Source: Gammaproteobacteria bacterium (GTDB lineage Bacteria > Pseudomonadota > Gammaproteobacteria > Pseudomonadales > Halieaceae). From it: 10,853 nucleotides of DNA. Shown in pieces: positions 1-10,853 of this stretch; position 1 is the stretch's first letter, and each line of letters starts with the position of its first letter. The stretch covers positions 1 through 10,853 of the forward strand of contig JAOUDU010000042.1 of assembly GCA_029859085.1 (NCBI GenBank), given 5' to 3'. Both the position numbers and the translations under genes were made by a program. The notes below the pieces were generated by a model. It was not told where the DNA came from, did no database searches, and saw nothing but the letters and a program-made list of their open reading frames with translations.

Positions 1-1
1 G

Positions 2-355
2 GTACTGGCGTCGCCGGCACTGCCGCAACGGGCTCTGGGCGAGCTGTTGCTGGTAGCCGAAGAAGTGGTATCCAACGTGCAAAAGTACGCCGGGCTTGCC
101 CCCGATGCGGCCATTGCGGTTTCTGCATATGCCGATGCCGTCCAGGTGGGGATCGAGGTGCGCGATGGCGGGACCGCTTTCAACCCGCTGACACAGGCGC
201 AAAAGTCGGAACTGGGTGTCGCTACCGAAGACGCCGCGGTCGGCGGACTGGGCGTGCACCTGATCACCGCCCTGACCGACCGGCAAAGCTATCGTCGCGA
301 GGATGGCTGCAATATACTGCGGGTCAGCAAATTGCTCGAAAACCCGCCGGATTAG
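2..355 (+). CDS. Anti-sigma factor-type serine kinase / ATP-binding protein (HATPase_c_2), 5' end missing
   Basis: The frame is open to the left edge, so the start lies upstream; 117 residues are visible. The sequence shows the signatures of the GHKL/HATPase_c_2 family of RsbW/SpoIIAB-like proteins: an N-box-like helix (ELLLVAEEVVSNVQKYA) with the conserved Glu and Asn, an Asp-Gly nucleotide-binding motif (VRDGGTAFNPL), and a glycine-rich lid (GGLGVHLI). Family members bind a sigma factor or other target and phosphorylate a STAS partner on serine. The next gene, 41 bp downstream on the same strand, encodes such a STAS protein, so the pair very likely forms a partner-switching module. Family proteins are usually about 130-150 residues, so only a short N-terminal part is missing. 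The target, whether a sigma factor or another effector, cannot be read from this window. Confidence 0.85.
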   Translation, partial: VLASPALPQRALGELLLVAEEVVSNVQKYAGLAPDAAIAVSAYADAVQVGIEVRDGGTAFNPLTQAQKSELGVATEDAAVGGLGVHLITALTDRQSYRREDGCNILRVSKLLENPPD

Positions 356-396
356 GGAACTGGATATTCCGGCTGTACTCAACAAGGGCGCAAGAT

Positions 397-771
397 ATGG
401 AATTGACCACCACCGTCACTGTCGATGAGAAGCACTCGGTTGCCCGGGTAGCGCTGGCGGGCGCGCTGAACACGGACACCGCGCCGGAGTTCGAGCGACG
501 CCTGCTGGCAGTGCTGGACGGCAACCACGAGCTGACCGTGCTCGACATGAAAGACCTGGACTACATCAGCTCCGCCGGCCTGAGGGTCATCTTCAAGGGC
601 GCCAAGCGGGCCAGGGCTGGGGGAAGACGCATGGCCGCCGCCAATCGCAAGCCGCATATCGACAAGGTGTTCGAAATCCTCAAGGCGCTGCCGGATATGG
701 CGGTTTTCGCCAACGAGCAGGAGCTGGACGATTACCTGGATGTGATGCAGGCGCGCACCCGCGGGAAATAG
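397..771 (+). CDS. STAS-domain anti-anti-sigma factor (RsbV/SpoIIAA-like)
   Basis: A 124-residue single-domain protein. The STAS hallmark lies at residues 47-65: a hydrophobic strand (TVLDMKDLDYI) leading into SSAGLRVI. By alignment with SpoIIAA, Ser59 (possibly the adjacent Ser58) is the likely phosphorylation site for the upstream ATPase. In this family the unphosphorylated protein binds the anti-sigma kinase and frees its target; phosphorylation reverses this. The ATG is supported by an AAGGG Shine-Dalgarno sequence at 384-388, 8 nt upstream. It follows the ATPase gene by 41 bp and is probably cotranscribed with it. The C-terminal tail (about residues 105-124) is charged and extends slightly past the core fold. 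It converges with the amidotransferase gene, leaving only 18 bp between stop codons. Confidence 0.9.
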   Translation: MELTTTVTVDEKHSVARVALAGALNTDTAPEFERRLLAVLDGNHELTVLDMKDLDYISSAGLRVIFKGAKRARAGGRRMAAANRKPHIDKVFEILKALPDMAVFANEQELDDYLDVMQARTRGK

Positions 772-789
772 CCCGCAGATACCGGCCCG

Positions 790-1515
790 CTAGGCGGATT
801 TCTGCGCGGCGCCCGGTTCCCGCAGGAAGTTCAGGATCCAGCGCGCCACCCGCTCCTGCTGGGGTGCGACCGCCAGGGAGTCCATGCCCGCCCTGTAAAC
901 CGGTTCCCCGATAAGCTTGCGCCTGAACTCCATGATCTCCCGGGAATACTCCGGCACAAATTCCGGGTGCCCCTGGAACGTCAGGATGTGGTCGCCGACC
1001 TGGCAGACCGCGTTTTCACAAAATTCACTGCTCGCCAGCACCCGCGCATTCGCGGCGTTGCGCACCACCTGGTCCTGGTGACTCACCAGGATATCGAAAT
1101 CGGCTGCTTCATTGTCGTGCCAGGCCGGCACCTCGCTGAAACGATGGGTGTGCAGGCCGACGCCCCAGCCTTTTGTCGATTTTTCCGTCTTTCCGCCCAG
1201 GGCATGTGCGACCAGCTGGTGCCCGAAACAGATGCCCACCAGCTTCTTGCGGCGCCGGTCCAGTTCCCGCACGAAATCCATCAGTGTGGCGATCCATGGC
1301 TTGTCATCGTAGACGCTGGATTTGCTGCCGGTGATCAGGTAGGCATCCACCTCGTCGATATCCGCGGGGTATTCTCCCTCCTCGACATCGTAAACCCGGA
1401 ATTCCATGGTGGGGTCGACCTTGCCCAGCAGCCGGATAAACATGTCGGGATACTCGCCAAACTCACCCACCCACTCGGGTCGCACCGCGTCGGTTTTCAA
1501 GATGCCCAGTTTCAT
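790..1515 (-). CDS. Class I glutamine amidotransferase-like protein (GMP synthase GATase-type domain)
   Basis: A 241-residue cytosolic protein with the class I (triad) glutamine amidotransferase fold. The nucleophile elbow is GICFGHQL with Cys96, and the catalytic His-Glu pair sits in GHPEF (His183, Glu185). The oxyanion-side motif YLITGSKSSVYD is at about residues 59-70. Such domains hydrolyse glutamine and pass ammonia to a synthetase, but stand-alone members of this family have varied or unknown substrates, and no synthase partner is adjacent. I place the start at the ATG of MKLGILKTD, where the fold begins; a GGGAG sequence at 1529-1533 lies 13 nt upstream, which is rather far. The frame stays open upstream to a possible TTG at 1665, but those 50 extra residues have no family counterpart and run to the edge of a palindrome. 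Confidence 0.87.
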   Translation of the reverse strand: MKLGILKTDAVRPEWVGEFGEYPDMFIRLLGKVDPTMEFRVYDVEEGEYPADIDEVDAYLITGSKSSVYDDKPWIATLMDFVRELDRRRKKLVGICFGHQLVAHALGGKTEKSTKGWGVGLHTHRFSEVPAWHDNEAADFDILVSHQDQVVRNAANARVLASSEFCENAVCQVGDHILTFQGHPEFVPEYSREIMEFRRKLIGEPVYRAGMDSLAVAPQQERVARWILNFLREPGAAQKSA

Positions 1516-1753
1516 CGCCGCCCCGCGTCTCCCGCCAAAATTGGCTACAGCCCAGACCATCACTGCCCGGAAAAAGTCATGATAGGCAGCGCGGTTGCGC
1601 CTGTCCATAACACTAAAGGGCTGCTTTCCCGCTGCCTTCGCCCGGTGCCAACTGGCGCCCTGCAACCGGCGGGCATGCCCGCCGGCCTTGGGCCAGGTCC
1701 ACGAATGCGGTAATGTGTGACCTCTTTTTTGCGTGCAGGATTAACCGCTTCCA
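1516..1753. promoter_or_regulatory. Divergent intergenic region with 20-bp perfect palindrome
   Basis: This 238-bp gap separates the minus-strand amidotransferase from the plus-strand octaheme gene, so it should hold promoters for both. At 1666-1685 there is a perfect 20-bp palindrome (CCGGCGGG-CATG-CCCGCCGG). Just after it, TTGGGC (1688-1693) and TAATGT (1711-1716) have a 17-bp spacing. They fit a sigma70 promoter only weakly, at three of six positions each. An AGGA at 1737-1740 is the best ribosome site for the octaheme gene, with a long 13-nt spacing. The palindrome lacks a following T tract, so it looks more like a protein-binding site than a terminator. Confidence 0.4.
1666..1685. repeat. 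Perfect 20-bp inverted repeat
   Basis: The two 10-base halves are exact reverse complements, centred on CATG at 1674-1677. As RNA it would make an 8-bp GC stem with a 4-base loop on either strand. There is no adjoining T run. It sits immediately upstream of the possible -35 element of the octaheme cytochrome gene, a position compatible with an activator site. The bound factor is unknown. Confidence 0.6.
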
Positions 1754-3991
1754 ATGTTCCCCCGATTATTGATATCAGCGCTGCTGCTGCTCAGCGGCGC
1801 CAGCCATGGATTCACCGGCAGCGAGGCATGCAAGAGCTGCCACGCCGATGAGTTCGCCAACTGGCAGGGCTCCCACCACGACCTCGCCATGCAAATGCCC
1901 TCAGCGCAAACCGTGCTGGGAAATTTCAATGACGCGACCTTCACCTACAACGGCATCACCACCCGCTTCTTCCGCGAGGGCGATGACTACAAGGTGCGCA
2001 CTGATGGCGAGGACGGCAAGCTCACCGATTTCACTGTGAAATATGTTTTCGGCGTCTATCCGCTGCAACAGTACCTGCTGCCCCTCTCGCGCGGCCGGCT
2101 GCAGGCGCTGAGTATCGCCTGGGACGCCCGGCCCGCGACCGAGGGCGGGCAGCGCTGGTACCACCTCTACCCCGATGAGAAGGTCGACTACAAGGATCCG
2201 CTGCACTGGACCGGTCCCTACCAGAACTGGAACAGCCGCTGCGCCGAGTGCCACAGCACCGACCTGGTGAAGAACTACAGCGCCGCCGATCACACCTTCG
2301 CCACTACCTTTGCCGAGATCGACGTGGGCTGCGAGGCCTGCCACGGCCCCGGCGAAAAGCACCTGGAACTGACTGCTGCCGGCAAACTGCAGGGCGCCGC
2401 CAACAGTGGCTTTGCCACAGACCTGGCCCAGCGCGGGCACTGGGAACTGGCCCAGGGCGCGCATATCGCGCACCGCACCGAACCCCTCAACTCGCTGGCC
2501 CAGGTAGACAGCTGCGGCCGCTGCCACTCCCGCCGTGGCACCCTCGGTGAATACCATTACGGGGCCGACCTGCTGGCCACCCACCGGGTGGCACTGCCCC
2601 AGCCGCCGCTGTACTACTACGATGGCCAGGTCCTGGACGAGGACTATGTCTACGGTTCCTTCCTGCAGAGCAAGATGCACCTGGCCGGCGTGGTGTGCAG
2701 CAACTGCCATGAACCCCACAGCCTGGCGCTGCGCTCCCCCGGCAACGGGGTATGCGCCCAGTGCCATCAGCCGCAGCACTACGATACCCCCGAGCACCAC
2801 CACCATGCCGCCGGATCCGGCGGCGCCCTGTGCGCCAATTGCCACATGCCCGAGACGACCTACATGGGCGTGGACGCGCGCCGCGACCACAGCATGCGCG
2901 TCCCGCGCCCGGACCTGAGCGTGGTGATGGGGACGCCCAACGCCTGCAACAGCTGTCACCAGGACAAGGACGCCCAGTGGGCACTCGACAGCCTGCGGGG
3001 CTGGGGGGTCCAGTTCCGTGACACCGGCAACCACTTCGCCCGGGCGTTCCAGCGCTTCGACCTGGGGGACCGCAGTGTGGTACCGACCCTCGCCGCGCTT
3101 GCCAATGACCCCTCGGCCGCGCCCATATGGCGCGCTACCGCAATCGAGGCGGTGGCGCAGGCGGGCGGCCGGGAGGCGATCCAGACGGTGACGTCCGTGC
3201 TGTACGACGATGATCCGCTGTTGCGGGCCAGCGCCGTGCGCTCCCTCAGTTTCCTGCCCCTGAACCAGCGCTACCAGCTGTTGCAACCGCTGCTGGATGA
3301 CGGGGTCGCCACGGTGCGATTGGAGGTTGCCCAGTCACTGGCCGGAGTGCCCCTGGACCAGGTAAGCCCGGAACAGGCACAGCAGCTACAGGACCTGTTC
3401 AACTGGTACCTGGGTATCATGGCCATGAACGCCGAGATGCCCGAGACCCAGTTGCAGCTGGGCGTATTTTATCTGGAGCGGGGCGACCTCGCCGCGGCGG
3501 AGGCTGCCTACCGCGAGGCGCTGCGGCTCAATCCGCAGCTGGTGCCGGCCTATCTCAACCTCGCCGACCTGATGCGCAGCCAGAACCGCGATGCTCAGGC
3601 CCGGGAGCTGATGCTGCAGGTACTGCAATTCGCGCCGGACAACGGGCCCACTTTGCACTCCCTGGGACTGCTGGAAACCCGCAGCGGCACCCCCGACAAG
3701 GCGCTGGAATACCTGCGCAGGGCCGCGGAACTGGAGACCGATGGCAGCCGCCACCGCTTCATCTACGCCATCGCCCTGCACGACCTGGGCCAGCCGCAGG
3801 AGGCGGTCAAGCAGTTGCAGGCCCTGCTGCGCCAGCTGCCCCGCAGCGAGGACGTGCTGCTGGCGCTGGCGAATTACAATGCTGAACTGGGCCGGCTCGA
3901 CCAGGCCCGCAGCTACGCCCGGACGCTGACGGAAATTGCGCCCGGCAACAAGGCTTATGGGCAGCTGCTGGAGCAGTTATCGAAACCCTAG
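1754..3991 (+). CDS. Secreted octaheme c-type cytochrome with HEAT-like and TPR repeats (cytochrome c554-like)
   Basis: A 745-residue exported protein. Residues 1-20 form a short Sec signal peptide with likely cleavage near Ser-His-Gly. Eight CXXCH heme motifs follow, at Cys26, 163, 193, 254, 315, 334, 360 and 398. The first (SEACKSCH, followed by GSHHDLAM) and the block around GCEACHGPGEKH resemble the cytochrome c554 family. Residues 440-535 look like HEAT-like helical repeats (e.g. DDPLLRASAVRSL). Residues 562-740 hold about five TPRs, the clearest being GDLAAAEAAYREALRLNP. It therefore joins a periplasmic electron-transfer head to a protein-binding helical tail. Multiheme-TPR proteins of this kind are known in several phyla but mostly lack an assigned substrate; a periplasmic redox or assembly role is inference. 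The stop codon overlaps that of the convergent Sel1/ankyrin gene at CTAG. Confidence 0.9.
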   Translation: MFPRLLISALLLLSGASHGFTGSEACKSCHADEFANWQGSHHDLAMQMPSAQTVLGNFNDATFTYNGITTRFFREGDDYKVRTDGEDGKLTDFTVKYVFGVYPLQQYLLPLSRGRLQALSIAWDARPATEGGQRWYHLYPDEKVDYKDPLHWTGPYQNWNSRCAECHSTDLVKNYSAADHTFATTFAEIDVGCEACHGPGEKHLELTAAGKLQGAANSGFATDLAQRGHWELAQGAHIAHRTEPLNSLAQVDSCGRCHSRRGTLGEYHYGADLLATHRVALPQPPLYYYDGQVLDEDYVYGSFLQSKMHLAGVVCSNCHEPHSLALRSPGNGVCAQCHQPQHYDTPEHHHHAAGSGGALCANCHMPETTYMGVDARRDHSMRVPRPDLSVVMGTPNACNSCHQDKDAQWALDSLRGWGVQFRDTGNHFARAFQRFDLGDRSVVPTLAALANDPSAAPIWRATAIEAVAQAGGREAIQTVTSVLYDDDPLLRASAVRSLSFLPLNQRYQLLQPLLDDGVATVRLEVAQSLAGVPLDQVSPEQAQQLQDLFNWYLGIMAMNAEMPETQLQLGVFYLERGDLAAAEAAYREALRLNPQLVPAYLNLADLMRSQNRDAQARELMLQVLQFAPDNGPTLHSLGLLETRSGTPDKALEYLRRAAELETDGSRHRFIYAIALHDLGQPQEAVKQLQALLRQLPRSEDVLLALANYNAELGRLDQARSYARTLTEIAPGNKAYGQLLEQLSKP

Positions 3992-5955
3992 AAGCCGGGA
4001 AAGCGCAAACCCGACTTTTCCTTGATCAGCCCGACCAGCCCGGGCTGGTGCTGTTCGGCCAGGGCCAACGCGGACTCGCCCAGCTCATTGCGACGGTAGG
4101 GATCACTGCCATGGTCGAGTAATTGGGCGACCAACAGCGGCGAACCGATGCTGACGGCATATATCAGCGCGGTATCGCCGTTATTGTTCTGCGGGTTGGC
4201 CTCGGCACCGTGCTCGATCAGCCGCAGGGCGATGTCGGTCTCGCCAGCGCGCACAGCCAGTATCAGCGGCGTATTTTTTTGTAATGTCCGGGCCTCGACG
4301 TCGGCACCAGCGGCGAGCAGGCTCGCCACGGCTGCCAAGCAACCCTTGCTCGCAGCCACGTGCAAGGCCGTGGAGCCGTCCCCATCCGCAGAATTCGGCT
4401 GCGCTCCTGCACCCAACAGCTGGTCGATGAGTTCGCCCCGGCAATAGCGGGCCGCATACCACAGTGCATCGCGCCCCTTCTGGTCCGCTAAATCAATCCG
4501 CGCCTTGCGCGCCAGCAATTCCCGGGCTGTCCGGGTTGCTCCAAACTCCAGCGCCATCATCAGGTAGGTTTTACCGGACGCGGTCTGGTTGCCAAGGTCC
4601 GTCGCGCCTCCGATCAATTGCAGCGCTGTGTCCTCGTGACCCCCAAGCAGAGCGAGATGGATGGCATCGCGGCCACGGGTATCGCGCGGCGCCATGGTCG
4701 CGCCCAGGGCCAGCAACCGGGCCACCGCCTCGCCGTTACCCCGGGCAGCCGCGACCATCAGCGCAGTTTTGCCCTCACTGTTTTGCTGATCAGGTTGCGC
4801 GCCGGCCGCCACCAGCAAGGGCATTACCGCGGTACTGGAGGCCTCGCCCGCGTAGAGAAGCAGGGTCCGGTCACGTCCGTCCAGCACCTGCGCAAGACCG
4901 GGGGTCTGTTGCGCCAGCAGAGCCTCGAGCGCCGCGGGCTGGTCCTGTAGCACCGCCTGCCGCGCCAGCGACCAGCCCGCTTCCGGGTCCGTCGAGTCCT
5001 GTTCAGCCAGGTAACCCGCAATGGAACCGCCCACATTGCCGGTCTCCTGCTGCCAGCGGGGGCCATGCTGCGCACCGGCCCGGGTAAGCAATTGCTGCGC
5101 CGCCTCATCCTGCAGCAGAAAGGCCATATCCAGCGGGGTATGTCCGGCCCTGTTTTCCATACTGTTTGGGCCGTGCCCGGCCAGCAGCGCCTTGAGTATG
5201 TCCGTCTCGTGGCCGGCAATCGCCAGGTGCAGGACGGTGTCACCCGAAGCGGTGGTGGCCGCCACGTTGGCCCCCCCCGCCAACAACAGCCTGACCGCCG
5301 CGGAGTTTTCCCGCTTCACCGCCAGCACCAGGGGGCTCTCGCCAAAGCGGTCGACATTATTGACATCGATACCGTGATCCATCAGCAGCCGCATACCAGG
5401 CAGGCTATCGCAGGCCACCAGGTAATACAGCGCGTTGCGATGATACTCATCCAGGGCGGAAACCGGTGCGCCGGCCTGCAACAGGCGTGTCAGAGCCTGC
5501 ATATCGCAGCCGAGGGCCGCCTGCTGCCACTGTTCCACTGAACTGCCCTGAAGGGCAGCGGCCGGCAGCTTTCCCAATTCCGCCCGGGCCCGCTCATGTC
5601 CCTGGTTTGCAGCCTGCTGCAGCCACTCCCGACCCTGTTCCTGCTCTGAGCCCCTGAGCAGCAGCAAGCCCAGGGTATATTGCGCGTTTGCCTCGCCACT
5701 CCTGGCGGCCTGGTCCAGCCACTTGCGGGCGAGTGTCTCATCCTTGTCCACACCACGCCCCACCATATACAGCTTGCCGAGCTGGTATTGGGCTTCAACT
5801 GAGCCCGCATCCGCCGCGCTCTCAAACACCCCGGCGGCGGCGGTAAAGTCGCCCCGGCGCATGGCAGTGTAGGCATCGGCCAGATCCGAGGCCTGTAACG
5901 GCAAAGCCGACCAGCACAATAGCAACAACAGGGTTCTTGAGAACCAGGCCGTCAT
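3988..5955 (-). CDS. Exported Sel1-like and ankyrin repeat protein
   Basis: A 655-residue protein with an N-terminal signal peptide (hydrophobic residues 7-20, likely SPase I site after LPLQAS). The cysteine at residue 14 does not sit in a good lipobox, so I do not call a lipoprotein. Residues 25-130 hold about three Sel1-like repeats (AQYQLGKLYMVGRGVDKDE, then AQYTLGLLLLRG). From about residue 140 to 645 there are roughly a dozen ankyrin repeats in two blocks (about 140-295 and 355-645), with typical turns such as GSTALHVAASKGCLAAVASL and NGDTALIYAV. A less regular stretch at about 295-355 separates the blocks. Both repeat types bind proteins, so a periplasmic scaffold is the natural inference; no enzyme domain is visible. 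The start codon overlaps the flavoprotein stop (ATGA), which implies cotranscription and coupled translation. Confidence 0.88.
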   Translation of the reverse strand: MTAWFSRTLLLLLCWSALPLQASDLADAYTAMRRGDFTAAAGVFESAADAGSVEAQYQLGKLYMVGRGVDKDETLARKWLDQAARSGEANAQYTLGLLLLRGSEQEQGREWLQQAANQGHERARAELGKLPAAALQGSSVEQWQQAALGCDMQALTRLLQAGAPVSALDEYHRNALYYLVACDSLPGMRLLMDHGIDVNNVDRFGESPLVLAVKRENSAAVRLLLAGGANVAATTASGDTVLHLAIAGHETDILKALLAGHGPNSMENRAGHTPLDMAFLLQDEAAQQLLTRAGAQHGPRWQQETGNVGGSIAGYLAEQDSTDPEAGWSLARQAVLQDQPAALEALLAQQTPGLAQVLDGRDRTLLLYAGEASSTAVMPLLVAAGAQPDQQNSEGKTALMVAAARGNGEAVARLLALGATMAPRDTRGRDAIHLALLGGHEDTALQLIGGATDLGNQTASGKTYLMMALEFGATRTARELLARKARIDLADQKGRDALWYAARYCRGELIDQLLGAGAQPNSADGDGSTALHVAASKGCLAAVASLLAAGADVEARTLQKNTPLILAVRAGETDIALRLIEHGAEANPQNNNGDTALIYAVSIGSPLLVAQLLDHGSDPYRRNELGESALALAEQHQPGLVGLIKEKSGLRFPGF

Positions 5956-7256
5956 GCGGTGCCGTACCGTGTTTCCACCGCGATTCCCACGGACTCCAGG
6001 AAGGCGGAAGGAAGGATGCCACCGGCGCAGACGATGACCGCATCGTTGGCGAGGTGCGTCTCACCGCCGGCAAGCTCCAGGTGTACCGTGTCCTCGCTTA
6101 TCCGCTTCACCTGCGAGCCCATCTCCACCCGCAGCCGGCCCGCCTCCCGGGCCCGGTCGATACGCTCCCGGTTCTTTGCCTTCACGCGGCTGAAAGCCGT
6201 GCCGCGATAGGACAGGGTCACCTCGGTTCCGGCCTCCTCTGACAGGCTTGCCGCGGCCTCGAGAGCGCTGTCGCCGCCACCCACCACCAGCACTTTCCGG
6301 CCACGGTACTGCTCGGGATCCAGCAACCGGTAAACCACTTTGCTGTGTTCCTCCCCGGGGACACCGAGTTTGCGGGGAGTGCCCCGGCGGCCGATGGCCA
6401 GCAACACGTTGCTGGCCTGGTAGGCTTTGTCAGCGCGTACCTGGAACCCGTCATTGACGATGTCGATACCCTCCACCCTGGCACCCGTATGAATATCCAG
6501 TCCCGCCTGCTCAACCACCCCGGACCAGAAATCCATCAGGTTCTCCTTACTGGTCTCGGCAAACCGGAACTCACCCACGATCGGCAGTTTCGCAGGAGCA
6601 GTCATCACCACCTTGCCCCGCGGGTAGTGGGCGATTGTGCCCCCCACCGTGTCCTGCTCCAGAACCCGGTAGCGCAGGTTTGACTCCTTGGCCGCCATCG
6701 CGGCGCTGATCCCGGCGGGGCCGGCCCCGATGATCAGTACATCCAGCTGCCCGGCAGGTCTTTTACGGCCATTGCGGCCGATGGCCTCGATGGCCTGGCG
6801 ACCCTGTTCTATCGCGTTGCGGATCAGGCCCATGCCGCCCAGCTCCCCCGCGATATAGATTCCGGGAATATTGGTCTGGAAATCCGCCCCGACCTGGGGA
6901 ATGTCCACCCCGCGGGTAGCGGTACCGAAAACCAGGGTAATTGCCTGGGTCGGGCAGGCGGTCTTGCAGGCACCGTGGCCTATGCAGGAGGAGGGTTTGA
7001 TCAGGTAGGCGCGATTATTCATCAGGCCCAGCACGCTCTTTTCCGGGCAGGCCTTTACGCAGGTGCCACAGCCCAGGCAGCGGGCGTAGTCGATGACCGG
7101 GTGCAGCGAGGCCGGCTCCAGCAGGCCCGACTCCACCGATTCCTGGTAGACAAGCTCCGCTTTGCGGGTACCGCGCCGTTGTACCAGCCAGTAAACCAGC
7201 ATAAATGCCAGCGCCGGTACCCCGTAAACGACCCCTATGGTGAGTAACCCCGACAA
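5952..7256 (-). CDS. Membrane-anchored 2x[4Fe-4S]-like ferredoxin / FAD-NAD(P) oxidoreductase with permuted FAD motifs
   Basis: A 434-residue protein if started at the TTG at 7254-7256. In order: a transmembrane helix (residues 4-25); a ferredoxin-like domain with CLGCGTCVKACP (Cys60, 63, 66, 70) and CIGHGACKTACP (Cys91, His94, Cys97, Cys101); a segment at 128-161 containing TNIPGIYIAGELGGMGLIRN; an FAD Rossmann motif GAGPAGIS (177-184); and an NAD(P)-binding motif GGGDSALEAA (326-335). In thioredoxin-reductase-like proteins the PGIY-AG motif is C-terminal; here it precedes the first Rossmann motif, and the protein ends soon after CAGG (410-413). No redox-active CXXC follows the FAD motif, so it is probably not a thioredoxin reductase. 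It likely moves electrons between NAD(P)H and membrane hemes. The frame extends to 7391, but the extra 45 residues are Tyr/Asn/Ser/Lys-rich and lie in the AT-rich promoter region, so I exclude them; Met at 7202 is another possible start. Confidence 0.83.
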   Translation of the reverse strand: MSGLLTIGVVYGVPALAFMLVYWLVQRRGTRKAELVYQESVESGLLEPASLHPVIDYARCLGCGTCVKACPEKSVLGLMNNRAYLIKPSSCIGHGACKTACPTQAITLVFGTATRGVDIPQVGADFQTNIPGIYIAGELGGMGLIRNAIEQGRQAIEAIGRNGRKRPAGQLDVLIIGAGPAGISAAMAAKESNLRYRVLEQDTVGGTIAHYPRGKVVMTAPAKLPIVGEFRFAETSKENLMDFWSGVVEQAGLDIHTGARVEGIDIVNDGFQVRADKAYQASNVLLAIGRRGTPRKLGVPGEEHSKVVYRLLDPEQYRGRKVLVVGGGDSALEAAASLSEEAGTEVTLSYRGTAFSRVKAKNRERIDRAREAGRLRVEMGSQVKRISEDTVHLELAGGETHLANDAVIVCAGGILPSAFLESVGIAVETRYGTA

Positions 7257-7389
7257 GGAAGCACCCCGATTGAAATTGCTGAAATGTATATATTTGGGAT
7301 TATATTCCCATATTTTTGAAGTATAGTGTGAACTAAGTCCGTTTTTCGATGTGCCGTACGACCAGACTATAAAAGGGCAACCAGCACAC
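7257..7389. promoter_or_regulatory. AT-rich divergent promoter region between the flavoprotein and cytochrome b operons
   Basis: These 133 bp are strikingly AT-rich, most of all at 7270-7327, against GC-rich neighbours, and separate two divergent operons. On the minus strand a perfect TATAAT lies at 7304-7299, about 43 nt upstream of the flavoprotein TTG; I see no good -35 for it. On the plus strand TATAGT (7322-7327) is a possible -10 for the cytochrome b operon. An inverted repeat TGGGA-N6-TCCCA at 7295-7310 covers the minus-strand -10. TGAAAT occurs twice, at 7271-7276 and 7280-7285. AAAAGGG at 7371-7377 is the probable ribosome site for the ATG at 7390. Confidence 0.55.
7295..7310. promoter_or_regulatory. 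Operator-like inverted repeat TGGGA-N6-TCCCA
   Basis: Five-base arms are separated by six AT bases. Outside the arms, an AT at 7292-7293 mirrors an AT at 7312-7313 across one mismatch. The spacer contains the minus-strand TATAAT, so a protein bound here could block the flavoprotein promoter and influence the divergent one. The regulator is not identified. Confidence 0.4.
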
Positions 7390-8253
7390 ATGGGAGCAAT
7401 ATCAGGAGATTTCTCCAGAAAAACCCCTATCGCGCGCTACCTGTCGAGCTCGCCACGCACCGCGTTCAGGGCGTTCGCGGTGCTGGTGGCGGCCGTCATG
7501 GGCTGGGCCTGGTGGGTTCGCGATTATCGCTACCTGCAGGCCGAATCCGGCGCCGGCTATGCGCTGGGCATCGCCGGCGCCAGCATGATGGTTATTTTGC
7601 TGCTGTACCCGCTGCGCAAGCGGGTGCGGTTCATGCAGGGATGGCTGCAGCTCAGGAGCTGGTTCAGCCTGCATATGCTACTCGGCGTCCTCGGCCCTCT
7701 CTGTATCCTGCTGCACTGCAATTTTCGCCTGGGTTCCACCAACAGCAATGTCGCCCTGACCAGCATGCTGCTGGTGGCTGGCAGCGGGCTGGTAGGCCGC
7801 TATCTCTACGGCAAGTTCCACTTCGGTTTATACGGGCAACAGGTTGGCCTCCAACAGCTGAAAACCGATCTCGACTATATCTACCAGCAGTTCGAAGCAT
7901 CTGGACTCGAGGACCCGGGGCGAGCGGGTCTGAAGGCGCTTTATGAGACCTGCAGCGAAATCATCGAGAGCCAACGCAAAAAAGTGTCTGTCCGGCAGTT
8001 GATCGGGCAGCGCCGCCGGCTGCGGCAGATGACGCGGCAAGCGCTCTCAACGATCGTCGCTGATGACACAACCGCAGCCGCGCGGAAGCAACTTGAGGAC
8101 CTTCGCCACGCCCTGGTCGCGCTGCTGGACAAGCTGGCGGGGCTGCGCCTGTTCGAACGCCTGTTCGGACTGTGGCACATCGTGCATATCCCGGTGTTCC
8201 TGCTGATGATCGTCACCGCTATCGTCCACATATTTGTGGTCCACTGGTACTGA
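7390..8253 (+). CDS. Five-helix di-heme cytochrome b (ferric reductase-like membrane domain without flavin domain)
   Basis: A 287-residue integral membrane protein. Hydrophobic helices lie at about residues 25-43, 57-73, 93-111, 119-140 and 261-285. Helix 3 carries His95 and His109, and helix 5 carries His266 and His280; both pairs are 14 residues apart, as expected for two stacked b hemes bridging the membrane. His263 and His285 are additional. A helical, charged segment of about 110 residues (150-258) lies between helices 4 and 5, where ferric reductase/NOX-type proteins usually have short loops. There is no C-terminal FAD/NAD(P)H domain; the divergent flavoprotein could supply it in trans. 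The ATG at 7390 has AAAAGGG 12 nt upstream; a GTG at 7351 would add 13 residues but has no ribosome site. The 21-heme gene starts 4 bp after the stop. Confidence 0.82.
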   Translation: MGAISGDFSRKTPIARYLSSSPRTAFRAFAVLVAAVMGWAWWVRDYRYLQAESGAGYALGIAGASMMVILLLYPLRKRVRFMQGWLQLRSWFSLHMLLGVLGPLCILLHCNFRLGSTNSNVALTSMLLVAGSGLVGRYLYGKFHFGLYGQQVGLQQLKTDLDYIYQQFEASGLEDPGRAGLKALYETCSEIIESQRKKVSVRQLIGQRRRLRQMTRQALSTIVADDTTAAARKQLEDLRHALVALLDKLAGLRLFERLFGLWHIVHIPVFLLMIVTAIVHIFVVHWY

Positions 8254-8257
8254 CCGG

Positions 8258-9826
8258 ATGCGAATCCCCCCGGTCATTTTCCCCGTGCTGGCCATTGTGG
8301 CCAGCCTGCTGGCTGGGGCACCGTCCCTCGCCGGGGACCTCAGCCTCAAGTCAATGATCCTGATGCCAGGCCCACTCGCCAAGGCACACGCGAAGGAGGA
8401 GAAAAACTGCGAGGCCTGCCACAGCAGCTTCGACAAGTCGGCCCAGGACTCCCTCTGCCTGGCTTGCCACGAGGACATAGCCGCCGATCGCAAGGCGCAG
8501 CAGGGTTTTCACAGCCGCTCGGACCTCGCCAGCTCAGCCAGTTGCAAAAGCTGCCACACAGATCACAAGGGGCGCGATTACAATATCGTGCCGCTGGACC
8601 AGGATATATTCGATCACGCCAGTGCCGACTTCAGCCTGTCCGGGAAGCACGCCAGCACTCCCTGTGAGGGTTGCCACAAGGCCGGCACCCGGTTCCGCGA
8701 AACCCCCGGCGAGTGCCATGCCTGTCACAAGGAGCAGGATCCGCACCGTGGCGGGCTCGGCAGTGAGTGCAGTAACTGCCACGCGCCGGATGACTGGAAC
8801 AAGCCAGCTGCGTTCGACCACGGCAAGACCGATTTCGCTCTGAAGGGCGGGCACGAGAAGCTGGTTTGTGCCAGCTGCCACGCGGGAGAGAAATACTCTT
8901 TTGAATCGACCGAATGCGTCAGCTGCCACCAGCTGCGTGACGTACACCTGGGTCGTTACGGCAAGGACTGCGCGCAATGCCATTCCGAGGATGACTGGAC
9001 CAGGCAGGCCTTCGATCACTCCACGACAGACTTTCCGCTGACCGGTTCACACCGGGACACCGCCTGCAAATCATGCCATTTCGGCGACCTCAGGGAGCGC
9101 ACCCCATCCAAGGCCTGTGCATCATGCCACGCCGGTAGCGACGTCCACGCGGGCAGGCACGGGCAGGCATGTGAGACGTGTCATAACACCAGCGACTGGA
9201 AAAAAGCGCCCTTCGACCACGGCAAAAAGGCCAATTGGCCCCTGACCGGCAAACACCGCGACCTTTCCTGCCTGCAGTGCCATCGGGGATCACTGGAAGA
9301 CAAGTTGAGCGGCGAATGCGATTCCTGCCACCGCGCCGCGGATGTGCACAGGTCGGGGGATATGAGGGACTGCGGTCTATGCCACCGCACCTCCGGCTGG
9401 GCAGACACATCCGGCTTCGACCACGAGTTAACACGCTTCCCCCTGGAGGGAATGCACGCCACGGCGGCTTGTGAGTCGTGTCACGACAGCGACCAGTTTC
9501 ATCTGGCCAAAAGCGCCTGCATGGATTGCCACGGGGGGGATGACACCCACGAATCGGGGCTGGGTGCGCAGTGTGAGAGCTGCCACACACCCAATGGCTG
9601 GGCACTGTGGAATTTCAACCACGACACCGCCACGGATTTCAGCCTGGACGGGGCACATGCCGATCTCACCTGCGCCAGCTGCCACCACGGCAACGGGGCC
9701 GACGATGTGGCGGGCGACTGTGCCGGCTGCCATGGCGGTGACGATCGTCATGACGGCGGTTTTGGTCGCGCCTGCGGGCGCTGTCACACGACGAAATCTT
9801 TCGGGGAAATCCAATGGCACAAATAG
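8258..9826 (+). CDS. 21-heme periplasmic c-type cytochrome with six triheme repeats
   Basis: A 522-residue protein with a signal peptide (residues 1-26, likely cleavage after SLAG). I count 21 CXXCH motifs, at Cys51, 67, 96, 136, 153, 171, 204, 220, 238, 270, 287, 305, 338, 354, 372, 405, 421, 439, 472, 488 and 506. The first three form an N-terminal domain. The other 18 lie in six tandem units of 66-68 residues beginning at residues 118, 186, 252, 319, 387 and 453. Each unit has F-[DN]-H, G-x-H and D-x-H plus three CXXCH, so each heme has a candidate distal histidine. This fits a periplasmic or extracellular electron carrier in the broad cytochrome c3/c7-like group. An upstream in-frame TTG at 8234 would overlap the cytochrome b gene, so I prefer the ATG 4 bp after its stop; no strong ribosome site is visible and translation may be coupled. 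Confidence 0.9.
   Translation: MRIPPVIFPVLAIVASLLAGAPSLAGDLSLKSMILMPGPLAKAHAKEEKNCEACHSSFDKSAQDSLCLACHEDIAADRKAQQGFHSRSDLASSASCKSCHTDHKGRDYNIVPLDQDIFDHASADFSLSGKHASTPCEGCHKAGTRFRETPGECHACHKEQDPHRGGLGSECSNCHAPDDWNKPAAFDHGKTDFALKGGHEKLVCASCHAGEKYSFESTECVSCHQLRDVHLGRYGKDCAQCHSEDDWTRQAFDHSTTDFPLTGSHRDTACKSCHFGDLRERTPSKACASCHAGSDVHAGRHGQACETCHNTSDWKKAPFDHGKKANWPLTGKHRDLSCLQCHRGSLEDKLSGECDSCHRAADVHRSGDMRDCGLCHRTSGWADTSGFDHELTRFPLEGMHATAACESCHDSDQFHLAKSACMDCHGGDDTHESGLGAQCESCHTPNGWALWNFNHDTATDFSLDGAHADLTCASCHHGNGADDVAGDCAGCHGGDDRHDGGFGRACGRCHTTKSFGEIQWHK
8609..9823 (+). repeat. Six tandem triheme protein modules (66-68 residues each)
   Basis: Units begin at 8609, 8813, 9011, 9212, 9416 and 9614. 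The consensus is F-D-H, then T-D-F-x-L-x-G-x-H, CXXCH, CXXCH, D-x-H-x-G-x-x-G, CXXCH, and in most units a Trp five residues after the last heme His. The units have diverged at the DNA level, which suggests an old expansion. The last unit ends at the protein terminus and has no Trp at that place. Confidence 0.85.
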
Positions 9827-10853
9827 CTCGTTTAACGCTGGCTCTCTGCCTTGGGTTGCTCCTTTTCTCAACCGGCGTCGCCGGGGCCGAGAGTACCGGG
9901 TTTGACCATTTTTCCACCGGGTTCGAATTGCGCGGTGCCCACAAGGACCTGCAGTGCGACAGCTGTCACAAGCGGGGGGTGTTCGCGGGTACACCCAGGG
10001 AATGCCAGCTGTGTCACGTGCCCAACGGCCTGCTCGATACCTCCTTCAAGCCGCAGAATCATATTCCCTCGACGGGTGCCTGTGAGAGTTGCCACGATAC
10101 CTACAACTGGCAGGAAATAGTGCGTGTGGATCACTCTCAGGTGCCCCAGACCTGCATCCTCTGCCACGACGGCAGGACCGCGACCGGCAAACCGGTCAAT
10201 CATGTAGTCTCCGGCCAGCAGTGCGAAACCTGCCACTCGTCCATGGCCTGGTCTCCCGCCCTGTTTGACCACAGCAATGTGACGCAGCCCTGCTCTACAT
10301 GTCACAACGGCGCTATTTCGACGGGCAAGCCCGCCAGACATATTGTCACCAGCTCAGACTGCGAAAGCTGTCACTCAACTTTCGCCTGGCTACCGGCTAC
10401 GTTTGATCACGTCGGCATCACCGGTAACTGCCAGAGTTGCCACAACGGGGTGCAGGCCCAGGGAAAATCCCCCAAACACCTGCCTACCACCCAGGATTGC
10501 GTCACCTGCCATGCCACCGCCGCGTGGCGTCCCGCGAATTTTGACCACGTCGGTATCACCGGTGACTGCCAGAGCTGCCACAACGGCTCCATCGCCCAGG
10601 GCAAGGGCGCGAAACATCTTCCGCCCAGCCAGGACTGTGCGGTGTGCCACTCCTCTGTGGCGTGGCTGCCGGCCAATTTCACTCACGCCGGCATCACCGG
10701 CAACTGCCAGAGCTGCCACAACGGCACCACCGCCCAGGGCAAGGGCAACACCCATATCCCCACTACCCAGGACTGCGCCGTGTGCCACTCCCCGGTGGCC
10801 TGGAAGCCGGCCAATTTCAGCCACGCCGGCATCACCGGCAACTGCCAGAGCTG
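9814..10853 (+). CDS. Large multiheme c-type cytochrome, 3' end beyond window (triheme unit plus diheme repeats)
   Basis: The frame is open from the ATG at 9814 to the right edge (346 complete codons). The start overlaps the upstream gene by 13 bp and has GGGGA at 9803-9807, 6 nt upstream. Residues 1-25 are a signal peptide with a likely cut after AGA. There are 13 complete CXXCH motifs (Cys48, 64, 90, 114, 137, 160, 183, 206, 229, 252, 275, 298, 321) and a 14th cut by the edge. Residues 30-99 form one triheme unit like those of the upstream cytochrome. From residue 105, diheme units of exactly 46 residues follow. Each holds F-x-H, CXXCH-N-G, G-K-x-x-x-H, CXXCH and a Trp (A-W), giving two non-motif histidines for two hemes. 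It is probably an exported electron conduit. Full length and any surface anchor are unknown. Confidence 0.9.
   Translation, partial: MAQIARLTLALCLGLLLFSTGVAGAESTGFDHFSTGFELRGAHKDLQCDSCHKRGVFAGTPRECQLCHVPNGLLDTSFKPQNHIPSTGACESCHDTYNWQEIVRVDHSQVPQTCILCHDGRTATGKPVNHVVSGQQCETCHSSMAWSPALFDHSNVTQPCSTCHNGAISTGKPARHIVTSSDCESCHSTFAWLPATFDHVGITGNCQSCHNGVQAQGKSPKHLPTTQDCVTCHATAAWRPANFDHVGITGDCQSCHNGSIAQGKGAKHLPPSQDCAVCHSSVAWLPANFTHAGITGNCQSCHNGTTAQGKGNTHIPTTQDCAVCHSPVAWKPANFSHAGITGNCQS
9901..10110 (+). repeat. Single triheme module at the N-terminus of the diheme-repeat cytochrome
   Basis: This 70-residue segment (residues 30-99) has the same layout as the repeats of the preceding gene: FDH, G-F-E-L-R-G-A-H, then CDSCH, CQLCH and CESCH, ending in Trp. 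The usual D-x-H is replaced by an N-H ahead of the last heme. It is followed directly by the first 46-residue diheme unit. Confidence 0.75.
10126..10853 (+). repeat. Tandem 138-bp repeats encoding 46-residue diheme modules
   Basis: Units start at 10126, 10264, 10402, 10540, 10678 and 10816, exactly 138 bp apart; the sixth is cut by the window edge. Later units are very alike in DNA. Those at 10678 and 10816 agree at nearly every visible base, including the stretch encoding HAGITGNCQS. The first two units are clearly more diverged. The array probably continues beyond the edge. Confidence 0.9.

Follow-up and report, generated by a model that had tools for sequence, protein, structure and literature searches.

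The FLAV–ANK gene pair beside a PCC3 porin–cytochrome conduit points to NAD(P)H as a possible electron source for this wire

Introduction

At what point does a porin–cytochrome wire meet the metabolism of the cell? Since 2017, PCC3 has figured among the candidate conduits for iron oxidation, and a proposed quinone link has been its only partner on the cell side. The locus analyzed here, on one contig (C330) of a 771-contig genome, offers another partner. The window, that is, the whole analyzed stretch of 10 853 nucleotides, ends inside the second of two multiheme cytochrome (MHC) genes and includes the following features.

1754–3991: octaheme TPR gene
3988..5955, minus strand: ANK, a Sel1 and ankyrin-repeat protein of 655 aa (Pfam Sel1/Ank), predicted to be exported from its signal-like N-terminus
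5952..7256, minus strand: FLAV, 434 aa, TTG start (Pfam Pyr_redox_3/2 and Fer4; PDB sequence and fold matches; topology)
6753..6935, minus strand: FLAV residues 108–168, the relocated C-terminal end of the FAD domain (TNIPGIYIAGELGG...)
7257..7389: intergenic gap between the divergent FLAV–ANK and IMP–MHC operons (from gene boundaries)
7390..8253, plus strand: IMP, an inner-membrane protein of 287 aa and putative two-heme cytochrome b (motifs, alignment)
8258..9826, plus strand: MHC1, an exported cytochrome with 21 heme motifs, the expected periplasmic PCC3 subunit (CXXCH count; Pfam)
9814..10853, plus strand: MHC2, an exported repeat cytochrome, the expected extracellular PCC3 subunit, open at the contig end

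On recomputation, the gene boundaries, motifs and overlaps within 5952–10853 came out as given in the preliminary description, with 4 bases shared by FLAV and ANK and 13 by MHC1 and MHC2.

The conduit is PCC3

The conduit had been taken for an undescribed one. It is PCC3: IMP, two large multiheme cytochromes and a porin are the components published under this name (He et al. 2017, PMC5566968), and the new part is FLAV together with ANK. MHC1 contains 21 CXXCH motifs, as previously counted, along with a signal-like N-terminus and Pfam Cytochrome_C7/c3 matches; 21 heme motifs are also found in 40 of the 65 complete first cytochromes of relatives. MHC2 has 13 complete CXXCH motifs in the window and a 14th that is begun, the earlier figure of ‘at least 14' including the cut motif.

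Contig C477 of the same genome starts in frame with the MHC2 heme repeat, has an 18-base exact overlap and carries six CXXCH motifs; it probably continues MHC2 with these six further motifs, C330 and C477 being physically unjoined. The gene that comes next on C477 after the cytochrome remainder (locus L161; 558–2294) encodes a candidate beta-barrel porin of the PCC3 type, which scores 560 bits with a profile made from relatives' candidate porins and is without an NCBIfam match; 41 of the 43 complete candidate porins of relatives end in an aromatic residue. The earlier remark that no beta-barrel gene is visible holds for the window, whereas the candidate porin lies on C477. A search for porin and cytochrome c maturation genes beyond the contig edge had been proposed; the former was found on C477 and Ccm-type genes beside some of the loci of relatives. 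Elsewhere in this genome, C382 carries an MtrA/MtrB-type pair that passes both profile cut-offs.

The membrane cytochrome

IMP has five helices and two WX3HX13H motifs with SGXXG between them, and every motif published for the PCC3 IMP is present; the motifs are found in all 80 loci of relatives (80/80). The two HX13H pairs sit on TM3 and TM5, and the charges and helices can be read as giving a cytoplasmic loop of about 100 residues. In the main text of He et al. 2017 (PMC5566968), IMP is likened to the ferric reductase/NOX domain, as a two-heme cytochrome b. The NOX-type likeness, also drawn in the preliminary description, is borne out by the two HX13H pairs but by neither a Pfam ferric-reductase match nor a convincing solved fold. 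The window IMP matches 0 Pfam families at E ≤ 0.001, and P0001, one residue off the window protein (residue 165), matches two at E ≤ 1, neither of them PF01794; the same family (ferric reductase) is absent among 25 of the 28 Pfam families listed for 37 IMP members. These members lean weakly and non-significantly to DUF4405 (5/37, best E 0.05) and cytochrome b561 (2/37, best E 0.031). The fold model, made on P0001 (pLDDT 82.6), has no convincing PDB match (best Foldseek E 0.41), and this lack of a match does not establish a novel fold.

As stated previously, this cytochrome b has no flavin domain of its own: the window IMP ends at 8253 without a fused FAD/NAD(P)H domain. Across the 80 loci, IMP and FLAV never match one and the same reading frame, and contact between the two therefore draws no support from gene fusion. 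An IMP homologue was not found in plasmid records.

The flavoprotein

FLAV consists, in this order, of an N-terminal transmembrane helix, a ferredoxin-like domain and a circularly permuted FAD/NAD(P) reductase domain that has the thioredoxin-reductase/YpdA fold by PDB sequence and fold matches. The ferredoxin-like part contains the motifs CxxCxxCxxxCP and CxxHxxCxxxCP, with the histidine of the second cluster motif conserved, and from its sequence FLAV would bind FAD, NAD(P) and two Fe-S clusters. The permutation is apparent from residues 108–168, which weakly match positions 258–291 of the 291 in Pyr_redox_2 (E 0.026, under the curated cut-off), the remainder of the protein matching positions 2–253. 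Used as a profile, this segment is matched best in the PDB by late parts of glutathione reductase, GltD and TrxR chains; further down the 40 listed matches, some of the chains are unrelated. By pattern, the permuted order is present in 119 of 120 database matches and in 64 of the 67 sequences from the loci. Among the exceptions are a frame truncated at a contig end and variants of the pattern. Among the listed matches of a literature search on circular permutation, judged by title and the start of the abstract, nothing concerned the FLAV family.

A CxxC past the Rossmann motif is absent in 186 of the 187 FLAV-type sequences that have this motif, and for lack of this active site FLAV was rejected as a disulfide reductase or thioredoxin reductase; against the YpdA profile TIGR04018 it scores 160.9 bits, not passing the curated cut-off of 339.9. 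Positive charges follow the helix in all 39 aligned sequences (39/39), which points to a cytoplasmic location of the Fe-S/flavin domain. A placement of the Fe-S domain opposite the docking face of the cytochrome b had been named as an argument against their pairing; the prediction puts it on the same side as the IMP loop.

Linkage and co-occurrence

Among 274 genomes of the class, FLAV is found in 33 of the 34 that have IMP compared with 2 of the 240 that do not, at cut-offs (1e-40 for IMP, 1e-100 for FLAV) that were set after the tables had been inspected. This count disregards a FLAV-profile match of 1.5e-71 in G139 as well as weak IMP-profile matches, namely those with E 1e-10 to 1e-17 in G043, G091, G155 and G174, and second, weak or partial ones in G240 and G264. 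The phylum sample also excludes the weaker FLAV-profile matches of G139 (E about 1e-71, in a 780-aa frame) and G274 (E about 1e-61, in an 854-aa frame). The Fisher value for the co-occurrence overstates its significance because the genomes are related.

The linkage is conserved as well. A profile search near IMP detects FLAV in 68 and ANK in 60 of 80 loci, with profiles built from those same loci, and BLAST with the window proteins agrees (FLAV 68, ANK 58 to 61). At E ≤ 1e-5, BLAST homologues of FLAV are found in 68, of ANK in 61, of IMP in 80, of MHC1 in 78 and of MHC2 in 75 of the 80 loci, compared with 0/80 for the four remaining window genes. The preliminary description associated the flavoprotein with IMP and named the co-occurrence of the genes flanking 7257–7389 as a check; the association is supported and the co-occurrence is found. 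An accidental adjacency of flavoprotein and cytochromes, which their position on opposite strands could suggest, is contradicted by these counts and by the 0/80 of the other neighbors, and is hardly credible. The octaheme TPR gene was rejected as a part of the system (0/80 loci); the octaheme protein of L024 is unrelated.

In all loci that have both (59/59), ANK comes after FLAV and is read from the same strand, the gene maps being drawn by a longest-ORF heuristic. Relative to the IMP genes, the pair takes three placements, which require 3 changes on a quick IMP tree, the well-supported branches alone forcing at most one change per placement.

For 5 of the 80 loci, no FLAV is found in the genome at E ≤ 1e-60, and one of these (L074) is a chromosome record carrying both ANK and IMP; FLAV is therefore not strictly required. 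These few genomes fit an alternative in which the quinone pool gives electrons to IMP or takes them from it, and FLAV has an auxiliary part, feeding or draining IMP or the pool, rather than being the main entry. So do the leanings to DUF4405 and cytochrome b561, weak and non-significant as they are, and the main text of He et al. 2017 (PMC5566968), where the model is a quinone-linked IMP, a quinone-active cytochrome b analogous to bc1 and hydrogenase cytochrome b. A self-sufficient quinone enzyme, however, leaves the near-obligate co-occurrence of FLAV unexplained, and we regard this alternative as possible but rather unlikely.

Ccm-type clusters adjoin some IMP loci (CcmF, a CcmG-like redoxin and a CcmH-type TPR protein, names that rest on one annotated member per cluster). 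With the predicted export of ANK, such neighbors would suit a role in which FLAV and ANK help to mature the cytochromes or to maintain their redox state instead of conducting electrons; this is very improbable given that FLAV is predicted to be cytoplasmic, lacks CxxC and is found in 68 of the 80 loci compared with 18, 8 and 7 for the Ccm-type clusters.

Proposed electron path

FLAV and ANK suggest that the PCC3 wire may be NAD(P)H-driven. In the reading that we prefer, and for which the chances appear evenly balanced, PCC3 is joined by a conserved two-gene input module to form a trans-assembled NAD(P)H dehydrogenase of a NOX/MsrQ-like kind that feeds the wire outward. Electrons would pass in the cytoplasm from NAD(P)H to the FAD of FLAV, then through its two Fe-S clusters, the histidine-containing one being the exit, and enter IMP with its five helices at the inner heme; the two b hemes of IMP would carry them across the inner membrane to MHC1, the 21-heme periplasmic wire, and from there to the repeat cytochrome in the porin and an extracellular acceptor. 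The FLAV helix, with its N-terminus outside and the catalytic part inside, could stand in for the helix that joins membrane and dehydrogenase parts in NOX, and ANK may act in the periplasm as a scaffold or in assembly; among the publications searched, none joins ankyrin, multiheme cytochrome, porin and extracellular electron transfer. The stronger version, in which PCC3 is a six-part, ankyrin-scaffolded, split NOX-like NAD(P)H:extracellular acceptor oxidoreductase, with a His-ligated exit cluster in FLAV and a 21-heme wire reaching across the periplasm, and not primarily a quinone-linked iron-oxidation wire, is tentative and somewhat doubtful.

The flow could also be inward, with Fe(II) or another donor outside the cell reducing the wire and IMP, and with FLAV making NAD(P)H or handing electrons on to a low-potential carrier. 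PCC3 is present in known iron oxidizers, and one PCC3 IMP gene is up in iron-oxidizing cells of CL21, but the PCC3 genes of ES-1 are down on Fe(II). Carrying electrons to NAD(P)+ in the cytoplasm from the positively charged exterior would run uphill in redox potential as well as against the membrane potential, and no coupling subunit is seen in the cluster, for which reasons inward flow is disfavored and appears improbable.

The near-obligate NAD(P)/FAD/Fe-S partner gives PCC3 a concrete, testable inner terminus. Outward, NAD(P)H-driven flow, if true, reverses the usual assumption on direction, and many PCC3 bacteria could then discharge reducing power outside, instead of or besides taking it up. 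The FLAV–ANK pair is also a marker for PCC3-type systems in fragmented metagenomes, and FLAV itself is a flavoprotein with an unusual fold order and an unusual cluster motif.

Comparison with known systems

With PCC3, described in the main text of He et al. 2017 (PMC5566968) as a porin, two large MHCs and IMP, the locus shares SGXXG and two WX3HX13H motifs in an IMP of ∼300 aa (287 aa here), a periplasmic MHC of ∼21 hemes, a large variable extracellular MHC (both locations being predicted for the window proteins) and the porin; the gene order is that of PCC3 in ES-1. The published account of PCC3 comprises the porin, the MHCs and a quinone-linked IMP, and FLAV and ANK are linked components here. 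By term search, neither of these two is mentioned in the main text of the PCC3 papers searched, and the figures or supplements of He et al. may draw flanking genes; among the literature matches, only He et al. concerned PCC3, by title or reading.

MtrCAB and MtoAB likewise combine surface and periplasmic multiheme cytochromes with a porin, but have the decaheme MtrA and an MtrB-family porin, neither of which is in the PCC3-type cluster here. The truncated MHC2 scores 52 bits against TIGR03508 (cut-off 192), far under the cut-off; kinship of the cluster with MtrCAB was rejected, in agreement with the preliminary description.

YpdA and the TrxR-like ferredoxin-NADP+ reductases differ from FLAV, which has an added TM helix and ferredoxin domain, no CxxC, and a C-terminal FAD segment that precedes the first Rossmann motif. 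NOX and ferric reductases such as SpNOX resemble IMP in the pair of HX13H motifs, which sit on TM3 and TM5, and the proposed complex in a cytoplasmic dehydrogenase part. NOX has six helices and a fused FAD/NADPH domain, whereas IMP has five helices, no such domain and no convincing sequence or fold match to these proteins.

MsrQ with Fre (PMC11031084, PMC5676040) provides a precedent, as a membrane cytochrome of the ferric-reductase type that receives its flavin domain in trans. The MsrPQ/Fre system of E. coli shares with the one proposed here a heme b membrane protein without a dehydrogenase domain and a cytoplasmic NAD(P)H flavoenzyme that reduces it in trans. Fre, however, is an FNR-family flavin reductase, whereas FLAV is membrane-anchored, with Fe-S motifs and the TrxR fold, and, unlike in MsrPQ/Fre, the acceptor here would be a multiheme wire.

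Gene content of the window

The window is the whole of contig C330 from a 3.77 Mb Halieaceae genome in 771 contigs, and the gene content seen in the preliminary description is confirmed by gene boundaries, CXXCH counts and domain matches:

3988-5955, minus strand: ANK, Sel1/ankyrin-repeat protein, signal-like hydrophobic stretch at the N-terminus
5952-7256, minus strand: FLAV, one N-terminal helix, two-cluster ferredoxin-like stretch, pyridine nucleotide reductase domain
7257-7389: divergent gap between FLAV and IMP, 133 bases
7390-8253, plus strand: IMP, five-helix inner-membrane protein, matching neither Pfam nor NCBIfam at E≤0.001
8258-9826, plus strand: MHC1, multiheme cytochrome, 21 CXXCH, signal-like hydrophobic stretch at the start
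9814 to contig end, plus strand: MHC2, multiheme cytochrome, 13 CXXCH in full and the start of a 14th, signal-like hydrophobic start

Identity of the conduit

The proposal that these genes form an undescribed conduit was not borne out: the conduit is PCC3, a porin-cytochrome type of He et al. 2017. According to the passages of PMC5566968, PCC3 consists of a porin, an extracellular multiheme cytochrome (median 34 hemes), a periplasmic one (median 21) and an inner-membrane protein of ∼300 amino acids. This protein has five helices, of which the fourth bears SGXXG and the third and fifth WX3HX13H, and its likeness to the ferric reductase/NOX domain was already drawn there. SGXXG and both WX3HX13H motifs align in the window IMP and recur in 80 of 80 relatives, the best of 414 confirmed by scanning named genomes with the IMP alignment, which were taken as loci. 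The order IMP, MHC1, MHC2 matches that of the iron oxidiser ES-1, where Slit_1446 to Slit_1449 are given as inner-membrane protein, periplasmic cytochrome, extracellular cytochrome and porin (passages of PMC12016527). Across loci L009-L088, the first cytochrome mostly carries 21 CXXCH (40/65), and the second 5 to 61 among 32 complete copies.

The porin absent from the window, sought beyond its right edge, probably sits just past the end of C330, judging from contig C477 of the same genome, which opens in frame with an MHC2-type heme repeat (6 CXXCH), overlaps the end of the window by 18 identical bases and continues with a porin gene (560 bits versus a profile of candidate porins from relatives); we infer the join, because the overlap is short and repetitive. 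Downstream of this porin (2331-8922, plus strand), C477 encodes a TolQ/ExbB-like protein together with large proteins of TPR-like type, one of them probably a lipoprotein as read by eye. Cytochrome_C7 matches (E≤0.001) in this genome are confined to C330, C477 and C382. The last of these carries a separate MtrA/MtrB-type pair (4-3155, minus strand): a decaheme cytochrome of the DmsE family with 10 CXXCH, then a porin of the MtrB/PioB family, each scoring above its NCBIfam cut-off. The pair is a second conduit if not contamination (estimated at 4.89%).

Linkage of FLAV and ANK to PCC3

What is new here is FLAV and ANK as PCC3-linked components. Where itemised in the passages of six papers (PMC5566968, PMC10734462, PMC8788666, PMC12442390, PMC12016527, PMC13386937), the components are a porin, two multiheme cytochromes and the inner-membrane protein, and none of these passages connects PCC3 with a ferredoxin, a flavoprotein or an FAD enzyme. 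The six main texts do not contain ‘ankyrin'; ‘thioredoxin' is absent from the main text of the first, and ‘thioredoxin reductase' from those of the other five.

Among the best 80 of the 414 relatives, profiles find FLAV near IMP at 68 loci, ANK at 60 and a porin gene at 46; where both flanks reach 9 kb or more (29 loci), the counts are 27, 25 and 28, respectively. For the 12 loci without FLAV, the gene is elsewhere in the assembly in 7 genomes and absent at E≤1e-60 in 5. All 59 loci holding both genes have FLAV then ANK on the same strand (gaps of -139 to 98). FLAV-ANK lies divergently upstream of IMP in 49 loci and the window, codirectionally upstream in 11 and convergently beyond the porin in 8; these placements need 3 changes on a quick IMP tree, fewer being forced by its well-supported branches. 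Both genes adjoin IMP in Bradyrhizobium sp. STM 3843, listed among the PCC3 genomes of He et al. (passages of PMC5566968).

The four other window genes have a BLAST homologue (E≤1e-5) in none of the 80 loci. An exported octaheme protein that carries HEAT and TPR repeats (1754-3991, plus strand), overlapping the end of convergent ANK by 4 bases, is apparently not part of the PCC3 system; the left end (2-771, plus strand; 790-1521, minus strand) encodes anti-sigma type regulators, paired as HATPase_c_2 and STAS domains, and also a glutamine amidotransferase of class I. Some loci (L017, L019, L026, L027, L028, L047, L050, L071, L072 and others) have genes of cytochrome c maturation type next to PCC3, namely for CcmF, a CcmG-like redoxin and a CcmH-type TPR protein, as annotated from one member per cluster.

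The genes flanking 7257-7389 also co-occur across genomes. In a class sample of 274 genomes (cut-offs of E≤1e-40 for IMP and E≤1e-100 for FLAV, set after the tables were viewed), IMP is found in 34 and FLAV in 35, with both in 33, IMP only in one (G191), FLAV only in two (G098, G178) and neither in 238 (Fisher p 5e-39, relatedness ignored); FLAV lies within 20 kb of IMP on one contig at 31 of 37 IMP places. In G178, the frame next after FLAV is, by eye, of the Sel1/ankyrin type. In a phylum sample of 349 genomes, strong matches to IMP and to FLAV fall in the same 4 genomes, 2 of them (G000, G086) shared with the class sample, and weaker FLAV-profile matches, in longer proteins, in two further genomes.

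Two cousins of FLAV, with domains assigned partly by eye, are a 777-aa protein that joins a permuted flavin domain to a membrane part of polyferredoxin type (L153, 184-2517, minus strand) and one with the normal domain order, then apparently two cyclic-nucleotide-binding domains and 4Fe-4S motifs (L154, 1462-3789, plus strand).

Proposed electron path

The best reading is an NAD(P)H-driven outward path, in which electrons would pass from NAD(P)H to the FAD of FLAV and its two Fe-S clusters, on to two b hemes of IMP, into the 21-heme wire of MHC1 and through the repeat cytochrome held in the porin to an acceptor outside the cell. By general bioenergetics, both the potential and the membrane field favour electrons leaving outward from NAD(P)H, and inward flow would be uphill. 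The published alternative has IMP exchanging electrons with quinone. Searches for the proposed kinship of IMP to NOX gave no profile match and no convincing fold match, and IMP members lean, weakly and non-significantly, to Pfam DUF4405 and cytochrome b561; DUF4405 is reported as a class of heme b binders (passages of PMC11334425), and PCC3 expression data are mixed in the passages of PMC8788666 and PMC12442390.

The notion that FLAV may supply a flavin domain in trans is supported at the genomic level by its linkage and co-occurrence with IMP; any role of ANK is a guess based on export and repeats. The proposed pairing of FLAV with IMP would be of the same general type as MsrQ and Fre, a flavoenzyme acting in trans on a membrane cytochrome (passages of PMC11031084 and PMC5676040).
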